From positions 434,001 to 498,000 of the forward strand of contig NZ_LYST01000043.1 in NCBI RefSeq assembly GCF_001693755.1: a DNA stretch of 64,000 nucleotides. The letters are read 5' to 3'. The notes under the pieces are model-generated. The model saw only the letters and a program-made list of their open reading frames with translations. It was not told the origin of the DNA and ran no database searches. Below, in pieces: positions 1 to 64,000 of the stretch. The translations under genes were made by a program, and so were the position numbers. This DNA is from Gilliamella sp. wkB171. Lineage in GTDB: Bacteria > Pseudomonadota > Gammaproteobacteria > Enterobacterales > Orbaceae. Positions within the stretch are counted from its first letter, which is position 1, and every line of letters starts with the position of its first letter.

Positions 1-759
1 AAAAATTGGATGCGTTGCATAAGCATAAACGCTTTTAGCACCACGCGCTTTTAATGCATCCGCCGCTTTACAAAGTGTACCGGCTGTATCAATCATATCA
101 TCAACTAAAATACAATCTCTATCAGCAACATCACCGATGATATTCATCACTTCCGCTTCATTAGCGCGTTGACGACGCTTATCGATAATTGCCATATCAG
201 TATCATTTAAAAGTTTTGCAATCGCTCGAGCACGTACCACACCACCAATATCAGGCGATACGACAATCGGACGTTCAAACTCGCGTTGTAACATATCTTC
301 TAAAATAACTGGGCTACCAAATACGTTATCTACAGGTACATCAAAAAAACCTTGAATTTGCTCTGCATGAAGATCAACGGTTAATACCCTATCAACACCA
401 ACTGTTGATAAAAAGTCAGCAACAACTTTAGCTGTAATAGGCACTCGCGCTGAACGTACACGACGATCTTGCCTTGCATAACCAAAATAAGGAATAACCG
501 CTGTGATACGACCAGCAGATGCTCGACGCATTGCATCGATCATGACTAATAATTCCATTAAGTTATCATTGGTAGGCGCACAAGTTGATTGAATAATAAA
601 AACATCTTCACCACGGACGTTTTCGTTAATTTGTACATTTACTTCTCCATCGCTAAAACGACTAACAACAATATCACCTAGAGAAGTATAAAGACGATTA
701 GCTATACGTTTTGCCAGCTCTGGTGTAGCATTACCAGCAAAAAGCTTCATATCAGGCAC
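1..759 (-). CDS. prs: Ribose-phosphate pyrophosphokinase, 3' end cut by window edge
   Basis: Makes phosphoribosyl pyrophosphate from ribose 5-phosphate and ATP in the cytoplasm, feeding purine, pyrimidine, NAD, histidine and tryptophan synthesis. The visible 253 residues follow the E. coli enzyme closely: MKLFAGN near the N-terminus, the ATP-loop segment [19 protein letters not shown], the [12 protein letters not shown] block and the PRPP loop [10 protein letters not shown]. The E. coli protein has 315 residues, so about 60 C-terminal residues lie beyond base 1. I chose GTG at 757-759 because it gives the N-terminus [10 protein letters not shown] and has GAGGA a few bases upstream; ATG at 748-750 is the alternative. 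Identity is secure; the gene is only incomplete because of the window edge. Confidence 0.97.
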
Positions 760-992
760 GAGAAATCCTCAAGCATGTTATAATGATTACTTATACGTAA
801 TCGGTTAAATCGGGGTGATAATTATATAATCATTTACAGAGTATGCTCAACCACATTATAAAAATTTATTCAAAATTTTTTATATGTATCACAATAATAA
901 ATAGAAAAACATATCAACAATATGTTTTCTTGAAGTGAATCAAAAATCAGTTAAACTACTTTCTTATTATAAACCTTAATGAGTAAACAAAT

Positions 993-1730
993 TTGGCAAA
1001 CAGCGACACAAAAATAGACAACGTGATGAATGAACAATCCATGATAAATAACAGTGAAGATATAAAATCAAAACGAACTATTCGAAGTTTTGTATTACGA
1101 CAAGGTCGTTTAACTAAAGGTCAGCAACAAGCATTAGAGAATTTATGGCCTTCATTTGGTATTGACTATAATCCAAACGTTACTATAGGTTCAAATAACA
1201 AAAGACCCTTCGTATTAGAAATTGGTTTTGGTATGGGGGCATCATTGGTTGAGATGGCCAAAAATGCGCCTTCTAAAGATTTTTTGGGAATTGAAGTGCA
1301 CAAACCTGGAGTGGGTGCTTGTTTAATGGCGATCGAAGAAAACCAATTATCTAACCTAAAAGTCATGTGTCATGATGCCGTTGAAGTCTTGAATAATATG
1401 ATAGCTGATGACTCGCTTGATAAAGTGCAAATTTATTTTCCCGATCCTTGGCATAAAGCTAGACATAATAAACGTAGAATTATTCAACCTGAATTTGTGC
1501 AATTAATACAAAAAAAATTAAAAATTGGTGGTATTTTACATCTCGCTACCGATTGGCAACATTATGCCGAACATATGCTTGAAGTATTAACTCAAGCGGA
1601 AGGTTTTAAGAATTTATCATCAACAGGTGATTATATTCCCAGACCAGAAGATAGGCCAATTACTAAGTTTGAAAAAAGAGGTCAAAATTTAGGGCACGGG
1701 GTTTGGGACTTACAGTTCATGAAAAAATAG
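993..1730 (+). CDS. trmB: tRNA (guanine-N7-)-methyltransferase TrmB
   Basis: SAM-dependent enzyme that methylates G46 of tRNA. Recognised by [14 protein letters not shown], the SAM loop [11 protein letters not shown], the [14 protein letters not shown] signature (about residues 150-163), and the C-terminal [10 protein letters not shown] and LGHGVWDL blocks. The start is uncertain: TTG at 993 gives 245 residues, ATG at 1026 gives 234, and neither has a good ribosome-binding site. The E. coli protein is 239 residues, so length does not decide. It is divergent from prs and is followed by nfsA after 18 bases, so the two may be co-transcribed. In E. coli trmB sits beside mutY, which is not the case here. 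Confidence 0.95.
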
Positions 1731-1748
1731 TTATATAAAGGAGCCATT

Positions 1749-2474
1749 ATGCAAAACCAAACAATTGATTTAATTTGTCAGCACCGTTCAATTCGTGCTT
1801 ATAAATCCATTCCCTTAACCCAAGCGCAAATCGATACAATTGTTACGGCTGCACAATCGGCTTCAAGCTCTAATTTTTTACAATGCGCAACTATAATTCG
1901 TATTACTGATAGTAACAAACGTGAAAAACTTGCTCACTACACAGGTGATCAGTGCTATGTTAAACAAGCACCCGAATTTTGGGTATTTTGCGCTGATTTT
2001 AATCGACATTTTCAAATTGATCCAACAATACCCCTTGAAAGAGCAGAACAACTTTTAGTTGGCTGCATTGAAACTGCGCTCATGGCACAAAATGCAGTGA
2101 TTGCAGCTGAATCTTTAGGCTTAGGCATAGTTTATATTGGTGGCTTACGTAATAATATTGATAAAGTTACGGAATTATTAGCCATCCCTAAATATGTTTT
2201 GCCTCTTTTTGGGTTATGCATTGGCTATCCAGACCAACACCCTGAAATAAAGCCAAGACTTCCTAAGCCTTTGGTATTTTTCGAAAATCAATATCAACCA
2301 ATAGATAAAACTCTATTGGCACAATACGATACACAAATGAATGATTATTACAACCACCGTAGTACCCATCAAAAAACAGGTGGTTGGAGTGATAAAATTG
2401 CCGAAACGATTATAAATGGGCAACGAAGTTTTATTTTAGATTATCTACATAAGCAAGGTTGGATCACAAAATGA
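1749..2474 (+). CDS. nfsA: Oxygen-insensitive NADPH nitroreductase NfsA
   Basis: FMN-dependent nitro/quinone reductase using NADPH. The 241 residues match E. coli NfsA (240) along the whole length: CQHRSIRAYK near the start, SSNFLQC, EFWVFCADFNRH, AQNAVIAAESLGLG, VYIGGLRNNI, LPLFGLCIGYP and the C-terminal FILDYLHKQGW. The start ATG is preceded by AAGGAG at good spacing. The stop codon overlaps the ATG of the next gene (ATGA), so translation is likely coupled to the acid phosphatase. Confidence 0.95.
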   Translation: MQNQTIDLICQHRSIRAYKSIPLTQAQIDTIVTAAQSASSSNFLQCATIIRITDSNKREKLAHYTGDQCYVKQAPEFWVFCADFNRHFQIDPTIPLERAEQLLVGCIETALMAQNAVIAAESLGLGIVYIGGLRNNIDKVTELLAIPKYVLPLFGLCIGYPDQHPEIKPRLPKPLVFFENQYQPIDKTLLAQYDTQMNDYYNHRSTHQKTGGWSDKIAETIINGQRSFILDYLHKQGWITK

Positions 2475-3622
2475 GTAACTCGCATTACCAATTGGAAAAA
2501 GTTGTTATACTAAGTCGTCATGGTATTCGTACAGCTTTACAAAATACCCTAGAATTTATTGATCAAGCTACTCCTTATCAATGGCCCAAATGGGACCATC
2601 CTTATGGTTATCTAACAACCAGAGGAGGAGCATTAGAAGTCTATTTTGGTCACTACCTGTCACAATGGTTAGAAAAACACAATATCAAAATAACCAATAA
2701 TAGTCATGACTTATTTGTCTATGCCAATAGTTTACAAAGAACCGTTGCGACAGCGCAGTTCATTGTAGCCGGCGCCTATGCAGGTTGTGATATAACTATC
2801 AATCATAAATATCCTATTGAAAGAATGGATCCAATTTTCGACCCAAGTTTAGAAGAAGATTCAGAACAATTTAAGCAAGCCGTTTTACATGATATTGAGC
2901 AAGCAGATAAGGCACAATCAATTTTTAAAAACTTAGCGCCGGCTTATCAAATTTTGTCAGATATACTCAATTACAAACAATCTGAGCTATACAAACAATA
3001 TCAGTGTGAATTAGCCGATATCCCATTAGAACTCTATTTCAAAAAGAATGAAGAGCCAGCATTATTGGGAGCCTTAGCCGTTGGCATTAGTGTCGTTGAT
3101 TCTTTTTTATTGCAATATTATTCAGCGTTTCCTAAAAATCAAATTGCATGGGGTAAAATTGATAGCTTAGAGCAGTGGCAACAAATTGTGCAGATTCGTA
3201 ATCAGTACATTAACTTAATTTGCCACACCAAAACACTCGCTACACGCGCAGCAGCCAAATTGATCAATATGATTGATGATCTAATGCAGCAACAATATAC
3301 GGTCAATTTATTAGTCGGTCATGATAGTACAATCGCATCACTATTAGGCGCTTTAGATTTTGAAGAGTATCAACTACCTCATCAATATGAAACCACTCCT
3401 ATTGGTGGTAAAGTAATTTTTCAACGCTTCAAACACTCGCTAACAGGCAAGCATTATTTTAAAGCTGAATATGTTTATCAAAGTTTTGAACAACTTTATA
3501 CAGGGCAAGCGATCGATATCAATAATCCACCTGAACATTTTCAACTAAAACTTAAAAATGCATCGCTCAACTCTGATGGTTTTTATGATTGGAGCGATTT
3601 TGAAAAACGTATTCATGTTTAA
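2471..3622 (+). CDS. agp: Histidine acid phosphatase, Agp (glucose-1-phosphatase) type, without signal peptide
   Basis: Histidine-type phosphatase. The nucleophile motif RHGIRT is at about residues 16-21 and the proton-donor motif GHDSTIASLLGALDF lies near residue 285. Other blocks follow E. coli Agp: LTTRGGALEVYFGHYL, YANSLQRTVATAQF, PIGGKVIFQR and EYVYQSFEQL. Agp normally hydrolyses glucose 1-phosphate in the periplasm after export. Here the ATG at 2471 (ATGA overlap with nfsA) gives MSNSHYQLEKVVILSRHG, with the catalytic motif right at the N-terminus and no hydrophobic leader. The upstream TTG at 2459 adds only MDHK. The protein therefore appears cytoplasmic, unlike its E. coli relative. 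Whether it prefers sugar phosphates or phytate cannot be read from sequence. Confidence 0.88.
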   Translation: MSNSHYQLEKVVILSRHGIRTALQNTLEFIDQATPYQWPKWDHPYGYLTTRGGALEVYFGHYLSQWLEKHNIKITNNSHDLFVYANSLQRTVATAQFIVAGAYAGCDITINHKYPIERMDPIFDPSLEEDSEQFKQAVLHDIEQADKAQSIFKNLAPAYQILSDILNYKQSELYKQYQCELADIPLELYFKKNEEPALLGALAVGISVVDSFLLQYYSAFPKNQIAWGKIDSLEQWQQIVQIRNQYINLICHTKTLATRAAAKLINMIDDLMQQQYTVNLLVGHDSTIASLLGALDFEEYQLPHQYETTPIGGKVIFQRFKHSLTGKHYFKAEYVYQSFEQLYTGQAIDINNPPEHFQLKLKNASLNSDGFYDWSDFEKRIHV

Positions 3623-3651
3623 TGCTAAAGTATAAATAACCTTAGTGCCTA

Positions 3652-3680
3652 TTCCGCCAAAAATTGGCGGAACGGGTTTT
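3652..3680 (+). terminator. Rho-independent terminator after the agp-like gene
   Basis: Perfect 9-bp stem TTCCGCCAA / TTGGCGGAA with a 3-base AAA loop at 3652-3672, followed by CGGG and TTTT. It lies 30 bases after the stop codon. Confidence 0.85.
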
Positions 3681-3983
3681 ATCTAGCTATCGTTAACTTT
3701 AGCATTGATAGTTATATTAATTGTTCTATTGATAAACTTTATAAAATCACACAGTAAAATACATACACAAACATAACTAATTAAAAATTACATATTATAT
3801 TAGCTAACTCAACAGATTATTTATAATTTCCATCAAAAATTTTTTATCAATTGTCTAAAATGACATACCTAAAAACTAATAATAAATAATCTATTTTTGA
3901 TTTAGTTATGGTTCATATTTTTTAAAATCACTCAATTTTTGACTTGATAAAGATCTTTATCTTAATTAACCTGTTTTAAAAAA

Positions 3984-3999
3984 TGTAACCGATATCATA
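3984..3999 (+). promoter_or_regulatory. GalR/LacI-family operator-like site 1
   Basis: TGTAACCGATATCATA resembles the E. coli GalR/GalS operator (half-site GTGTAAnCGnT). It shares TGTAAnCGAT with the two sites at 4167 and 4265. The right half is weaker than the left. Confidence 0.5.
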
Positions 4000-4166
4000 A
4001 AAGCACAATTTTAATTCATAACTAATTTTATCCTAGTTGAAAAAATTCAGTTTAATGAAAATAGCCACTATTTTTCTATAAATAACAGCATGTATAAACT
4101 CAGATTTAGCATTAATACAACATTCAAAAAAACTTAATGATGTAATGTAACTAATTTATAAAATAA

Positions 4167-4182
4167 TGTAATCGATTTCATA
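4167..4182 (+). promoter_or_regulatory. GalR/LacI-family operator-like site 2
   Basis: TGTAATCGATTTCATA, the same pattern as site 1 (183 bases upstream) and site 3 (98 bases downstream). The roughly 100-bp spacing recalls the two gal operators of E. coli, which are joined by a GalR loop; looping here is inference. Confidence 0.55.
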
Positions 4183-4185
4183 AAA

Positions 4186-4201
4186 TGTTATCTAGATCAC
4201 T
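4186..4201 (+). promoter_or_regulatory. CRP-like site upstream of lacY
   Basis: TGTTATCTAGATCACT matches TGTGA-N6-TCACA at 8 of 10 conserved positions. It overlaps the space between operator-like sites 2 and 3, as expected for a catabolite-controlled gal operon. Confidence 0.4.
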
Positions 4202-4264
4202 TTTTTGGAAAAAATAAGATGATATTATCCTTAAAAACAGATAGCTTTTTGTACTTACTTTTAA

Positions 4265-4280
4265 TGTAAACGATATGCAA
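4265..4280 (+). promoter_or_regulatory. GalR/LacI-family operator-like site 3
   Basis: TGTAAACGATATGCAA. The left half is closest of the three to the E. coli gal operator half-site. It lies 40 bases before the lacY start, a position suited to repression. Confidence 0.55.
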
Positions 4281-4319
4281 ATTACGTAATCATTGAAAGA
4301 TTAGCAAAGGAAGTTGATT

Positions 4320-5627
4320 ATGAATCAAAAAATAACCTCATCGCTTTACAATAAAAATTACTGGGTATTTACGCTTTACTTTTTCCTTTATTTTTTCATT
4401 ATGGGGGCCTATTCGCCATTTTTTCCTGTATGGTTAAAAATGAATGGGTTAGATCAAGCCGAAACAGGATATGTGTTTTCGTTTATTTCATTATTTGCGC
4501 TTCTTTTTCAGCCTTTTTTTGGATTAATCTCGGATAAACTAGGATTAAAAAAACATCTACTGTGGATTATCACATTATTATTAGTTCTATTTGGCCCCTT
4601 TTTTATTTTTGTATTAGGACCGCTACTCCAATTTAATGTTACTTTAGGTGCTATAGTTGGGGGACTTTATCTGAGTGTGGCATTCAATTGTGGCTCACCA
4701 TCAATAGAAGCATTGGTTGAAAAAATCAGTCGACGAAGTGGATTTGAATTTGGTCGATGCCGTATGTTTGGTTGTTTTGGTTGGGCAATTTGTGCTTCAT
4801 TTGTTGGTATTATGATTTCAAAAGATATCAATGCGGTTTACTGGTTATGTTCAGGTTTTGCAATTATATTATTGTTTTTAGTTAAAATAGCCGATCCAGC
4901 CAAAACAACAACTACCGAAGTTGTTGAACAAATGGGACTTAATAAACCCGAACCGTTCAATTTAAAACTTGCCTTTAACTTACTTAGCATGAGTAAAACA
5001 TGGTATTTTATGCTCTATATTATCGGTGTTGCCTGTACTTATGATGTATTTGATCAGCAATTTGCTAACTTTTTCACTTCATTTTTTAAAAGCGAACAAG
5101 TGGGTCGTGAAGCGTTTGGTTATGTCACAACGCTTGGTGAATTTTTAAATGCAACTGTCATGTTTTTTGCACCAATTATTGTCATGAAGATCGGTAGTAA
5201 AAATACTTTATTAATTGCTGGGGCTATTATGTCGATTCGTATAACCGGTTCGGCATTTGCAACTAACGCAATTGAAGTTGTTATTTTAAAAACATTACAT
5301 ATGTTCGAAGCGCCGTTATTATTGGTTGGGGCATTTAAATATATTACTAAACACTTTCCTATTCGATTATCAGCAACCGTTTATTTAATTGCATTTTGTT
5401 TTGCAAAACAACTCTCTATTATGTTTATGTCCACCTTTGCAGGTCTAATGTATGTTAAAATTGGCTACGAAGGCACCTATTTAGTCCTTGGCGCGATCGC
5501 ATTAAGTTTTACACTGATTTCGTCATTCACTTTATCTGGACGCGGTCCTTGGGATATCTTTAAAAACCTAAACGGTGAACAAAATAAAGATCAACAAGAA
5601 CTCAATAAAAATATAACTTTAGATTAA
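4320..5627 (+). CDS. lacY: Lactose/galactoside:H+ symporter LacY
   Basis: Twelve-helix major facilitator of the oligosaccharide:H+ symporter family in the inner membrane. It matches E. coli LacY in long blocks: [69 protein letters not shown] and [18 protein letters not shown]. Equivalents of the LacY sugar and proton residues are all visible: the Glu and Arg of helices IV-V (VEKISRRS and GRCRMFGC), Glu in TTLGEFLNA, Arg in MSIRITG, and Lys-His-Glu in [11 protein letters not shown] at 4320 is preferred, with AAAGGAAG eight bases upstream, over TTG at 4314. It is the first gene of the gal operon, 9 bases before galE. No beta-galactosidase gene is present in this window, so the true sugar may be another galactoside. 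Confidence 0.93.
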
Positions 5628-5636
5628 GGTTTTAAC

Positions 5637-6653
5637 ATGAAAATATTAGTAACAGGTGGTTGCGGGTATATTGGAAGTCATACATGTGTACAATTAATTC
5701 AATCAGGTTACACACCGATTGTCATTGATAACTTATTCAACAGCAAAGCTTCAGTGTTAGAAAGAATTAAACAAATTACCGGGCATGGTGTTAGTTTTTA
5801 TCACGGTGACATTTGTGACCAACAATTGTTAGAAAAAATATTTGCTGAGCATGATATCCAAGCTGTTATCCATTTTGCTGGACTAAAAGCTGTGGGGGAA
5901 TCAGTATACAAACCGCTTGAATATTATGAAAACAATGTCTATGGCAGTATTGTGTTAATGAAAGCAATGCGAGCTGCAGGTGTAAAACAGTTAATATTTA
6001 GCTCATCTGCAACCGTATATGGCGAACTCGCACCAGTTCCCTATGTTGAAACATTACCACAAGGTTTACCAAGTAGCCCGTATGGAAAAAGTAAATTAAT
6101 GGTTGAACAATGTATGATGGATTTAGCTGTTGCGGAACCAGACTGGTCATTAACTTTATTACGTTACTTTAATCCTGTTGGTGCACATCCAAGCGGATTA
6201 ATGGGTGAAGATCCACTCGGTATCCCCAATAACCTAATGCCTTATATTACTCAAGTTGCAGTAGGAAAACGTGAGTCACTTGCTGTTTTTGGTAATGACT
6301 ACCCGACAAAAGATGGCACTTGTGTTCGTGACTTTATTCACGTGGTCGATTTAGCTGATGGACATATCGCTGCACTTAAAGCTGACCAGAATAAAGCTGG
6401 CGTACATATTTATAATTTAGGTTCAGGTATTGGCTATAGTGTATTAGAAGTTATTAAAGCTTTTGAAAAAGCCTCTGGCAAACCACTTAATTGGCACTTT
6501 GCTCCTAAACGTGCTGGCGATTTACCCGCATTTTGGGCTGATGCAAAAAAAGCAGAACAAATTCTAGGTTGGAAAACCAAATTAACACTTGATGATATGG
6601 TAAAAGATTCGTGGAATTGGCAATCACATAATCCACAAGGCTATCCCGATTAA
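5637..6653 (+). CDS. galE: UDP-glucose 4-epimerase GalE
   Basis: NAD-dependent short-chain dehydrogenase fold that interconverts UDP-galactose and UDP-glucose in the Leloir pathway. The 338 residues carry the Rossmann motif [10 protein letters not shown] at residues 7-16, the catalytic Ser region FSSSATVYG, and the YxxxK pair in [20 protein letters not shown] and [14 protein letters not shown] are also typical of GalE. The length equals the E. coli enzyme. It follows lacY by 9 bases and precedes galT by 44 bases, so it belongs to the operon. Confidence 0.96.
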
Positions 6654-6697
6654 ACCCTAGAGTATCAATCATAAAAAGAAAGATAAAAGAGGCGAAA

Positions 6698-7747
6698 ATG
6701 GCTATTTTTAATCCTGTCGATCACCCTCATCGTCGTTATAACCCATTGACTAATCAATGGGTGCTTGTCTCGCCACATCGAGCCAAACGACCTTGGCAAG
6801 GTCAACAAGAAACGATAAATCAAGAACAAAAACCCTATTACGATCCAAACTGCTTTTTATGCCCTGGAAATAAACGAGTAACGGGTGATATTAATCCTAA
6901 CTATACTGGAACCTATGTTTTTACTAATGATTTTGCCGCATTAATGGTAGATACGCCAGAATCGCCGCAAAGCCAAGATCCGTTATTCCAGATTCAAAGT
7001 GCTAAAGGTACTAGCCGCGTTATCTGTTTTTCACCCGATCACAGTAAAACCCTACCCGAACTCAATTTAACTGCTATTGAAGGCGTAATTAAAACTTGGA
7101 TAAGTCAATTACAAGAACTGAGCCAAGATTATCCTTGGGTACAGATATTTGAAAACAAAGGTGCGGCAATGGGTTGCTCTAATCCACATCCACATGGGCA
7201 AATTTGGGCCAATAGTTTTATTCCAAATGAAGTTGCGTGTGAAGATCTCAATATGCGTCATTATTTTGAAAAATATCACCGAAATTTATTAGTCGATTAT
7301 GTGCAAAAAGAGTTAACTTTGCGTGAACGAATTGTGGTAGAAACAGAACATTGGCTTGCCGTTGTCCCTTTTTGGGCCGTGTGGCCATTTGAAACACTAT
7401 TATTACCCAAAACACATATTGCGCAATTAACACAGTTAAATAATGACCAGCGAATAGATTTAGCTATTGCGCTTAAAAAACTAACAAGCCGCTACGATAA
7501 TTTATTTCATTGTTCTTTCCCTTATTCAATGGGTTGGCACGGCGCACCATTTGAAGGTGATAACAATGATTATTGGCAACTACATGCGCATTTTTATCCA
7601 CCTTTGTTGCGTTCAGCTACGGTAAAAAAATTCATGGTTGGTTACGAAATGTTCGCCGAAGTGCAACGAGATTTAACCCCCGAACAAGCTGCCGAAAAAC
7701 TTCGCAACGTGAGTGATGTGCATTATAAAGAGCAAAAGGATAAGTAA
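6698..7747 (+). CDS. galT: Galactose-1-phosphate uridylyltransferase GalT
   Basis: Transfers UMP from UDP-glucose to galactose 1-phosphate. The active-site histidine motif [13 protein letters not shown] is intact, as are the metal-binding pair in CFLCPGN (about residues 52-55) and the C-terminal [11 protein letters not shown] block. The N-terminal [20 protein letters not shown] is typical of the bacterial type 1 enzyme. At 349 residues it has the usual length. An AGAGG ribosome-binding site precedes the ATG. The stop codon directly abuts the galK ATG. Confidence 0.96.
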
Positions 7748-8905
7748 ATGAAAGCATTAATTGATAGCACGACACAAGTATTTGAAAGCCAATTCGGTTA
7801 CAAACCCGATACCTTTATACAAGCGCCAGGGCGCGTGAACTTAATTGGTGAACACACCGATTACAACGATGGTTTTGTTTTACCCTGCGCAATTAATTAT
7901 CAAACAGTGATAAGTTGTCACAAACGTTCAGATAATATTATACGTGTTATTGCTGTCGATTATGATAATCAACAAGACCAATTTTCTCTTGATTCGTCTA
8001 TTGAAAAACATCCTGATTACCAATGGGCTAACTATGTGCGTGGTGTGATAAAACATCTTAAAAACTATACAAATGCTATCCACGGTGTTGATTTTGTCAT
8101 TAGTGGTAATGTCCCCCAAGGTGCAGGTTTAAGCTCGTCAGCATCGCTTGAAGTTGCCGTCGGTAAAATGTTGCAAGTACTTTATCAGTTACCTTTTGAT
8201 GGCACAAAATTAGCCTTAATTGGTCAAGAAGCCGAAAACCAATTTGTCGGTTGTAATTGTGGCATTATGGATCAATTAATTTCAGCACTAGGACAAGCTC
8301 AGCATGCATTATTAATTGATTGTCGTTCACTGACAACCAAAGCGGTCAAAATGCCCAAGGATTTTGCTGTTGTCATTATCAATTCTAATATTAAACGAGG
8401 ATTAGTTGATAGTGAATATAATACTCGTCGTAAACAATGCGAAGCGGCTGCAAAAGCACTAGGTGTAAAGGCATTACGTGATGCATCGTTAGCTGATCTT
8501 GAAAAAATCAAAACCACCTTAGATCCTACAGTATTTAAACGTGCACGCCATGTCATTACCGAAAATGAACGTACACTCCAAGCGGCAAAGGCACTTGAAG
8601 CTAAAGATTATAAATTATTATCTACATTAATGGCAGCCAGTCATCGTTCAATGCGTGATGATTTTGAAATTACTGTTGCTGCTATCGACTATCTTGTCGA
8701 AATTATTCATGATGTAATTGGTGAACAAGGTGGCGTTCGCATGACTGGAGGAGGCTTTGGCGGCTGCGTAGTTGCACTAGTGGCAAAAGATAAAGTAAAC
8801 AGTGTTAAAACAATCGTTAATGACAATTATTTTAAAAAGTTTGGTATTAAAGAAACAATTTATGTTTGTGAACCTAGCGAAGGAGCCCATGTTTTATGCC
8901 AATAA
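7748..8905 (+). CDS. galK: Galactokinase GalK
   Basis: GHMP kinase that phosphorylates galactose with ATP. It shows the galactokinase signature [15 protein letters not shown] (about residues 28-42), the GHMP ATP loop [13 protein letters not shown] (about 124-136), the catalytic Asp region CGIMDQLIS, and the C-terminal [17 protein letters not shown]. At 385 residues it is close to E. coli GalK. It begins immediately after the galT stop and overlaps galM by 10 bases, which suggests tight translational coupling. Confidence 0.96.
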
Positions 8906-9894
8906 AACAGATTATTACATTAACTAATTTGCAAGGAATGACCATTAAGGTCTCTAATTGGGGGGCAACTTGGTTATCATGCTTAATACCCATTGCAAGC
9001 AAGCATCGCGAAATACTGCTGGGTTGTCAATCATTAAACCAATATCAACACCAAGATGCTTATCTGGGTGCGACTATTGGACGTTATGCAAATCGTATTG
9101 CTAATGCAACTATCGATATCAATGGCCAACACTATTTGCTCACCGCCAACCAAGGGGTAAACCTACTCCATGGTGGGCAATGCGGATTTGATAAGAAAAT
9201 TTGGAATATTGAATATCAATCAGCTCAGAAAGTGACATTTAATTTAATATCGTCTGATGGCGATCAAGGCTTTCCCGGTGAGCTGAAGGTAATTGTGACT
9301 TATTATTTAACTAATGAAAATGAAGTCATTATCGATTTTCAGGCAACAACTAACAAAACTACACCAGTAAACTTAACTAATCATGCTTATTTTAATCTTG
9401 ATGGTGAGTTGAGTAATAGTGTCCTTGCACATACATTAAAAGTTAATGCGAATTTCTATTTACCGGTTAATCGCGCAGGGATTCCTTATCATAACTTAGC
9501 TGATGTTGGTCAATATGACATGGATTTACGGCAAGCAAAACAATTGTCTGATAGACTGCTCGAGAGTCCCGAACGGCAAATGACTGGCGGCTATGATCAT
9601 GCTTATTTATTAGATAAGACCAAAGCTATTGCCGCACAATTAATATCATCCGATAAAAAAGTTTTAATGAATATCAAAACCACTAAACCTGCATTACAAG
9701 TCTATACTGGCAATTTTCTACAAAATACGCCTAATCGTCATAATGATGTATATAGCAACTTTGCGGGTATTGCATTAGAAGCGCAATTTTTACCTGATAG
9801 CCCGCATCATCCTAAATGGCCACAACCAAGTTGTTATTTGCAACCCAATGAAGTGTATCATCACCATACAACCTATCAATTTATCACCACGTAA
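8896..9894 (+). CDS. galM: Aldose 1-epimerase (galactose mutarotase) GalM
   Basis: Interconverts beta- and alpha-galactose so that GalK receives the alpha form. Motifs include [25 protein letters not shown], the catalytic His region [10 protein letters not shown], and the catalytic Glu region [15 protein letters not shown]. The length of 332 residues fits the family. The ATG lies inside the last codons of galK. It closes the lacY-galETKM operon. Confidence 0.93.
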
Positions 9895-10134
9895 AAACGA
9901 CTTATTTGATTAAAGCACATTACGGCAATACTTAATTTTTACCCATAATTAATCAATTAAGGAAAAAGCAACTTTACTCTTTTCACCAATTTTGGTATAC
10001 CATTAAATATAGAAAAACTAAGGTGCGCCATATACACCAAAATAAAACCAATATGTTTTTACCAGCTTAAACTAACAATCTGGCATAAAATTAGGTATGA
10101 TATTTTTTAATATGTCCTAATGGATAACCTGAAC

Positions 10135-10623
10135 ATGAAAAGTAAAACCTTAACCGCTATTTTTCCTGGTACTTTTGACCCGATCACCAATGGTCATATT
10201 GATCTTATTACCCGAGCGTCGCAATTATTTCCACGTTTAATTATTGCTGTTGCACAAAATCCTAGTAAAAAAACGCTTTTTGCATTAGATGAACGCGTCA
10301 ATTTAGCGTCTAGCGCCATTGAGCATTTACTCAATGTTGAAGTCATTGGCTTTGATAATTTAATGGCAGATTTTGCCCAAAAACATAATGCGACCGTGGT
10401 TGTCCGTGGCGTAAGAACCACGCATGACTTTGAATACGAAAGGCAACTGGCCGAAATGAACCGCGCACTAAAACCTGATTTAGACACGATATTTTTAATG
10501 CCATCTATAGCAATGGGATTTATTTCATCAACAATTGTAAAAGATGTTGCTTTTCATGGTGGCGATATTTCAAACTTAGTCCCTTTACACGTTAAAACGG
10601 AACTTTTAAAGCGATTGACATAA
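10135..10623 (+). CDS. coaD: Phosphopantetheine adenylyltransferase CoaD
   Basis: Nucleotidyltransferase that makes dephospho-CoA from phosphopantetheine and ATP. The PGTFDPITNGH motif (with T/HxGH) is at the N-terminus, VVRGVR near residue 91, and the GFISSTIVK block (ISSTxVR type) near residue 130. Two starts are possible: ATG at 10120 adds MDNLN, but ATG at 10135 gives MKSKTLTAIFPGTFD, closer to the family's usual N-terminus, with GGA ten bases upstream. It precedes rlmD by 15 bases, so both are probably co-transcribed. Confidence 0.94.
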   Translation: MKSKTLTAIFPGTFDPITNGHIDLITRASQLFPRLIIAVAQNPSKKTLFALDERVNLASSAIEHLLNVEVIGFDNLMADFAQKHNATVVVRGVRTTHDFEYERQLAEMNRALKPDLDTIFLMPSIAMGFISSTIVKDVAFHGGDISNLVPLHVKTELLKRLT

Positions 10624-10638
10624 TTTAAGTAAGTTAAT

Positions 10639-11967
10639 ATGGTTAATTTTTACACTCCACCTAAAAAGAAATTTATTCCCCAAAAATTGACTGTAACAGT
10701 CTCAACGTTAGATGCCTTCGGTCAAGGGGTAGCAAATCATAATGGCAAAACAATTTTCGTTAAATCTGCGCTACCTAATGAAACGGTTGATATTCAACTT
10801 ACGGAAGATAAAAAAAATTATGCCAAAGCAACCGTCATTAAATATCATAACCAAAGCCAAGATCGCCTTAAGCCGCCATGCCAATATTATCAAAAATGTG
10901 GTGGTTGTGACTTACAACACATATCACCACATTTGCAACAACAAGCCAAATATCAAGCATTAATCAACTTGTTAAAAAAAGAGAGTGGCGCAACATTAGA
11001 TAATGTGCTTAACGATGCCCCTATTATTATTGCAGATCAACCTTACGCTTATCGCAGAAGAGCCAGATTATCTATCAACCTGATCAAAGGCGTACTTTTT
11101 GTTGGTTTTAGACAAGCAGAATCAAATCAGATAATTACTATTAAAAATTGCCCTGTTTTAGTTGATAAGTTAAATAACTTACTGATTCCATTACAACACT
11201 GCTTAACTAATATTAAACAAAAAAAATCACTAGGTCATATTGAATTAATCTCGGTAGATAGTGGGGTAATTGTTGTATTGAGACATATTAGCCCAATGGA
11301 TGAGCAAGATACCAAATTATTACGACAATTCGCGCAAGAACATAACATTTCACTCTATTTGCATGGCGATAAACTCGTTCATATCTCAGGTGATAATCAA
11401 CATTATTATCAAATCAATAAGTTAAAATTAACCTTTAGCCCTCTAGATTTTATTCAAGTAAACAGTAAAATTAATCAAAAGATGATTAACCAAGCACTTG
11501 AGTGGCTAACATTAGAACCAACGGACAACGTTTTAGATCTATTTTGTGGAATGGGTAATTTTTCATTGCCGATGGCAACATTAAGTAAATCGGTCACAGG
11601 GATCGAAGGTGTTAAAGCACTGGTTGAAAAAGCACAATTCAACGCCAAATTAAATCGCAATGAAATACGTGCAGATACCCAATTTTTAACCAGTAATTTA
11701 GAGGATGAGCAGCAATTCTCAACATGGAATGATTTACAATTTGATAAGGTTTTATTGGATCCTGCTAGAGCTGGTGCTTTTAATACTACCGCTCAAATTG
11801 TAAAAATATCACCTAAAAAGATCGTTTATATTTCGTGCAATCCTGCTACATTAGCCAGAGATTGTAAGCAATTTATTGCTAAAGGATACAAGATTGCTCA
11901 AGTCGCAATTTTAGATATGTTTCCACAAACCAAGCACATTGAATCAATGTTGCTGTTAACGAAGTAG
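10639..11967 (+). CDS. rlmD: 23S rRNA (uracil-1939-C5)-methyltransferase RlmD
   Basis: Iron-sulfur, SAM-dependent enzyme that methylates U1939 of 23S rRNA. It has an N-terminal TRAM domain (residues about 15-75), the cluster cysteines in CQYYQKCGGCDLQH (about 81-94) with a fourth Cys in KNCPVL, the SAM motif VLDLFCGMGNFSLP, and the catalytic cysteine motif YISCNPATLARD near the C-terminus. The 442 residues compare with 433 in E. coli. The order rlmD-relA is the same as in E. coli, with 10 bases between the genes. Confidence 0.95.
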   Translation: MVNFYTPPKKKFIPQKLTVTVSTLDAFGQGVANHNGKTIFVKSALPNETVDIQLTEDKKNYAKATVIKYHNQSQDRLKPPCQYYQKCGGCDLQHISPHLQQQAKYQALINLLKKESGATLDNVLNDAPIIIADQPYAYRRRARLSINLIKGVLFVGFRQAESNQIITIKNCPVLVDKLNNLLIPLQHCLTNIKQKKSLGHIELISVDSGVIVVLRHISPMDEQDTKLLRQFAQEHNISLYLHGDKLVHISGDNQHYYQINKLKLTFSPLDFIQVNSKINQKMINQALEWLTLEPTDNVLDLFCGMGNFSLPMATLSKSVTGIEGVKALVEKAQFNAKLNRNEIRADTQFLTSNLEDEQQFSTWNDLQFDKVLLDPARAGAFNTTAQIVKISPKKIVYISCNPATLARDCKQFIAKGYKIAQVAILDMFPQTKHIESMLLLTK

Positions 11968-11977
11968 GATCATAATT

Positions 11978-14221
11978 ATGGTATCTATTAGAGGAGCACA
12001 CCAACAGAGCGAAGAACACTATTCTCTCGCTCAGTTTGATGTCGAACAGTGGGCAAAAAAAGAACTGTTATTAACTAACCCGCAGTCTTTTGAAAAATTT
12101 AAAGATGTTTGGGATTTCTGTTTTGAAAATAGTGCGGGCGCACCTGAGCAGCTATATTGTTTCAAAAGTGCCATTGAAATGGTTGAAATTTTATCAACCT
12201 TAAGTATGGATGTTAACAGTTTAAGTGCTGCGTTATTGCTACCTTTCTTAGAATCTAAGATTATCCGTCGTGAAGATATTCCGGAAGATTTTGACCGCGA
12301 AATTACCCATATTATTTCAAGCATCATCCGAATGAAAGACTTGCGACAACTACGTGCAATTCGTAATGGTAATGCGACAACAGAACAAATCGATAGTATC
12401 AGGCGTATGTTACTGGCGATGGTCAATGATTTTCGTAGCGTTGTAATCAAAATCGCTGAGCGTATCACTTACTTACGCAATTTAATGAATGCACCTAAAG
12501 AAGAGCAAGTCCTTGCCGCTAAAGAGTGCTTTAATATTTATGCCCCACTCGCCAACCGATTAGGTATTGGGCAATTAAAATGGGAATTAGAGGATTTTTG
12601 CTTCCGGTATTTATATCCTGACCAATACCGCATGATCGCAACAAAATTACAAGAAAAGCGATTAGACCGAGAATTATATATCAATAAATTTGTTAAAAAT
12701 TTACAGGATTTGATGAATCAAGATCATATCCATGCCGAAGTTTATGGTCGTCCAAAACATATTTATAGCATTTGGCGAAAAATGGAGCGTAAGCATTTAC
12801 AGTTTGAAGAACTGTATGATATTCGAGCAGTACGAATTATTTGCGATCGTGTTGAAGATTGTTATAACGCACTGGGTATTGTACATAGTCATTACAAACA
12901 CATTGCTAAAGAATTTGACGATTACGTAGCAAATCCCAAACCCAATGGCTATCAATCTATTCATACGGTTGTTTATGGCCCACAAGATAAAACTATCGAA
13001 ATTCAAATTCGTACCGAACAAATGCATAATGATGCTGAACTAGGTATTGCCGCACATTGGAAGTATAAAGAAGGCACTACTGACAAAATGACGGCTTATG
13101 ATCAGCGCATTTCTTGGTTACGCCAACTATTAACTTGGCAAAAAGAGATGTCAGAAAGTGGTGAAATCCAAGAAGCAGTAAGAAGCCAAATTTTTGATGA
13201 TAGGGTTTATGTATTTACACCTAAAGGTGATGTGGTTGATTTGCCAGCGGGTTCAACACCACTTGATTTTGCTTATCATATTCACAGCGATGTCGGCCAC
13301 AGATGTATTGGTGCCAAAGTAAATGGCCGAATTGTCCCATTTACTTATATGTTAAAAATTGGCGATCAAGTTGAAGTCATTACGCAAAAACAACCTAATC
13401 CAAGTCGTGATTGGTTAAATCCTAATACAGGCTTTGTCAATAGCAGCCGTGCACGTGCCAAAATTCAAGCTTGGTTCAAAAAACAAGATCGTGATAAAAA
13501 TATTGCAGCGGGTCAACAGATACTTGAAAATGAATTAGAACCGCTGAATATTAGTATCAAAAACGTTGAAAAAATTCTTATCGCAAAATATAACGCCCAT
13601 TCATTTGATGAAGTTTTAGCGGGTATTGGCAGTGGTGACATCAGAATTAACCAACTGGTGAACTTTATTAACGCGCAATTTAATAAGCCAACAGCGGAAG
13701 AAGAAGACGAAGCAGTATTAAAGCAAATTTCACAAAAATCGACCTCTCAAGCCAAAAATACAACAAAAGGCGGTGAAATCATCATTGAAGGCGTAGGTAA
13801 TTTAATGTATACCATTGCTAATTGTTGTCGCCCTATTCCTGGTGATCCTATTGTTGGTTTTGTCACTCAAGGTCGAGGCATTTCAATACATCGAGCTGAT
13901 TGCGAACAATTGCAAGAGTTAAAAAATCATGCTCCAGAACGCATAACGAGTGCAGCGTGGAGTGAAAATACGCAATCAAGCTATACCATGATTGTTAGAA
14001 TTGTAGCCAATGATAGAAGTGGTTTATTACGCGATATTACCACTATTGTTGCTAACGAAAAAGTCAACGTGTTAGGTGTATCAAGTCGCAGTGATACTAA
14101 GCAGCAATTAGCGACAATTGACATGGATTTACAGATTTTCGATCACGACTCACTTAATCGTGTGCTAAATAAGATTAAGCAATTACCCGATGTTGTTGAA
14201 GCAAAACGTTTTCAAGGATAA
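11978..14221 (+). CDS. relA: GTP pyrophosphokinase RelA (stringent response)
   Basis: Ribosome-associated (p)ppGpp synthetase that responds to uncharged tRNA during amino-acid starvation. The order is: pseudo-HD domain (about residues 60-200) without the HD metal pair, so no hydrolase activity is expected; synthetase domain (about 235-365) with VYGRPKHIYSIWRKM and PKPNGYQSIHTVV; TGS domain (about 400-470) with VFTPKGDVVDLPAGSTPLDFA; a Cys-rich conserved segment (TIANCCRPIPGD); and a C-terminal ACT domain (VANDRSGLLRDITTI). The 747 residues match E. coli RelA (744). The start ATG follows the rlmD stop closely. Confidence 0.96.
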   Translation: MVSIRGAHQQSEEHYSLAQFDVEQWAKKELLLTNPQSFEKFKDVWDFCFENSAGAPEQLYCFKSAIEMVEILSTLSMDVNSLSAALLLPFLESKIIRREDIPEDFDREITHIISSIIRMKDLRQLRAIRNGNATTEQIDSIRRMLLAMVNDFRSVVIKIAERITYLRNLMNAPKEEQVLAAKECFNIYAPLANRLGIGQLKWELEDFCFRYLYPDQYRMIATKLQEKRLDRELYINKFVKNLQDLMNQDHIHAEVYGRPKHIYSIWRKMERKHLQFEELYDIRAVRIICDRVEDCYNALGIVHSHYKHIAKEFDDYVANPKPNGYQSIHTVVYGPQDKTIEIQIRTEQMHNDAELGIAAHWKYKEGTTDKMTAYDQRISWLRQLLTWQKEMSESGEIQEAVRSQIFDDRVYVFTPKGDVVDLPAGSTPLDFAYHIHSDVGHRCIGAKVNGRIVPFTYMLKIGDQVEVITQKQPNPSRDWLNPNTGFVNSSRARAKIQAWFKKQDRDKNIAAGQQILENELEPLNISIKNVEKILIAKYNAHSFDEVLAGIGSGDIRINQLVNFINAQFNKPTAEEEDEAVLKQISQKSTSQAKNTTKGGEIIIEGVGNLMYTIANCCRPIPGDPIVGFVTQGRGISIHRADCEQLQELKNHAPERITSAAWSENTQSSYTMIVRIVANDRSGLLRDITTIVANEKVNVLGVSSRSDTKQQLATIDMDLQIFDHDSLNRVLNKIKQLPDVVEAKRFQG

Positions 14222-14231
14222 CCCTTGATTT

Positions 14232-14262
14232 AATTGCCACATCAATTAATGCTGTGGCAATT
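14232..14262. terminator. Bidirectional terminator between relA and folA
   Basis: Inverted repeat AATTGCCACA / TGTGGCAATT (10 bp) with an 11-base loop, placed between convergent relA and folA. It has T-rich flanks on both strands, so it can serve both genes. Confidence 0.7.
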
Positions 14263-14271
14263 TACCGATAG

Positions 14272-14769
14272 TTAAACTTTTTCTAAAATCTCAAATTGAT
14301 AATGATAAGGATTTTTTTCATCAGCAAAGCAATTTTGACAATAAACTTGTTGCCATTGCCGAACCAAATAATCGGGGAAATAGGTATCACCCTTTAAATA
14401 GGCATCAATATGTGTTAAATATAACCGATCGATGAAAGGTAAAACTTGCTGATAGATATTACCGCCACCAATAATAAATACTTCATCGGCAAGCTGATCT
14501 TTAGCTATAGATAATGCTTCGTCAATTGATTTTACCCAACTTACATTTTCAGAATCATGTTCTAACTGAGCTTGTCGACTAATAATAATATTATGTCTAT
14601 TGGGTAAAGGACGACCAATAGACTCAAAAGTCTTGCGTCCCATAATAACGGGTTTATGTAATGTGTTTTTCTTAAACCAAGCCAAATCTGCCGGTAAATG
14701 CCACGGCATTTGATTGTTAAGACCAATGACACGATCTTTTGCCATAGCAACAATAATGCTTAAAATCAT
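14272..14769 (-). CDS. folA: Dihydrofolate reductase FolA
   Basis: Reduces dihydrofolate with NADPH. The protein follows E. coli FolA from MILSIIVAMAKDRVIG through NQMPWHLPADLAWFK (with the catalytic acid after MPWHLP), KPVIMGRKTFESIGRPLP, FIIGGGNIYQQ and YLTHIDAYLKGDTYFPDY. The chosen ATG at 14769 gives about 165 residues and has AAAGG seven bases upstream. A longer start at 14787 would overlap the upstream gene and add MCKGIK. It lies directly downstream of the glycosyltransferase gene on the same strand. Confidence 0.95.
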   Translation of the reverse strand: MILSIIVAMAKDRVIGLNNQMPWHLPADLAWFKKNTLHKPVIMGRKTFESIGRPLPNRHNIIISRQAQLEHDSENVSWVKSIDEALSIAKDQLADEVFIIGGGNIYQQVLPFIDRLYLTHIDAYLKGDTYFPDYLVRQWQQVYCQNCFADEKNPYHYQFEILEKV

Positions 14770-14779
14770 TTTTATACCT

Positions 14780-15844
14780 TTACACATATCCTAAGGATTT
14801 TATCTTCTGATTGACATTTTCAGGAAATATCGTTTGACTCCAAAGCCGTTCACTTAACGAAAGTAAAGGCTCTTTTTGCCCTGAAACGATCCAATTAGCA
14901 AGTTCGGTTGCAACATCTGGATAGATGATTGGTTTAGGAGAAGGCAAACTAAGCCAATATTTAAGTTTGATATTATTCAAACTTTCCATCACTGTTGCCA
15001 TATCTAACGCTTGTAAACACTGAGCATTATAGATCTGTTCAAATTGCCCCGATACCGGTTTAGTTAAAATCTTTTTACCCAAAACTAACGCTTCTGAAAT
15101 TAATGCAAAGCCAGTGTTTGCAATGATTCCTGAACAACTGACTAACGAGTGCGTAAAACTATCGCGACCGAGTGGTTGAAAAAGAATATTACCTTTCTGT
15201 TCGACTTGTTTAATATCCGGATGGAAACAGATAAATGGATAATTTGGGAACTGCTGCAATAACACAGTAATTTCATCTAATGCTTCAAATGGCAAGTAAA
15301 CAACGATATTGCCATTTTCACTTGAGGCAACCTCAAATGAGTCAATCATTGGTGGTATCAATTTATGTCCAAAATGAAACCAATGTAAACCAATGGGTTT
15401 AGTCACTGGTGCATAATATTTCATAATCACATTGGCTATTAGTCCATATTCTTTAGGTTTAAGATATTGACACACCGCCTGATTACTTATCCCTAAACAA
15501 TCACGATGTTGATAATGCGCGGCCCAAGCACTGACTGGCTCAAAATCACTGATAATACAATCATATTTCGATAAATCGAGTTCACGCACATCTTTAATTA
15601 AACGAAATGCACGAATCCGTTGTACGGTTTTGCGAAAATTAATCTTACCATTTAACGTCGCAAACGAAACACCACGATAGGTTTTATAATTACCAAAAAC
15701 CTGCATATCAAAATAGTCTTTAGGATCACGTCCACTGAAAATATAATCAACATCAGCCCCTGCTTTTTTAAGCGCATGTGCTAATGTTCTACAACGACTG
15801 ACGTGGCCATTTCCTGTTCCTTGAACACCAAAGAGAATTTTCAT
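14780..15844 (-). CDS. MJ1255/VC2487-type glycosyltransferase
   Basis: A 354-residue protein with GT-B-like features. The N-terminus MKILFGVQGTGNGHVSRC carries the glycine-rich GxGNGH loop seen in MurG/UGT-like enzymes, and the C-terminal half has IANTGFALISEALVLGKK followed by PVSGQFEQ, the nucleotide-sugar region of that fold. Blocks such as SDFEPVSAWAAHY fit the MJ1255/VC2487 family (TIGR00661), for which no substrate is firmly known to me. No signal peptide is seen, so it is cytosolic or peripheral. It is transcribed toward folA, 10 bases upstream. The donor and acceptor cannot be inferred. Confidence 0.75.
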   Translation of the reverse strand: MKILFGVQGTGNGHVSRCRTLAHALKKAGADVDYIFSGRDPKDYFDMQVFGNYKTYRGVSFATLNGKINFRKTVQRIRAFRLIKDVRELDLSKYDCIISDFEPVSAWAAHYQHRDCLGISNQAVCQYLKPKEYGLIANVIMKYYAPVTKPIGLHWFHFGHKLIPPMIDSFEVASSENGNIVVYLPFEALDEITVLLQQFPNYPFICFHPDIKQVEQKGNILFQPLGRDSFTHSLVSCSGIIANTGFALISEALVLGKKILTKPVSGQFEQIYNAQCLQALDMATVMESLNNIKLKYWLSLPSPKPIIYPDVATELANWIVSGQKEPLLSLSERLWSQTIFPENVNQKIKSLGYV

Positions 15845-16100
15845 ATCGTATGATTTATCGTTTTAAAGTTAGGTTAATATAATAGCAGAACAGTAAACAT
15901 TTATCTTTCTTATTTTATATCAAAATACCCGATAATTAGACTATATTTTACTCGGCAGTCGTTAACCAGTCACTTATCAATGATTAAATAAACAATTTGA
16001 ATTAAAGCATGTAAAGTTAAAAATTTTAAAAAAGTATAAATTTACTACTTTTTTCGGTAAAATAAACAGAAATTTTGTTAGATGAATAGTGAGATAGAAT

Positions 16101-16475
16101 ATGTCATTAAGAATCAACAATAAGGCTTATAATATTATTGCATTATCTGCAATACTTTTATTTTTGCTGAGTGTTTCTACATGGCATTTGTCTAAAAATT
16201 ATTTCCAATCTTCTACGCGTTGTAACTTGGCATATCAAACGGCATTTAACGTAAAAGAAAGCAAGCGTCACCATAATACGACTCAATCCAATCCTAACTC
16301 ATCAATCCCAAACAAATATCAACAACTAAACCACTGTCCAACATGTAGCTCACTTGTTACTAACTATTTTTTTTCCTTTGATTATGCCATTAAAAGTAAA
16401 CAGTACCGGCCAATAACATTTGTACCTGTGTATAAAGAAAGTATTCCTGAGTTAAAACCACCCAAAATTGCTTAA
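16101..16475 (+). CDS. Small exported or membrane-anchored protein, DUF2946-like (copper context)
   Basis: 124 residues with one hydrophobic N-terminal segment (about residues 12-28, IIALSAILLFLLSVSTW) that can be a signal anchor or signal peptide. A CPTC motif lies near residue 79, preceded by His, and a PPK ending follows. The arrangement of leader, His-rich middle, CPxC and C-terminal PP resembles the DUF2946 proteins often found near copper genes, but the match is from memory and weak. It stands directly upstream of a multicopper oxidase, separated by a terminator-like hairpin, which supports a role in copper handling by context only. Confidence 0.55.
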   Translation: MSLRINNKAYNIIALSAILLFLLSVSTWHLSKNYFQSSTRCNLAYQTAFNVKESKRHHNTTQSNPNSSIPNKYQQLNHCPTCSSLVTNYFFSFDYAIKSKQYRPITFVPVYKESIPELKPPKIA

Positions 16476-16525
16476 TAGTATTTATCGAACATAAGAAGTA
16501 AGTAATTCACAGTCAATAACGCAAT

Positions 16526-16551
16526 AAAAAGCACCTTATGTGAGGCTTTTT
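16526..16551 (+). terminator. Terminator-like hairpin between the small protein and the oxidase
   Basis: AAAAAG + CAC pairs with GTG + CTTTTT with a small bulge, ending in a T run. It may terminate or attenuate transcription into the multicopper oxidase gene. Confidence 0.5.
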
Positions 16552-16611
16552 ATCAAGTTGTATTGAATAAATGGTTATTTTATTTAACTAATTATATTTT
16601 AAAGGAATATT

Positions 16612-18165
16612 ATGAAACGTCGAAATTTTATCATCAGTTTTACTGCCGCCTTAGGCGGATTGTTTGCCACTAAAGCTATCGCCAAAATGAATCACGCATC
16701 TATGTCTGAAAACGTGTGTGAAGTTAATTCTGATAACTGTAATACGGAGGGGAATATGCACGATCATATGAACATGAATATGAATATGAATATGAATAAT
16801 ACAATGCCACAAAAACTGTTATCGACTTCAGCATTGACACAGGGTAAAAATTTACCTGAGCTCACCAATTTAAAAAATACCAGTAACCAAGCAGGCGTCT
16901 TTGAAGCAACGTTACATTTGAAACCGGTAAAAATAGCTTTAACACCCGACATAACCACAGAATTTTGGGCTTATAATGGCATGGTTCCCGGTCCAAAAAT
17001 TGAAGTGTTTGAAGGTGATCATGTCAAAATAACCGTTAAAAATGATCTTTTACAACCGACGACCGTTCACTGGCATGGTTTGCTTATACCTTCAGATCAA
17101 GACGGTAATCCACAAGATGCCATTCCTGCAGGCGGTAGTCGAATTTATGAATTTACCATCCCTGAAGGTACGGCTGGAACCTATTGGTATCATCCACATG
17201 GACACAACACGGTTGCTGAACAAGTCTATCGTGGTTTAGCCGGTACATTTATTGTCCGCAGTAAAAACGATCCATTAGCTTCACTACCTGAACAACATTG
17301 GTTCTTTTCCGACTTAAAATTAACAGAAAAAGGTGAAATTGCCGAAAATTCGATGACAGACTGGATGAATGGTCGAGAAGGACAATTTGTGTTAATCAAT
17401 GGCGCTTACCGCCCAAATATAAAAGTAGAAGGTGCAACACGAGTCAGAATCTGGAATGCGTGTTCAGGTCGATACTTAAACCTTTCGGTACCGGATTGTG
17501 ATGTTTATTTAGTGGGTACGGACGGTGGCCTAATTGCTGCACCTCACCAACTTAATACCCCCTTACTACTTACCCCAGCTGAACGCGCTGAAGTGGTCAT
17601 AGTTCCGAAAAAAACAGCCAGCCTTTACTTAGAAAATATAGGATACGATCGGGGTAAAATGGGTAATGTACCACCAGAGCAAAATATCATTCTTTCACAA
17701 TTCCAATTAACCCAAACAGCCAGTGTAGTTTTACCGGCTAAGCTAAAACAAATACCAACTTTAGGTGAAGCAGTCGCCAAAAAGTCGCTTGAATATACCG
17801 AAGTAATGAATAAAAATGAGCCTCGAGGTGGTATGTTGTTTTTAATTAATGGCAAACAGCATGATATGTCACGAATTGACTTAGAAAGTAAACTTCATGA
17901 CGTTGAAGAGTGGACAATTGTTAACAACTCACATATGGATCACAATTTCCATATACATGGTGCACAATTTATTGTGCAGTCTCGTGAATTAAATGGTACT
18001 AAAACAACGCCTGAATTTGTTGCGTTAAAAGATACCACCAATTTACGTCCGCACGAAACACTTGTTGTGAAAATTCAACAAAACATGCCGGGATTACGCA
18101 TGTATCATTGCCATATCATCGAACACGAAACATTGGGTATGATGGGGCAATTGATGGTGAAATAA
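16612..18165 (+). CDS. Multicopper oxidase with Tat-type leader, CueO-like
   Basis: Periplasmic copper oxidase of the cupredoxin family, probably oxidising Cu(I) or phenolics with reduction of O2 to water. The leader MKRRNFIISFTAALGG has the twin Arg and a hydrophobic stretch, suggesting Tat export of the folded enzyme. All four copper-binding motifs are present: HWHG (about residue 151), HPHGH (about 195), HNFHIHG (about 445), and the C-terminal MYHCHIIEHETLGMMG with the type 1 Met or Leu ligand. A Met/His-rich segment (residues 46-65) follows the leader. The long internal Met-rich insert of E. coli CueO is not seen, so I give no symbol. The 517 residues are typical. Confidence 0.88.
   Translation: MKRRNFIISFTAALGGLFATKAIAKMNHASMSENVCEVNSDNCNTEGNMHDHMNMNMNMNMNNTMPQKLLSTSALTQGKNLPELTNLKNTSNQAGVFEATLHLKPVKIALTPDITTEFWAYNGMVPGPKIEVFEGDHVKITVKNDLLQPTTVHWHGLLIPSDQDGNPQDAIPAGGSRIYEFTIPEGTAGTYWYHPHGHNTVAEQVYRGLAGTFIVRSKNDPLASLPEQHWFFSDLKLTEKGEIAENSMTDWMNGREGQFVLINGAYRPNIKVEGATRVRIWNACSGRYLNLSVPDCDVYLVGTDGGLIAAPHQLNTPLLLTPAERAEVVIVPKKTASLYLENIGYDRGKMGNVPPEQNIILSQFQLTQTASVVLPAKLKQIPTLGEAVAKKSLEYTEVMNKNEPRGGMLFLINGKQHDMSRIDLESKLHDVEEWTIVNNSHMDHNFHIHGAQFIVQSRELNGTKTTPEFVALKDTTNLRPHETLVVKIQQNMPGLRMYHCHIIEHETLGMMGQLMVK
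16774..16797 (+). repeat. Four in-frame copies of ATGAAT in the oxidase gene
   Basis: Four perfect copies of the hexamer ATGAAT, preceded by a variant ATGAAC, encode alternating Met-Asn in the Met-rich segment after the leader. Copy changes would keep the reading frame and change the number of Met residues only. Confidence 0.9.
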
Positions 18166-18175
18166 TCGATTTATC

Positions 18176-18231
18176 CTCCCTCTTTTCTTAATTTTCTAAA
18201 TACAGACTATTAAGATTAAGAGGGAGATTTT
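18176..18231 (+). terminator. Terminator after the multicopper oxidase
   Basis: CTCCCTCTT at 18176-18184 pairs with AAGAGGGAG at 18218-18226, with an inner CTTAAT/ATTAAG pairing, followed by a T-rich run. Confidence 0.65.
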
Positions 18232-18355
18232 ATTTCGATTAAGATAAATCAACAATCCACAACGAATAAATCCCTTAAATATAAAAATAATTTCAATGAT
18301 TACGGTAACAAAATAGACAATATCGAGTATATAACAGACTAATTAACGTTGACTA

Positions 18356-19114
18356 TTACTCACATAAAATGACTTGCGTTTGCTTCTCTAATTTTGCAAC
18401 TAGCAAAGGATCAGCCATATCATTAGTAATCAATGCGGTAATCTCTTGCCATTCGCAAATTTTATATAAACTTTTGCGACTGAATTTAGTGTAATCACCT
18501 AAAATATATTTTTTATCCGAATGAGCAATGATCGCTTTATCAACATAAGCATCAGAAGAAGATGGGCTAGAAGGACCGCTCAAATTACTAAAGCCATCAG
18601 TACCTAAAAAACAAGCATCTACCTGTATTTCATTAATCATTGACACGGTCCAACCACCAAAAACTGATGAGCTTTTATCACGCAGTTCACCCCCAAATAA
18701 AACAACTTGGTTTTGTGATGAAATAAGCGTGTTAGCAACAGGTAATGAATCAGTAAAAATTTTAAAACCAGAACGATACACTAATAACTTAGCTAATTCT
18801 AACGCTGAACTACCCGTTCCAATAATCATAGAACAATTTTCTGGGAGCAGTGTTAATGCTTTTTGCGCAATACTCTTTTTAAAACTGGCATTTTCTTTTT
18901 CTCGAATCTGAAAAGGATTTTCAATTGCACCTTTTTTAAGCGTTGCACCACCATGGCATTTCACTAAAAATCCTTTTTTTTCTAATTGAGATAAATCTTT
19001 ACGAATTGTTTCGTAAGTAACTTGATATTTACGAGCTAACTCGCTGACATAGACCGTTCCTGCCGTAATCAACTCTTCTAAAATTAATTCTCTGCGTTCA
19101 TTCATTAGCTGCAT
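18356..19114 (-). CDS. DeoR-family transcriptional regulator of the adjacent PTS operon
   Basis: Sugar-phosphate-responsive regulator. The N-terminal DeoR helix-turn-helix covers about residues 3-58 (ERRELILEELITAGTVYVSELARKY, then VTYETIRKDLSQLEKKG and CHGGA). The DeoRC sensor domain follows (IGTGSSALELAKLL, VLFGGELRDKSSSVFG, DACFLGTDGFS, KKYILGDYTKFSRKS). ATG at 19114 has GAGG upstream and is preferred over the TTG at 19129; ATG at 19105 is possible. It is divergent from the galactitol-type PTS operon, and the 292-bp space carries paired operator-like repeats and a CRP site, so control of that operon is the natural inference. Confidence 0.88.
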   Translation of the reverse strand: MQLMNERRELILEELITAGTVYVSELARKYQVTYETIRKDLSQLEKKGFLVKCHGGATLKKGAIENPFQIREKENASFKKSIAQKALTLLPENCSMIIGTGSSALELAKLLVYRSGFKIFTDSLPVANTLISSQNQVVLFGGELRDKSSSVFGGWTVSMINEIQVDACFLGTDGFSNLSGPSSPSSSDAYVDKAIIAHSDKKYILGDYTKFSRKSLYKICEWQEITALITNDMADPLLVAKLEKQTQVILCE

Positions 19115-19277
19115 AACTAACAACCTCAACCATTTTAAAGTGGATATTAATCATTTCGGCACTCATCATACTGAATTATTAACAATATTCTACAACAAAG
19201 TCTATTTTATTCCTTCATTTATCTTAAATGCTTCTCAATAGATATCAATATTTTCAATAATTAACACCTACACAGAG

Positions 19278-19300
19278 ATTGGTTTAAATTGGTTTTTATT
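19278..19300. promoter_or_regulatory. Left operator-like repeat of the PTS control region
   Basis: ATTGGTTTAAATTGGT (19278-19293) contains two copies of ATTGGT one helical turn apart. The second copy starts a 13-bp sequence ATTGGTTTTTATT (19288-19300) that recurs inverted at 19355-19367. Direct repeats of this kind suit DeoR-family binding; the assignment is inference. Confidence 0.55.
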
Positions 19301-19328
19301 ATTATAAATATCAATATCTTATTATTTT

Positions 19329-19344
19329 TGTGACAAAGATCACA
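19329..19344. promoter_or_regulatory. CRP site, perfect consensus match
   Basis: TGTGACAAAGATCACA matches TGTGA-N6-TCACA at all ten conserved positions. It lies 63 bases before the first PTS-operon gene, between the two operator-like repeats. Confidence 0.8.
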
Positions 19345-19351
19345 TTGACTT

Positions 19352-19367
19352 ACCAATAAAAACCAAT
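19352..19367. promoter_or_regulatory. Right operator-like repeat of the PTS control region
   Basis: ACCAATAAAAACCAAT is the mirror image of the left site: two ACCAAT units ten bases apart, and 19355-19367 is the exact reverse complement of 19288-19300. The pair brackets the CRP site, allowing repression by looping (inference). Confidence 0.55.
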
Positions 19368-19406
19368 TATAAAATTGGCTATTAATTAAATAAAAGAGGA
19401 AAAATA

Positions 19407-19928
19407 ATGAAAACAAAAATTGCTATTGCCTGTGACGATCTTGGATTTAGCTATAAACAAGCGATTAAACAATACTTAATTGATGAAAAAAACGCCGAAG
19501 TGGTTTATGACCCAATAAAGGTGAAAGAAGATGGTATCAACACTTTCGCTAAATTGGCGGATGAAATGTCAATACTGATACAAAAGGATGTGTGTCGATT
19601 AGGTATTTATATCTGTGGCACAGGAATTGGTTTTACTTGTCAAGCCAACAAACATTGGGGCATCCGAGCAACCGCAGTCACTAATCCCTACTCTGCTAAA
19701 CGGGCTCGATTAAGTAACAATGCGCAAATCATCGGACTTGGTTGTCGGGTTAATGGTCTTGAATATCTAAAAATGGTGTTGGATGCATGGTATGACGAAC
19801 CATTCAATTTTGCTACTGCACGCGAAAATTCGAAAAAAAATCTACTCGAAGCCGAACGCAATGACAATGCCTTATTAGTCAAACCAGATCATGTTGCATG
19901 GAACATGGGTTTTAGAGCGGATGAATAA
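19407..19928 (+). CDS. RpiB/LacAB-family sugar-phosphate isomerase
   Basis: Likely an aldose-ketose isomerase for a phosphorylated sugar delivered by the PTS. IAIACDDLGFSYK at the N-terminus and CGTGIGFTCQANK (about residues 71-83) with RATAVTNPYSAKRARLSNNAQIIGLGCRV are typical of the RpiB/LacA/LacB family. The catalytic Cys of RpiB in the CGTGIG motif is kept, which argues for an active subunit of RpiB type. The protein is longer (173 residues) than E. coli RpiB (149). It is the first gene of the PTS operon, 18 bases before EIIC. The substrate could be allose-, galactose- or another hexose-6-phosphate; sequence alone does not decide. Confidence 0.8.
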   Translation: MKTKIAIACDDLGFSYKQAIKQYLIDEKNAEVVYDPIKVKEDGINTFAKLADEMSILIQKDVCRLGIYICGTGIGFTCQANKHWGIRATAVTNPYSAKRARLSNNAQIIGLGCRVNGLEYLKMVLDAWYDEPFNFATARENSKKNLLEAERNDNALLVKPDHVAWNMGFRADE

Positions 19929-19946
19929 ATAATCAAGGAGTCTCTT

Positions 19947-21314
19947 ATGGAATTTATCACTCAATTTATCAATGATCTAGGGAACTTCATATTCATCCCT
20001 ATCATCTTTCTTATCCTAATGGCTGCACTTGGCAGACCTATTTCTGAATGTATTTCATCAGCAATGAAAGTGGGTATTGGCTTTATTGCATTAAGTATGA
20101 CCATTAAATTTATGTTAGATAAAATGTCACCGGCAGTAACCGGACTTGCGGAAAGTACCGGTTCCTCACTCAGTGCGATTGATGTTGGTGGTGCTGCCAC
20201 AGCGGTGATGGGATTTGGGTCAAGTATGGGACCAATTATTATTCCATTGTGTGTAGCTGTAAATGTGTTACTGCTAATTATGAAGATCACCGATTGTGTT
20301 AATGTGGATGTATTTAATTTACACCAAAACGCTTCTATGGGTGCCATTGTAGGTGTTTATTCAGGCAGTTTTTTATATGGTGTATTAACCGCAGGATTGT
20401 TTCACGTGTGGGCACTCATTGCTGCCGATCTTGGCGCAAGAAATAACGAAAAATTTTTTAATTTACCGGAAGGTGTATCGATCTCTCACCCTGTAGCCAA
20501 TACTTATCTCATTTTTGCTTATCCATTTAACTGGATTTATGATCGAATACCGGGTTTTAGAAATCTCAGCATCACCGCCGAAACTATCCAAAAACGCTTT
20601 GGTGTACTAGGCGATCCAACAATTGTAGGTTTCATTATTGGCGTATTACTTGGTTTTTGTGGATACACATGGACTAGCCCTTATCATACTGTCATTAATA
20701 GCTTACAACTCGGCATGTACCTTGCAGCAGTAATGCTACTATTACCGAGAATGACCTCTATCATGATGGAAGGTTTAGTACCTCTATCTAATGTGGCTCG
20801 TAAAAAATTAGTGAAACGCTTTCCAAATCGTGACATTACCGTAGGTATGGATACAGCATTAATTGTTGGTAATCCTGCTGTTATCGCCCCTGCACTATTG
20901 CTAATTCCTATCATCGTTATTTTAGCGGTCATCTTACCAGGTAATAAAGTCATGCCATTAGGTGATCTTTCTCAATTTGTATTCTTTATCGCCTGTATGG
21001 TACCAGTGTTTCAAGGCAACATCATTCGTACTTGGGTAACATCGATATTTTTATTCGGTGGTGGATTATATATTGCTTCATGGATGACACCTGCCACTAA
21101 TCAAGTATTTCAAGAATTTGGCAGCAATCCCGATGCTTCAGTCATGTATACATCATTAAATCCGTCGGCTAACCCATTTACCGGTCTGTTCGCTGCAACC
21201 AGTCATATTGGTATATTTGGCTATGTCTTAATCGGTTTGATTTTACTATCTGTGGGTTACTTAATTAAGAAAAAACAACACAATTCAGACGAAAATAGAG
21301 AGGTTTCAAAATGA
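19947..21314 (+). CDS. PTS galactitol-family permease, EIIC
   Basis: Integral inner-membrane channel component of a GatC-type PTS. The 455 residues show around a dozen hydrophobic segments. Typical blocks are IFLILMAALGRPISECISSAMKVGIG, GFGSSMGPIIIPLCV, HQNASMGAIVGVYSGSF, FFNLPEGVSISHP, MEGLVPLSNVARK and VGMDTALIVGNPAVIAPALLL. The AAGGAG before the ATG is good. The stop overlaps the EIIB start by four bases (ATGA), so IIC and IIB are coupled. E. coli relatives are GatC and SgcC. No galactitol-phosphate dehydrogenase is present here, so galactitol is unlikely as substrate. Confidence 0.88.
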   Translation: MEFITQFINDLGNFIFIPIIFLILMAALGRPISECISSAMKVGIGFIALSMTIKFMLDKMSPAVTGLAESTGSSLSAIDVGGAATAVMGFGSSMGPIIIPLCVAVNVLLLIMKITDCVNVDVFNLHQNASMGAIVGVYSGSFLYGVLTAGLFHVWALIAADLGARNNEKFFNLPEGVSISHPVANTYLIFAYPFNWIYDRIPGFRNLSITAETIQKRFGVLGDPTIVGFIIGVLLGFCGYTWTSPYHTVINSLQLGMYLAAVMLLLPRMTSIMMEGLVPLSNVARKKLVKRFPNRDITVGMDTALIVGNPAVIAPALLLIPIIVILAVILPGNKVMPLGDLSQFVFFIACMVPVFQGNIIRTWVTSIFLFGGGLYIASWMTPATNQVFQEFGSNPDASVMYTSLNPSANPFTGLFAATSHIGIFGYVLIGLILLSVGYLIKKKQHNSDENREVSK

Positions 21315-21595
21315 AAAAAGTATTAGTTGTATGTGGAAATGGCATCGCTTCATCATCAATTATGGTTTCGATTTTACAAGACTATTTAAAAGAACAGCAC
21401 ATTGCAGCTCAAGTTGATAAATCATCCTTAATGGCATGTAACACCGATACTTTTAATAGCTATGATTTGGTTGTTTCCTCAACCAAAATCGACAATCCAG
21501 CAATAACCACGCCAGTCATTGTTGGAGCAGGCTTATTAACAGGCATCGGGGAAGATGCAATTTTTGATGCAGTAAAAAAAGCACTAACAGAATAA
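21311..21595 (+). CDS. PTS EIIB subunit, galactitol type
   Basis: 94-residue cytoplasmic phosphotransfer protein. The phosphorylated Cys is in VVCGNGIASSSIM (about residues 6-18), the P-loop-like site of GatB-type domains. It receives phosphate from EIIA and passes it to the sugar at EIIC. The ATGA overlap with EIIC and the four-base gap before EIIA place it firmly in the operon. Confidence 0.88.
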   Translation: MKKVLVVCGNGIASSSIMVSILQDYLKEQHIAAQVDKSSLMACNTDTFNSYDLVVSSTKIDNPAITTPVIVGAGLLTGIGEDAIFDAVKKALTE

Positions 21596-21605
21596 GAGGA
21601 TGACT

Positions 21606-22055
21606 ATGCATATTTTAGTTCATGATTTGGATAACGATATTCAAACTTATCAAAGAGCAATAAATAGTTCGGGCTCTTACCTTTTAGAAAAAGGTTATAT
21701 TCAACCTGACTATATTACAGCTTGTATTGATCGCGAAAAAGAGTACCCAACGGGGTTATTGATGAGTAATAACCTTGGCATTGCTATACCACATGCCAAT
21801 TATCAACTGGTTAAAGAAGATGCCATCAGTATTGTGCGTTCCACTCAAGGTGTGGTATTTGGACGAATGGAAGATGCTGATTTAATGGTAACTTGCCAAT
21901 TGATCTTCAATTTGGCTTTTTCTACCAGTGATCAGCATTTATCAATACTACAACGGTTATTTGCGCTCTTTCAGGACGAAAATTTTGCGATAAATTGTCA
22001 AAAGTTAAGTTGTAGCCAAGTTCAGCAATTAGTCAACCAACAACTTAATCCTTGA
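21606..22055 (+). CDS. PTS EIIA subunit, fructose/mannitol-galactitol type
   Basis: Cytoplasmic EIIA of the PTS_EIIA_2 fold. The active-site His is in NNLGIAIPHANY (about residues 56-67) and the downstream LIFNLAFSTSDQHLSILQRL block is characteristic. ATG at 21606 has AGAGGA at suitable distance; ATG at 21600 overlaps that ribosome-binding site and is less likely. About 149 residues. Confidence 0.85.
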   Translation: MHILVHDLDNDIQTYQRAINSSGSYLLEKGYIQPDYITACIDREKEYPTGLLMSNNLGIAIPHANYQLVKEDAISIVRSTQGVVFGRMEDADLMVTCQLIFNLAFSTSDQHLSILQRLFALFQDENFAINCQKLSCSQVQQLVNQQLNP

Positions 22056-22095
22056 ATGAATAAGGAAAAACTATTGCTTAACAGGAGTCAACACC

Positions 22096-22635
22096 ATGCA
22101 ATCACAATTAATTATTGATGAACTCAATCATTCAATACAAACATTAACAGATCAAAACATCACAAATTTGATCGCAAAAATCAAACAGCACCAACGCATT
22201 TTTGTGTATGGCACTGGGCGCTCAGGTTTGATGCTAAAAGCCTTTGCCATGCGATTAATGCAACTTGGATTGTGCGCTTTTGTAGTTGGTGAAACCACCA
22301 CCCCAGCAGTACAAAAAGGCGATTTACTTATTGTTGCATCAGCCTCTGGCGAAACCAATACAGTTAATATGATGGCTGAATCAGCCATTAAACAAGGTAT
22401 TGATCTTGATATTATCTGCGCTTCGCCAAATTCAACTTTAGCCAAAATTCAAACGCCAGATATTATGTTACAATCCGGAACTAAATTTTCACAATCAAAA
22501 ATGAGTCAACAACCATTAGGTAGCCTTTTCGAGCAATTGTTATTGATTATTTTTGACACCGTGATTCTGACGATGAGTAATGCGCAAAAAGAGAGTAATA
22601 CCGACATGGCACATCGACATGCCAGTTTAGAGTGA
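22096..22635 (+). CDS. SIS-domain isomerase, 6-phospho-3-hexuloisomerase (HxlB)-like
   Basis: 179-residue single SIS domain. YGTGRSGLMLKAFAMRLMQL, VVGETTTPAVQKGDLLI and ASASGETNTV match the 6-phospho-3-hexuloisomerase subgroup, which converts 3-hexulose 6-phosphate to fructose 6-phosphate in the ribulose monophosphate route. No hexulose-phosphate synthase is nearby. Here it is the last gene of the PTS operon, 40 bases after EIIA with AGGAG upstream of the ATG, so a role in an unusual hexose-phosphate pathway together with the RpiB-like enzyme is inferred. Other phosphosugar isomerase activities remain possible. Confidence 0.78.
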   Translation: MQSQLIIDELNHSIQTLTDQNITNLIAKIKQHQRIFVYGTGRSGLMLKAFAMRLMQLGLCAFVVGETTTPAVQKGDLLIVASASGETNTVNMMAESAIKQGIDLDIICASPNSTLAKIQTPDIMLQSGTKFSQSKMSQQPLGSLFEQLLLIIFDTVILTMSNAQKESNTDMAHRHASLE

Positions 22636-22653
22636 CGCCCACAATAAGATTAA

Positions 22654-22694
22654 TAAAATCCACTCATCCTTTGTTATTTGATCAGTGGATTTTA
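22654..22694 (+). terminator. Terminator after the PTS operon
   Basis: TAAAATCCACT / AGTGGATTTTA, an 11-bp perfect inverted repeat with a 19-base loop, ending in TTTT. The A and T flanks are symmetrical. Confidence 0.7.
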
Positions 22695-22858
22695 CACCAA
22701 TACCCAATTAACAATGTCTTATCTTTTACTAACTGACACCATTTACAATAATTGATGATAAAATTTATTTGTTTAACAACAAAAATTCACATAATAACAA
22801 ACTATCCTGTTGTAATAATTGTTTTAATTTTGAGAAAAAATGCTAGAATGTTGCCACT

Positions 22859-23203
22859 ATGACTGTGATTAGCTATTGTAAACAACTCCACAAACGCTTT
22901 ATTATCAAAACTGCCTTATCGCACTTATTATTAGGTGTGATTGCTGCTGGGTTTGGTCTATATCAAGAAAATGCATTACCTGCTCAGCTATCGGTGTCTC
23001 AAGTCGGTATTATAGCTATTACCGCAATAGTGCAAGATCATCAAACGCCAATAAAAACGCATATACAATCACTGTTGTTGGTGCAAAAACAACATGATGA
23101 TAAACAAACCATTTCATTAAATAATTATGATGTCAGTCCCAATATTGTCATCCGATTAACCCCCTACAACGGCATTAGAGCTGGTCCTGAAGCTACTGTT
23201 TAA
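22859..23203 (+). CDS. secM: Secretion monitor SecM, short form with GIRAGP arrest motif
   Basis: Regulatory nascent peptide that senses secretion and controls SecA synthesis. The 114-residue protein has a basic N-terminus and a hydrophobic segment with HLLLGVIAAGFGL (residues 22-34), very like the E. coli SecM leader. It ends in GIRAGP at residues 105-110, four residues before the stop, exactly the core of the E. coli arrest motif. The gene lies directly upstream of secA, as in E. coli. It differs in being much shorter (E. coli about 170 residues), and the upstream arrest residues are changed: where E. coli has Trp-Ile, this protein has Arg-Leu (VIRLTPYN before GIRAGP). No clear ribosome-binding site precedes the ATG. 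Confidence 0.88.
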   Translation: MTVISYCKQLHKRFIIKTALSHLLLGVIAAGFGLYQENALPAQLSVSQVGIIAITAIVQDHQTPIKTHIQSLLLVQKQHDDKQTISLNNYDVSPNIVIRLTPYNGIRAGPEATV

Positions 23204-23232
23204 AAATCGATAACTTACTGAAATTAAGTTGC

Positions 23233-23281
23233 CTTATTTAGATATAAAACCTTATTAATCCTATTAAAAAAATAAGAGAAG
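23233..23281 (+). promoter_or_regulatory. secM-secA intergenic RNA stem near the secA ribosome-binding site
   Basis: CTTATTT at 23233-23239, and a second CTTATT at 23251-23256, can each pair with AATAAG at 23271-23276, which runs into the secA ribosome-binding sequence AAGAGAAG. In E. coli a stem in the secM-secA spacer hides the secA site until SecM arrest opens it. The pairing here is short and AT-rich, so its strength is uncertain. Confidence 0.45.
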
Positions 23282-23284
23282 ATC

Positions 23285-26008
23285 ATGCTATTAAAATTAT
23301 TAACCAAAGTATTCGGTAGCCGTAATGAACGTGTACTAAAAACAATGCGTAAACGCGTAGAAAGAATCAATGCTTTAGAACCACAAATGGAAGCATTAAC
23401 GGATGATGAGCTAAAAGCAAAAACAGCAGAATTTAAACAAAAAATTGCTGATGGCACCAAATTAGATGATATTTTAGAAGAAGCTTTTGCGGTCGTTCGT
23501 GAAGCGAGTAAACGCGTTTTTGGAATGCGTCATTTTGATGTGCAGCTAATTGGGGGTATGGTATTAAATGAACGCTGTATTGCTGAAATGCGTACAGGTG
23601 AAGGTAAAACCTTAACCGCAACCTTACCTGCCTATTTAAATGCGTTAACAGGCAAAGGGGTTCATGTCGTCACGGTTAATGATTACTTAGCCCAACGTGA
23701 TGCTGAAAACAATCGCCCACTATTTGAATTTCTAGGTTTAACTGTCGGTATTAATCTACCTAACATGCCACCGCAAATGAAACGCGATGCTTATAATGCC
23801 GATATCACTTATGGTACTAATAACGAATATGGCTTTGATTACCTGCGCGATAATATGGTGTTTACGAAAGAATCGCGAGTACAACGCCCACTACATTATG
23901 CCTTAGTCGACGAAGTAGACTCGATTTTAATTGATGAAGCAAGAACACCATTAATCATATCTGGACAAGCCGAAGACAGCTCTGATAGATATGTCAGTAT
24001 CGATAAAATTATTCCATACTTGGTTCGCCAAGAAAAAGAAGATTCTGATCAATTTCAAGGTGATGGTGACTTTTCTATTGACGAAAAAACACGTCAAGTC
24101 AACCTCACTGAACGCGGTTTAATTAAAGTTGAAGAGTTACTAATTAAACAAGGTATTATGAAAAGTGACGAGTCACTATATGCCCCAAGCAATATTGTGT
24201 TAATGCATCATGTCAACGCAGCTCTTCGAGCCCATCACCTATTCCATAAAGATGTGGATTATATTGTTCGCGATAACGAAATCATTATTGTCGATGAACA
24301 TACTGGTCGTACTATGGATGGACGCCGCTGGTCTGATGGGTTACACCAAGCAGTAGAAGCCAAAGAACATGTTAAAATTCAAAATGAAAACCAAACTTTG
24401 GCATCTATCACTTTCCAAAACTATTTCCGACTATATGAAAAATTAGCAGGGATGACAGGGACAGCGGATACCGAAGCATTCGAATTTAATCAAATCTATG
24501 GTCTTGATACCATTGTTATTCCAACAAATCGCCCAATGGTCCGTAAAGACCAATCTGATTTAGTCTATATGACCGAAAAAGAAAAAATCGACGCGATCGT
24601 GGCTGATGTACAAGAGTGTGTAAAACGTGGTCAGCCTGTGTTAGTTGGTACGGCTTCTATCGAGAAATCAGAACTTGTCTCTCAAGCATTTAAAAAAGCG
24701 GGTATCAAACATAATGTATTAAATGCTAAATTCCATGCACAAGAAGCCGAAATTATCGCTGAAGCAGGTAGTAAAGGTGCCGTGACAATTGCCACCAATA
24801 TGGCGGGGCGCGGTACCGATATTATGCTTGGCGGTAACTGGCAAAATGAAGTCGCTAAACTTGAAAATCCAACCCCTGAAGATATCGAAAAAGCCAAACA
24901 AGCATGGCAAACCAAGCACGAAGAGGTAATAGCACTTGGTGGCCTTTACATTTTAGGGACAGAGCGTCACGAATCTCGTCGTATTGATAACCAATTACGT
25001 GGTCGTGCTGGTCGTCAAGGTGACCCTGGTGCTTCACGCTTTTATCTATCACTTGAAGACCCATTAATGCGAATTTTCGCCTCAGAGCGTGTTGGTAACA
25101 TGATGCGTAAACTGGGTATGAAAGAAGGCGAAGCCATTGAACATCCTTGGGTTACTAAAGCTATTGCAAATGCGCAAAAGAAAGTTGAAAGCCGTAACTT
25201 TGATATACGTAAACAACTACTTGAATTTGATGATGTTGCCAACGATCAACGTAAAGCAATTTATCGCCAACGAAATGAACTACTCGATAATAGCGATATT
25301 AAAGATACCATTGATTCTATTCGTGATGATGTATTTAATGCGCTAATTGATCAATATATTCCACCTCAATCAATTGAAGAGATGTGGGATGTACCTGGAC
25401 TAGAATCAGCATTAAAAACCGATTTTGCTTTAGATTTACCGATTGCTAAATGGTTAGATGAAGAAGCAAATCTGCATGAAGAAACATTACGTGAACGCAT
25501 TTTACAAATCGCAAAAGAGACCTATCTTGAAAAAGAAAACAGTGCTGGCTCTGAAGCATTTAGACACTTTGAAAAAAGTGTAATGTTACAAACACTTGAC
25601 ACTTTATGGAAAGAACATTTAGCCGCAATGGATTATTTACGCCAAGGTATACATTTACGTGGTTATGCGCAAAAAGATCCTAAACAAGAGTATAAACGTG
25701 AATCATTTAATATGTTTGCAAGCATGTTAGAATCGTTAAAATATGATGTTATTGGTGTACTGAGTCGTGTTCAAATCCGATCACAAGAGGAAGTTGATGA
25801 AGCTGAACGACAACGCTTAGCTGAAATGGAAAAGCTCATGGAAAAACAGAAAACGAGCCATGAATCTGTTACTAGTATTGATGGAGATCAACCTGAAACC
25901 TCATCGACGCAACCAGTAGTCCGAGCGCAAGCGAAAGTTGGGCGTAATGATCCTTGTCCATGTGGCTCAGGAAAAAAATATAAACACTGTCATGGTGCTG
26001 TTCACTAA
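23285..26008 (+). CDS. secA: Preprotein translocase ATPase SecA
   Basis: Motor ATPase of the Sec export system. The 907 residues agree with E. coli SecA (901). The order is: NBD1 with the Walker A motif MRTGEGKTL (about residues 102-110) and [15 protein letters not shown]; the preprotein-binding domain; NBD2 with [14 protein letters not shown] and [11 protein letters not shown]; scaffold and wing domains; and a C-terminal zinc-binding [14 protein letters not shown] that contacts SecB and phospholipid. It is preceded by secM and followed by mutT, as in E. coli. Confidence 0.98.
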
Positions 26009-26047
26009 GATAAAAATTTAGTATCATCAAAACATTATCAAATAAAT

Positions 26048-26094
26048 TGCCGATAACACTCGGCATTTAACAGGTGGGAAAGGATCTCTTTCCC
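26048..26094 (+). terminator. Two hairpins between secA and mutT
   Basis: TGCCGA / TCGGCA (26048-26065) followed by TTTAA, then GGGAAAG / CTTTCCC (26076-26094) without a T run. The first is a possible weak terminator; the second may be a processing or stability element. Confidence 0.45.
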
Positions 26095-26125
26095 CAAGTT
26101 GACTCATAGATAGACAGACAGGATT

Positions 26126-26530
26126 ATGAAAAAACATACTGAAATTGCTGTAGGTATTATACGTTCACAAGATTGTCAAATCTTTATCACTCAACGAGGT
26201 GAAGACTCGCATCTTGCTGGTTTTTGGGAGTTTCCGGGTGGAAAAGTCGAAGTTGCTGAAACACCTTTTCAAACCTTGCAACGCGAGATCGCTGAAGAAG
26301 TCGACATTCATATTCATCATGCGCAATTCTTAAAAACAGTTCAGCATAGTTACGATGATCGCGATATTACTATCCATGCTTATTTAGTTGAAGAGTGGGA
26401 TGGCGTACCTTTTGCCAAAGAAGGGCAACCGAGCCGTTGGATTGATCAAGAAGATCTCAATGCGGATGAATTTCCCGATGCTAATCGACCGATTATCGAA
26501 ATGCTAAAAAATTTAGATAAACAAATTTAG
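26126..26530 (+). CDS. mutT: 8-oxo-dGTP diphosphatase MutT
   Basis: Nudix hydrolase that removes oxidised dGTP from the nucleotide pool and so prevents A-to-C transversions. The Nudix box starts at GGKVEVAETP and continues to REIAEEV (about residues 37-59), with all acidic ligands present. Length 134 residues, near the 129 of E. coli. AGGA precedes the ATG. The position after secA is conserved with E. coli. Confidence 0.93.
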   Translation: MKKHTEIAVGIIRSQDCQIFITQRGEDSHLAGFWEFPGGKVEVAETPFQTLQREIAEEVDIHIHHAQFLKTVQHSYDDRDITIHAYLVEEWDGVPFAKEGQPSRWIDQEDLNADEFPDANRPIIEMLKNLDKQI

Positions 26531-26553
26531 CATATTTTTTAAGAATATCCTTT

Positions 26554-26578
26554 TATACGTTTGATTTTCAAACGTATA
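26554..26578 (+). terminator. Terminator after mutT
   Basis: TATACGTTTG / CAAACGTATA, a perfect 10-bp stem with a 5-base ATTTT loop, followed by TCTTCCCATTTTTT. Confidence 0.7.
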
Positions 26579-26731
26579 TCTTCCCATTTTTTAATAAGAA
26601 ACATAATATTAACTCAAATATTGCTGTTTTAACTTTGTTTTAAAACTTAACTTATAATATACTGCTTTCCTTATTGATATTACTTATCAATAAGAACACT
26701 ATTTCTAAAATATGAAAAGGAAATGAATACA

Positions 26732-26947
26732 ATGAAAGAATATAAAGTTGTTATTTATCAAGAAGGTGCTTTATCATCTTTACTTTTTGGTGCAGCAAAT
26801 TCTAATGCTGAAAAATTCTCTGATTTTTTAAATCAAAATGCAAGACAAGGTTGGCGTGTGGTGACAATGGAAAAAGATATGAGACGCCTATTTTTACTTT
26901 GGAAACGTGAAGCCTATCTAATTGTGATGGAAAAAGATCGCATATAA
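26732..26947 (+). CDS. Small DUF4177-like protein
   Basis: About 71 residues, beginning MKEYKVVIYQ, with LNQNARQGWRVVTMEKD in the middle. EYKVV followed by a loop and a GW(R/K)VV motif is the DUF4177 pattern as I remember it; function unknown. ATG at 26732 has AAGGA ten bases upstream. The earlier ATG at 26723 is too close to that site. It stands alone between two hairpins, so it is probably monocistronic. Confidence 0.7.
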   Translation: MKEYKVVIYQEGALSSLLFGAANSNAEKFSDFLNQNARQGWRVVTMEKDMRRLFLLWKREAYLIVMEKDRI

Positions 26948-26959
26948 ATAACCAATATT

Positions 26960-26983
26960 CATACAGTTTAAAAAAACTGTATG
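26960..26983. terminator. Hairpin after the DUF4177-like gene
   Basis: CATACAGTTT / AAACTGTATG, a perfect 10-bp stem with a 4-base loop, 13 bases after the stop. There is no strong T run after it on the plus strand. Confidence 0.5.
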
Positions 26984-27141
26984 AGCAATATAGAATTGAA
27001 CTTAGGGTTAAAACTGGTTATTTAAGTTTTTTATTTGATCCAAGGCAGTTTATATCCAAAACTAAACGTCAATTTAAAGACAAAATATCACTCACTATTT
27101 ATAATTTAGATTCGACTTTGAAAATCAAACATCAAAATCGA

Positions 27142-27522
27142 TTATTTACACTGTAATCGTTGTTCGGCTAATGCCAAAAAAACAATACCTATAATGATAC
27201 ATAACGCGCCAAGTAAGCGAGTGGTTGTAATTTGCTCATTAAAAGCCACGATCGAAACAAGCATTACCGTTACAACTTGTAAATGAGAAGCCGCAAATGC
27301 AGGACCAACCGGTGCTTTTTTTAATAATATCATCCATGTCATAAAAGCACCTGTATAGCCTAAAATAACTAAATAAGCCCAACCATGACTAAAAATACGA
27401 ATCAACCAATTAAAATTAGCCTCAAAGGGGAGTGCAGCTAATGCCGTTAATTTAAAGCTGGTTTGCCCAAAAGTATCAAAAAATAGTAACAAAATAAAAC
27501 CAATGATATAAAATTTTTTCAT
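27142..27522 (-). CDS. Half-size DMT (EmrE/EamA-like) membrane protein, second of pair
   Basis: 126 residues with four predicted membrane helices (about 4-18, 46-66, 75-92 and 101-119), the size of a small multidrug resistance subunit or an ArnE/ArnF half-transporter. Its first base is the last base of the upstream gene's stop codon, so the two are translationally coupled and probably form a heterodimer. Homology to a specific transporter is not clear. It is the last gene of the zur operon by position, which hints at a metal- or stress-linked role, but the substrate is unknown. Confidence 0.75.
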   Translation of the reverse strand: MKKFYIIGFILLLFFDTFGQTSFKLTALAALPFEANFNWLIRIFSHGWAYLVILGYTGAFMTWMILLKKAPVGPAFAASHLQVVTVMLVSIVAFNEQITTTRLLGALCIIIGIVFLALAEQRLQCK

Positions 27523-27887
27523 TAGGTTATCCCCACTAATATCACGCCGAAAGTAATAAAGAATATACCAATAAGACGAAAGGCGGTTAGATGCTCTTTA
27601 AATAAAACTCGCCCAGCAATCATAACCGTAATGATGTTAAACGATCCTAATAAAATACCTTGCGACAAGGGGACTTCACTTAAAAAAGCTAACCAAAAAA
27701 TAAAGCCAACAAAATAGGTAGCAAAACCTAACCAAAGCCAAAAATTACCAAACAATTTTTGCCAATAGTGTAAACCTTGTTGATGTTTTGACGTTATGGC
27801 AGCATATTTAAAGGCAATTTGTCCGACAGTATCACAAACTAGATTAACTAACCAAAGCGTAATAATTAAGGCTGACATGGCTGACAA
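27522..27887 (-). CDS. Half-size DMT (EmrE/EamA-like) membrane protein, first of pair
   Basis: 121 residues with four predicted helices. The segments FIFWLAFLSEVPLSQGILLG and GIFFITFGVILVG are typical of the DMT superfamily. Its start overlaps the end of zur by about 20 bases; ATG at 27878 (MSALIITLWL) is an alternative. It is immediately followed by a second half-size DMT gene with a one-base overlap. Paired four-helix subunits of this kind usually work as antiparallel heterodimers. Export of drugs, polyamines or a lipid-linked sugar are known roles in the superfamily; none can be chosen here. Confidence 0.75.
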   Translation of the reverse strand: MSAMSALIITLWLVNLVCDTVGQIAFKYAAITSKHQQGLHYWQKLFGNFWLWLGFATYFVGFIFWLAFLSEVPLSQGILLGSFNIITVMIAGRVLFKEHLTAFRLIGIFFITFGVILVGIT

Positions 27888-28300
27888 ATTCCATGTATTT
27901 CAAGCACACTATGTTTTATTAAAAACTGACTTTGCAGTGCTAGTAGCTTGAGCTGTGTTTCAATATCTTCTGAATGCTTTTCTATAATTTGTTTACATTT
28001 ATCACAAATAAATAAAATTGAAATATGCTCTGGATCATGAAAATGCGGGCATACAATATAACTGTTAGATGATTCAACTTTGTGAATAAAACCTTGTTCG
28101 AGTAAAAACTCAAGTGCACGATAAATTGTCGGTGGTTTTGCTTGTGGTTCACTAACTTTCAATAGATCTAACAAATCATATGCACTCATCGCTTTATTTG
28201 CTTTTAACATGATATGTAAAACAGTACGCCGCTGTGTTGTCAGTTTTATACCGCGTTTTTTGCATAACATTTCAATCTTTTCAATTAGCAGATTGTGCAT
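27866..28300 (-). CDS. zur: Zinc uptake regulator Zur (Fur family)
   Basis: Zinc-dependent repressor of zinc uptake genes. The winged-helix region contains SAYDLLDLLKVSEPQAKPPTIYRALEFL, nearly the same as in E. coli Zur (about residues 40-70), followed by EQGFIHKVESSNSYIVC. Structural zinc cysteines are present as CDKC and CQPC; other metal ligands are in CPHFHDPEH. The C-terminal tail after the last Cys pair is missing, so the protein (about 145 residues) is shorter than E. coli Zur (171). ATG at 28300 has AAGGGA six bases upstream; the GTG at 28315 is less likely. It is the first gene of an operon with two half-size DMT genes. Confidence 0.88.
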   Translation of the reverse strand: MHNLLIEKIEMLCKKRGIKLTTQRRTVLHIMLKANKAMSAYDLLDLLKVSEPQAKPPTIYRALEFLLEQGFIHKVESSNSYIVCPHFHDPEHISILFICDKCKQIIEKHSEDIETQLKLLALQSQFLIKHSVLEIHGICQPCQP

Positions 28301-28324
28301 TCGGTTTCCCTTCACTTTTGATTA

Positions 28325-28597
28325 TTATTTATTACGTGCTGCTTTTTTTCGTCTTATCTCTTTAGGATCATTAATTAATGGACGATAAATTTCGATGCGA
28401 TCACCATCATTAACTAACGTATTAAAATCACAGCGCTTACCGTAAATACCAACTAGATGCTCATCTAAAGTAATTTGACATAACGATAAGATATTGGATT
28501 TTGTTATTGCTTGCAATACATTCGTTTGTGCACTAACTTCTAAATTAATGACGGTTGCATTATTAGGTAAAGCATAAACAACTTGAATATTTATCAT
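28325..28597 (-). CDS. rnfH: RnfH/PasI-type ubiquitin-like protein
   Basis: About 90 residues of beta-grasp fold of the RnfH family (UPF0125). MINIQVVYALPN at the N-terminus, VGIYGKRCDFNTLVNDGDRIEIYRPL and the C-terminal DPKEIRRKKAA are characteristic. ATG at 28597 is chosen because it starts right after the stop codon of ratA. It is the second gene of the ratA-rnfH pair, the same order as in E. coli. The exact function of the family is unclear. Confidence 0.88.
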   Translation of the reverse strand: MINIQVVYALPNNATVINLEVSAQTNVLQAITKSNILSLCQITLDEHLVGIYGKRCDFNTLVNDGDRIEIYRPLINDPKEIRRKKAARNK

Positions 28598-28598
28598 A

Positions 28599-29027
28599 CT
28601 AATAAATCTGCCTTGCTCGTGTTGAAAATGCATTGACCATGTTAGTCATAACTTCTTTAAACACCGGGGTAAAAGCAATATCAAGTAGCTTATTTTTAAA
28701 CTCAAAATCTAAACTAAAACTGATTTTACTGTGAGTATCACTCACTGGAGTAAATTGCCATCTGCCAGACAGGTGTTTAAAAGGGCCTTGCAGTAATTTC
28801 ATCTCAATTAAATGCGGCTCATTAATCTGATTTACAGTAGTAAAAGATTTTTTAAAGCCTAACTTTTCAACTTCAATAAATGCCGTTAACTTATTATCTT
28901 GTTTGCTAATAATGCCAGTTGCGATACAATCAGGAACAAATTCTGGGTAACGAGCAATATCATTAACCAATGCAAACATTTGCTCAATTGAATAAGGCTC
29001 GATAACTTCGTGAAAAACGTGTGCCAT
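28599..29027 (-). CDS. ratA: RatA/PasT-type START-domain protein
   Basis: About 142-residue member of the polyketide-cyclase/START superfamily. E. coli RatA (PasT) has been described as an inhibitor of 70S ribosome assembly and as a ubiquinone-related Coq10 homologue. EPYSIEQMFALVNDIARYPEFVPDC, then GFKKSFTTVNQ, LLQGPFKHLSGRWQF and FKEVMTNMVNAF match it closely. ATG at 29027 gives MAHVFHEV, aligning with the family start; the upstream ATG at 29060 would add a hydrophobic [11 protein letters not shown] that looks non-genuine. It is divergent from smpB, as in E. coli. Confidence 0.88.
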   Translation of the reverse strand: MAHVFHEVIEPYSIEQMFALVNDIARYPEFVPDCIATGIISKQDNKLTAFIEVEKLGFKKSFTTVNQINEPHLIEMKLLQGPFKHLSGRWQFTPVSDTHSKISFSLDFEFKNKLLDIAFTPVFKEVMTNMVNAFSTRARQIY

Positions 29028-29093
29028 AAGAATAAAATAAAAAAATAAAATTATTGGCATATAGTATCACGTAACTCTATAATATCGCACATT

Positions 29094-29576
29094 ATGACTA
29101 AGAAAAAATCACACAAGCCGGGTTCGGCAACAATTGCATTAAATAAACGCGCACGCCATGAGTACTTTATTGAAGAGGAAATTGAGGCGGGATTATCCCT
29201 ACAAGGTTGGGAAGTAAAATCCCTGCGCGCAGGTAAAGCTAACATTAGTGATAGTTACGTTTTACTCAAAGATGGTGAAGCATGGTTATTTGGTGCAACA
29301 ATTACGCCATTATCAGTTGCATCATCGCATGTAGTATGCGATCCGATGCGTACACGTAAATTGCTGCTTAATCAGCGTGAGTTGAACTCTCTGTTTGGTC
29401 AAATAAACCGTCAAGGTTATACCGTTGTGGCCCTCTCTTTATATTGGAAAAATGCCTGGGCTAAAGTAAAAATTGGTTTAGCCAAAGGTAAAAAAGAATA
29501 CGATAAACGTACCGACATTAAAGAACGCCAATGGCAGGTTGATAAAGCGCGAATTATGAAAAACGCCAATCGTTAA
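29094..29576 (+). CDS. smpB: SsrA-binding protein SmpB
   Basis: Binds tmRNA and brings it to stalled ribosomes for trans-translation. The 160 residues match E. coli Smp[41 protein letters not shown], and the basic C-terminal tail [16 protein letters not shown] that enters the decoding centre. The tmRNA gene often follows smpB, but only 28 bases separate it here from the convergent LacI gene, so ssrA must be elsewhere. Confidence 0.95.
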
Positions 29577-29607
29577 TAGTCTAGCTCATAAAAAAATGGC
29601 TAGGCTA
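29577..29607. terminator. Terminator between smpB and the LacI gene
   Basis: Imperfect stem TAGTCTAGCTCAT / ATGGCTAGGCTA around an A-rich loop. It sits between two convergent genes and overlaps the LacI stop codon, so it may serve both. Confidence 0.55.
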
Positions 29608-30603
29608 ACGGTGGCGAATAATTTTTGGCTCAATAAAAAAGGCATGATGTTTTAGTTCTTTAAAGTTAATCAGCCGATCGATGACCTCAACACAAGTATG
29701 TGCCATGGTTTGAAAGTCTTGAGCAATCGCATCTGTTGGGTAATAACAGTAGTCAAGATAGATATTATAATCATAAGAGCATAAACAAATTTGATTAGGA
29801 TCTATTTTGATCTCGACCAAATAACTCAGTACCTCTTGCAATAAATTGCATGAAGGCGTAAAAATAGCTTTAGGTAACCGTCCTAATTTTTCATGAACAC
29901 CTTTGATTAACTGATACCCTTTATTTTGACAATAGTCATCACAGACTAACCAATCGTGTTTGAACTTTAATCCCGCAGTTTTCAGCCCTTGCTTAAATCC
30001 TTCAAGTCTTGCATGAATCGAGGTTAGTTGTATATCACATCCAATAAAATAAAACTCTTCTAGTTGTTTAGCATAAGGAATTATCAAATCAGCAACTGAC
30101 TTTACAGATTCACTGGTGATAAAAGGAAGTTTGGTATCCTTTAAATAACGATCAAAAAACAGAACGGGAGTCTGTTGGTTAATGTTTACATAAAAATCAT
30201 CACTATCTAAAGATGTCACAACAATCATCGCATCAACGCAACGTTCGACCAAATTTTGCGCCACTTTAATTTCGACCTCGGGATTATAATGACTACAAGT
30301 GATTAAGAGTTGGATATTTTTTTGTCTAAACGAGGCTTCTAAATGGTGTAAAAACATCGAAAAAAATGAATTAGACATATCCGGCACAACAACGCCAATG
30401 GTATTTGTGCTATTCGCTTTAATTAAATATTGACGAATATGAGATTGATCACTGTATTGCTGAGCAATCGCTAATACCCGCTGCCGAGTTTGCGGGGAAA
30501 TTCGATATTTTTTATCTCGTTTATTAAAAATATGGCTGACGGTCGTTGCCGACACACCAGCCAAACGAGCAATATCATTGAGCTTTAATTTATTACTCGC
30601 CAT
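29605..30603 (-). CDS. LacI-family repressor of the GH172/permease locus
   Basis: Sugar-responsive repressor. The N-terminal helix-turn-helix LNDIARLAGVSATTVSHIFNK and the hinge region (RISPQTRQRVLAIAQQ) are clear. They are followed by a periplasmic-binding-protein fold with IGVVVPDMSNSFFSMFLHHLE. The spacing and ARLEGFKQGLKTAG region recall the FruR/Cra-like branch. ATG at 30603 has AAGG nine bases upstream. It lies 16 bases after GH172 on the same strand, as last gene of the set, which suggests autoregulation of the operon. The effector is unknown but is probably a fructose-containing sugar or its phosphate (context). Confidence 0.85.
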   Translation of the reverse strand: MASNKLKLNDIARLAGVSATTVSHIFNKRDKKYRISPQTRQRVLAIAQQYSDQSHIRQYLIKANSTNTIGVVVPDMSNSFFSMFLHHLEASFRQKNIQLLITCSHYNPEVEIKVAQNLVERCVDAMIVVTSLDSDDFYVNINQQTPVLFFDRYLKDTKLPFITSESVKSVADLIIPYAKQLEEFYFIGCDIQLTSIHARLEGFKQGLKTAGLKFKHDWLVCDDYCQNKGYQLIKGVHEKLGRLPKAIFTPSCNLLQEVLSYLVEIKIDPNQICLCSYDYNIYLDYCYYPTDAIAQDFQTMAHTCVEVIDRLINFKELKHHAFFIEPKIIRHR

Positions 30604-30619
30604 ACACATTACCTTATTT

Positions 30620-31738
30620 TTAACGTGGAGTACGCTGCTGTTTATTAGGGAACGCAGGATTGTGATTTGCCGATGGATTTTGATACCAATAAGCTACACT
30701 TGCGATATCATCACAACGTTCATACAATCTTATATCATCGTTACCAATTTGTTGAAAGGCTAACTTGATATTTTTGTGAAATGCCACCGGATCAGGTAAA
30801 TGCCAACGATATAAACCATGCATCGGCAAACCATCATCGCCAAAGCCATGTACAGGATTTGCATCACCTGTCTGGAAAAAATCACGTGTTGCATCACGAT
30901 TGGTTTGATAAGGGTAACCCATAAACAGTGTTTGAAAACACTTCGCTTTTGGGCGTCCTTGGCTATCACGATTATGAAATGCCCAAGCGCCACCAAAATA
31001 GTCTTCAGAACCGGTTGAATGTTGTGTTGGATAATCGCTATCATCATCAAGATAGAATTTAAACTCCCCTTCTCCCCACCAATAACGCTCTAACGCTGTT
31101 AAGGCTAAGTAGGTACCTACATAATAACCCTGTCCTTGAACATTATCTAAAATGACATAATCTTGGGCATATTGAGTAATGCGTTGTCGGCGCCATTGCG
31201 CATGAAAATAAAGCGGCGCTTCAAATGGTTTTGGCATTAACGCATAGTTCACTGTAAAAAAGAAATGTTGCAAATCAGCCTCATGCTCATTTTCAATTTC
31301 AATGCGTGCTTTTTTATTAAAAGGCATTCTAAAATAACAATTAAAGCCACCTGTTGGATTAACAACAATTGGCATTGAGTTGATGTCACATCTTGCACCA
31401 AAACCATTACAGAAAAAGTCACCAATTGGACTTTCAACTGATGGTACGGTTTCATCATCCCAATAAATGCGTATAACCACATCACGAAGTACAAAGCTTC
31501 CGCGATGTGTTCTATCAGTTAAAGTAAACCACATATGGCGAATTTCGGCAGGACCCGTTATTTCGGCTATGGTCATCTTTTTACCGGCAGGGATTGAGAT
31601 ACAGCCTTGCCCTTTTCGACTCGGCCCTAAAGCGCTGGCCTTCATACATGATTTGCCTTTTTCGCCAGTCATATTTTCGGGCGAAATAGTTCTGGTTTGT
31701 TCAAAGTGAAACTGCGTAACTGAATTGAATATATTCAT
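30620..31738 (-). CDS. GH172 (DUF2961) glycoside hydrolase, cytoplasmic
   Basis: 372 residues with the DUF2961 fold, now CAZy family GH172, whose known members act on alpha-D-fructofuranosides, difructose dianhydride and D-arabinofuranosides. Characteristic blocks are GPAEIRHMWFTL (about 60-71), PIGDFFCNG (about 105-113), RMPFNKKARIEIEN, the GEGEFKFYLDDD region and the acidic motif STGSEDYFGGAW (about 240-251) that corresponds to the catalytic Glu region of the family. No signal peptide is present, so it acts on an imported sugar. The upstream gene is a CscB-like permease and the downstream gene a LacI repressor. Fructoside as substrate is inferred from the family and the permease. Confidence 0.82.
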   Translation of the reverse strand: MNIFNSVTQFHFEQTRTISPENMTGEKGKSCMKASALGPSRKGQGCISIPAGKKMTIAEITGPAEIRHMWFTLTDRTHRGSFVLRDVVIRIYWDDETVPSVESPIGDFFCNGFGARCDINSMPIVVNPTGGFNCYFRMPFNKKARIEIENEHEADLQHFFFTVNYALMPKPFEAPLYFHAQWRRQRITQYAQDYVILDNVQGQGYYVGTYLALTALERYWWGEGEFKFYLDDDSDYPTQHSTGSEDYFGGAWAFHNRDSQGRPKAKCFQTLFMGYPYQTNRDATRDFFQTGDANPVHGFGDDGLPMHGLYRWHLPDPVAFHKNIKLAFQQIGNDDIRLYERCDDIASVAYWYQNPSANHNPAFPNKQQRTPR

Positions 31739-31813
31739 TTTGAATCCTTAATATGTTTTATTAAATGTAATTTGTTTAGCCAAATTAAAAACGTGTTATG
31801 AATCTTAACTAGC

Positions 31814-33049
31814 TTACTTCTCTGATGATTTGACCTTTTTGTCACGGCTTAAGAACAGCATGGCAAAAATCATGAAACCTAACACGACTAGCCCTAAATT
31901 ATTAAAGGTGGTTGCTGCACCAGCAGTATCATAAACTTGCCCAACATAGGTAGAAAACAATATCACCCCAACCGAACCTGCGACCTGGTAACCAATTAAA
32001 AATACCGTTGCCGACAAACGCGCGTTAAAGTTGTTATCAATATATTTAAATACTGATACTAAAATGGTTGAAATTTCTAAACAGTGCATCAGTTTAATTA
32101 CTGAAATAATGGCAATACTCTCGACATGACCGGTTAAAAAGATTCGAGATGCTGAAATAAAAGCGGCAAAAATAAGGGCATTTTTCGCACCAACACGATT
32201 AACCACAAATGGTACACAAAACATCACGGCTGCTTCTAAAAATACTTGGAATGAATTTAATATGCCGTATAAACGATAGCCATCATTTACATCATTAAAT
32301 TGCTGGGTAAAGTAAACCGGAAATAACTGTTGATCGTAAATATTATAAAGGCTATAAGTGCCAAGCACATAAATCACAAATATCCAAAACTTCTTAAGCG
32401 CAAACACTGAAACAATCTCATTAAAACTTAACTTATCTTTCTTTTGAAAGACTGCTGCCGATGATTTGCTTAAATCCGGTTTGAAATTAAGGTTGAGTAT
32501 CATAAAGCAAATGCCCACTACTGATGCCGCCCAAAAATTAAGATGCGGGTTAATACTAATTAAGATGCCAGCAATAAAAGTACCTACAGCATAAGCAATA
32601 CATCCCCAAGTGCGACATTGACCAAATTCAAAATTAAAAGCTCGACTGATCTTTTCGCAATAAGAGTCAATCAGTCCCATGCCAGCAACCCAACCAAAAC
32701 CTAAAAAGAAGCTACCAAAAATAACACCAAAGTAAAAACTATGCCGTAATAGCGGCTCATAGACATAAATTAAAGCGGGCGCCGCGCAGGTAATTATGAT
32801 GCTTTGAAACCAAATTAAATGTTTTTTTAATACTAATTTATCTTGATAAACACCATAGATAATCATAATGATCAAGGAGATAAAGTAATTAAACGAATAA
32901 ATAATTCCGGTTTGTTTAGCCGTTAAACCAATCTCCTTGCTTAACCATATTGCATAAAAAGAAAAAACAAAACTCCCTGCTGCATAGTACATAAAGCTAT
33001 AACATGAAGCGAACCAATAAGTTGGCTTTCGATAGAAGGCATTTGTCAT
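31814..33049 (-). CDS. Oligosaccharide:H+ symporter, CscB (sucrose permease)-like
   Basis: Twelve-helix major facilitator in the inner membrane. It matches E. coli sucrose permease CscB more closely than LacY: SFYAIWLSKEIGLTAKQTG, FEFGQCRTWGCIAYAVG, NIYDQQLFPVYF, RLYGILNSFQVFLEA, FVVNRVGAKNALIF and TVFLIGYQVAGS. The proton and sugar residues seen in the family (Glu in CEKISR, Arg in GQCRTWG, His and Glu in KLMHCLE) are kept. The start ATG has AAGGA seven bases upstream. The first gene of the permease-GH172-LacI set. Sucrose, another fructo-disaccharide or difructose anhydride are candidate substrates. Confidence 0.86.
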   Translation of the reverse strand: MTNAFYRKPTYWFASCYSFMYYAAGSFVFSFYAIWLSKEIGLTAKQTGIIYSFNYFISLIIMIIYGVYQDKLVLKKHLIWFQSIIITCAAPALIYVYEPLLRHSFYFGVIFGSFFLGFGWVAGMGLIDSYCEKISRAFNFEFGQCRTWGCIAYAVGTFIAGILISINPHLNFWAASVVGICFMILNLNFKPDLSKSSAAVFQKKDKLSFNEIVSVFALKKFWIFVIYVLGTYSLYNIYDQQLFPVYFTQQFNDVNDGYRLYGILNSFQVFLEAAVMFCVPFVVNRVGAKNALIFAAFISASRIFLTGHVESIAIISVIKLMHCLEISTILVSVFKYIDNNFNARLSATVFLIGYQVAGSVGVILFSTYVGQVYDTAGAATTFNNLGLVVLGFMIFAMLFLSRDKKVKSSEK

Positions 33050-33782
33050 AATTTATCCTTTAAAAAGTGAACAACTGAAATTGAGTATGAATAGCTAAAA
33101 ATTTAGCTTTAAAAGGTTTATTAGATAAATGTGATCAACATCAAAGTTATTTTGTTGCCACAAACAAAATGCAATAAATCAGAGGTGAAAAATTAAAAGG
33201 ATGAAAAAAAACTGAACAATTACCCCAACTATCATCTAACGATATAACCAGTAACGTGACATATTTTTAGTATATGAATTTTGTTGCGCATTTTGATGAA
33301 AGTTCGTCATTTGCAACGGATTGTTAAATAACCTAAAACTATTTTACAAAATAGGATTAAGCATGCTTTTTCGGGATATGATAGTTGTAGAGGGATTTAA
33401 AACGAAAATAACGCATTCTCAGCCTTTAAAGTTCGCTTTGATGGATATAATAATAGTGACTAGCTCCATTTAATGGTAACACTACCAAGTGACAAGTGAA
33501 GTAGCCTTAAAAGTACAATATTTAACCTAAACCTAGCCATTGATTGTTTACACAAAAAAGATTAGTTTGAAGGTAACACTGATTAGCCAATTAACTGCAT
33601 CATTATGCAATATTTATCAACATTATATGTTGTTTTTATTCAAGATTGATAATAAACAACAGCCTTGTAAGAAAATTATCCAGATTTTTTTGTTCTATTA
33701 TTAGCAATAATATCTCTAAATAGTGATAAAACTTTTGATAAAATCGACAGATTCAAACCAGTAACGAAATAAAAATTAATTA
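33050..33782. other. Intergenic region of about 730 bases without a gene
   Basis: Contains the control region of the CscB-like permease operon (next to 33049) and a CRP-like site. I translated parts of it on both strands and found only short, stop-interrupted frames. A 10-bp palindrome AAGCATGCTT at 33359-33368 is isolated. Much of it may be remains of a lost gene, but I recognised no protein. Confidence 0.5.
33130..33145. promoter_or_regulatory. CRP-like site upstream of the CscB-like permease
   Basis: TGTGATCAACATCAAA: a perfect left half TGTGA and 3 of 5 in the right half, 81 bases upstream of the permease start. Confidence 0.4.
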
Positions 33783-33810
33783 AAAATAACCGCATTCTCG
33801 CGGTTATTTT
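33783..33810 (-). terminator. Terminator after the GH28 gene
   Basis: AAAATAACCGC / GCGGTTATTTT, a perfect 11-bp stem with a 6-base loop. It lies just beyond the GH28 stop on the minus strand and ends the pectin operon. Confidence 0.85.
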
Positions 33811-33821
33811 GATAAAACCCG

Positions 33822-35144
33822 TTAAGCTTGAAGCGGCAATAATTTACCGTCTTGTTTAACAAATGATTGATTAACATGCACACCTGTACTGTTTTTGATA
33901 CTAAGTGGATCGCTAATAACATTATCAACAATAACATTGTTAAATAAAATGGTGTCGACATTTTCAATAAAAAAGCCCTTACCTGCCTCTGGTTTGACAT
34001 CTTTAAACATGTCAACTTCGCCTGCTTGCGCATCAATTTGCATCGATACGCGAATATTATCAAATGAAATATTGGCAATTGGCGATTCAGGTATACCATA
34101 TAAAAAACCAGCATAAGCACGCACATTTTTAGCAATAATGTTGGAAAAACTAATATTATGACATGCGGGTGTTTGTTCATTAACTGGTAATGCTGCTTTA
34201 TTCCAGACAATGGGATCATTACCTTTAGGACCACAATAGTAATAATAGTTCATCACAAATGCCGATAACACCTCATCCATAACGATGTTACTAAAGGTGA
34301 TATCTGAAATTGCACCGCCTCGACCACGACGGGTTTTAAACCTTACACCGCGGTCGGTTTTTTGAAATACGCAGTTCGTAATGGTCACATTACGAATACA
34401 CCCACTCATTTCACTCCCTAATACCACTGCACCATGCCCATGAATCATATTACAGTTAGTAATTAAAATGTTTTCACAAGGGCTTTTATCAACAGTCTCT
34501 TCTGTACCTGCTTTAATTGCAATACAATCATCACCAACATCAATATAACAATTAGAAATTCTCACATTACGGCAAGATTCTGGGTTGATACCATCCGTAT
34601 TTGGTGAATCAGCGGGATTAAGAATCGAGATGTTATCAACCACCACATCGTTTGATTCCATTGGATGCACCGTCCAACTTGGTGATTGTGTTAAAAATAG
34701 TTTTTCAATCGTGATACGCTCACAAAAATCAAATCCGATCAAATAAGGTCTAGGGTATTTCAAATTAGTGCGATCATTGCGAAAAGTGTGCCACCATTTT
34801 TGGCCATTACCATCGATTTTTCCACCGCCGGTGATTATTACGTTCTCAATATTATGACCATATATACATGGCATATACACATCTTGTTTTACCCCTTCCC
34901 AACGCGAATTGACCACGGGGTAATCTTTAGCATCATCGGAAAACAATAAAGTTGCACCTTGTTCAATCACTAATGTCAGATTACTACAAAGTTTAATAGC
35001 GCCGGTAAAATAGGTACCAACTGGAACAATTAAGGTTCCTCCACCTTGTTGTTCAATATGTTGTATCGCTTTTGCAAAAGCTAAGGTATTAATCGTAGTG
35101 CCATCACCAATTGCACCAAAATCTTTAACTGAAACAGTCGTCAT
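33822..35144 (-). CDS. GH28 polygalacturonase, cytoplasmic
   Basis: Hydrolyses alpha-1,4-galacturonide bonds. The 440 residues fold as a parallel beta-helix by sequence: VSVKDFGAIGDG at the N-terminus, and the four GH28 motifs SPNTDGINPE (catalytic Asp), VGDDCIAIKAG (two catalytic Asp), GHGAVVLGSEMSG (His) and RGVRFKTRRGRGG (RxK). No signal peptide is present, so it should work inside the cell on imported oligogalacturonides, probably releasing galacturonate from one end. It lies downstream of a GPH transporter and of uxaA-uxaB-uxaC on the same strand. An AAAGGA site precedes the ATG. Confidence 0.93.
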   Translation of the reverse strand: MTTVSVKDFGAIGDGTTINTLAFAKAIQHIEQQGGGTLIVPVGTYFTGAIKLCSNLTLVIEQGATLLFSDDAKDYPVVNSRWEGVKQDVYMPCIYGHNIENVIITGGGKIDGNGQKWWHTFRNDRTNLKYPRPYLIGFDFCERITIEKLFLTQSPSWTVHPMESNDVVVDNISILNPADSPNTDGINPESCRNVRISNCYIDVGDDCIAIKAGTEETVDKSPCENILITNCNMIHGHGAVVLGSEMSGCIRNVTITNCVFQKTDRGVRFKTRRGRGGAISDITFSNIVMDEVLSAFVMNYYYYCGPKGNDPIVWNKAALPVNEQTPACHNISFSNIIAKNVRAYAGFLYGIPESPIANISFDNIRVSMQIDAQAGEVDMFKDVKPEAGKGFFIENVDTILFNNVIVDNVISDPLSIKNSTGVHVNQSFVKQDGKLLPLQA

Positions 35145-35168
35145 TTTTTATCCTTTACGTGTTACTTT

Positions 35169-35204
35169 GTGAACTATCCACTAATCTGATAGCGAATAGT
35201 TCAC
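35169..35204. repeat. Inverted repeat between the GPH transporter and GH28 genes
   Basis: GTGAACTAT (35169-35177) and ATAGTTCAC (35196-35204) can form a 9-bp stem with an 18-base loop in the spacer transcript. It may adjust relative expression of the two genes; there is no T run to mark termination. Confidence 0.5.
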
Positions 35205-35252
35205 GATATATGGCTAAAATCAGGACTAGCATTACTGGCTAATCCTAGATAT

Positions 35253-36782
35253 TTATTCAATGATTGTTATTTTGCTTGGGTCTTTTTTGGATTTAAAACC
35301 AATGTTGTTATTGCCAAAGCAATTTTCATAAGCAACCCCTGATAATTCTTCAACCACTTTTTTAGTTTCTGGCGTAACATCAGCCATTTTTCCACCACCG
35401 CGAATACGAGCGACTTCATTAATGATGATTGAATGCGTTGCATGATCAAGCTTCATTCTCCAAGCGAAGAAAGCACCAATAAGTGCCATTCCAACAACAC
35501 CATACAAAATAATGCCATTAATGGCATCAATTGCACTTTGTGGCTGAACATGAGATTTTGATTCAAAACCATATGCGCTTAAAATAATACCAAGTACAAA
35601 TACAATTGAAGCGCGAACTAATTTACCCGCCATAGTCATTGCGCCAGCATAAACCCCTTCACGACGTCGATTAGTTACCACTTCATCAACATCAGCCAAA
35701 AATACGTATACACTCCATGGAATATAATATACACCTCCCGTACCTAGACCAAACCAGATGGTAATACCCACAACAATCCAAGTGATATTTGGCAAGTTAA
35801 GATAATAAATACCGACATAACCAATCATCGATGAAATTACGATGAGTAATGCAATAATAAACGGTTTTTTAAAGCCTTTTTTTGCACAATACATCATAAA
35901 AAAGGCTGTCGAAACTAGCTGGCAAATACTACTTAACGAGTTCATTGAAGCGACAAATGAGCGAGGTTCACCTAAACTAAACACAATGAAATAGGTAAAT
36001 ACTGCGGTAAATAACCATTCAGCACCAAATCCAAATAGATACATGCCTAAATGCGTTCTAAAAGTTTTAATACGAAATGTTGATAAGATGTCGATAATAA
36101 GCTTTTTAATAGCTTCAAAAAAGCTATGTACAGATTCATCTTTTACTTCTTCTTTAGGTTTTTCCCAACTATTACAATACAGTAAAATCAACGCGACGAT
36201 CATAATCGCTGCGTAAGTGATCCCCGTTAATAAGAAAGGCGTTGCTGAATCTTTACTATAATAGTAAAAATAGATGCCCGGTATAGCAGCACCTAAAAAG
36301 TTAGCCACTTTACCAAACATTGCTTTTGAACCAGTCAAATAAGTCCGCTGTGAAAAGTTAGATGTCATTTCAACTGGTAAGGTATTAAATGGGATCATAA
36401 TACTGGTATAGATGATTTCAAATAAGATGTAAGTTATTAAGTAATACCAAAACCCCATACCATCAATCCATAACATTGGATAGATGAGCATTAAAGGTAT
36501 GCCAATTAAAATAAAGAATCGGCGACGCCCAAAACGTTGTCCTATTTTTGTTTGGTAAAAGTTGTCAGTAATAAATCCCATTAATGGATTAAGAATCACA
36601 TCCAAGTAAGTTGCAATAGAAAAAATTAATGCTGCTTGAACGACACTTAAACCACAAAAAGTTGTATAAAAATAAAGCAGCCAAGCCCCACTAATTGCTA
36701 AAGCGCCACTGCCAATTAAATTACCACTTCCATACGAGAATCTTACTAACCATGTAATTTTTCTCTCTTTTTTATTCGTCAT
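35253..36782 (-). CDS. GPH-family sugar:cation symporter, probable oligogalacturonide transporter (TogT-like)
   Basis: 509 residues of the glycoside-pentoside-hexuronide family with about twelve helices: FSYGSGNLIGSGALAISGAW, DVILNPLMGFITDN, GRRRFFILIGIP, FNTLPVEMTSNFSQRTYL and RREGVYAGAMTMAGKL are typical. The gene sits between the hexuronate catabolism genes and the GH28 gene, the position expected of a TogT-type oligogalacturonide carrier. TogT of Dickeya belongs to this family. The long cytoplasmic C-terminus (about 50 residues) is noteworthy. Substrate is inferred from context. Confidence 0.82.
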   Translation of the reverse strand: MTNKKERKITWLVRFSYGSGNLIGSGALAISGAWLLYFYTTFCGLSVVQAALIFSIATYLDVILNPLMGFITDNFYQTKIGQRFGRRRFFILIGIPLMLIYPMLWIDGMGFWYYLITYILFEIIYTSIMIPFNTLPVEMTSNFSQRTYLTGSKAMFGKVANFLGAAIPGIYFYYYSKDSATPFLLTGITYAAIMIVALILLYCNSWEKPKEEVKDESVHSFFEAIKKLIIDILSTFRIKTFRTHLGMYLFGFGAEWLFTAVFTYFIVFSLGEPRSFVASMNSLSSICQLVSTAFFMMYCAKKGFKKPFIIALLIVISSMIGYVGIYYLNLPNITWIVVGITIWFGLGTGGVYYIPWSVYVFLADVDEVVTNRRREGVYAGAMTMAGKLVRASIVFVLGIILSAYGFESKSHVQPQSAIDAINGIILYGVVGMALIGAFFAWRMKLDHATHSIIINEVARIRGGGKMADVTPETKKVVEELSGVAYENCFGNNNIGFKSKKDPSKITIIE

Positions 36783-36802
36783 GAATGATACCTATATTAT
36801 TT

Positions 36803-36845
36803 ATAAAAAAAACGGGCCCCTAGCATTAAGTCCACAAGGACTTAA
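36803..36845 (-). terminator. Hairpin and T-run between uxaA and the GPH transporter
   Basis: On the minus strand, TTAAGTCC and GGACTTAA (8 bp, 4-base loop, 36826-36845) are followed by a GGGCCC block and eight T residues. A partial terminator or attenuator between the hexuronate enzymes and the transporter-GH28 genes is plausible. Confidence 0.5.
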
Positions 36846-36878
36846 CGACATGATTTATCATTGAATAAAAATTTATTC

Positions 36879-38390
36879 TTAGAGGGTTACGCCACTTTTA
36901 AGGATGGCTAAATTTTTGAAATTATTTTTTTCATTACAAGTTTGTTGTCCATTAGCTACCTGTACGATGTAATCAATAAATTCTGTTAATACTGTTTTCA
37001 TTGAAATGCCTTGAATTAATTTTCCGGCATTGAAATCAATCCAATTCACCTTTTTCTCTGCTAATTGTGTATTAGTTGCAATTTTGACGGTTGGCACAAT
37101 GCCACCATAAGGCGTTCCTCGACCAGTGGTAAATAACACCATGTGACAACCAGCTGCTGATAAAGCGCCAGTGGCAACAGCATCATTCCCTGGAGCACTA
37201 AGTAAATTCAAACCATGCTTGGTTAACATTTGTCCATATTTAAGTACATCAATCACTTTACTGCCCCCTGCTTTTTGGGTACAACCGAGTGATTTTTCCT
37301 CTAATGTGGTAATGCCGCCAGCTTTATTCCCGGGGGAAGGGTTTTCGTAGATGGGTTGATTATTCGAAATAAAATATTGTTTAAAATCATTAATCATATG
37401 AACTGTTTTATCGAAAGTCGATTCATCAATGCAATGCGACATTAAGATATTTTCAGCGCCAAACATTTCTGGTACCTCAGTGAGCACACTAGTGCCACCA
37501 TGTTCAATCACATAATCAGAAAAAAGACCTAGCATTGGGTTTGCGGTAATACCTGAAAAACCATCCGATCCACCGCACTCTAACCCAAATTTTAATTCAC
37601 TCAAACGACCGGCTTCACGTTTATCGTTTTTCATGGCAGCGTAAAGTTCTCTTAAAAGAACCAATGCGGCTTCAATTTCATCCTCTTCTTGCTGAGCAAC
37701 AAGAAATCGCACTCGTGACGCATCATAGTCACCCAAATCGGCTTTAAATTCCGAAATTTGATTATTTTCACAACCTAATCCAATAACCAGCACAGCACCT
37801 GCATTAGGATGTTTGACTAAATCTTGTAAAATAATTTTAGTATTTTTATGGTCTTGCCCGAGTTGCGAACACCCATAAGGATGTTCAAGAACGGTAATCC
37901 CATCAATTTCTAATTGATTGTTTAATTCTGCACAAAATTGTTTAACAATTTGCTGAGCAATACCATTAATACAAGTTACAGTTGGAATAATCCATAACTC
38001 ATTACGAATACCAACCTCACCATTTTTACGACGATAAATATTGATTTCTTTATCTGGTATGGCATGTAAAGAGTCATTAGTTGCTAACTGAGGATGATAT
38101 TTATAATCATCAATATCACTTAAATTGGTTTTTAAATTGTGTGAATGAATATGCTCACCGGCTTTAATTGCACAAGTTGCATGGCCTATCGGCAAACCAT
38201 ACTTAATAATATTTTCACCTTGCGCTATATCGTGAAGGGCAAATTTATGCCCTTGTTTGACTGGTTGTTTTAAATCAATTGTATGACCATCAACAATAAC
38301 ATTTTCTTCATGTGCTTCTAAATCAGATAACGCCACCGCAACATTATCTTTATTATTTATTTTTATAAATTTAATCATTACATCGCTCAT
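36879..38390 (-). CDS. uxaA: Altronate dehydratase UxaA
   Basis: Converts D-altronate to 2-keto-3-deoxygluconate, the last step before KDG kinase. The 503 residues match E. coli UxaA: an N-terminal SAF domain (about 5-100, NVAVALSDL, GHKFALHDIAQGENIIKYGLPIG), then RNELWIIPTVTCINGIA, HPYGCSQLGQDH, VIGLGCENNQ, ECGGSDGFSGITANP, PSPGNKAGGITTLEEKSLG and LLSAPGNDAVA. The chosen ATG is two bases after the uxaB stop; MIKFIKIN at 38378 is an alternative closer to the E. coli start. Order uxaC-uxaB-uxaA with uxaB between the others. Confidence 0.95.
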   Translation of the reverse strand: MSDVMIKFIKINNKDNVAVALSDLEAHEENVIVDGHTIDLKQPVKQGHKFALHDIAQGENIIKYGLPIGHATCAIKAGEHIHSHNLKTNLSDIDDYKYHPQLATNDSLHAIPDKEINIYRRKNGEVGIRNELWIIPTVTCINGIAQQIVKQFCAELNNQLEIDGITVLEHPYGCSQLGQDHKNTKIILQDLVKHPNAGAVLVIGLGCENNQISEFKADLGDYDASRVRFLVAQQEEDEIEAALVLLRELYAAMKNDKREAGRLSELKFGLECGGSDGFSGITANPMLGLFSDYVIEHGGTSVLTEVPEMFGAENILMSHCIDESTFDKTVHMINDFKQYFISNNQPIYENPSPGNKAGGITTLEEKSLGCTQKAGGSKVIDVLKYGQMLTKHGLNLLSAPGNDAVATGALSAAGCHMVLFTTGRGTPYGGIVPTVKIATNTQLAEKKVNWIDFNAGKLIQGISMKTVLTEFIDYIVQVANGQQTCNEKNNFKNLAILKSGVTL

Positions 38391-38391
38391 T

Positions 38392-39855
38392 TTATTTGCT
38401 ACTCACAACGCATTTTTCAATTGCTTGACGCATACCATCCTTGGTAATGACCGTTAAATATTGCGTTATGGTTTGTGCTAATTGCGGAATAGTTAATAAA
38501 TCATGTTCCCAATGTGCTTTATCGCTTAATATCGTGTGTACAAGTTGATCTATAGTTTGTTTACCTTCGGCTATATTCGTCCAACCAGCATGAAAACGTT
38601 CCAACCAAATAGCATCATCTTGTAATGGATAGGTTTGGTTGTTTCTCACTCCACGATAAAAAGCCATAAGTGCGGCAAATGAGAAAACTAAATGTGTTGG
38701 TAAAACACCTTTTTCTTTTTGATAAGCGATTAATTGTGGAAGAATACGAGTTTTAAATTTAGTCATGCTGTTTAAAGCTATCGACATTAATTGATGTTCA
38801 ATAAATGGGTTTTTAAAACGGCTGATCACAGACTGGGCAAAATCCACTAACTCTTGATGTGGTAAATCTAAAACAGGGATAATTTCATCAAAAATAGTCT
38901 CTTTAATATATGATAAGATTTGTGGATCATTCATTGATTCACCTACCGTATCAATCCCTGATAGATAAGCAACTGGCACTAAAGCTGTATGGGCACCATT
39001 TAAAATAGCGACTTTACGCTCTTTATACGGCTTGATATCATCAACAATTTTGATATTCATATTGCATTTATCTAAGCATAATTTTTCAGCTAACCATTGC
39101 GGTCCTTGAATAACAAAGAGATAGAAATATTCAGCAGAATCAATAAAGTTATCTTTATAACCTAATTGTGCCTCAAGCTCAGTAATTTGTGCTTTTGGGT
39201 AACCCGGTACAATCCTATCGACCAGTGTAGAACAGAATAAATTGTCATTTTCGATCCATGCAATAAATTTGTCAGACAAGTTCCATTGTTTAGCATACTT
39301 TAATACAAGTTTTTTAAGTGCATCACCATTGTAATCAATCAGTTCACACGGAATAATAATTAAACCACTCGCTTTACTGCCCGCAAAGTGAGTAAATCTT
39401 TCATATAAAAAAGCGGTTAATTTAGCTGGATAGCTAGCCGCAGGGCGATCGGTTAATTTATCCCCCTCAACATAACTAATGCCGGCTTCTGTTGTATTCG
39501 AAAAAATAAATTGGATATTCGGATCTTTTGCTAATTCAAGATATTCATCGTATTGAGTATAGACATTTATCTCATTATTCACTGAGCGAATCATTCTAAA
39601 CTCTTTTACTGCTTCGTTTTTTTCGTTTAAACCACGAATCAATGTGGTATATAGCCCATCTTGGATACTTAATGCAGGTGGAAAATCAGTATTTAGTGGA
39701 CGGACAATGACTACGCCAGCATCAAGATCTGTTTTTTCATTTAGGATATCTAATTGCCAATCTAAAAAAGCACGTAAAAAATTACCTTCGCCAAATTGAA
39801 CAACACGTGTCGTATATTTTGCACCCGGAAAATCATTTCTGTTTAGTGTTTTCAT
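38392..39855 (-). CDS. uxaB: Tagaturonate reductase (altronate oxidoreductase) UxaB
   Basis: NADH-dependent reduction of D-tagaturonate to D-altronate. The 487 residues are of the mannitol dehydrogenase/UxaB family: [14 protein letters not shown] (nucleotide-binding start), [20 protein letters not shown], and the catalytic region with [20 protein letters not shown]. No terminator separates it from uxaC upstream (48 bases) or uxaA downstream (1 base), so the three genes form one transcription unit on the minus strand. Confidence 0.93.
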
Positions 39856-39903
39856 TACTCTAACTCTTCTTTAATTAATCTAATTACAACGACTTAATAC
39901 TTC

Positions 39904-41316
39904 TTAGCTTAGTTCAATGCCAAAATAGTTTTTCGCATTATCAAAACTAATATTTTTAACCATTTGACCTAATAGCTCGATATCACGTGGCGCTTCACCA
40001 TCTTCTACCCAACGACCAATCATTCGACATAAAATACGTCTAAAATATTCATGACGAGTATACGAAAGGAAGCTACGGCTATCGGTTAACATACCCACAA
40101 AACGACTTAATAAACCGAGCTGTGCAAGCTGTGTCATTTGGCGAATCATGCCGTCTTTTTGATCATTAAACCACCACCCAGAACCAAATTGCATTTTGCC
40201 GCGGACACCTTCACCTTGGAAATTACCTATCATGGTGCCTAAAATTTCGTTATCAGACGGGTTTAAACAATAAAGTATTGTTTTAGGTAGTGCATTTTGC
40301 TTAGCTTGCGCATCTAATAATCGAGAAAGCGGCTGCGCAATAGGTGAATCGTTAATTGAATCAAATCCAACATCCGGTCCCATTAACTTAAACATTTTTG
40401 AGTTGTTATTCCGTAACGCACCAATGTGGTACTGTTGTACCCATTCACGTTTGTTATATTCACTACCCAAAAAGATTATGACTGCAGTTTTGAATTGTGC
40501 TGTTTCTTTGGCACTTAACATTGCACCTGCTAACCGCTTGGCTAAGATAGCATCGAGCTCTTTCTCACTTGCTTCTTCATAAACAACTACATCTAATGCA
40601 TGATCCGAAAATTTACAACCATGTGCAGCAAAGTGATCCATTCGTTTTGATAATGCTTGGCAAAGTTGTTGGAAATTAGTAATAGCCACATCAGCGACAG
40701 CAGATAATTTTTCGATATAAGCTACAAAAAACTCAGAATCAATATTAAATGCTTTATCTGGGCGCCAACTTGGTAGAACTTTAATATCAAATGAACTATC
40801 TTGGGCAATGGTTTTATGGTGGATTAAATCATCAATAGGATCATCGGTTGTCCCTACCATTTTGACATTCATTTTTTTCATAATGCTACGTGCAGAAAAC
40901 CCTTTAGTTTCGAGCATTGCATTGCATTTGTTCCAAATAGTTTCAGCCGTTGATGGGGACAATAAAATGTTATCAATACCAAATGGTCGACGTAATTCTA
41001 AGTGAGTCCAATGATATAAAGGATTACCAATAGTATGGGGCACAGTTTCAGCCCAGGCTTTGAATTTTTCGAAATCACTGACATCTGTTCCTGTACAGAA
41101 TTTTTCAGCAACACCATTAGTACGCATAGCGCGCCATTTGTAATGATCACCTTTAAGCCAGATGTCATATAAGTTTTTAAACTGATAATCTTTTGCAATT
41201 TGTTCCGGTGGTAAATGGCAATGATAGTCAAAAATGGGTTGATCAGCCGCATAATCATGATAAAGCTGACGAGAAAACTCGGTATCTAGTAAAAAATTTT
41301 CAGTTAAAAAACGCAT
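39904..41316 (-). CDS. uxaC: Glucuronate/galacturonate isomerase UxaC
   Basis: Isomerises D-galacturonate to D-tagaturonate and D-glucuronate to D-fructuronate. The 470 residues have [16 protein letters not shown] near the N-terminus (metal-binding His pair), [37 protein letters not shown] and the metal-ligand Asp region [20 protein letters not shown]. This is the classic E. coli UxaC pattern. GGGAG lies six bases before the ATG. It is the first gene of uxaC-uxaB-uxaA-transporter-GH28. Its promoter must lie in the 660-bp divergent region that also holds the exuT remnant. Confidence 0.95.
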
Positions 41317-41445
41317 TTTATTCTCCCAATAATAATTAATTATCTGATGACATAAAATCGTGTGTAATCAGATCAATTTATTCGTTATATTTATTGATGG
41401 TGCCTTTAAAATTAACTCAATTGCAACAGTGGCTAAAAAATGAAG

Positions 41446-41752
41446 TTAACTTAAAATAACGAATGGCTTAATAAAACCAATGTTATTGGCTAGCGCACCA
41501 ACAATTAAAGTAAAGATAGTACTAGCATGAAGCCAAACTACTCTATCGGTTAATCCGTTTACAGTTAGATAACGATTTAACAAGCCAAATACACAGCAAC
41601 AACATAACAATAGTTTTGCGTTGTCATATCCATCATGGCTTTTAAAACTGGTATGCCAACAGCTATCAAATTACGTGTTAGATGACCAAGTATCATTCTT
41701 ATCGTTATTAAAGCGATCACATATCAACGCAGATTGCTATTGTTTTATCCAT
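41446..41752 (-). pseudogene. exuT: exuT remnant: hexuronate permease gene with large internal deletion and stops
   Basis: Two pieces of hexuronate transporter ExuT can be read on the minus strand. The 5' piece (about 41735 down to 41600) reads LR-stop-YVIALITIRMILGHLTRN then LIAVGIPVL and QNYCYVVAVYLAC-stop. It corresponds to the E. coli N-terminus with LRWYMIALVTLGTVLGYLTRN and QQYSYIIAAYSAC. In another frame the 3' piece reads VFGLLNRYLTVNGLTDRVVW, then ASTIFTLIVGALANNIGF, and ends near 41446. It corresponds to VFGRNEVATANGLTGM and ALVVGALADTIGF near the ExuT C-terminus. Roughly the middle two thirds of the gene are missing, with the junction close to 41590. Faint similarity may go on to about 41385. 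E. coli exuT also neighbours uxaC and exuR. Alignments are from memory. Confidence 0.8.
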
Positions 41753-41980
41753 ATCACCACGCCCAATATAATGTGCCGCATAATAACATGTCTGATAACT
41801 TAAAAAGTTGACATACATCACATAATTTAAACATAAGAATATCTGATAGGATTTTTATCTGTCTGCCAACCTTAATGGTTCGTGTTCTATGTGAAAAAAA
41901 TAAAACAATCTTATTTAACTCCAATCAATTAGATGTTATTTTAAGATGATGATTAATTAAGGAGCTATATCAAAGTCATC

Positions 41981-42760
41981 ATGACCCAAGAACAAAACGA
42001 ATATCAAAGGCTTTACCAAATTATCGCAACTGAATTAAAAAACCGCATAATTAAAGGTATTTACCCAGTGGGTAGCAAATTACCTTCGGAAAGATTAATT
42101 TGTGAAGAGCTAAAAGTAAGCCGTTCAGTAGTTAGAGAAGCCATTATAATGCTGGAAGTTGAAGGGTTTGTTGATGCTCGAAAAGGGTCAGGTATTCATG
42201 TTATAGCTAACAGTATGCAATCTAATCCTATTGATTCTCCTGTGGGTTTGAATTTTGCAACAACTGGACCTTTTGAATTGCTGCAAGCGCGTCAACTAAT
42301 AGAAAGCAATATCGCAGAATTTGCCGCCACACAAATCACTAAAGATGATATCGTCAATTTATTAGAAATTCAGCATAATGCCAAAAAAGAAGACCATTAT
42401 CGTGATTCTAATTGGGATTTAAAATTCCATACCCAAATTGCCATGATAACGCGTAACACGGCACTGATAACCATTGTGCAAGAAGCATGGCAACAAAGAA
42501 CCTTAAATCCTTTATGGAAAAAGCTTCACGAACATGTTAAACAGCAAGACATTGAAAGCTGGTGGGAAGAGCACGATAAAATTTTAGAAGCGTTGATCAA
42601 TCGCGATCCTAAAGCGGCTAAATTAGCTATGTGGCAACATTTAGAAAACACCAAAAAAATGCTATTTGACGCAGCAAGTGAAGATTTTGAGACTAAACGT
42701 GATCACTATCTTTTTTCTGATAATCCTGTTGTGAGTATTAATGAAGAAGATTATGAATAA
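41981..42760 (+). CDS. exuR: Hexuronate-responsive GntR-family repressor ExuR
   Basis: Repressor of galacturonate/glucuronate genes. The 259 residues have an N-terminal winged helix (about 10-75, [58 protein letters not shown]) and a C-terminal FadR-type FCD domain ([47 protein letters not shown]). The match to E. coli ExuR is close throughout. AAGGAG stands 16 bases before the ATG, which is farther than usual, and I see no better start. It is divergent from uxaC across the exuT remnant. Confidence 0.93.
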
Positions 42761-42822
42761 TCCGCTACCTCATTAACGTTCAGAATAATTATTAACACCA
42801 ATCAAATGAAAATACACATAGC

Positions 42823-42851
42823 AACAAGCTGACGCATTTCGCCAGCTTGTT
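42823..42851. terminator. Bidirectional hairpin between exuR and lolA
   Basis: AACAAGCTG / CAGCTTGTT, a 9-bp stem whose loop includes GACGCATTTCGC, between two convergent genes. T runs are weak on both sides. Confidence 0.5.
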
Positions 42852-42883
42852 ATCTGTCATTATTTTTTTATTACTTTAAATTA

Positions 42884-43477
42884 TTATCGTTGGTCATCAA
42901 TAGTAACACCAGCAGGTGGAGTAAACTGAAACTTTTCTAATGAAACTTTACCAAGTGTTTGACGCGACAAGTCATAAAAACTGCGCTGTCCATCTTCTTC
43001 AATAATCGTAAAGCTAGAAATCATTCCTGTTGGTAACACTGAGATAACAAAGTCTTGATTTGTCCCATCTGTTGGTTTTAATGTAAATGAGTCTTGCTTT
43101 CGTGTGACATTATACGCATTCCAAATAGGATTATGGCTATCTGTAATAAGTAACATTAATCTGTTATCAACAGCCTTTTTTAAATCCATCACACTTACTT
43201 GCTGAACCGCTGGGGTATAGACCCACATATTTTTTCCATCTGAAATAATAGATGTTTCATCTGGTTCATTCATTGTCCAATTAAAGTAATAAGGTCTTGT
43301 TACCCACAAATCACCTTTACCTTGTTGTACTACTTGATTATCAGCGGTTTTCACATCTTGAGAAAACCGCGCATAAAAGCCATCTATTTTATCTAAACGT
43401 TGTTGCAGTACTTCTTTATCGCCGGCCCATGCCGATACACTAACCAATAGCCCTATTAACACTAAAATCTTTTTCAT
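42884..43477 (-). CDS. lolA: Outer-membrane lipoprotein carrier protein LolA
   Basis: Periplasmic chaperone that carries lipoproteins from LolCDE to LolB. It has a signal peptide (MKKILVLIGLLVSVSAWA, cut before GD), FYARFSQDV, QQGKGDLWVTRPYYFNWTMNEP, and PTDGTNQDF. At 197 residues it is near E. coli LolA (203). In E. coli lolA and rarA are co-directional; here lolA points away from rarA, so a local inversion has occurred. Confidence 0.92.
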   Translation of the reverse strand: MKKILVLIGLLVSVSAWAGDKEVLQQRLDKIDGFYARFSQDVKTADNQVVQQGKGDLWVTRPYYFNWTMNEPDETSIISDGKNMWVYTPAVQQVSVMDLKKAVDNRLMLLITDSHNPIWNAYNVTRKQDSFTLKPTDGTNQDFVISVLPTGMISSFTIIEEDGQRSFYDLSRQTLGKVSLEKFQFTPPAGVTIDDQR

Positions 43478-43650
43478 GCCTAATCCTTTTATTTTTATTT
43501 GGCAGTATTTAAATTAATTTTGAGACCAAAATTGTTTTAAAATATTAACGTTTTTCAATTAGCTAAGAAAGATATTTTCTTTTATTTTTAACTTAACCAA
43601 TAAGCAGTATATAATAGCTCCAATTTTATAAATTTGGATAGATATTTACT

Positions 43651-44991
43651 ATGCCTAGCCTATCTTTTGAGTTTAGTACTGATGAATTTAAACCGTTAGC
43701 GGCTAGGATGCGTCCTAGGGATTTATCGGAGTATATCGGGCAATCTCAGTTACTTGGCGAAGATAAACCATTACCTAAAGCTATCAAAGCAGGTAATTTA
43801 CACTCCATGATTTTGTGGGGCCCACCCGGTACAGGCAAAACAACGTTAGCCGAAATTATCGCTCATCATGCCAATGCCAAAGTTGAAAGAATATCCGCTG
43901 TAACGTCAGGCATTAAAGATATCCGAGAAGCGATTGAGCGCGCCAAAATTAATCAGCAAGCTGGGATTCGTACAATTTTATTTGTCGATGAAGTACATCG
44001 TTTTAATAAAAGCCAGCAAGATGCTTTTTTACCTTATGTGGAAAATGGCACCGTAACTTTTATTGGTGCAACCACAGAAAATCCCTCATTTGAATTAAAT
44101 TCTGCATTACTATCAAGAGCAAGAGTTTATTTGCTAAAATCCTTGACCAATAATGATATAGAGCTGATTTTACAACAAGCCATGGACGATCCGGAGCGCG
44201 GATATGGCAATCGAAATATTATTTTACCGGATGAAACGAAAAAACAGATTGCCGAATTTGTAGGTGGCGATGCTAGGCGTGCACTTAATACACTTGAATT
44301 ATTAGTCGATATGTCTGATGGCCAGGCACTAACACCAGAATTACTTAAAGAAGTGATAGGTGAAAGAAGTGCCAGATTTGATAATCAAGGTGATCGTTAT
44401 TATGATCTTATTTCGGCCGTGCATAAATCGATTCGAGGCTCATCACCCGATGCTGCACTTTATTGGTATGCAAGAATTATTACCGCTGGTGGTGATCCAC
44501 TTTATGTTGCTCGACGATTATTAGCTATTGCCTCGGAAGATGTCGGTAATGCCGATCCGAGAGCCATGCAAGTTGCACTTGCCGCTTGGGATTGTTTTAC
44601 ACGCGTTGGCCCAGCAGAAGGAGAACGCGCAATTGCACAAGCTATTGTTTACCTTGCTTGTGCGCCAAAAAGTAATGCTGTTTATCTTGCATTTAACCAA
44701 GCCATGAAAGATGCAACATCAAAACCCGATTATGACGTCCCTGAACATCTACGCAATGCGCCAACCAGTTTAATGAAAAATTTAGGTTATGGTGCACAAT
44801 ATCGTTATGCACATGATGAACCAAATGCCTATGCTGCTGGTGAAAATTACTTTCCACCAGAAATGGCCGACAACAAATATTACCATCCAACACAACGTGG
44901 TGCTGAAAAAAATTATGCTGAGAAACTTGCCTGGTTAGAAGCACAAAATCAAGCTAGTCCAAATCAACGTTATAAGACGCCAAAAAATTAA
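43651..44991 (+). CDS. rarA: Replication-associated recombination AAA+ ATPase RarA (MgsA)
   Basis: AAA+ clamp-loader-like ATPase that acts at stalled replication forks. The Walker A motif [13 protein letters not shown] is at about residues 53-65, Walker [17 protein letters not shown] at about 110-125, sensor 1 [20 protein letters not shown] and sensor 2 [10 protein letters not shown] follow. The C-terminal tetramerisation domain has [15 protein letters not shown] and [10 protein letters not shown]. The 446 residues match E. coli (447). Divergent from lolA. Confidence 0.95.
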
Positions 44992-45202
44992 TCTTCTTAA
45001 TCGAGTTTCGCTTTTTTAGTCAAGCTATTCTTACCTTGCATCCTAAAATTGGTCCGATAAAAAAGGTATTATTTATTAATTACAATTTATTAATAGACAA
45101 CTTTTATTGCGTTAGATATAATCCGCGCCGCTCGTTATTTTCGATTTACCAATATATTTTTACAACAATAGATATAATAAAAGTAATATAAGGAATATAG
45201 CA

Positions 45203-46597
45203 GTGATCAGTTTAATGAATAAACACCAGTTCAACGTAATTTTCTTTTTAGTTCTTTTATTACCGTTTTCTCCACTATCGTATGCATTTTTAATCGCACA
45301 AACAGTTAAAACCGTTCATGGCAACCATCCATCTTTATCCTCAGACATCGAAAAACATATCGATGATTTACCACTATTTGGATTAAATTTTGAGGGATTA
45401 GATTATTATGGCGATGAAGAAGTCGATAAAATACCCCTTGTCCTAAGTTACCCATTTATCAATAAATTTAAAGTTGCAAATATTAAACAACCTGATAGCA
45501 ACCAATATATTGATCTAGATGGTGATCAGCTTGATTTTTTAAGTACGGCTAATGATATTGCAATGAGTTGGTACTATACCAATGCGCAAAATAAATTAGT
45601 GCAATTCACCCCAAAAACGACCGATACTTTTTGTTCATTAGCGCAAAGTAAAATCGTGGGTCCCTATAAAGTTAAATTAGCGGCTGATTTACTTCTATTT
45701 TCAAAGTTTGGTGATCCCGATGCTAACGAATATCCTAACGAACTTATTTCTGCTCATCCTGGTAAAACTTATTCAATATTGAAAGAAGCCGGCGTGTGTT
45801 ATGCTAAACCCGTATTATTACCTACAGCGGCAACCGCTAGTGCTGCCAATCAATGGGATAAAAAAAATGGCTTTTTGACTCAGTCCGTTAGCGAATCTGA
45901 CAAAAACTTTCCCACAACGGGTTTTTATGGCGCACAATTTGATTTGTTACTCAATCAACAAGAACTTGCCAGTAATTATGATTGGAAAATTGTACAAGGC
46001 AGTGAGCTGACAACCTTAAAATTAAACCCAAGTTTAAATAAAATTACTGTCGCATTTGATACTGATAATGCTAAAGATACAGGTAAAGCTTGGCAGTACG
46101 TTATCGGATCTGGTACGGGTTATAAAGTTATTGTCCAAGGTCACAATAAAACGACAAACTATAATCTTAACTATGTGTTTACTTTAACTAAATGGTTTTC
46201 AGGTTATAATAAAACCAATATTGGTATGCCTAAAGCAACCATTGACACCGCACCAAATATAGCCAAAGGTTGTAAAACTTTAGATGGACATTATCGGATC
46301 AGCTACCCTGATGAAGTCAGTAATGCCACATCTAAAGTAGTTGGTACTAGAGTGGTGTTCACTCGAGAAATTGGGACATTACTTGGTGAATGGGGCGATC
46401 CATCACAAACCGCTTACCCTAACTCTTGGGCTCCAGCTACAACGCAATCAACGTTATACAAAAGAATTTGGTTGTACGACCCTAATAAAAAGGCTTATTG
46501 TGACTTACATACCTACAATGCCATATATCACTGTTCCGCTGAAACCGATAGAAAAGCTGGGGTATGTACAGCTGTTCCTGAAAGTGATACCAATTAA
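45203..46597 (+). CDS. Secreted protein A of a four-member uncharacterised family
   Basis: 464 residues, no recognised family. A signal peptide is clear (hydrophobic 12-25, cut after SYA at residue 28). The mature N-terminus reads AQTVKTVHGNHPSLS; DLDGDQLD at residues 104-111 looks like a calcium-loop motif. A central block has QWDKKNGFLTQS and NFPTTGFYGAQFDLLL, then FTLTKWFSG; the C-terminal part has a Cys followed by YRISYPDEVSNA, FTREIGTLLGEWGDP and several more Cys. The GTG start has AAGGA eight bases upstream. No membrane anchor or barrel was seen, so the protein is exported to the periplasm or beyond. A close paralogue (B) lies 340 bases downstream, and more distant ones (C, D) at 58.5-61.5 kb. 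Confidence 0.8.
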   Translation: MISLMNKHQFNVIFFLVLLLPFSPLSYAFLIAQTVKTVHGNHPSLSSDIEKHIDDLPLFGLNFEGLDYYGDEEVDKIPLVLSYPFINKFKVANIKQPDSNQYIDLDGDQLDFLSTANDIAMSWYYTNAQNKLVQFTPKTTDTFCSLAQSKIVGPYKVKLAADLLLFSKFGDPDANEYPNELISAHPGKTYSILKEAGVCYAKPVLLPTAATASAANQWDKKNGFLTQSVSESDKNFPTTGFYGAQFDLLLNQQELASNYDWKIVQGSELTTLKLNPSLNKITVAFDTDNAKDTGKAWQYVIGSGTGYKVIVQGHNKTTNYNLNYVFTLTKWFSGYNKTNIGMPKATIDTAPNIAKGCKTLDGHYRISYPDEVSNATSKVVGTRVVFTREIGTLLGEWGDPSQTAYPNSWAPATTQSTLYKRIWLYDPNKKAYCDLHTYNAIYHCSAETDRKAGVCTAVPESDTN

Positions 46598-46958
46598 TAC
46601 TGGTATCAAATAACTTCCTTCCTTTTTATCACTAAACAAATAACTTTTTATAACAATCCCCCCCTCTTAATAACATATTTTTAACTGTGAGGCTTTTTTC
46701 TTAATTACACTAACTTATTAATTATATAACTATTTTTTAACTCATTATTGAATAATAATGCGTCAATCTAAGGAATTAACGATCATTACGATCTTATTGA
46801 TCGACTAAACCTATTATTTAAACTATAATTATCCCAGCTGATTTATTGAACATGATAAAAATTTATTAGCATTATCAATAAAATTACAAAAATAAAATTA
46901 TAAAAAACAATGAATTAATTTTAAGTAAAGATAATTAGTGATGGAAAGGGATATTAAA
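46598..46958. other. AT-rich spacer between paralogues A and B
   Basis: About 360 bases with no coding frame. It contains a C-rich tract (CCCCCCTC near 46660) followed by T-rich runs but no strong hairpin. It probably holds the promoter of B; I could not define it. Confidence 0.5.
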
Positions 46959-48380
46959 GTGAATCAATTAAATGTTAAAACACTAGCAAAAGTAATTTGT
47001 AAATTATTACTGTTATTACAATTTTCACCAATAGGCTATGCTTATTTAACGTCACAAACAGTGCAAATCATTCATGGCATGCGTCCATCGTTGTCTACCG
47101 AAATAGAAAATAATATCGATGATCTTGATCTTTTCGGTTTAAATGTAGATGATCTCAATTACTACGGTAGCGAAGTCGATACTATTCCCCTGCAAACAAG
47201 TTATCCATTCAAAGATAAATTTAAAATAGCACCAATAAAACAACCTAACGAAAACCAATATTATGATAACGATGGGGATCAACTCGATTTTTTAAGTGCT
47301 AAAGATAAAATCAATATGACTTGGTATTATACCAATGCTAAAAATCAATTAGTTGAATTTATACCTACAGCAACAGATACTTTTTGTTCCTTATCACAAA
47401 AAGGAATGTACAGCCCTTATAAAGTAAAACTGACAGCAGACTTACTTCTTTTCTCAAAGTTTGGTATACCCGATGATAATGAATATCCTAATGATACATT
47501 TATTACGCAACCATCGAAAATGTATACTGTTTTAGAAGATACTGGATTTTGTTACGCAAAACCCGAACTAACCCCATCTACAGCCGCTAATAGTGCTAAA
47601 AATCAATGGAATAAAAATTTTGGTTTTTTAATTCAATCAAATGTAGATTTAGACAAAAACTTTCCAACTACGGGTTTTTATGGTGCTAAGTTTGACTTAC
47701 TTTTGGCTCAAAATGGACTTGCTAATAACTATGATTGGTCTGTAAAACAAGGGAGTGAACTTGCAACAATTACCCATAATAATGATATAGTTACTGTCTA
47801 TTTAAATACACCAATAGCTAGAGATTCAAAACAAGCTTGGCAATATGTCGAAGCGTTGGGGTCTGATGGATTTACAATTATTATAGAGGGGAAAAATAAA
47901 AACACTCATAAATCAATACGATATGGATTCAAAATAAAAAAATGGTATGAAGCTTGGAAACAAGCTCAAGATAGTAAAGGCAATGTAATCGGCGTCAGAG
48001 ACACTGCCGAAGCGGTAGCCGCCGAATGTAGAAATAAGCCAGGTAACTATCGCATAACTGAACCCAAAGAATTAAGTAATGCGCCTTATGGTAATAGAGC
48101 AGGTTCCTCTGACTATACTCGTGAAATTGGTTCTTTATTTGGTGAATGGGGTGACCCTAGTCAAGATAAATATCCTGGTTCATATGGACCGGCTAAAAAT
48201 CAATCTAATATTTTTAGTCGCTGGTATGTATGGGATCCAGAGGCAATTGATGCTCATACACATCAACCTGGTACATTTTGTGATATGCACACTTATAATG
48301 CTAAATATCATTGCCGTGCAAACGAAAATGAAGATAAAAATGGTGTATGTGTTTCTATACCTCCAGGTCAAGAATGGTAG
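46959..48380 (+). CDS. Secreted protein B of the same uncharacterised family
   Basis: About 473 residues, strongly similar to protein A over the whole length. The signal peptide ends at GYA before YLTSQTVQ. Shared blocks are LFGLNVDDLNYYGSEVD, NDGDQLDFLS (calcium-loop-like), DTFCSL, LLLFSKFG, NFPTTGFYGAKFDLLL, TREIGSLFGEWGDP, and the C-terminal CDMHTYNAKYHC. GTG at 46959 is preferred because GGAAAGGGA stands seven bases before it. ATG at 46941 and GTG at 46938 would give a longer N-terminus with a poor ribosome-binding site. A hairpin terminator follows. Function unknown; C-type-lectin-like adhesin is a possibility from the C-terminal pattern. Confidence 0.8.
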   Translation: MNQLNVKTLAKVICKLLLLLQFSPIGYAYLTSQTVQIIHGMRPSLSTEIENNIDDLDLFGLNVDDLNYYGSEVDTIPLQTSYPFKDKFKIAPIKQPNENQYYDNDGDQLDFLSAKDKINMTWYYTNAKNQLVEFIPTATDTFCSLSQKGMYSPYKVKLTADLLLFSKFGIPDDNEYPNDTFITQPSKMYTVLEDTGFCYAKPELTPSTAANSAKNQWNKNFGFLIQSNVDLDKNFPTTGFYGAKFDLLLAQNGLANNYDWSVKQGSELATITHNNDIVTVYLNTPIARDSKQAWQYVEALGSDGFTIIIEGKNKNTHKSIRYGFKIKKWYEAWKQAQDSKGNVIGVRDTAEAVAAECRNKPGNYRITEPKELSNAPYGNRAGSSDYTREIGSLFGEWGDPSQDKYPGSYGPAKNQSNIFSRWYVWDPEAIDAHTHQPGTFCDMHTYNAKYHCRANENEDKNGVCVSIPPGQEW

Positions 48381-48401
48381 AATTATACTTAACCTTTAAA
48401 T

Positions 48402-48427
48402 AGATCTACTTATTCATAGGTAGATCT
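48402..48427 (+). terminator. Terminator after paralogue B
   Basis: AGATCTAC (48402-48409) and GTAGATCT (48420-48427), an 8-bp perfect stem with a 10-base loop, 22 bases after the stop. Confidence 0.6.
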
Positions 48428-48562
48428 TATCATTCCGATAATTGCATGTTTTTATGCGCTTACCTCCCTTTTTCGCTAATATAGTTTTATAACTACGCCT
48501 CTCCTTTTTTGCATCATTATAGTTGATTTTAACTAAAAAATTTTAATTATCGCTTAATAAAT

Positions 48563-48577
48563 ACACTACATATAGTA
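48563..48577 (+). promoter_or_regulatory. NrdR box 1 upstream of nrdA
   Basis: ACACTACATATAGTA fits the NrdR box pattern acaCwAtATaTwGtgt. Together with the box at 48595 it forms the tandem pair typical of ribonucleotide reductase promoters. Confidence 0.75.
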
Positions 48578-48594
48578 ATAAAATGATTAATAGG

Positions 48595-48609
48595 TACTAT
48601 ATATTGTAT
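48595..48609 (+). promoter_or_regulatory. NrdR box 2 upstream of nrdA
   Basis: TACTATATATTGTAT. The two box centres are 31 bp apart, three helical turns, the spacing known for tandem NrdR boxes. The nrdA ATG is 63 bases downstream. Confidence 0.75.
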
Positions 48610-48671
48610 ATTTTGACAAATATCAATTATCATAACCTTCACTGAAATACGGGATAAAACTGGATAAAAAA

Positions 48672-50957
48672 ATGAATAAATCAATACTCGTAACAAAGCG
48701 AAATGGTAAACAAGAACCCATAAATCTAGATAAAATTCACAAAGTCATCACTTGGGCAGCCGAAGGATTAGACAATGTTTCAGTATCACAAGTTGAATTG
48801 CGATCACATATTCAATTCTATGACGGCATTCGTACTTCCGATATTCACGAAACAATTATAAGGGCTGCTGCTGATCTTATTTCGCAAGAAACCCCTGACT
48901 ATCAATATTTAGCTGCTCGATTAGCCATTTTCCACTTACGTAAGAAAGCCTATAATCAGTTTACGCCGCCGCCACTTTATGAACATGTCAAAAAGTTAGT
49001 CGACACTAAACGTTACGATAAACACTTACTTGAAGATTATACGCAAGAAGAGTTCGAAGCAATGGATAAGATTATCGATCATTGGCGTGATATGAATTTT
49101 TCTTATGCAGCGGTAAAACAACTCGAAGGTAAATACTTAGTACAAAATCGTGTAACAGGTGAAATATATGAAAGCGCTCAATTTTTATATATATTAGTTG
49201 CCGCTTGTCTTTTTGCCAATTACCCTAAAGATACACGTCTAAATTATATTAAACGCTTTTACGATGCAGTATCAACGTTCAAGATTTCACTGCCAACACC
49301 AATTATGGCTGGTGTTCGTACCCCTACACGACAATTTAGTTCTTGTGTTTTAATTGAATGTGATGACAGTTTAGATTCAATTAATGCAACAGCAAGTGCC
49401 ATTGTTAAATATGTTTCTCAGCGAGCAGGGATTGGCGTCAATGCGGGTCGTATTCGTGCATTAGGCAGTTCAATTCGCGGTGGTGAAGCATTCCATACGG
49501 GTTGTATTCCATTTTATAAATATTTTCAAACAGCAGTTAAATCTTGTTCCCAAGGTGGCGTACGAGGCGGTGCAGCTACAGTATTTTATCCAATTTGGCA
49601 TCTAGAAGTTGAAAGTTTACTTGTTTTACGTAACAACCGAGGGGTTGAAGAAAATCGCGTTCGTCATTTAGATTATGGCGTACAAATTAATAAATTAATG
49701 TATCAACGCCTTATCAAAAATGAAAATATAACACTCTTTAGCCCATCTGATGTACCTGGACTCTACGATGCTTTTTTTGCTGATCAAGATAAATTTGAAT
49801 CTCTTTATCAACAATATGAACAAGATGTGAATATTCGCAAACGTATAGTAAAAGCTGTCGAGTTATTTTCACTTTTGATGCAAGAACGCGCATCTACTGG
49901 CCGTATTTATATTCAAAATGTCGATCATTGTAATACTCATAGCCCATTCAATCCTGAACAAGCTCCAGTGCATCAATCCAATTTATGTATGGAAATCGCT
50001 TTGCCAACAAAACCACTTTATAATATTAATGATGAAAATGGTGAAATTGCGCTTTGCACTTTATCTGCATTTAATTTAGGTAAAATAGAATCACTTGATG
50101 ACTTTGAAGAGTTAGCTGATCTTACCGTACGTGCTCTTGATTCTCTGCTTGATTATCAAGATTACCCTGTACCTGCCGCTCGAAATTCATCAATCAATCG
50201 TCGTACATTAGGTATTGGTGTCATCAATTATGCTTATTATTTAGCTAAACACGGTGTTAAATATTCCGACGGTAGCGCCAATAACTTAACTCATCGAACT
50301 TTCGAAGCCATGCAATACTATCTGCTTAAGGCATCAAATAATTTAGCGAAAGAAAAAGGTGCATGTCCGTTATTTAATGAAACAACCTATTCTCAAGGGA
50401 TTTTGCCAATCGATACCTATAAAAAAGATTTGGATAGTATTACTAAAGAACCCTTACATTATGATTGGGAATCACTGCGTGAATCAATTAAAACTTATGG
50501 ATTACGCAACTCCACATTATCAGCATTAATGCCCTCTGAAACTTCGTCACAAATTTCTAATGCCACCAATGGTATTGAACCCCCTCGTGGTTACATTAGT
50601 GTTAAAGCGTCAAAGGATGGCATTTTAAAGCAAGTAGTACCGGACTATAACGACTTAAAAAACTTCTACGAATTACTTTGGCAAATACCTAATAATACCG
50701 GTTATTTACACTTAGTTGGTATTATGCAGAAATTTATTGATCAATCTATTTCAGCTAATACTAATTACGATCCGACAAAATTCCCTAATGACAAAGTACC
50801 AATGAAACAGCTATTAGCAGATTTATTAACAGCCTATAAATTTGGGGTAAAAACACTCTATTATCATAATACACGTGATGGTGCCGAAGATATTCAAGGT
50901 GATATAGCGCTAACAGCAAGTGATGATGGATGTGAAGGCGGAGCTTGCAAAATTTAA
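48672..50957 (+). CDS. nrdA: Ribonucleoside-diphosphate reductase class Ia, alpha subunit NrdA
   Basis: Large subunit that reduces ribonucleoside diphosphates to deoxyribonucleotides. Residues 1-95 form the ATP-cone (VTKRNGKQEPINLDKIHKVI). The barrel has QFSSCVLIECDD (active-site Cys), GIGVNAGRIRALGS, NLCMEIALP and CTLSAFNLG. The Tyr pair and PSETSSQISNATNGIEPPR are also seen. The C-terminus CEGGACKI has the redox-shuttle Cys pair. 761 residues match E. coli NrdA exactly. Regulated by NrdR (two boxes) and adjacent to nrdB; no yfaE ferredoxin gene follows. Confidence 0.97.
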   Translation: MNKSILVTKRNGKQEPINLDKIHKVITWAAEGLDNVSVSQVELRSHIQFYDGIRTSDIHETIIRAAADLISQETPDYQYLAARLAIFHLRKKAYNQFTPPPLYEHVKKLVDTKRYDKHLLEDYTQEEFEAMDKIIDHWRDMNFSYAAVKQLEGKYLVQNRVTGEIYESAQFLYILVAACLFANYPKDTRLNYIKRFYDAVSTFKISLPTPIMAGVRTPTRQFSSCVLIECDDSLDSINATASAIVKYVSQRAGIGVNAGRIRALGSSIRGGEAFHTGCIPFYKYFQTAVKSCSQGGVRGGAATVFYPIWHLEVESLLVLRNNRGVEENRVRHLDYGVQINKLMYQRLIKNENITLFSPSDVPGLYDAFFADQDKFESLYQQYEQDVNIRKRIVKAVELFSLLMQERASTGRIYIQNVDHCNTHSPFNPEQAPVHQSNLCMEIALPTKPLYNINDENGEIALCTLSAFNLGKIESLDDFEELADLTVRALDSLLDYQDYPVPAARNSSINRRTLGIGVINYAYYLAKHGVKYSDGSANNLTHRTFEAMQYYLLKASNNLAKEKGACPLFNETTYSQGILPIDTYKKDLDSITKEPLHYDWESLRESIKTYGLRNSTLSALMPSETSSQISNATNGIEPPRGYISVKASKDGILKQVVPDYNDLKNFYELLWQIPNNTGYLHLVGIMQKFIDQSISANTNYDPTKFPNDKVPMKQLLADLLTAYKFGVKTLYYHNTRDGAEDIQGDIALTASDDGCEGGACKI

Positions 50958-50995
50958 ACAATATTCAATCATTACGCAGTAATATAGAAAAATAG

Positions 50996-51025
50996 TTTTA
51001 GAGAAAGTCAAACCTTTCTCTAAAA
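50996..51025 (+). repeat. 12-bp perfect hairpin in the nrdA-nrdB spacer
   Basis: TTTTAGAGAAAG (50996-51007) and CTTTCTCTAAAA (51014-51025) with a 6-base TCAAAC loop. It is in the transcript between the stop of nrdA and the AGGAG site of nrdB. It could set the ratio of the two subunits by attenuation or mRNA stability. A second weaker CGCG/CGCG pairing (about 51047-51061) follows. Confidence 0.7.
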
Positions 51026-51095
51026 ATTCTTCCTCGTCTTTTGCTGTCGCGAAAGGTCGCGGTAAAAGCAACAAAAAACCGTTAGGAGTTCTTTT

Positions 51096-52232
51096 ATGAG
51101 TATGAATTACAGTACCTTTTCGCATGTACATAATGACCAACTTAAAGAGCCAATGTTTCTCGGCCAACCTGTTAATGTTGCCCGTTATGATCAGCAAAAA
51201 TATGAAATGTTTGAAAAACTGATCGAAAAACAACTCTCTTTCTTCTGGCGTCCAGAGGAAGTCGATATTTCACAAGATCGTATCGATTATGCAGCGTTAC
51301 CTGAACACGAAAAGCATATTTTTATCAGTAACTTGAAATATCAAACTCTACTCGATTCAATTCAAGGACGTAGCCCTAACGTTGCTTTACTGCCACTTAT
51401 TTCTATTCCTGAACTCGAAACTTGGGTTGAAACATGGTCATTTTCTGAAACGATACATTCACGTTCATACACACACATTATTCGTAATATTGTTAACGAT
51501 CCCTCTGTCGTATTTGATGATATTGTCACCAATAAAGAAATTCAAAAACGAGCAGGCGATATTGCTGGTTATTACGATGACCTTATCAGCTATGCCAGCT
51601 ACTATAATTTATTGGGTGAAGGCAAGCATAACGTTAACGGTCGAACCATTACTATTGATCTGCGCGAACTCAAAAGACGGCTCTACTTATGCTTAATGAG
51701 CGTTAATGCGCTTGAAGCCATTCGTTTTTATGTCAGCTTCGCGTGTTCATTTGCCTTTGCTGAACGCGAATTGATGGAAGGTAATGCAAAAATAATCAAA
51801 CTTATTGCACGTGATGAAGCCCTTCACTTAACCGGTACTCAATTCATGATAAATACATTACGTAGCGGCGAAGATGACCCCGAAATGGCAGAAATTGCCA
51901 AAGAGTGCGAACAAGATTGTTATGATTTATTCTTGCAAGCGGCCAATCAAGAAAAAGAGTGGGCCGAATACCTATTTGAAGGTGGATCAATGATTGGATT
52001 AAATAAAGACATTTTATGCCAATATGTTGAATATATCACCAATATTCGTATGCAAGCTGTTGGTCTAAAATTACCGTACGAAGTTAAATCCAATCCAATT
52101 CCTTGGATTAATAACTGGCTAGTGTCTGACAATGTCCAAGTTGCCCCACAAGAAGCGGAAATGAGTTCTTACCTAGTGGGACAAATTGACTCAGAAATTA
52201 ATGAAGATGATTTAAGTGATTTCTCATTATAA
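51096..52232 (+). CDS. nrdB: Ribonucleoside-diphosphate reductase class Ia, beta subunit NrdB
   Basis: Small subunit with the diiron-tyrosyl radical. 378 residues against 376 in E. coli. [17 protein letters not shown], then [21 protein letters not shown] and [13 protein letters not shown] hold the iron-binding Asp, Glu and His ligands; the Tyr radical is in the segment around SRSYTHI. The C-terminus [12 protein letters not shown] matches the NrdA-docking tail. An AGGAG site precedes the ATG. The terminator after the gene is duplicated downstream (58-bp repeat). Confidence 0.97.
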
Positions 52233-52289
52233 TCAAATGCGCCAACCCACATTTCCATTCACCAAAGGAACAAACGCTTGTTCCTTTTT
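52232..52289 (+). repeat. 58-bp direct repeat, copy 1, containing the nrdB terminator
   Basis: This copy starts at the last base of the nrdB stop. It includes the stem AAAGGAACAA / TTGTTCCTTT with an ACGC loop and a T run. The identical 58 bases recur at 53130-53187, 898 bases downstream, with a lipoprotein gene between the copies. It acts as the nrdB terminator. Confidence 0.95.
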
Positions 52290-52428
52290 TGTTATATACC
52301 TCAAAATCAACAGTAACTTGAAAAAAATAAATAACTAATCTGTTTTTTTATAAAAATTGATTGCTATATTGATCTATTACTAAATTTGCTTACTATATGA
52401 AAGAACTAAAAAAGGAAAAGGAAATCTA

Positions 52429-53127
52429 ATGAAAAAAATAATTATAGCTGCAATGTCTTTTACATTATTTGGATGTGTAAGTGATATTAAATATAACTAT
52501 GTACCTGAAACATCTCAAATCAGTTTTCCAGAACTCAATACAGTTACAACAACCTATATTGGTGATGACATGATTCGCCAGGGAAATATAAAATTAGTCG
52601 ATACTATTTCTTTTAGTTCTAAAACAGATATTACTCGAACTATACAATCTTTCATTATTGATGCTGGTGACTATCCAAAATTAGGTGAAGATAAAACCTA
52701 TCTATTTTTCGATTCAAAAAGTATCGATGGAAAATCAATAGTCAAAAGTTATACCAACTCATTGCCAGTTATTGGAATTCGCGTTAGAAAAGATAATAAT
52801 AAAAATGAAGTTTGTTTGTCTTTCCCCACTGGCACTGACTTTTGTAACTATGATAAACAATATCAATTCAAGAAAGTTAGCATAACAGGTGAAAACCAAT
52901 TCCAACAAATATTAATTTATACAGGAAAAATTGGAAATAAAATTAATATAGGATATCGCGAGTTTAGCAATAACATGGCAAGACCTGCTTTTGCGAATAA
53001 TGCCGAATATGACTTGTCTAGTTCCAAAATTATACGTTATAAAGGTGCGGTTATTGAAGTGTTAGAAGCGACTAACCAGTACATAAAGTATAAAATGCTT
53101 AGTAACTTTAATACACAAACAAAATAA
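52429..53127 (+). CDS. Hypothetical lipoprotein between two copies of the nrdB terminator
   Basis: 232 residues. The leader MKKIIIAAMSFTLFGC ends in a lipobox (LFGC), so the mature protein is a lipoprotein with Cys at residue 16 and Val-Ser next. The rest is polar, with few aromatic residues and two further Cys (CLSFPTGTDFC, near residues 137-147). I do not recognise the family. The ribosome-binding site (AAGGAAAAGGAAA) is strong. It is flanked by exact copies of the 58-bp terminator repeat, which suggests it entered or was duplicated with that repeat. Confidence 0.85.
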   Translation: MKKIIIAAMSFTLFGCVSDIKYNYVPETSQISFPELNTVTTTYIGDDMIRQGNIKLVDTISFSSKTDITRTIQSFIIDAGDYPKLGEDKTYLFFDSKSIDGKSIVKSYTNSLPVIGIRVRKDNNKNEVCLSFPTGTDFCNYDKQYQFKKVSITGENQFQQILIYTGKIGNKINIGYREFSNNMARPAFANNAEYDLSSSKIIRYKGAVIEVLEATNQYIKYKMLSNFNTQTK

Positions 53128-53129
53128 TC

Positions 53130-53187
53130 ATCAAATGCGCCAACCCACATTTCCATTCACCAAAGGAACAAACGCTTGTTCCTTTTT
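53130..53187 (+). repeat. 58-bp direct repeat, copy 2, terminator of the lipoprotein gene
   Basis: Identical to copy 1 over 58 bases, three bases after the lipoprotein stop. It carries the same AAAGGAACAA/TTGTTCCTTT terminator. The copies bracket a segment of about 840 bases. Confidence 0.95.
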
Positions 53188-53293
53188 ATACATTAACTAT
53201 GTCAATAATTATATCAATAAACCGTTGCTTGACAGTTATCTAAAATCGGGTAAGGATATTAGCATTAAATTGTTTTGATTTGATATAATCGCT

Positions 53294-55948
53294 ATGACTC
53301 AAGCAAATCTTTATTATCCAATCTCACCGCTTAATTTTAACGATGAGCAAATAAATACTCACTATATAAAACAGCAACTTGAAGAATTTCAGAACTGGTC
53401 TGTTAGCCAATTTAAACAAAATGTCGATATTGATATATTGGTGCATTTACGGAGTCAATTTATTGATGATTTGCTCAAAAGACTCTGGCAGTACTACCAA
53501 ATTCCAGAACAAGTGTCTTCACTGTTTAAGCAAAACCGCCTATCCTTAATTGCCGTAGGTGGATATGGTCGTGCAGAACTTCATCCTCTATCAGATATCG
53601 ATATTTTAATATTAAGTGATAGTGCACTGTCAAAAGATCTTGAAAAACGAATTGGCGATTTAGTTCGCTTGCTATGGGATTTACATTTAGATATTGGTCA
53701 TAGTGTTAGAACATTAAAAACGTGTCTGCAAGAAGCTAAAAACGATATCACCATTATGACCAATTTAATTGAATCGAGATTAATATGTGGTAACGCTTCA
53801 TTATTAAAAGAGCTGCAAAAACAGATTTTTAGTCATAAAATTTGGCCTTCAGCAGCTTTCTATCAGGCTAAAGTTAAAGAACAACAAGAACGACATCGGC
53901 AATATCATAGTACCAGCTATAATCTTGAACCGGATTTAAAAAATAGCCCAGGCGGTTTGCGCGATATGCAAATTATTCAATGGATTGCTGTTCGTCATTT
54001 TGGTGGTGAGTTTTTAAAAAAAATAGCTGATTTTAATTATTTAACGCCTGAAGATATTGAAGAGTTTAAAACCTGTCGCAAGTTCCTTTGGCGTATGCGC
54101 TTTGCCCTGCATAGCGTGATTAACCGTTATGACAATCGCTTGCTGTTTGATCGCCAGCTCAGTATTGCTAATCTGCTCGGATACCAAGGTCAAGGTAATA
54201 CGCCTGTTGAAAAAATGATGCATGATTATTATCGTGTTGCACATAATATTACCGAACTTAATCAGATGTTATTACAACTGTTTGATGAATCGATACTTGA
54301 ACTTAATGCTCAAAGTAAAACCTATAGTATTGATGAATATTTTCAGGCAAGAGATGACTTGATTGATGTAAAAGACAATAATCTGTTCAAACAAGATCCT
54401 GTCATGATTATACAGCTTTTTTATACCATCTTACTAAATCCTCAAATCACAGGGCTATACTCAAATACAATTAGGCAATTACGTTCAGCGCGGCGACAAT
54501 TAACAACCTTGCTATGTGAAGATGAAAAGGCAAGATCATTATTTTTAAAAATTATCAAACACCCAGATGCAATTAAAAAGGCTATATTACTGATGCATCA
54601 ATATGGTATTTTGACTGTCTATATTCCTGGTTGGAAGCACATTGCAGGTATGATGCAATTTGATCTATTCCATGCCTATACAGTTGATGAACATACTATC
54701 CGCTTGCTACTTGAACTTGATAGTTTTAAAACTCAAGCCAGTAAAGAAAAACACCCGAACAGTTCAAACGTTTTTGCCAAACTATCAAAACCTGAATTAT
54801 TAGTTATTACTGGATTATTCCATGATATCGGTAAAGGTCACCATGGTGATCATTCTGAAATAGGGGCAAAACTGGTTGAAAAGTTTTGCCAACTACATAA
54901 ACTTGAGCCAAAAGATACCGACTTAATTGTGTGGCTAGTTCGCTATCATTTACTTATGTCAGTCACGGCCCAAAGTCGTGATTTACAAGATCCTGCGGTT
55001 ATTAATGAATTTATTCAAATTGTTAAAAGTGAGCGCCGTTTACAATATTTATTATGTTTAACCGTTGCCGATGTGTGCGCAACTAACGAAACACTTTGGA
55101 ACAGTTGGAAGCAAAGTTTAATGCGTGAACTGTATTTAACCGCAAAACGATCATTCGATTCAGGAGCTCATCATATCCCTGAACAACGAAGTATTGCTCG
55201 CCAACATAAACATGAAGCATTCGAAACCTTGCTCAAACAACATTACGATGAACAAAAAATCAAAAATTTGTGGCAAGATTACCGTGTTGACTATTTTCTG
55301 CGCTATACTACTGAACAGATTGTTTGGCATGCGCAAATGCTATTGCAGCATGATTTAACTCAAACATTTGTAGCGATCAACCCTGATCCGTACCATGGTG
55401 GCAGCGAGATAGTTATTTACTCACCAGATCGACCTTACCTATTTGCCACTGTTTGCAATATTTTAAATAATCATAATCTGAGCATTCATGATGCATTAAT
55501 TATTACCAATAAGAAAGGTTTTGCCCTTGATACATTTATTGTATTAGAACCAAATGGGCAAACATTACAACCAGACAGGCATTACAGTATTATAAAATCA
55601 CTTGAAAAAGCTTTACAGCAACCGGTTTATAAAGGCGTAACAATAAAACCGCCTAAGCAACGATTGCGTTCATTTTCAGTGCCCACTCAAGTCAATTTTT
55701 TATCTGCCTTTAATGAAAGCCAGACTTATATGGAGCTAATTGCATTAGATAGGCCGGGATTACTTGCCTGTGTTGGTGAAGTATTTGCAAAACTAGAGTT
55801 ATCATTAAGTAGTGCTAAAATCGCAACTATCGGTGAACATATTGAAGATTTATTTATTTTAAAAGATAAACACAACAATGCACTTGATGATAATACTTGT
55901 AATATATTACGAGATTCGATAGTAAATACTATTGATTCGATGAATTAA
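53294..55948 (+). CDS. glnD: Bifunctional uridylyltransferase/uridylyl-removing enzyme GlnD
   Basis: Nitrogen sensor that modifies the PII protein. The order is: nucleotidyltransferase domain with AVGGYGRAELHPLSDIDIL (about residues 88-106); GlnE-like helical region; HD domain with GLFHDIGKGHHGDHS (about 510-525, metal ligands His-Asp); and two ACT domains (SPDRPYLFATVCNIL and ALDRPGLLACVGEVF). The 884 residues compare with 890 in E. coli. The ATG has no strong Shine-Dalgarno site. The neighbours map and dapD found in E. coli are absent. Confidence 0.96.
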   Translation: MTQANLYYPISPLNFNDEQINTHYIKQQLEEFQNWSVSQFKQNVDIDILVHLRSQFIDDLLKRLWQYYQIPEQVSSLFKQNRLSLIAVGGYGRAELHPLSDIDILILSDSALSKDLEKRIGDLVRLLWDLHLDIGHSVRTLKTCLQEAKNDITIMTNLIESRLICGNASLLKELQKQIFSHKIWPSAAFYQAKVKEQQERHRQYHSTSYNLEPDLKNSPGGLRDMQIIQWIAVRHFGGEFLKKIADFNYLTPEDIEEFKTCRKFLWRMRFALHSVINRYDNRLLFDRQLSIANLLGYQGQGNTPVEKMMHDYYRVAHNITELNQMLLQLFDESILELNAQSKTYSIDEYFQARDDLIDVKDNNLFKQDPVMIIQLFYTILLNPQITGLYSNTIRQLRSARRQLTTLLCEDEKARSLFLKIIKHPDAIKKAILLMHQYGILTVYIPGWKHIAGMMQFDLFHAYTVDEHTIRLLLELDSFKTQASKEKHPNSSNVFAKLSKPELLVITGLFHDIGKGHHGDHSEIGAKLVEKFCQLHKLEPKDTDLIVWLVRYHLLMSVTAQSRDLQDPAVINEFIQIVKSERRLQYLLCLTVADVCATNETLWNSWKQSLMRELYLTAKRSFDSGAHHIPEQRSIARQHKHEAFETLLKQHYDEQKIKNLWQDYRVDYFLRYTTEQIVWHAQMLLQHDLTQTFVAINPDPYHGGSEIVIYSPDRPYLFATVCNILNNHNLSIHDALIITNKKGFALDTFIVLEPNGQTLQPDRHYSIIKSLEKALQQPVYKGVTIKPPKQRLRSFSVPTQVNFLSAFNESQTYMELIALDRPGLLACVGEVFAKLELSLSSAKIATIGEHIEDLFILKDKHNNALDDNTCNILRDSIVNTIDSMN

Positions 55949-55972
55949 TTAACCAATTTGAAGATACCGTTT

Positions 55973-56896
55973 ATGCAATTTTTTATTATTTTATTTCCAA
56001 TCTTCTGTATTTTTGTCGTTGGATTTATTGCACAAAAAGCACTAAAATTTGATGTAGCAAATTTATCTAAAATGTCGCTTTATGTGCTTTCTCCTTTTTT
56101 ATCATTCAAAACGTTTTATACTCACACCTTAACCACAGACTATCTATTTTATATTGTCTATATTTTTGGTCTTTGTTTCTTATTAGTTAGTGTTGTCTCA
56201 ATTTGGTCGTTGATCATGCGTTATTCAGTCAAAGAACGTTGCGCCATGATTCTGAGTTCTTGTTTTATGAATAATGGTAATTATGGTACACCGGTATTAC
56301 TGGTTTTTTTTAGCACAGTAGGCTTCGATCTTGGCGTTATTATGATGGTATTGCAACAATTTGTGATGAGTACCGTTGGTATCTACTATGCAGCAAAAGG
56401 CAGTGCTCGTAGCGATATTGTCAGTCAAAAAGATGTCATCAATAAAGTCATTCGCATGCCTGTTGCTTATGGTGCTTTTTTGGGGATTATTTTCCAGTTG
56501 TGCCACATTCCTTTGTCAAAATCCATTATGACATCCATTGGTATGATTGGTGATTCATCAATTGTGATTATTATGATAATTTTAGGTATGCAATTAGCTA
56601 AAATTCGGATTAAACAACTCGATTACCCTAAACTTTCATTTTCGCTATTAACCCGTATGGTTATCTCACCACTTGTCGCTTGTTGTTTAGTCTACTTTAT
56701 GCCTATTTCACCGGTTTATAAACAGGTACTCATTGTGTTAGCCGCAATGCCCAGTGCCGCTAATACCACTTTAATGTCAGTACAATTTGATACGCATCCT
56801 GAATTAGTTTCAAGTGCAACCCTAGTCAGTACATTATTAAGTTTAATCACATTACCGACTGTATTATGGCTGGTAGGCGCGCCCGTACCTTTTTAA
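55973..56896 (+). CDS. AEC-family permease (auxin efflux carrier superfamily)
   Basis: About 307 residues with roughly ten membrane helices in two halves. FMNNGNYGTPVLLVFF and the C-terminal AAMPSAANTTLMSVQF (a conserved Pro-containing break) are typical of the AEC family; known members transport malonate, malate or auxin-like acids. ATG at 55973 is preferred to the TTG at 55958. It follows glnD at a distance of 24 bases, so co-transcription is possible. Substrate unknown. Confidence 0.85.
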   Translation: MQFFIILFPIFCIFVVGFIAQKALKFDVANLSKMSLYVLSPFLSFKTFYTHTLTTDYLFYIVYIFGLCFLLVSVVSIWSLIMRYSVKERCAMILSSCFMNNGNYGTPVLLVFFSTVGFDLGVIMMVLQQFVMSTVGIYYAAKGSARSDIVSQKDVINKVIRMPVAYGAFLGIIFQLCHIPLSKSIMTSIGMIGDSSIVIIMIILGMQLAKIRIKQLDYPKLSFSLLTRMVISPLVACCLVYFMPISPVYKQVLIVLAAMPSAANTTLMSVQFDTHPELVSSATLVSTLLSLITLPTVLWLVGAPVPF

Positions 56897-56937
56897 CAAA
56901 TAGTTTTTTACTTTTAAAAAGCGCATATCTGCATAAA

Positions 56938-57780
56938 TTAAAAACCATTATTGTTATACACATCATCAGGATTAGGTCCCGTGCGTAATTTTTGATTTAA
57001 GCAATTAATTTTTCTCATCTCGTCAGAGGTAAGTTCAAAATCAAAAATATTAATATTTTCAGCAATCCGATCCGGATGCGCTGACTTTGGGATCACAATA
57101 TAACCATTTTGTAGGTGCCAACGTAAGGCAACTTGTGATAAAGACTTATTATAACGATCGCCTATTGCAACTAATACCGGTTCATTGAGTATTTTATTGT
57201 GAGCAAGTGGTGACCATGCTTCAATTGCAATATTTTGCTTACGCAAGTAGCGCACTAAGTCTATTTGTGTTAAGTAGGGATGAATTTCTATTTGATTAAT
57301 CATCGGCTGAATATTTGCTTGACTAGCCAGTAACTCTAAATGTGAGATATGAAAATTACACACACCAATGGCTCGAACACGTTTTTCCTCATAAAGCTTT
57401 TCAATTGCTCGCCAAGTTTCAAAAAAAGTATGATGAAGCGGCCAATGCACTAAAAACAGATCAAGATAATCAAGTTGTAAATCCTTTAACGATTGTTCAA
57501 AACTTGCTAACGTTTTTTTGTAACCTTGATTGGCATTGCTCACTTTTGAAGTAATAAATAATTCACTACGATCGATACCACATTGTTTAATCGCCTGACC
57601 GATTTGTTTTTCGTTTTGGTAAAGTTGCGCGGTATCAAAAGAACGATAGCCAACTTTAATAGCCGTATTAATTGCTTGAGATATTTGATCAAATTCAGTT
57701 AATTTAAAAGTACCAAGACCAAGTTGTGGCATTACTACATTATTACTTAGAGTAATTTTATTATCGCTAGTTATCGTCAT
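56938..57780 (-). CDS. Aldo/keto reductase, 2,5-diketo-D-gluconate reductase type
   Basis: About 280-residue NADPH-dependent carbonyl reductase of the AKR fold. It shows LGLGTFKL, SFDTAQLYQNEKQIG (catalytic Asp and Tyr), FITSKVSN (Lys), LFLVHWPL (His), AIGVCNFHISHLE, NQIEIHPYL and VIPKSAHPDRIAEN (NADP phosphate contact). It resembles DkgA/DkgB; the substrate is not determined by sequence. ATG at 57780 has GGAG upstream; the GTG at 57783 is an alternative. Minus-strand neighbours are the HD hydrolase and the two secreted paralogues. Confidence 0.88.
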   Translation of the reverse strand: MTITSDNKITLSNNVVMPQLGLGTFKLTEFDQISQAINTAIKVGYRSFDTAQLYQNEKQIGQAIKQCGIDRSELFITSKVSNANQGYKKTLASFEQSLKDLQLDYLDLFLVHWPLHHTFFETWRAIEKLYEEKRVRAIGVCNFHISHLELLASQANIQPMINQIEIHPYLTQIDLVRYLRKQNIAIEAWSPLAHNKILNEPVLVAIGDRYNKSLSQVALRWHLQNGYIVIPKSAHPDRIAENINIFDFELTSDEMRKINCLNQKLRTGPNPDDVYNNNGF

Positions 57781-57825
57781 CACAAACCTCTCCCATACTA
57801 TTTAACACATTAAACAGCGGTACAG

Positions 57826-58500
57826 TTAGTCATCACCCCTCCACTCTTTTTCAAACTGATTAACAAACTGAACTAAAAAATCATGTCGCTGTTCAGCAAT
57901 GTTTTTAGCAGTTTGCGTATTCATCATACCTTTAAGTAAAAAAAGTTTCTCATAGAAATGATTAATTACTGTATTCGGTTGTTTATAACTCTCTTCAGTC
58001 ATCGGTATTCTTGGCAAAATGGTAGGATCATGCATGATGTTATGTTTATTACCACCATAATAGAATGTACGCCCTATTCCTATTGCGCCAATGGCATCAA
58101 GTCGATCGGCATCTTGTACAATCTTACCTTCAAGGGATAATGGCTTTTTATCACTCAGGTTTTTCCGGTAAGACATATTTTCGATAATAGAAAAAATAGC
58201 AGTAATTTCGATTTCCGTAAGGTCCTGTAACGTTAGGAAACAACGTAATTCATCAACCGCTAATTCCACATTAGACACTACTTTTTCATCAATTACATCA
58301 TGTAAATAAGCACTTAAAACAACAATAAAATAATTAGCATTGGGTTCATTGAGTAAGATTTTTTGTGCCAATTTAACTACGCGTTCAATATGTGCCATAT
58401 CATGGCCTGAAAAATCATGGGCAAGCTTTTGTTCTACAAAAATTTTTACGGCTTGCATAGCACGTTGTTGATGTTTAGTTAGCGGTGAATCTTTCATCAT
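57826..58500 (-). CDS. HD-domain phosphohydrolase, YedJ/YpgQ-like
   Basis: 224 residues with HD metal motifs: GHDMAHIERVVKLA (His-Asp), AYLHDVIDEK (second His-Asp), and a C-terminal Asp in QDADRLDAIGAIGIGRTFYYGG. This is the pattern of the YedJ/YpgQ group of HD hydrolases, which may cleave nucleoside triphosphates to pyrophosphate. Two ATGs overlap at the start (58500 and 58497); AAAGG precedes them. It stands 45 bases upstream of the aldo/keto reductase on the same strand. Confidence 0.85.
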   Translation of the reverse strand: MMKDSPLTKHQQRAMQAVKIFVEQKLAHDFSGHDMAHIERVVKLAQKILLNEPNANYFIVVLSAYLHDVIDEKVVSNVELAVDELRCFLTLQDLTEIEITAIFSIIENMSYRKNLSDKKPLSLEGKIVQDADRLDAIGAIGIGRTFYYGGNKHNIMHDPTILPRIPMTEESYKQPNTVINHFYEKLFLLKGMMNTQTAKNIAEQRHDFLVQFVNQFEKEWRGDD

Positions 58501-58521
58501 TTAAACCTTTTTTTATTTTGC

Positions 58522-59961
58522 TTAATTAGGACTAATACAAGCAACTTTAGCTTTATCTGTCCAATAATCAATCATCCCTATGTTAGAGTGAACTTGCAAA
58601 TAATAAGTTTTACCACCCTCTTGGAAGCTATTTGCGCTCCAATAAACAGCGCCGGAAATAAAATGGCTTTCAGGATAATAATAGTTGTTTGTCTCGCCCC
58701 ATTGAGAAAACAGTCCTCCATCGATCCGGCGTTGATAGTGACGACCTAACCCAGGTAATCCACCAGTCCAAATTGAATTATAATTTGCATTTGTTAATTG
58801 AGGTAAAGTCGGTATTTGATAACCCAAATTATCACAATATTGTTTTGCTTGTTCAAAAAGCATACTGGTATTTTCAGCCTGAACAATAAACCATTTTTGT
58901 ATAGTAAAAGCATAAATTTTATTGGTTTTAGCTTTATCTTTATATAAGATGAATGTCGTAGCAATAGCAGCTTTGGCTGCTTGTGCTGCATCAGCGCTAC
59001 TTGTCGGCCCAGTTAATTGAATTTTGGCTTTAGAACCATTACCCGTGATGGTTAAATTAATTGCTGAATCAGTGGGTATTTTATCAAAGCTCATATCCGA
59101 TGGTGAACTATCAAGTAAATTCAGATAAAAAAATAAACCATTCTCACCCATAGTTGGAAAATTTAATTCTGGATGCGTTAAAGATTGCCGTTTAAAACCT
59201 TTAGCATCATCCCATTGATTTTCTGGTCCTGAATAGTCCGTTCCGCCCCAACTGTTGCCTTTGCTGTCATTGACTGATAAATTTGGCTCCGCTGAATAAG
59301 TACAGGCACCATTAGGCGGAGAAAAATAGTAAGTGGTACTATTTGCGTCAAATGCAACCGTATTTGGCTGACCATATTTAGTAGATAATGTGCCATTCAT
59401 ATGATTCAAGGTAAAACTATAAGGCGCATAACAATCACTTAACTCTTTATCCAATGCGATAGGGATACCGTTGGCATCTTGAATTGATAATATAAGATCC
59501 CCTGTTGCTGTGATATCACCATCACCATCTTGATCAAACCAAAAACCGTTAGTCGCAAACACCTCAGTTAAAGAAACGGATGCTTGGTTTTCAGGAATTA
59601 AGGTTTTAAAATCGTTGGCTTTGATCGATTCCCCATTTAATTGTATGGGTACTTGCTTTGATGAAGTGTTGGTCGCTTTTGTAAATTTTCGTCCATCAGG
59701 TAAAGTGATTAATAAAAGATTATCGGTATAAAATGAGCGCGTTTTACCGCCATCGAAAGAGATATAAGGAGCCGAACCTTGTATGGTATTTGTTGTTTCG
59801 ACCGCTTCAACATAAGGTAAACCCGCATTCACACTGTAACAAACAATGCCAAGACAAGCTATTATCATTTTTGATATCAATAAAGCTAAACTTGATTTTA
59901 TCGCTGCTAAGTCACACATTTCAATCAACCGAGTTATTTTAAACAATACATATGGTTTCAT
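58522..59961 (-). CDS. Secreted protein C of the four-member family
   Basis: 479 residues, no recognised family. It is a close paralogue of protein D and a distant relative of A and B. The N-terminus has a hydrophobic segment (about 20-40, ALLISKMIIACLGIVCYSV) with a probable cut after VNA. The mature part begins GLPYVEAVETTNTIQGSAPY and continues with FDGGKTRSFY and LLLITLPDGRKF. DQDGDGDITATGD (around residue 145) is a calcium-loop-like motif. The block GFKRQSLTHPELNFPTMGENG is followed by a long strand-rich segment, then FTIQKWFIV, then a C-terminal CDNLGYQIPTLPQLTNANY, GGLFSQWGE and ACISPN. ATG at 59961 is chosen because the upstream gene D ends at 59981; ATG at 59919 is also possible. Confidence 0.75.
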   Translation of the reverse strand: MKPYVLFKITRLIEMCDLAAIKSSLALLISKMIIACLGIVCYSVNAGLPYVEAVETTNTIQGSAPYISFDGGKTRSFYTDNLLLITLPDGRKFTKATNTSSKQVPIQLNGESIKANDFKTLIPENQASVSLTEVFATNGFWFDQDGDGDITATGDLILSIQDANGIPIALDKELSDCYAPYSFTLNHMNGTLSTKYGQPNTVAFDANSTTYYFSPPNGACTYSAEPNLSVNDSKGNSWGGTDYSGPENQWDDAKGFKRQSLTHPELNFPTMGENGLFFYLNLLDSSPSDMSFDKIPTDSAINLTITGNGSKAKIQLTGPTSSADAAQAAKAAIATTFILYKDKAKTNKIYAFTIQKWFIVQAENTSMLFEQAKQYCDNLGYQIPTLPQLTNANYNSIWTGGLPGLGRHYQRRIDGGLFSQWGETNNYYYPESHFISGAVYWSANSFQEGGKTYYLQVHSNIGMIDYWTDKAKVACISPN

Positions 59962-59980
59962 CACTAATTGTCGCAATACG

Positions 59981-61483
59981 TTAATTAGGACTGATACAAA
60001 CCAGACTACCATATCCCCTTTTTTGAATTTGTCCCATATTTGAATAAACTTGCAAATCATTGCTAGTCAAGTAAATTTCATTTGGGTAAATGTCAGCTTG
60101 CGGATAAGAATTTAGATGAATTTCGCCCCACTCAGCAAACAATCCACCACCAATACGGCGTTGATAATTATTGCCTTGCCCGGCCAAACCACCATCCCAA
60201 TAACTCGAAGAATCTTTTGAATTGGCATTGGTCAATTGTGATACTGTCGGTAATTGATAACCTAAATCACGACAATACTGTTTTGCTGCTTCATCAAAAT
60301 TTTCCGGACGAGTTTTTTTAGCAATAAACCATTTTTTAATGGTAAAACTATATAGCTTTTGGGTTTTCGCCTTATCGGCATAAAGAATAAAGGTGGTGGC
60401 AACTGCTGCTTTACTTGCATCTTGCAAACTGGCGCCGTCAGCAGGACCGGTTAAAGTGATTTTTGCTTGATTACCTTTGCTGGTAATCTCTAAGTCAATG
60501 CCGGAATCGGCAGGTATTTTAGTAAAGCTCATATTACTGGCTGAATCAGCTAAATCCATGGTAAACAATAGCCCATTAGCGGCCATAGTTGGAAAGTTCA
60601 ATTCTGGATTATCAAAAGATTGTTGTCTGAATCCTTTGGCATCATCCCACATGCCTTGCGGTCCTGAATAATTCGAACCTGACCAAGTTTTATGGGTATC
60701 GCTGAGGAATAAATTGGGTTTTGCCGATAAAGAGCAAGCACCCGGTGCCGGATTCAGGTAGTAAATCATATCAGTGTAGTTCAATGAAAAATGGTTAGGA
60801 TCGCCATATTTAGTGGTGACATCACTCCCATCATGCATTAGCCTAAAGCTATAAGGCGCTTCACAATCGTTTAATTCATCATCCAAACTAAGCACTTGGT
60901 TATTGGCATTTTTTACAATCAATTGAAAATGACCGGTCGCCGTTATTTCACCATCACCATCGACATCAAACCAATAAGGACCAGAGTTGAGCACATCGGT
61001 CATGCTTTGTTGAGCAGTGATATCCTTGTTTTGATCTGAGCTATCTGCTGTTTGATTGTAAGGGATGATCGTTTTAATATCTTTAACTTTGGTTGGTGCA
61101 CCGGTTAATTGAATCGGATTAGTGGTGGAGGAAACGTTATTTGAGTAATTAAATTCTCTGCCGTCAGGTAAAGTAATGACGAATAAATCATAAGTGGTAT
61201 AAGCACGGCTTTTACCACCATCAAAAGTAAGATAGGGAGCCGAACCTTGTATGGTATTTACAGTCTTAACAGCTTGAACTACGGGTAATGCACTAAAAAC
61301 ATTAAAACTGAATAAACCCAAAAAAAACAGCACTATGGATAGTCGAATTAAATAAAATCGAGTCCTTATTGTTCGCAATAAATAAAAAATAATAGGAATG
61401 AACAAACCACAATATTTTTTTTTAGTAAAACGTTGCCTACTTGGCGCTCGAAGTCTATTTAGATTACCTATCTCTGTTTTCAT
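59981..61483 (-). CDS. Secreted protein D of the four-member family
   Basis: 500 residues, paralogue of C. The N-terminal 68 residues hold basic and hydrophobic segments and end in a signal-like FFLGLFSFNVFSA before LPVVQAVKTVNTIQGS. The shared blocks are SAPYLTFDGGKSRAY, DVDGDGEITATG (calcium-loop-like), PTMAANGLLFTMDL, FTIKKWFIA, YCRDLGYQLPTVSQLTNAN and GGLFAEWGEI, with C-terminal VCISPN. The long basic leader could be an extended signal peptide. ATG at 61483 is chosen; the upstream frame to 61522 (MVVINNY) has no better site. C and D are tandem on the minus strand with 19 bases between them. Confidence 0.75.
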   Translation of the reverse strand: MKTEIGNLNRLRAPSRQRFTKKKYCGLFIPIIFYLLRTIRTRFYLIRLSIVLFFLGLFSFNVFSALPVVQAVKTVNTIQGSAPYLTFDGGKSRAYTTYDLFVITLPDGREFNYSNNVSSTTNPIQLTGAPTKVKDIKTIIPYNQTADSSDQNKDITAQQSMTDVLNSGPYWFDVDGDGEITATGHFQLIVKNANNQVLSLDDELNDCEAPYSFRLMHDGSDVTTKYGDPNHFSLNYTDMIYYLNPAPGACSLSAKPNLFLSDTHKTWSGSNYSGPQGMWDDAKGFRQQSFDNPELNFPTMAANGLLFTMDLADSASNMSFTKIPADSGIDLEITSKGNQAKITLTGPADGASLQDASKAAVATTFILYADKAKTQKLYSFTIKKWFIAKKTRPENFDEAAKQYCRDLGYQLPTVSQLTNANSKDSSSYWDGGLAGQGNNYQRRIGGGLFAEWGEIHLNSYPQADIYPNEIYLTSNDLQVYSNMGQIQKRGYGSLVCISPN

Positions 61484-61522
61484 AATAAAACAACTTATTA
61501 AATAATTATTGATAACAACCAA

Positions 61523-61839
61523 ACAACAACTTTATGCTTTTTTACGAATAAACTATCAGTGATAACGCTTAAATTACTTTATATAAAGTGCAACTAAGGT
61601 TAAAAGTAAAATAACTATAAATCAATACATATTATCCCAAAAGTAATATTTATTAACCCATAAATATTTTTATTAAAAACTAATATCAACTAAATAAAAA
61701 TAATCAATTAAAATAGTTGCTCAGTAATAATTAATGTTTTTTTTATATTTTTTTTATTTTGGGATGATTGTTTTCAACAAACTTGAAAGGTAGAATGCGC
61801 AAATCAAAAATTTATAAAGCAAATATCGGAGTTGCTCAC
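61523..61839. other. Divergent AT-rich region before mprF
   Basis: About 320 bases of very AT-rich sequence (a T tract near 61736-61760). It must hold the promoters of protein D and of mprF. No coding frame or strong repeat was found; a GGAG site at 61828-61831 belongs to mprF. Confidence 0.6.
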
Positions 61840-64000
61840 GTGAAAATATCAGCGCGTAAAGTTTTGCCTTGGCAATTGATAGAATACTTCACTCGCTATC
61901 GCCAATTCCTAGCTTTATTATTTGGATTATCCATCTTTTTTATTGCTTTGATTGTTTGCTGGCATCTATTAAAAGAAATTAATCTTGATGACTTAAAATT
62001 AGCCGTTCACAACCTTTCACCGCAAGCTATTTTATTTGCTTGTTTATCGGCTATTGGTAGCTATTTAATGTTAATTTGCTATGAATGGTCAGCCGCGCGT
62101 TATGCAGGCGTAAAGCTAAAGCCTTCCATTATTGTTTTAGGTGGAATTTGTGCTTCAGCTATTGGTAATGCAATAGGTTTATCGGCGTTGTCAGGGGGCG
62201 CTGTTCGTTGTCGTTTATACTTCAAATATGGACTAACAACGATTGATGTGGCAAGAATGTCAATTTTTGTTACACTCTCTTTAGGCTTTACTCTACCATT
62301 ACTGGCAGCGGCGGCAGCGTTAATTCATCCACATAATGCTATGGTTGCTTTACACTTATCCGAAAATGGCGTGATACTAATAGCAAGCATGCTATTTTGT
62401 TTTTATATTGGATTATTTATTTTCTTATACTGCAATCGTTTATCGGAAAAGCCTAATAAAGATACTCGCTTATTTAAAATCGCAAGATGGTCTATTCGTT
62501 TACCTAACTTACGTTTGGCTTCAAGCCAATTTATTATTACCTTCTTTGATGCTGTCTTAGCAGGGGCGATTCTTTACTTTCTACTACCTTCGCATCCAAA
62601 TTTTATTACCTTTATTATGATTTACATTCTGGCATTAGTTGCTGGTGTATTAAGTCATGTTCCTGGGGGAGTAGGCGTATTTGAAGCAATTATGCTCGCC
62701 GCATTTTCATCTCAAATTGGTGCAGCATCTTTAACTGTAGCATTAGTCATTTATCGTATTATTTATATTTTAATCCCGCTTATCCCTGCCGGTATTTTGC
62801 TGTTAATCAATGAAGGAAAGCATTATTTAACTTCATCACAAGTCAAGCAAACTGAAACGGGAATTGCGGCCTCTATCATGGCTGCTGCGGTATTTTTTGC
62901 CGGTGTAGTGATGATGTTTTCTAGCATCATTCCTGGTTTTAATCATCGTTTTGTTGATGAATTTATTCCGAATAAAATTATCAATATAGCTCATTTAAGT
63001 GCGAGTTTGATTGGCGTTTTATGTTTATTACTCGCAATGGGTTTACGCCGACGTCTTTATTCAGCGTGGGGAATTACCGTTATTTTACTCTTGATTGGTA
63101 GCCTCTGCTCGGTGTTAAGAGGTCTACATTGGATAGAAGCCATAACTTTATTAGTTATTGCAATATTACTCATTAATTTTAGGCATGCTTTTTATCGAAA
63201 AAGTCGACTTAGTGTTATCCCCTTTTCTTTCAAATCTTTTGCCATTTGTTTTTGTCTGATTGCGCTTTTTGTTTGGCTTATTTTATTTATTTATCAAGAT
63301 GTCCCCTATAGCCAAGATCTATGGTGGCAGTTTGAATTAGATAGCCGAGTACCACGAGCATTACGTGCAGCCTTAGGCAGTTTTATTTTGTTAAGTTCGA
63401 TTATGTTAATCTGGTTATTTAGACCAGCGTTACCAATATTAGCTAAACCAGAAACAGAACAACTCAATAAAGCTTATCAGATCGTTTTAAATTCAAAACA
63501 GCCTGAAGGTGGCTTAGCGATGAGTGGCGATAAATCACTGCTGTTCAACCAAGAACAAACCGCCTTTATTATGTATGCAAGACGTGGTCGAAGCATGGTT
63601 GCGTTATTTGATCCGATTGGTGATATTGCTGATAGAGCTGACTTAATTTGGTCATTTCGTGATCTGTGTGATGAACACCATCTTCGCCCAGTTTTTTATC
63701 AAGTCAAAGCAGCTAATTTACCTTTTTATATGGATATTGGTTTACGTACAGTAAAACTTGGTGAAGAAGCATTAGTCAATTTAAAAATATTTGATTTAAC
63801 ATCAAAAGGTTATAAAGATCTTCGCTATACTTGGAATCGAGGGCAACGTGATGGACTATCCCTAAAATTTTACCCACCTGGAACTGCGCCGCTTGATGAA
63901 CTAAAAGCGGTTTCAGATGCTTGGCTTAAAAATAAGCACTCAAAGGAAAAAAGATTTTCATTAGGGTCTTTTTCTAAAGAATATTTGGATAATTTTACGA
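61840..64000 (+). CDS. mprF: Phosphatidylglycerol lysyltransferase MprF, 3' end cut by window edge
   Basis: Membrane enzyme that adds lysine (or another aminoacyl group) from tRNA to phosphatidylglycerol and flips the product, lowering sensitivity to cationic antimicrobial peptides. The GTG start at 61840 has GGAG eight bases upstream. The N-terminal flippase domain has about 12 helices (residues 15-510), including CASAIGNAIGLSALSGGAVRCR and HVPGGVGVFEAIML; the C-terminal cytoplasmic synthase (DUF2156-like) begins near residue 530, with VALFDPIGD and RYTWNRGQRDGLSL. About 720 residues are visible; family members have about 840, so roughly 120 residues lie beyond base 64000. Confidence 0.92.
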   Translation, partial: MKISARKVLPWQLIEYFTRYRQFLALLFGLSIFFIALIVCWHLLKEINLDDLKLAVHNLSPQAILFACLSAIGSYLMLICYEWSAARYAGVKLKPSIIVLGGICASAIGNAIGLSALSGGAVRCRLYFKYGLTTIDVARMSIFVTLSLGFTLPLLAAAAALIHPHNAMVALHLSENGVILIASMLFCFYIGLFIFLYCNRLSEKPNKDTRLFKIARWSIRLPNLRLASSQFIITFFDAVLAGAILYFLLPSHPNFITFIMIYILALVAGVLSHVPGGVGVFEAIMLAAFSSQIGAASLTVALVIYRIIYILIPLIPAGILLLINEGKHYLTSSQVKQTETGIAASIMAAAVFFAGVVMMFSSIIPGFNHRFVDEFIPNKIINIAHLSASLIGVLCLLLAMGLRRRLYSAWGITVILLLIGSLCSVLRGLHWIEAITLLVIAILLINFRHAFYRKSRLSVIPFSFKSFAICFCLIALFVWLILFIYQDVPYSQDLWWQFELDSRVPRALRAALGSFILLSSIMLIWLFRPALPILAKPETEQLNKAYQIVLNSKQPEGGLAMSGDKSLLFNQEQTAFIMYARRGRSMVALFDPIGDIADRADLIWSFRDLCDEHHLRPVFYQVKAANLPFYMDIGLRTVKLGEEALVNLKIFDLTSKGYKDLRYTWNRGQRDGLSLKFYPPGTAPLDELKAVSDAWLKNKHSKEKRFSLGSFSKEYLDNFT

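Follow-up and report, generated by a model that had tools for sequence, protein, structure and literature searches.

In the window, the 64,000-nucleotide stretch of DNA that we analyzed from Gilliamella sp. wkB171, a bee-gut bacterium of the Orbaceae, an open reading frame on the plus strand runs from an ATG at 22859 to a TAA ending at 23203 and encodes 114 amino acids. The next gene on this strand is secA, which starts 81 nt after the stop codon of the ORF. The C-terminus of the 114-residue protein reads NIVIRLTPYNGIRAGPEATV, i.e., PNIVIRLTPYN-GIRAGP-EATV and then the stop, with GIRAGP as residues 105 to 110 (23171-23188). SecM stalls its own ribosome and in this way switches on the secretion motor SecA. 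Among force-sensitive arrest peptides it is the textbook example, and it also serves to measure folding forces. The features of the locus are as follows.

22814..22849, plus strand: conserved core-promoter block ending in an extended -10 element TGCTAGAAT (hexamer 22844-22849), from conservation in 32 Gilliamella
22859..23203, plus strand: secM, short-class SecM of Gilliamella, 114 aa, from the ORF, weak NCBIfam matches, BLASTP to E. coli SecM, and intact Orbaceae homologs
22859..22990, plus strand: SecM signal region MTVISYCKQLHKRFIIKTALSHLLLGVIAAGFGLYQENALPAQL, conserved among Orbaceae SecMs and alignable to E. coli SecM (pN/pS 0.30); signal function presumed from sequence
23150..23170, plus strand: upstream arrest segment IRLTPYN, residues 98-104, equivalent to E. 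coli 154-160, from Orbaceae counts (pN/pS 0.135, pS 0.67)
23171..23188, plus strand: GIRAGP arrest core, residues 105-110, with IRAGP in 43/43 Orbaceae SecMs (pN/pS 0.039)
23192..23198, plus strand: candidate post-arrest arm GCUACUG, at +10 to +16 nt relative to the P-site codon, with complementarity to codons 10-12 of secA
23274..23281, plus strand: secA Shine-Dalgarno-like AAGAGAAG, read from the sequence (duplex energy -2.9)
23285..26008, plus strand: secA, 907 aa, recognized by sequence, the presumed regulatory target
23314..23320, plus strand: CGGUAGC in secA codons 10-12, candidate pairing partner of the post-arrest arm

A MutT-like NUDIX gene (26126-26530) lies 3' of secA, which is the gene order of E. 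coli. The gene 5' of secM was recognized from its sequence as hexuloisomerase-like and is not lpxC. An inverted repeat 3' of this gene, AAAATCCACT...AGTGGATTTT (22656-22693), may be a terminator between it and secM; the loop of the repeat exceeds what the terminator scan accepts.

BLASTP against E. coli SecM gave an E value of 5e-6 over the N-terminal part of the protein, including the signal region. Two NCBIfam models also matched, both under their curated cut-offs: NF002799 at E 1.8e-6 and 28 bits (cut-off 100) over residues 9-88 and NF038363, SecM_small, at E 0.0032 and 18 bits (cut-off 45). The best-scoring group was Enterobacteriaceae for the former and Pasteurellaceae for the latter. A Pfam search of the protein returned no match, and the closest named match was an uncultured Gilliamella MAG with 96% identity across the protein. 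The literature library that we searched held no paper linking SecM with Gilliamella. Given the alignment of its signal region to E. coli SecM and its place directly before secA, the ORF is a real SecM, of the short class and a family-specific variant, and we hold its SecM function with high, though less than full, confidence. RAGP-like termini have evolved repeatedly upstream of sec genes (PMC10987492), so a convergent RAGP-type arrest peptide, RQH/ApdA-like and not related to SecM, could in principle look similar. We give that origin almost no credence, since the signal region is homologous to that of E. coli SecM and both the secM-secA-mutT order and the four residues after the Pro are as in E. 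coli.

A survey of more than 30,000 genomes distinguished long SecMs, in which the median distance from signal to arrest site is 131.5, from short ones in Pasteurellaceae, in which it is 71 (PMC10987492). About 75 residues, counted by eye, separate the end of the hydrophobic stretch from Gly109 here, which fits the short-class spacer. The original prediction had pointed to the length of 114 residues and to GIRAGP lying four residues before the stop. Both descriptions are accurate, but neither is distinctive, as a class of short SecMs has been published (PMC10987492) and E. coli SecM also ends four residues (QRLT) after its motif.

We searched 44 Orbaceae genomes, the window's own and 43 others, and every one gave a match. 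An intact homolog ending in IRAGP and located upstream of secA was found in 43 of the 44 (42 besides the window's own), with secA identified in translated downstream frames for L046-L048. The sole match in G033, a genome that is 59% complete, had an E value of 0.014 and was rejected as a SecM since it is weak and sits within an unrelated 1153-residue ORF (C12:22426-22575). With so weak a match and an incomplete genome, SecM is unaccounted for in G033 and its absence is not demonstrated. Several other Gilliamella gave a similarly weak match within an ORF of about 1153 residues, which is likewise not SecM. The distribution of IRAGP-ending homologs before secA implies that the ORF is no chance feature. 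The secM-secA gap, measured in 40 Orbaceae, was 72-88 nt in the 32 aligned Gilliamella and up to 223 nt elsewhere.

While reading the ORF with E. coli numbering set from Arg163, we found Arg-Leu at 155-156 and Pro at 150. The full E. coli set of F150, W155, and I156 is therefore not present in the window SecM, and the first description of this gene, with an exact GIRAGP, Trp-Ile changed to Arg-Leu, and the upstream Phe missing, was borne out. I162, R163, and P166 have been reported as invariant in SecM (PMC10951299), and all three are kept in the IRAGP of 43/43 Orbaceae sequences. The proposed alignment of SecM from other Orbaceae recovered a family-wide upstream motif. From the 43 sequences, aligned on Arg163, we arrived at a consensus of [IV]154-R155-L156-[ST]157-P158-x-N160-[GA]161-IRAGP, with R155 in 35, L156 in 37, P158 in 36, and N160 in 41. 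The exceptions are IQITSHNA (L043 and L044), LTLLPNNG (L045), ILLPNHG (L051), and GYSLANP and GYAFANA (L054 and L055). L052 (genus g5) was the only Orbaceae SecM read with Trp155, as WFSIAHG (WFSIAHGIRAGP).

The Trp is itself not general. W155 was present in 11/11 Enterobacteriaceae and 0/33 Pasteurellaceae SecMs, and of two other families, one has Leu and one Trp. This implies that Trp is typical of part of the order and not of SecM at large, and with none of the 33 Pasteurellaceae SecMs carrying W155, the full E. coli F150/W155/I156 motif does not define the family. Thus, the "usual Trp" said to be lost is indeed Arg in the window, but it is usual only in Enterobacteriaceae-like SecMs.

To describe selection, we used pairwise Nei-Gojobori-type counts of pN/pS over related genomes, and the values are therefore descriptive. 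In Gilliamella, GIRAGP was the most constrained part of SecM (0.039) and the upstream RL[ST]PxN segment the second (IRLTPYN, 0.135), followed by the signal region (0.30) and the linker (0.526). Synonymous sites vary freely in both motif segments (pS 0.67 in IRLTPYN), and selection thus acts on the peptide. In the four-residue tail, pN/pS was 1.04 and pS was reduced to 0.34, and selection there perhaps acts on nucleotides. The new element that these alignments point to is that Orbaceae keep an upstream motif of their own, [IV]-R-L-[ST]-P-x-N-GIRAGP, under protein-level purifying selection.

In E. coli SecM, I156 packs at A2058, S157 touches A2062, F150 stacks against U2609, and R163 occupies a pocket at A2503-U2506 (PMC10951299). 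W155A lowers stalling (PMC10951299), W155Y leaves about 20%, and I156L keeps about half (PMC6340945). By these data, L156 and S/T157 in Orbaceae are mild changes, and what really departs from E. coli is R155, P158, and the missing F150. As W155 is important in E. coli, a peptide with R155 might stall weakly. Taken further, this would make the gene a decaying SecM that, having lost its upstream contacts, arrests weakly or not at all and keeps GIRAGP only as a remnant, a reading that the missing W155 and F150 and the W155Y value (PMC6340945) favor. However, the upstream segment is the second most constrained part of the protein, R155 and N160 are kept in most of the family, and secM is intact in every Orbaceae genome where it was found. 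We regard decay as very unlikely.

Next to the peptide, we compared the tunnel, taking the list of 23S contacts from PMC10951299. The SecM-contact nucleotides A2058, A2062, A2503-U2506, U2585, and U2609, and also A751, are the same in Gilliamella as in E. coli; the 23S tunnel positions checked all match, 1781 excepted, and there is almost no difference in the tunnel loops of uL22 and uL4. We therefore rejected an adaptation of the tunnel as the explanation for the new motif; the change is in the peptide and not in the tunnel. The pattern fits the scheme of a RAG/P arrest module plus a regulator module (PMC10951299), with the former kept and the latter replaced. The original prediction of a different upstream contact set agrees with a segment that is unlike E. 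coli yet conserved in the family, with the reservation that Ile156 to Leu is conservative and that position 157 keeps a hydroxyl residue.

A further possibility is that arrest needs RAGP alone and that RLSPYN is kept for RNA structure or force-sensitive release, not for tunnel contacts. In E. coli, R163 is reported as the key residue and the upstream residues as a modulating "regulator module" (PMC6340945, PMC10951299), and these residues are also varied among Pasteurellaceae SecMs. The high synonymous divergence of the upstream segment argues against RNA constraint, and constraint at the peptide level suggests a role in the tunnel. We consider an arrest by RAGP alone unlikely, though clearly less so than decay. 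With the homology, the place before secA, the family-wide motif with protein-level selection, and the matching tunnel residues all observed or computed, the window ORF is very probably a functional SecM secretion monitor of Gilliamella with a replaced upstream contact set.

While inspecting the start of secM, we identified an extended -10 (TGCTAnnAT) that ends exactly 9 nt before the ATG in 32/32 Gilliamella. The alignment of these 32 sequences has 24 invariant columns upstream and at the start of secM, 21 in the promoter block and 3 in the ATG, and conservation drops on both sides of the block. TAACAT lies at the same distance from the ATG, or one nt off, in L051, L052, L054, and L055. The gene upstream of secM varies: it is hexuloisomerase-like in the window and L033, multicopper-oxidase-like in L036, and a divergent oligoribonuclease-like gene in Orbus, where the names rest on sequence recognition and not on a family search. 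Within Gilliamella, the block stays put despite the changing upstream gene. There is no Shine-Dalgarno before secM (mean anti-SD duplex energy, +0.4 versus -4.1 for 48 window genes), and none of the 48 window genes checked has such a -10 near its start. With the extended -10 at 9 nt from the ATG and the usual start distance, a 5' leader of 0-3 nt is predicted, i.e., the secM mRNA is predicted to be leaderless or nearly so.

We also examined pairing between the end of secM and the start of secA. In 32 Gilliamella, 91% of cells in the pairing of the post-arrest arm GCUACUG with secA were paired, beating shuffled and slid controls. The best downstream target in most Gilliamella was secA codons 9-12, and codon 11 is an invariant GGT (32/32). 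In L022, L026, L027, and the genus of L052, the best target of the arm is the secA Shine-Dalgarno itself; in L052, the SecM with Trp155, the post-arrest codons pair with it across 8 bp. The E. coli post-arrest codons pair just upstream of the secA Shine-Dalgarno. Tree-aware covariation of the 7-bp arm/secA pairing was not significant, as the independent changes were too few (1-4 as expected and 0 or 1 against), the 32 species offering no more than 4 informative pairs, and since secA VFGSR is conserved as protein, part of the pairing could be chance. Folding yielded the helix in some species only, with a low probability in the window's species, which is not among them, and the folding energies in Gilliamella revealed no clear switch. 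The energy of opening the secA start with versus without a stalled ribosome did not change consistently, a comparison that fails on E. coli too and is thus uninformative. Taken together, we treat a secM post-arrest/secA RNA switch as a candidate, a lead and not a result. RNAalifold on the secM 3' end and intergenic region gave no default consensus fold of note, and an Rfam search of 22600-23500 gave sub-threshold chance matches only. A small AAGG/CCTT intergenic hairpin was set aside; 87% of cells were paired, yet its covariation was no greater than that of shuffles.

Our model for the functional SecM is as follows. The family set [IV]-R-L-[ST]-P-x-N, replacing F150/W155/I156, would position the same Arg in the same tunnel, with stalling predicted, by analogy with E. 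coli, at Gly109 in the P site and Pro110 in the A site (PMC10987492). The footprint of the stalled ribosome would then extend about 16 nt downstream and take in all of GCUACUG. Masking these final secM codons, and with them the complement of the secA start, may free secA for translation. We infer both arrest and its release by pulling, as well as the RNA switch and a weak, leaderless-type secM initiation. It is possible, and we propose it tentatively while thinking it more doubtful than probable, that Orbaceae hold a rebuilt monitor, in which the whole contact set was exchanged at once and became fixed across the main genera, the mRNA is practically leaderless with rare initiation, and the switch in most species works via secA codons 9-12 and not via the Shine-Dalgarno.

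A natural, family-wide alternative to W155 in an E. coli-like tunnel would offer a ready-made test of the upstream interactions that determine how strong the arrest is and how it is released. Should the leaderless start prove right, secA control would be tied to a second unusual initiation mode.

Among known systems, a similar Arg-Ala-(Gly/Pro)-Pro arrest module has been proposed for the RAPP/RAGP arrest peptides ApdA, ApdP, ApcA, and the RQH family (PMC10951299, PMC10987492). None of these is homologous to Gilliamella SecM; ApdA and ApdP precede secDF2, and ApcA precedes yidC2. The short SecMs of Pasteurellaceae (NF038363) are closer, with a similar length (roughly 100-120 aa), a homologous signal region, and IRAGP near the C-terminus. 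Unlike the Gilliamella protein, they have Pro before IRAGP (31/33), 0-5 residues after the Pro, and no RL[ST]PxN, and the example L056 has a -10-like TATAAT about 30 nt before the ATG. One of them, L069 (genome G247, match at 1491), ends PIRAGP-stop with no residue after the A-site Pro, and another, L082, ends PIRGSP instead of PIRAGP, an RGSP variant known in Mannheimia succiniciproducens (PMC10987492).

Like E. coli SecM (170 aa, FxxxxWIxxxxGIRAGP), Gilliamella SecM lies upstream of secA and has a homologous signal region, an exact GIRAGP, four residues after the Pro, and a stretch of post-arrest codons that complements the secA start region. It differs in its 114 aa, in R155-L156 for W155-I156, in Pro158 and Asn160, and in Pro or another residue at 150, and its gene is preceded by one other than lpxC and has its own conserved promoter touching the start codon. 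The Orbaceae motif thus varies a familiar device modestly, in a way that can be tested.
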